A stretch of DNA of 6,950 bases from Gemmatimonadota bacterium (lineage in GTDB: Bacteria > 4572-55 > J002): NCBI GenBank assembly GCA_003697105.1, contig RFFQ01000152.1:1-6950 (forward strand), in the 5' to 3' direction. Positions 1 to 6,950 of the stretch are shown piece after piece. Both the position numbers and the translations under genes were made by a program. Below the pieces are notes generated by a model. The model searched no databases. It saw only the letters and a program-made list of their open reading frames with translations, and was not told the DNA's origin. Positions within the stretch are counted from its first letter, which is position 1. Each line of letters starts with the position of its first letter.

Positions 1-63
1 GAAAATCCGCCGATGTTTACCGAACCGGTTGCCGGTATGCCACCCAGTATCGGCGATAAATAG
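1..63 (+). CDS. ccoO: 3' end of cbb3 oxidase subunit CcoO (or CcoN-CcoO fusion), partial
   Basis: An open frame enters from the left edge and gives 20 residues ending in ...PPSIGDK before a TAG stop at 61-63. The fragment is too short to recognise by itself. The call rests on position: it lies 12 bases upstream of a clear ccoQ, and the usual order is ccoN-ccoO-ccoQ-ccoP. In several FCB-group bacteria CcoN and CcoO are fused into one chain, and this fragment cannot tell a separate CcoO (the membrane-anchored mono-haem cytochrome c subunit) from such a fusion. The stop codon overlaps the Shine-Dalgarno sequence of ccoQ, which fits co-transcription. Confidence 0.6.
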   Translation, partial: ENPPMFTEPVAGMPPSIGDK

Positions 64-75
64 GAGTAACTTCCC

Positions 76-237
76 ATGATTAAAACGGTATTACAGTCGA
101 TTGATGGCATTGGGGCGTACCCAGCGTTCTCACTGGCGCTCTTTTTTGTGGTCTTCAGTGCGATTGTATTGAAAGTCATTTTTATGAATAAGAACGATGT
201 TAAAGAAATCAGTGAATTACCACTGAACGATGATTAA
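76..237 (+). CDS. ccoQ: CcoQ, small subunit of cbb3-type cytochrome c oxidase
   Basis: A 53-residue protein with one membrane helix at about residues 17-36 (FSLALFFVVFSAIVLKVIF), then a short charged tail with KEISELPL. An N-terminal GxxxYP followed by a hydrophobic helix, a basic residue cluster and a SELPL-like tail is the usual look of CcoQ/FixQ proteins, which are about 50-60 residues long. CcoQ is non-catalytic; in studied bacteria it stabilises the CcoNOP complex in the inner membrane. The ATG at 76 has AGGAG at 62-66, spaced 9 bases away and overlapping the TAG of the upstream gene. The gene lies between the upstream oxidase fragment and ccoP, which strongly supports the call even though small helices carry little sequence signal. 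Confidence 0.85.
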   Translation: MIKTVLQSIDGIGAYPAFSLALFFVVFSAIVLKVIFMNKNDVKEISELPLNDD

Positions 238-248
238 TATTCATAATG

Positions 249-254
249 AAGGAG
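249..254 (+). promoter_or_regulatory. Ribosome binding site that decides the ccoP start
   Basis: AAGGAG lies 8 bases before the ATG at 263. An earlier in-frame ATG at 230 overlaps the end of ccoQ but has no comparable purine-rich site, and it would only add 11 residues that do not resemble CcoP N-termini. The start at 263 is therefore preferred. Confidence 0.75.
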
Positions 255-262
255 CCAAACCG

Positions 263-1036
263 ATGGCACATCATCCGGTTGATGAATTATTCGATCATGA
301 TTATGATGGAATTCAGGAGTTTGATAATGACTTGCCACCTTGGTGGTTAAATCTGTTTTACCTGACGATCATTTGGTCTGTCTTGTATTTGCTGTATTAC
401 CATGTGACAGGGATTGGTCTGTTGCAAGCGGAAAAATACAATAAAGAAGTGGACCCGCAATGGACTCGCCGTGCCGACCCCAATTACCAACCCCCCTTTT
501 GGGCAGCGTATTCTTTTCATTCACCCTATGAAGGATCGCGCAAAGATGTTACGCCGCGCATGATGGCGGAAAATCCGGGGTTGTTTGGTGAAGCGGCTCT
601 GATTGAAGAAGAAACGATTGAATACGAACCCCTCTTTGATGCCGCCAACCTTGCCGCCGGACGGGAGTTGTTTGAACGGAATTGCGGGGCAACCTGTCAC
701 GCGAATGACGGGGGCGGAAACATCGGACCCAATTTAACCGATAATTTTTGGATCCACAGCGAAGGCGATATCAATGGGATTATCCGCACAATTGAACGTG
801 GTGTCCCCGCTAAAGGGATGATCGCCTGGAAGCGCATTCTCAAGCCCGAAGAAATTCACCAAATTGGGAGCTACGTTTTAACACTACGCGGTACGACCCC
901 TGCCAATCCCAAACCCCCGCAAGGAGAGGAGTACCCGCTCCCGCCAAGCCTTCGTGAAGATACCGGTACCGGCGACGAAGTGCCTACCGAAGAGAATACG
1001 ACGCCTGCGGAAGCCGAGGAATCCAACCAATCATGA
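263..1036 (+). CDS. ccoP: CcoP, cytochrome c subunit of cbb3 oxidase (single CX3CH haem site)
   Basis: A 257-residue protein. The N-terminal FixP/CcoP domain is clear: DHDYDGIQEFDNDLPPWW, followed by a membrane helix at about residues 28-45. A periplasmic cytochrome c domain covers about residues 125-210. Its haem attachment site reads NCGATCH (Cys141, Cys145, His146), a CX3CH spacing instead of CXXCH, followed by GPNLTDNFW and GMIAWK, whose Met186 is the probable second iron ligand. SYVLTLRGTTPANPKPPQGE closes the domain, and an acidic Glu/Thr/Pro-rich tail follows. Many CcoP proteins are near 300 residues with two c-type haems; here only one site exists. The role is transfer of electrons from soluble or membrane donors to the catalytic subunit. 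The start at 263 was chosen for its AAGGAG; a longer form from 230 is possible. The stop overlaps the ccoG start as ATGA. Confidence 0.93.
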   Translation: MAHHPVDELFDHDYDGIQEFDNDLPPWWLNLFYLTIIWSVLYLLYYHVTGIGLLQAEKYNKEVDPQWTRRADPNYQPPFWAAYSFHSPYEGSRKDVTPRMMAENPGLFGEAALIEEETIEYEPLFDAANLAAGRELFERNCGATCHANDGGGNIGPNLTDNFWIHSEGDINGIIRTIERGVPAKGMIAWKRILKPEEIHQIGSYVLTLRGTTPANPKPPQGEEYPLPPSLREDTGTGDEVPTEENTTPAEAEESNQS

Positions 1037-2460
1037 ACGAAAATGTTTCAAGCGAATCTCCCGTGGTAGAAGAATCCTATCGCGACCGGATCAGTACTGT
1101 TGATGAACAAGGCAAACGGGTGTGGATTTACCCGAAAAAGCCCAAAGGGACGTTTTATAATGCGCGGACGATCTTCAGTATTTTCCAATTAGGGATTTTG
1201 TTCGCGTTGCCGTTTATCAAGGTCGATGGGCATCCCTTTATGCAGTTTGATATTCTAGGGCGGAAGTTCATCTTGTTTGGGCAAGCATTTTGGCCCCAAG
1301 ATTTCCACTTGTTTGCCCTTGCCATTATCACATTTTTTGTCGGGATCATTCTGTTTACGGCAGTGTATGGGCGGGTTTTTTGTGGATGGGGCTGCCCGCA
1401 AACGCTCTTTATGGAGATGCTCTTCCGTAAAATTGAATATTGGATCGAAGGTGATGCCCATCGCCAACGAGCGCTCGCTCGGGCACCATGGACGGGGGAG
1501 AAAATCTTCAAACGATCCATGAAATATGCGATCTTTCTAGGGTTATCGTTCTTGATTGGAAACCTTTTTCTAGCGTACATCATCGGGGTTGACCGGCTAT
1601 TTGAGATTGTCACTCAGCCACCGGCGGCAAATCCGGGTGGCTTCACCTTTGTGCTGATTGTCACGGGGATTACTTTTTTTATCTATGCTTATTTTCGGGA
1701 GCAACTCTGCCTGATTGTTTGCCCCTATGGGCGGTTGCAATCCGTTTTGCTGGATAAAGAATCGATTGTCGTCGCGTACGATTTTAAGCGGGGTGAGCCG
1801 CGAGGTAAGCGCAAAAAAAACCAACCTGATGATCATCTGGGGGATTGTATTGATTGCAAATTATGCGTCCAAGTTTGCCCGACAGGGATCGATATCCGCA
1901 ACGGTACTCAATTAGAATGTATCAACTGTACGGCATGTATTGATGCGTGTAATTCCATCATGACCAAGGTCAATAAGCCTAAAGGCTTGATCCGGTACGC
2001 CTCGTATAATGCGATAGAAGAGTCGCGTAAATCGCACATCACGGGGCGGGGTGTGGCGTACACAGTCGTGTTGGTGGGATTAGCCGTCTTACTCACGTTT
2101 TTACTCACGACGCGCACCGATGTGGAAACCACGGTATTACGGACGCCCGGTGTACTCTACCAACGGGTAGAAGCGGAAGATGCACTTCGTAATCTGTATT
2201 CGGTGAAAGTGGTGAATAAAACGTTTGATGAAATACCCGTCTCTTTCAAATTGGAATCGCATTCCGGGCGGGTTGAACTTATCGGTGTCGATCATCTGGA
2301 TGTGGAATCGCAGGAAGTGGCGGAAGGTGCCCTATTTATTTATATCCCCGAAAATGATGTACAGGGACCGAGCATGAAGATCAAAGTTGGGGTCTATAAT
2401 GATGAAACGGGCGAGCTTTTACAAACGGTCAAAACGGCATTTTTAGGACCTGCAATGTAG
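1033..2460 (+). CDS. ccoG: CcoG, cbb3 oxidase accessory polyferredoxin (FixG/RdxA family)
   Basis: A 475-residue inner-membrane protein. About five membrane segments are visible, near residues 46-61, 92-111, 165-185, 205-221 and 341-359. Family hallmarks include FWPQDFHLF, VFCGWGCPQTLFMEMLFRK (Cys117, Cys121) and CLIVCPYGRLQ (Cys226, Cys230). Two [4Fe-4S] ferredoxin motifs follow: CIDCKLCVQVCP (Cys272, 275, 278, 282) and CINCTACIDAC (Cys296, 299, 302, 306). Residues after about 360 form the Ig-like FixG C-terminal domain. All expected cysteines are present and the length is normal. In studied proteobacteria CcoG reduces Cu(II) to Cu(I) for insertion of CuB into CcoN, and that role is inferred here. 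The ATG overlaps the ccoP stop by four bases, with GAGGA at 1016-1020 rather far upstream, so translational coupling is likely. ccoH follows after 9 bases. Confidence 0.96.
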   Translation: MNENVSSESPVVEESYRDRISTVDEQGKRVWIYPKKPKGTFYNARTIFSIFQLGILFALPFIKVDGHPFMQFDILGRKFILFGQAFWPQDFHLFALAIITFFVGIILFTAVYGRVFCGWGCPQTLFMEMLFRKIEYWIEGDAHRQRALARAPWTGEKIFKRSMKYAIFLGLSFLIGNLFLAYIIGVDRLFEIVTQPPAANPGGFTFVLIVTGITFFIYAYFREQLCLIVCPYGRLQSVLLDKESIVVAYDFKRGEPRGKRKKNQPDDHLGDCIDCKLCVQVCPTGIDIRNGTQLECINCTACIDACNSIMTKVNKPKGLIRYASYNAIEESRKSHITGRGVAYTVVLVGLAVLLTFLLTTRTDVETTVLRTPGVLYQRVEAEDALRNLYSVKVVNKTFDEIPVSFKLESHSGRVELIGVDHLDVESQEVAEGALFIYIPENDVQGPSMKIKVGVYNDETGELLQTVKTAFLGPAM

Positions 2461-2469
2461 GGAAATATC

Positions 2470-2934
2470 ATGAATATCAAAAAATGGTTAGGGCACTGGG
2501 GATTCCGGATGGCGGTACTTTATACCAGTTTTGTGCTCTTTCTGGCCGGTTTTGCCATTTTTTCCATGTTTTTCCCCTTCGATCTGGTCGCTAAGGATTA
2601 TTATGAGCAAGACCTGAAATATCAGCAACAAATTGATCGCATCCAACGGACGCGAGCGCTTCCCGGTGGCTTGAAATGTACTTACAACCCGGAGCGCGAT
2701 GTGATTCTGATTACGTATCCCGCCTATCTGGATCAAGAGCAAATCCGGGGGGAAATTACGCTTTTTCGTCCGGCAAATGCCGCCTATGACCGGACGATTC
2801 CGGTTGACGTGAATTCTGAAGGGACACAACGTATTGATACAACCCACCTGCCCAAAGGACTGTGGCGGGTGAAAATCCTCTGGCAAGCCGGTGAGGATGA
2901 ATATTACAATGAAGAAGTGGTTGTGTTACAATAA
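2470..2934 (+). CDS. ccoH: CcoH, cbb3 oxidase assembly/stability protein (FixH family)
   Basis: A 154-residue protein with one N-terminal membrane helix at about residues 13-34 and a periplasmic beta-rich domain. The FixH signature is visible directly after the helix: FDLVAKDYYEQDLKYQQQID at residues 37-56, followed by a conserved-looking C-terminal stretch with LPKGLWRVKILW. FixH/CcoH proteins are normally about 150-170 residues and are needed for assembly or stability of the cbb3 complex. AGGGA at 2459-2463 lies 6 bases before the ATG and overlaps the ccoG stop. This is the last gene of the oxidase operon in view. The copper-exporting ATPase gene ccoI and ccoS, which often follow ccoGH, are not present: a terminator-like hairpin comes 29 bases after the stop. 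Confidence 0.92.
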   Translation: MNIKKWLGHWGFRMAVLYTSFVLFLAGFAIFSMFFPFDLVAKDYYEQDLKYQQQIDRIQRTRALPGGLKCTYNPERDVILITYPAYLDQEQIRGEITLFRPANAAYDRTIPVDVNSEGTQRIDTTHLPKGLWRVKILWQAGEDEYYNEEVVVLQ

Positions 2935-2963
2935 CAGGAAACTCTTTCAACCATCTGCTGAAC

Positions 2964-2996
2964 AAACCGCGCGGAGACTCTCTTCGGGCGGTTTTT
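2964..2996 (+). terminator. Rho-independent terminator after ccoH
   Basis: AAACCGC (2964-2970) pairs with GCGGTTT (2988-2994). Inside it, past a single G/G mismatch, CGGAGA (2972-2977) pairs with TCTTCG (2981-2986) with one G-T wobble, leaving the three-base loop CTC. A run of five T at 2992-2996 follows or overlaps the stem base. Hairpin plus T-run between ccoH and a functionally unrelated gene is the expected layout of an intrinsic terminator closing the cco operon. Confidence 0.8.
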
Positions 2997-3037
2997 CATA
3001 AGATACTTTTTCTCCGTAAAACAGTTCAGGGTTGCCA

Positions 3038-5413
3038 ATGAAATCTATTCACGTTCTGTTTTCCATCCTGACCGGAATGATTCTGTTGACCACCGCCGCT
3101 GTTTTTCCCCAGCCGAACCTACCTTTTTCGGATGGCGCTACCACTCCTTACATATACGATGCCGAAACCGGTAACGGAACACACCTGCCACTGGTTCGAG
3201 AGGGACTGGACCCGCGCCCACGCTCCGTTGAGACTCTGGTGATTATCATGGTTGAATTTCGGGATGAGTCCTTCGATGCCGGGCATACGCCGGATTATTT
3301 TCGCCAACTATTTTTCGGGCGAAATAGTGGTGATAAGAGCGTTCACCGCTTTTATTTTGAAAACTCGTATGGACGTACCCGTCTGGATGGCGCAGTGTAC
3401 GGTCCTTTTTATCTGGACGTGCCAATGGCAACCTACGGCGCCAATGATAATCTGACTTACCGCCTGATTGGAGACGCCCTGCGGGCGGCAGACCCTACCG
3501 TTGATTTTGAAGCTTACGGTAATGGTCAGGGCAATATTGCTCATCCAATTGTGATTCATGCCGGCATCGGGCAAGAAGAAGACCCCGAAAACACCGATTT
3601 GCTCTGGTCGTTGCGGTGGGGCAACGATCTGAATCAAGGTACGTATGATGGTCAGGATGCCGATTGGGGTATTATCCTTGCCGAATCCTCACCCGTTGGA
3701 GTCGCGGCACATGAGTTAGGGCATGATTTTGGGTTGATCGATCTGTATGATTTTGATACGGGGGATGATACCCGGTGGGATTACAACAACTATCCGGTGG
3801 TATCGTGGTGTATTATGGCAAGTGGCTCGTGGGCAAAACACCGGCAGCCCGGTGATACCCCCACCCATTTTTGTGGCTATAACAAAATGAAGTTGGGCTG
3901 GCTGAATCCGGTGGTTGTCGCCGGTGGGCAGGAGGTGAACATCAATGCCCAGGAAGTCACTTATCACAATGCCCTGTTCAAAATTCCGTTAGCGGTTTAT
4001 GATCTGCCGGTTGGGGAAGGTACCATCCGCGCGGAAGAGTACTTTTTGCTGGAAAACCGGTATCCTCAAGCGGCGGGTATCCAATTTGATCGCTACGGGG
4101 TGGATGGGCAACCACTGGATACGGGTATCATTATCACCCATGTGGATGAACGGCAGATTCACCCCCAACGGCAGGAACTCTGGAACAGCAGTGAATCTCC
4201 AACTCACCCTTCTTTGCCCCATTATGCCCTCTGGATTGAAGACCCCGGTATGGAAGCGATACAGGATCATCGCGTCAATTCCCAACGGAAACTGGATGCG
4301 GCGTATGCCCTTGAAGATGGTCAATTTTTTGTGGATGACGTTTTACCAGCAAACGGTAATTTACTTTTCCCCAACACCCGTACCAATGACGGCGACCCCA
4401 CCGGAGTTTCGATCCGAATTTTAACACCTTCTGCGGAAACAATGGCAGTACGCTTTTTCGGCGGAGATGATCTGCCGCCAGAGCTTACGGTAGCCCTCCT
4501 TCCCAACGCCGCATTTCCAGATCAGATCAGTATCGGAATGGTTGCCAATGAACCGCTTAATCCATTGCCGCTCTTTTCGGCACACGTGCGTGTTAATGAT
4601 GGGGACGTGGTTCCACTGCGTTTAATTGATGACCAACGGGCGTTCGGACATGTTCAGGTTATGGATGGAATGAGTTATTTGCAGGTTTCGGCGTATGATC
4701 TCGCCCGAAATAAAACCACCATTGAGCGGGTGCTGGCTTCCTTTCGGGTTACCCCACATCAGGCGCAGGTACTCTATTCCCCAGACCAACAGCTCCACAT
4801 TGACTTGCCGCCAGATGCTATCTTGAACCCTCAACGCTGGATTGTCACCTCTCTTCCGGAACCGGGTCCACCGTATAATATGGATTCATGGGTGTTACAA
4901 AGTGAGGTTTATCAGGTGATTACAACCGACCCCGTTCTGAAAAAACCGGTACAACTCCGCTTTACGGCGGCGTTGCAACCGGATCATGCTACCATTCTCT
5001 ACCACACGGCGGGTGGCTGGCAACCGCTGGTCACGTGGGGCGATGGTAATCAGTTTACCGCAGAAATCACTGGATGGGGAAGTGGTCTGTTCGCCCTTGG
5101 TGTCTCCTCCGGCAACCATTCCGATGCACCGGCGGCAGTGCGGATGTATCCCAGCGTTCCCAATCCGTTTAATGCTCGCACGGCAATCCGATATACCTTG
5201 CCGCGTTCCTTACAAGTCGATTTTCGGATTTATAACCTGAGGGGGCAAGTGGTGCGAACGCTCGTCACAGGGATTCAACCCGCCGGAGACCACACGTTGG
5301 TATGGGATGGGCGGGATGATCGCGATCTGGCTGTGGAAAGTGGTGTGTATTATGCCAGATTGCGCGTGGTAAATCGATCAGACTACGGGATACCATTAGT
5401 ATTAATGAAATAA
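3038..5413 (+). CDS. Secreted M6-family zinc metalloprotease with C-terminal FlgD-like sorting-type domain
   Basis: A 791-residue protein. Residues 1 to about 23 look like a signal peptide (MKSIHVLFSILTG, hydrophobic core). The M6 (immune inhibitor A-like) catalytic region spans about residues 65-360. It contains VEFRDESF, FYFENSYGR, the zinc site HELGHDFGLIDLYD (His225, Glu226, His229, probable third ligand Asp235) and CIMASGSW, the expected Met-containing turn. Residues of about 478-570 look like an Ig-like domain (VSAYDLARN). Residues of about 571-690 look like a second, ZU5-like beta-sandwich. The last 90 residues are a FlgD-Ig/T9SS type A-like domain (YPSVPNPFNARTAIRYTLP, IYNLRGQVVRTL, WDGRD, SGVYYARL). 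Known M6 enzymes cleave extracellular proteins; the substrate here is unknown. AGG at 3028-3030 supports ATG 3038 over the in-frame TTG at 3032. The gene follows the terminator, so it probably has its own promoter, which I could not identify. Confidence 0.9.
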   Translation: MKSIHVLFSILTGMILLTTAAVFPQPNLPFSDGATTPYIYDAETGNGTHLPLVREGLDPRPRSVETLVIIMVEFRDESFDAGHTPDYFRQLFFGRNSGDKSVHRFYFENSYGRTRLDGAVYGPFYLDVPMATYGANDNLTYRLIGDALRAADPTVDFEAYGNGQGNIAHPIVIHAGIGQEEDPENTDLLWSLRWGNDLNQGTYDGQDADWGIILAESSPVGVAAHELGHDFGLIDLYDFDTGDDTRWDYNNYPVVSWCIMASGSWAKHRQPGDTPTHFCGYNKMKLGWLNPVVVAGGQEVNINAQEVTYHNALFKIPLAVYDLPVGEGTIRAEEYFLLENRYPQAAGIQFDRYGVDGQPLDTGIIITHVDERQIHPQRQELWNSSESPTHPSLPHYALWIEDPGMEAIQDHRVNSQRKLDAAYALEDGQFFVDDVLPANGNLLFPNTRTNDGDPTGVSIRILTPSAETMAVRFFGGDDLPPELTVALLPNAAFPDQISIGMVANEPLNPLPLFSAHVRVNDGDVVPLRLIDDQRAFGHVQVMDGMSYLQVSAYDLARNKTTIERVLASFRVTPHQAQVLYSPDQQLHIDLPPDAILNPQRWIVTSLPEPGPPYNMDSWVLQSEVYQVITTDPVLKKPVQLRFTAALQPDHATILYHTAGGWQPLVTWGDGNQFTAEITGWGSGLFALGVSSGNHSDAPAAVRMYPSVPNPFNARTAIRYTLPRSLQVDFRIYNLRGQVVRTLVTGIQPAGDHTLVWDGRDDRDLAVESGVYYARLRVVNRSDYGIPLVLMK

Positions 5414-5431
5414 CATAGGATGGTGTGGGTG

Positions 5432-6031
5432 ATGAAATCTATCGGATGGATGGTGTTGGTTTGCTTCTGTTGCACGCTCTCTATGGCACAATCATACCGT
5501 AAAGTTCCGGTTGAACCCGGTGACCGATGTGTGATTACCGGTAGCCCATTGACCGTTTATGATTCTGTTCTGATTTACAACGGGCAGCGGGTTCCTTTAC
5601 GGGCAGAGGTCGTCAGCCAATTTCTGAATCAGCCGGATAAGTACTTGGAAAAATTGGAGATGCCACCTCAGCGGGCCGCTCACCGGTCTGTGGCAGAATT
5701 TTCATTGATCTGGCTTTTGTTCTGGATATGGGTTGGCAGCGCGCTTGCCATTGGTATGATTTGTGCGGCGGTTGCTTCCCAAAAGGGACATCCACCGTGG
5801 CTTTGGTTTTGTTTGGGGGTGGTGGGACATGTGGGGTCTCTCTGGTGGATTATCTGGATTCATCCCCACAAGAGGCGAGCTGTTCCGCCGGAATTTGACC
5901 AACCTCCGACACTGGCTGAGATTGTTGAGTGTGTTAAATGTGGTCTTAAAGGGGAGGCGCTTCCCCAGAAATGTGCGGAATGTGGCGCTTCTTGGCGGGC
6001 TAAAATTACCGGTAATGATCCTACGTCGTAG
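5432..6031 (+). CDS. Membrane protein with signal peptide, YHS-like domain and C-terminal four-cysteine ribbon (function unknown)
   Basis: A 199-residue protein not recognised as a named family. Residues 1-19 form a signal peptide-like segment ending LSMA|QS. Residues of about 28-75 (CVITGSPLTVYDSVLIYNG, QFLNQPDKYLEKL) resemble the layout of YHS/metal-binding domains (C-x-x-G-x-P, then Y-x-G, then F-x-x-x-P-x-x-Y), but only one cysteine is kept, so metal binding is doubtful. Two long hydrophobic segments follow at about 90-113 and 122-144. A basic HPHKRR stretch comes next, then CVKCG...KCAECG (Cys167, 170, 181, 184), a zinc-ribbon or rubredoxin-like knuckle pair. The start at 5432 is chosen because AGGA at 5417-5420 lies 11 bases upstream and MKSIGW makes a normal signal peptide. 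An ATG at 5420 would add only MVWV, with its AGG touching the start. The gene follows the protease by 18 bases (6 with the longer start) and is probably co-transcribed. Confidence 0.75.
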   Translation: MKSIGWMVLVCFCCTLSMAQSYRKVPVEPGDRCVITGSPLTVYDSVLIYNGQRVPLRAEVVSQFLNQPDKYLEKLEMPPQRAAHRSVAEFSLIWLLFWIWVGSALAIGMICAAVASQKGHPPWLWFCLGVVGHVGSLWWIIWIHPHKRRAVPPEFDQPPTLAEIVECVKCGLKGEALPQKCAECGASWRAKITGNDPTS

Positions 6032-6060
6032 GCGATGGGCTTCTTTTCACGAGGTTTATA

Positions 6061-6663
6061 ATGAAAATTTACATAATTTATTGGTTATCTTTAACCCTGA
6101 CACTGAGTCTGACTTCTATTGCGTATGCGGACCCGCCGGATTGGGCAGGCCAGTTCAACGTTTCGGATTACGAATTTAACGCCAGTATGACGGGTATCTT
6201 GCTTATCAATGGGGAAGTTGCCCGGGATTCGCTGAACCAGATCGCGGCGTTTGTTGAAGATGAGGTGCGCGGTGTGGCAACCCCGATTGCTATTGGCGAT
6301 CAATGGCTCTTTTTTTTAACCGTCTATAGCAATGCGGCAGTAGGGGAGATGATCACTTTTCGGGCATATATCGCCGGGCAAGATACCGTTTTACCGGTAG
6401 CAGAAACGATAGAATTCCAGTTGAATGCCATTATCGGGCAACCCAATGCCCCCTTTGAATGGAATGTAACCCGCCTGATTTACGATCTCAACCAGAATCA
6501 ACAGGTGGATGTGGGAGACATCCAATGGCTTTGCCAATTTTATCTCGGATCACAGCTAGGTGACCCGAATTATTTTAGCCAATTCGATTATGACCAAAAT
6601 CATGCAATTGATGAAACGGATTTGGTGTACTTGATGACGATCTGGTGTGGAGGGCAACCCTGA
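6061..6663 (+). CDS. Secreted protein with DPPDW-type beta domain and C-terminal dockerin-like calcium repeats
   Basis: A 200-residue protein. A signal peptide covers residues 1-23 (cleavage likely at AYA|DP). Residues 24 to about 134 form a domain with the landmarks PPDW, MTGILLINGE, IAAFVEDEVRGVA, WLFFLTVYSN and GEMITFRAY. A closely similar domain occurs in the next gene, but I cannot name its family. Residues 142-187 hold two dockerin/EF-hand-like loops: DLNQNQQVDVGD (Asp142, Asn144, Asn146, Asp150, Asp153) and DYDQNHAIDETD (Asp176, Asp178, Asn180, Asp184, Asp187). Dockerin type I modules bind calcium and dock on cohesins in cellulosomes. In FCB-type bacteria similar repeats often end secreted proteins with no known cohesin partner, so scaffold attachment is only a possibility. 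GAGG at 6051-6054 lies 6 bases before the ATG. The protein looks extracellular or cell-surface; no catalytic motif is visible. Confidence 0.85.
   Translation: MKIYIIYWLSLTLTLSLTSIAYADPPDWAGQFNVSDYEFNASMTGILLINGEVARDSLNQIAAFVEDEVRGVATPIAIGDQWLFFLTVYSNAAVGEMITFRAYIAGQDTVLPVAETIEFQLNAIIGQPNAPFEWNVTRLIYDLNQNQQVDVGDIQWLCQFYLGSQLGDPNYFSQFDYDQNHAIDETDLVYLMTIWCGGQP
6484..6621 (+). other. Dockerin-like pair of EF-hand calcium loops (within the 6061 gene)
   Basis: Two 12-residue loops of pattern D-x-[DN]-x-N-x-x-[VI]-D-x-x-D are encoded at 6484-6519 and 6586-6621. They are separated by about 22 residues, the typical spacing of a duplicated type I dockerin module. All positions expected to bind calcium carry Asp or Asn. 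Confidence 0.8.
6649..6654 (+). promoter_or_regulatory. Ribosome binding site for the second DPPDW-domain gene
   Basis: GGAGGG lies within the last codons of the preceding gene, 8 bases before the ATG at 6663. It supports that start and indicates translation coupled to the upstream gene, whose TGA stop shares its A with this ATG. Confidence 0.7.
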
Positions 6664-6950
6664 TGAGCTGTTTTTTCGTTGTTTTGGTGATGTTAATGGC
6701 GATAGTCCCGGCGGGATATGCTGATCCTCCGGATTGGGATTTGGACCCAGCGGCATTCCAGTACACTTGCAACATCACCGGTATATTATATGTGAATAAT
6801 GAGCCGGCTTTCGACCCCTTTAATGAACTCGCCGCTTTCGTGGATGGTGAGATTCGAGGTGTAGCGTCACCGGTACAAGTGGGGAATATGTGGCTTTTCT
6901 TTCTGACCGTTTATTCCAACGAGGTGGTGGGTGAGATGATTCATTTTCAA
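6663..6950 (+). CDS. Second secreted DPPDW-domain protein, tandem paralogue, 3' truncated by window end
   Basis: An open frame of 96 codons runs to the right edge without a stop. Residues 1-20 form a signal peptide-like segment (MSCFFVVLVMLMAIVPAGYA, cleavage likely before DPPDW). The mature part aligns with the preceding protein: from TGIL to the conserved GEMI-x-F, hand alignment gives 36 identical residues of 58, including AAFV, RGVA and WLFFLTVYSN. The ATG at 6663 overlaps the upstream TGA by one base and has GGAGGG at 6649-6654. The n-region lacks Lys/Arg; an in-frame GTG at 6645 would add an Arg, but it has no better binding site, so the ATG is kept. The two genes look like a tandem duplication of a secreted domain. 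Whether this copy also ends in a dockerin-like module lies outside the window. Confidence 0.85.
   Translation, partial: MSCFFVVLVMLMAIVPAGYADPPDWDLDPAAFQYTCNITGILYVNNEPAFDPFNELAAFVDGEIRGVASPVQVGNMWLFFLTVYSNEVVGEMIHFQ

Follow-up and report, generated by a model that had tools for sequence, protein, structure and literature searches.

Can CcoP, the subunit III of a cbb3 oxidase, be loaded with haem at a site in which the two cysteines stand one residue further apart than in CXXCH? Haem-attaching enzymes normally expect the shorter CxxCH spacing. The question is raised by a 6,950-nucleotide stretch of DNA (the window), which is the whole of one contig (C30) of a genome in 199 contigs and carries the genes ccoO(tail)-ccoQ-ccoP-ccoG-ccoH in that order (Table 1). 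The codons at 683-700, TGC GGG GCA ACC TGT CAC, read Cys152-Gly-Ala-Thr-Cys156-His157, with residues numbered in the 268-residue reading from position 230. The resulting motif, CGATCH, is one residue longer than CXXCH and departs from the canonical pattern of a c-type haem site. An initial annotation had already proposed a CX3CH motif here, and these exact codons do lie within the open frame of ccoP. If real and haem-loaded, the site would let one ask, in a natural setting, how tightly cytochrome c synthases are bound to one cysteine spacing, and in a single-haem protein a failure of attachment would disable an oxidase subunit. For now it is known from a single sequence in a single, fragmented assembly.

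The ccoP gene and its product

The protein encoded at this locus is a real CcoP. Its N-terminus carries the FixP_N membrane anchor (PF14715, E-value 1.4e-19, 70 bits against a cut-off of 24.9), and a cytochrome c (CBB3) domain is also recognized (PF13442, E-value 3.8e-9, 37.2 bits against a cut-off of 27). The ccoP equivalog model TIGR00782 matches with an E-value of 1.6e-28, but the score of 99.9 bits does not reach the curated cut-off of 179.95. This model, of 285 positions, describes dihaem proteins, and such a shortfall is expected for a protein with one cytochrome domain only; it tells against the dihaem type of CcoP and not against a monohaem one. CcoPs of this subfamily ordinarily carry a single haem, unlike the structurally characterized proteobacterial ones, which have at least two haem domains. 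In the AlphaFold model the class I cytochrome c fold is preserved, at a pLDDT of about 94-96 before the motif, 85 in the motif block and 89 after it. Among the chains ranked by Foldseek, the best fold match is the CcoP chain 3mk7_C (Z 13.0, 129 residues, rmsd 11.0 over two parts); 8smr_G (Z 11.9, 89 residues, rmsd 1.9) and cytochrome c6 chains are matched as well. The better start of the gene is probably the ATG at 263 (MAHHPVDELF), which has AAGGAG just upstream and would give a protein of 257 residues.

The gene neighborhood is likewise that of a CcoP, with ccoQ upstream and ccoG and ccoH downstream. The ccoQ frame has no Pfam match; small transmembrane ORFs that resemble it in sequence lie directly upstream of ccoP in the related loci L002-L005 and L010. 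The contig is judged to belong to its genome because its tetranucleotide composition correlates with that of the other contigs at 0.931, within the range of same-length pieces of that genome (0.910-0.942), as against 0.56-0.72 for same-length pieces of related genomes; this speaks against a misbinned contig. No second copy of CcoP was found in the genome. A PF00115 search of the genome returned only a caa3-type COX1, on contig C183, and no CcoN; with the contig breaking in ccoO, ccoN and ccoO are apparently missing from the assembly. Downstream of the cco genes, the window encodes an M6-family metallopeptidase with a FlgD-Ig-like C-terminal tail (3032-5413), which is probably secreted, and a protein with a signal peptide, membrane segments, a C-terminal zinc-ribbon-like CxxC...CxxC and no Pfam match (5420-6031). 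It ends with tandem paralogous secreted proteins (6061-6663 and 6645-6950; YADPPDW..., FFLTVYSN...VGEMI), whose frames slightly overlap and the first of which has a weak dockerin-like C-terminus.

Table 1. Features of the cbb3 locus and of two maturation genes of the same genome. Positions refer to the window unless another locus is named.
Feature	Position	Strand	Basis
ccoO 3' end (last 20 codons and stop, cut by contig end)	1..63	+	ORF read; CcoO identity from synteny only
ccoQ, 53 aa, single-TM	76..237	+	Place and sequence similar to small TM ORFs in relatives
ccoP, monohaem subunit III of cbb3 oxidase	230..1036	+	PF14715, PF13442, sub-cut-off TIGR00782, fold match 3mk7_C
CX3CH haem-attachment motif CGATCH	683..700	+	Sequence, alignment; unique by pattern among 386 genomes
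Predicted axial haem ligand Met197	818..820	+	Met invariant in 35 CcoPs
ccoG (FixG/RdxA), accessory ferredoxin-like protein	1033..2460	+	TIGR02745, 1.7e-129, above cut-off
ccoH (FixH)	2470..2934	+	PF05751, 2.8e-17
CcmE, CXXXY type (KCASKY)	L092 1123-1530	minus	Own genome
CcmH	L103 6363-6830	minus	91.4 bits; own genome

Cysteine spacing in relatives and the maturation machinery

When the whole protein was scanned for C(x2-4)CH, nothing beyond CGATCH was found, so that the claim of a single haem site holds. Across an alignment of 35 CcoPs, Cys152, Cys156 and His157 are invariant, as is Met197, the candidate axial ligand in GMIAWK, and the other conserved positions (Gly163, Gly-Pro166-167, Thr170, Asp171 and Gly191) are all kept. 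The surroundings had been described as those of a normal CcoP, and GPNLTD, Met197 in its GMIAWK context, the FixP_N anchor and the cytochrome c fold are indeed present. Since the site matches the CXXCH of every homologue column by column, with one extra column, a chance occurrence of the motif can be dismissed.

Spacing was compared at the motif site in 67 loci from GTDB genomes together with loci from 60 sampled genomes. Every readable relative has CXXCH; the 84 loci give 58 different strings at the motif. The nearest relatives, L002 and L003, are 56% identical in the alignment and have NCASCH; L069 has NCVPCH at about 49% identity; and L070, from the only further genome in the sample that belongs to this class and phylum, has NCASCHAPDGGG, again CXXCH, at about 40% identity. 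A CX3CH conserved in the clade, for which an alignment of CcoP homologues had been suggested as a check, is rejected, as the spacing is absent from all relatives examined. The initial annotation had named an isolated insertion among relatives with CXXCH as one of two outcomes that would speak against it, the other being a three-base assembly error, and the isolated insertion is what the sample contains, though no sampled relative exceeds 56% identity. A degenerate pattern, CX3CH followed by GPN(L), had a single match, in the own genome, among 386 genomes; it also had none in nine genomes of the phylum of G054. The count over 386 genomes is a weak denominator because many of the 386 genomes probably have no cbb3 oxidase and it comes with no positive-control count of CXXCH; the 58 motif strings are the better denominator for the isolation of the spacing. 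The titles and abstracts found on CX3CH or CXXXCH include genome-wide tallies of these motifs and work on the cytochrome MmcA, and a CcoP with this spacing does not appear in them.

Elsewhere in the genome, the c-type cytochromes surveyed through the PF13442 family have CXXCH. The organism thus shows no habit of longer spacings, which weighs against the explanation favored below. As to whether maturation proceeds by System I or II, a point raised in the initial annotation, the genome encodes System I: CcmB, CcmC, CcmE, CcmF and CcmH, the five components searched for, were all found, with CcmB adjoining CcmC and CcmE adjoining CcmF. System II is rejected, as no ResB was found in the genome. A variant of the machinery, System I*, is described as lacking CcmH. 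Its CcmE carries a CXXXY haem-binding motif instead of HXXXY (PMC3601427; PMC9084895). The CcmE found here is of the CXXXY type, but it occurs together with CcmH, so that the set mixes features and does not correspond to the published System I*. In this CcmH, the usual CxxC thiol pair reads APCCW, with vicinal cysteines. A CcsA/HemX-like cytochrome c assembly protein is also encoded (L093 5952-6776), even though there is no ResB.

Proposed origin of the extra codon and probable fate of the haem

From the sequence comparison, insertion of one codon in this lineage alone is plausible and a clade trait is not, because no relative examined has the same spacing; CGATCH looks like a real, isolated variant. 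The simplest route would be the gain of GGG by TGC GCA ACC TGT CAC, the triplet being our inference, by which one G at the site becomes four. The reading frame survives because three bases are added, where single-base slippage would break it, and the codons before and after the site align column by column with the homologues, which rules out frame decay or compensated frameshifts. The intact frame had been claimed correctly. The view that this is a real variant and not decay stands in so far as frame, fold and ligands are intact and the contig fits its genome; as a conserved variant it is unsupported, the relatives all having CXXCH.

The explanation that we favor, at somewhat better than even confidence, combines a private in-frame codon insertion with a CcoP that is still loaded with haem by System I and functional. 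The Ccm machinery would still load haem via Cys152 and Cys156, His157 and Met197 would serve as axial ligands, and CcoP would still pass electrons from a periplasmic donor to CcoO/CcoN, the insertion having made the haem-attachment loop longer in a monohaem CcoP that is ordinary in other respects. Haem is probably attached at the CX3CH of CcoP, by a number of thioether bonds that we infer. In MmcA of Methanosarcina acetivorans, haem was located by mass spectrometry on CXXXCH and CXXXXCH sites (PMC11024163), and the CcmE of that organism is of the CXXXY type (PMC9084895), as is the KCASKY CcmE here. Function of the CX3CH CcoP is plausible because covalent haem at such a site is proven in MmcA with the same type of CcmE. 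The further step, to a fixed and fully functional CX3CH in a terminal-oxidase subunit, with two thioether bonds formed by a bacterial System I that has both CXXXY CcmE and CcmH, is tentative and somewhat short of an even chance. Haem might also be bound by Cys156 alone, as at an XXXCH-like site, with Cys152 free or aberrantly bonded and the oxidase working with a single-thioether haem. His157 is preserved beside Cys156, and according to a review the Ccm system of E. coli misattaches haem at altered cysteine spacing, with one sulfur too many in the bond to cysteine, a persulfide link (PMC3601427); this finding also weighs against the favored explanation. However, Cys152 is retained and MmcA carries haem at a CXXXCH site (PMC11024163), and we regard binding by Cys156 alone as unlikely.

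Doubt about the codon itself comes from the state of the assembly. The assembly is split into 199 contigs and yielded no ccoN, and the contig with the site, 6,950 bases long, stops within ccoO, 683 bases from the site; removal of GGG gives a canonical CATCH that is still in frame, and no relative examined has the longer spacing. An assembly or sequencing artefact, in which the GGG is unreal and the true site is CXXCH (e.g., TGC GCA ACC TGT CAC), would predict TGCGCAACC at the site instead of the GGGG run. On the other hand, three extra in-frame bases are not the usual single-base homopolymer error, there is no other frame damage and composition is normal, which leaves an artefact improbable. 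With a single genome and a nearest relative at 56% identity, fixation in this lineage would look no different from an assembly error. Were the insertion real but a block to haem attachment, the cbb3 oxidase might be in early loss with the caa3-type enzyme on C183 taking over. This second haem-copper oxidase is of the A type, and its presence means that the cell need not depend on the cbb3 oxidase; the failure to find CcoN would fit as well. Yet the CcoP, CcoG and CcoH frames are intact, all other conserved CcoP residues are kept, and ccoN is more probably unassembled than lost because the contig end cuts ccoO. Early loss is, on this evidence, very unlikely.

Comparison with known cytochromes

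The favored reading, a haem-loaded CcoP with a private extra codon, can be set beside three known systems. The first are the monohaem CcoPs of Bacteroidota/KSB1-type cbb3 oxidases (L002, L003, L069, L070), which share the FixP_N anchor, the single cytochrome c domain, GPNLTD and the Met ligand in GMI(A/S/P)W, and differ in having CXXCH where the protein here has CX3CH. The CcoPs of Pseudomonas stutzeri and Rhodobacter (3mk7, 6xkw) resemble it in the anchor and the fold of the cytochrome c domain, but have two cytochrome c domains and haems, with CXXCH, against one domain with CX3CH. The third is MmcA, through which CX3CH with covalent haem is already known elsewhere. MmcA is an unrelated multihaem protein, matured by an archaeal Ccm system without CcmH, and its haem attachment is proven, whereas here CcmH is present and the case is made from sequence. 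What the two have in common is the CXXXCH site and a host with System I whose CcmE is of the CXXXY type.
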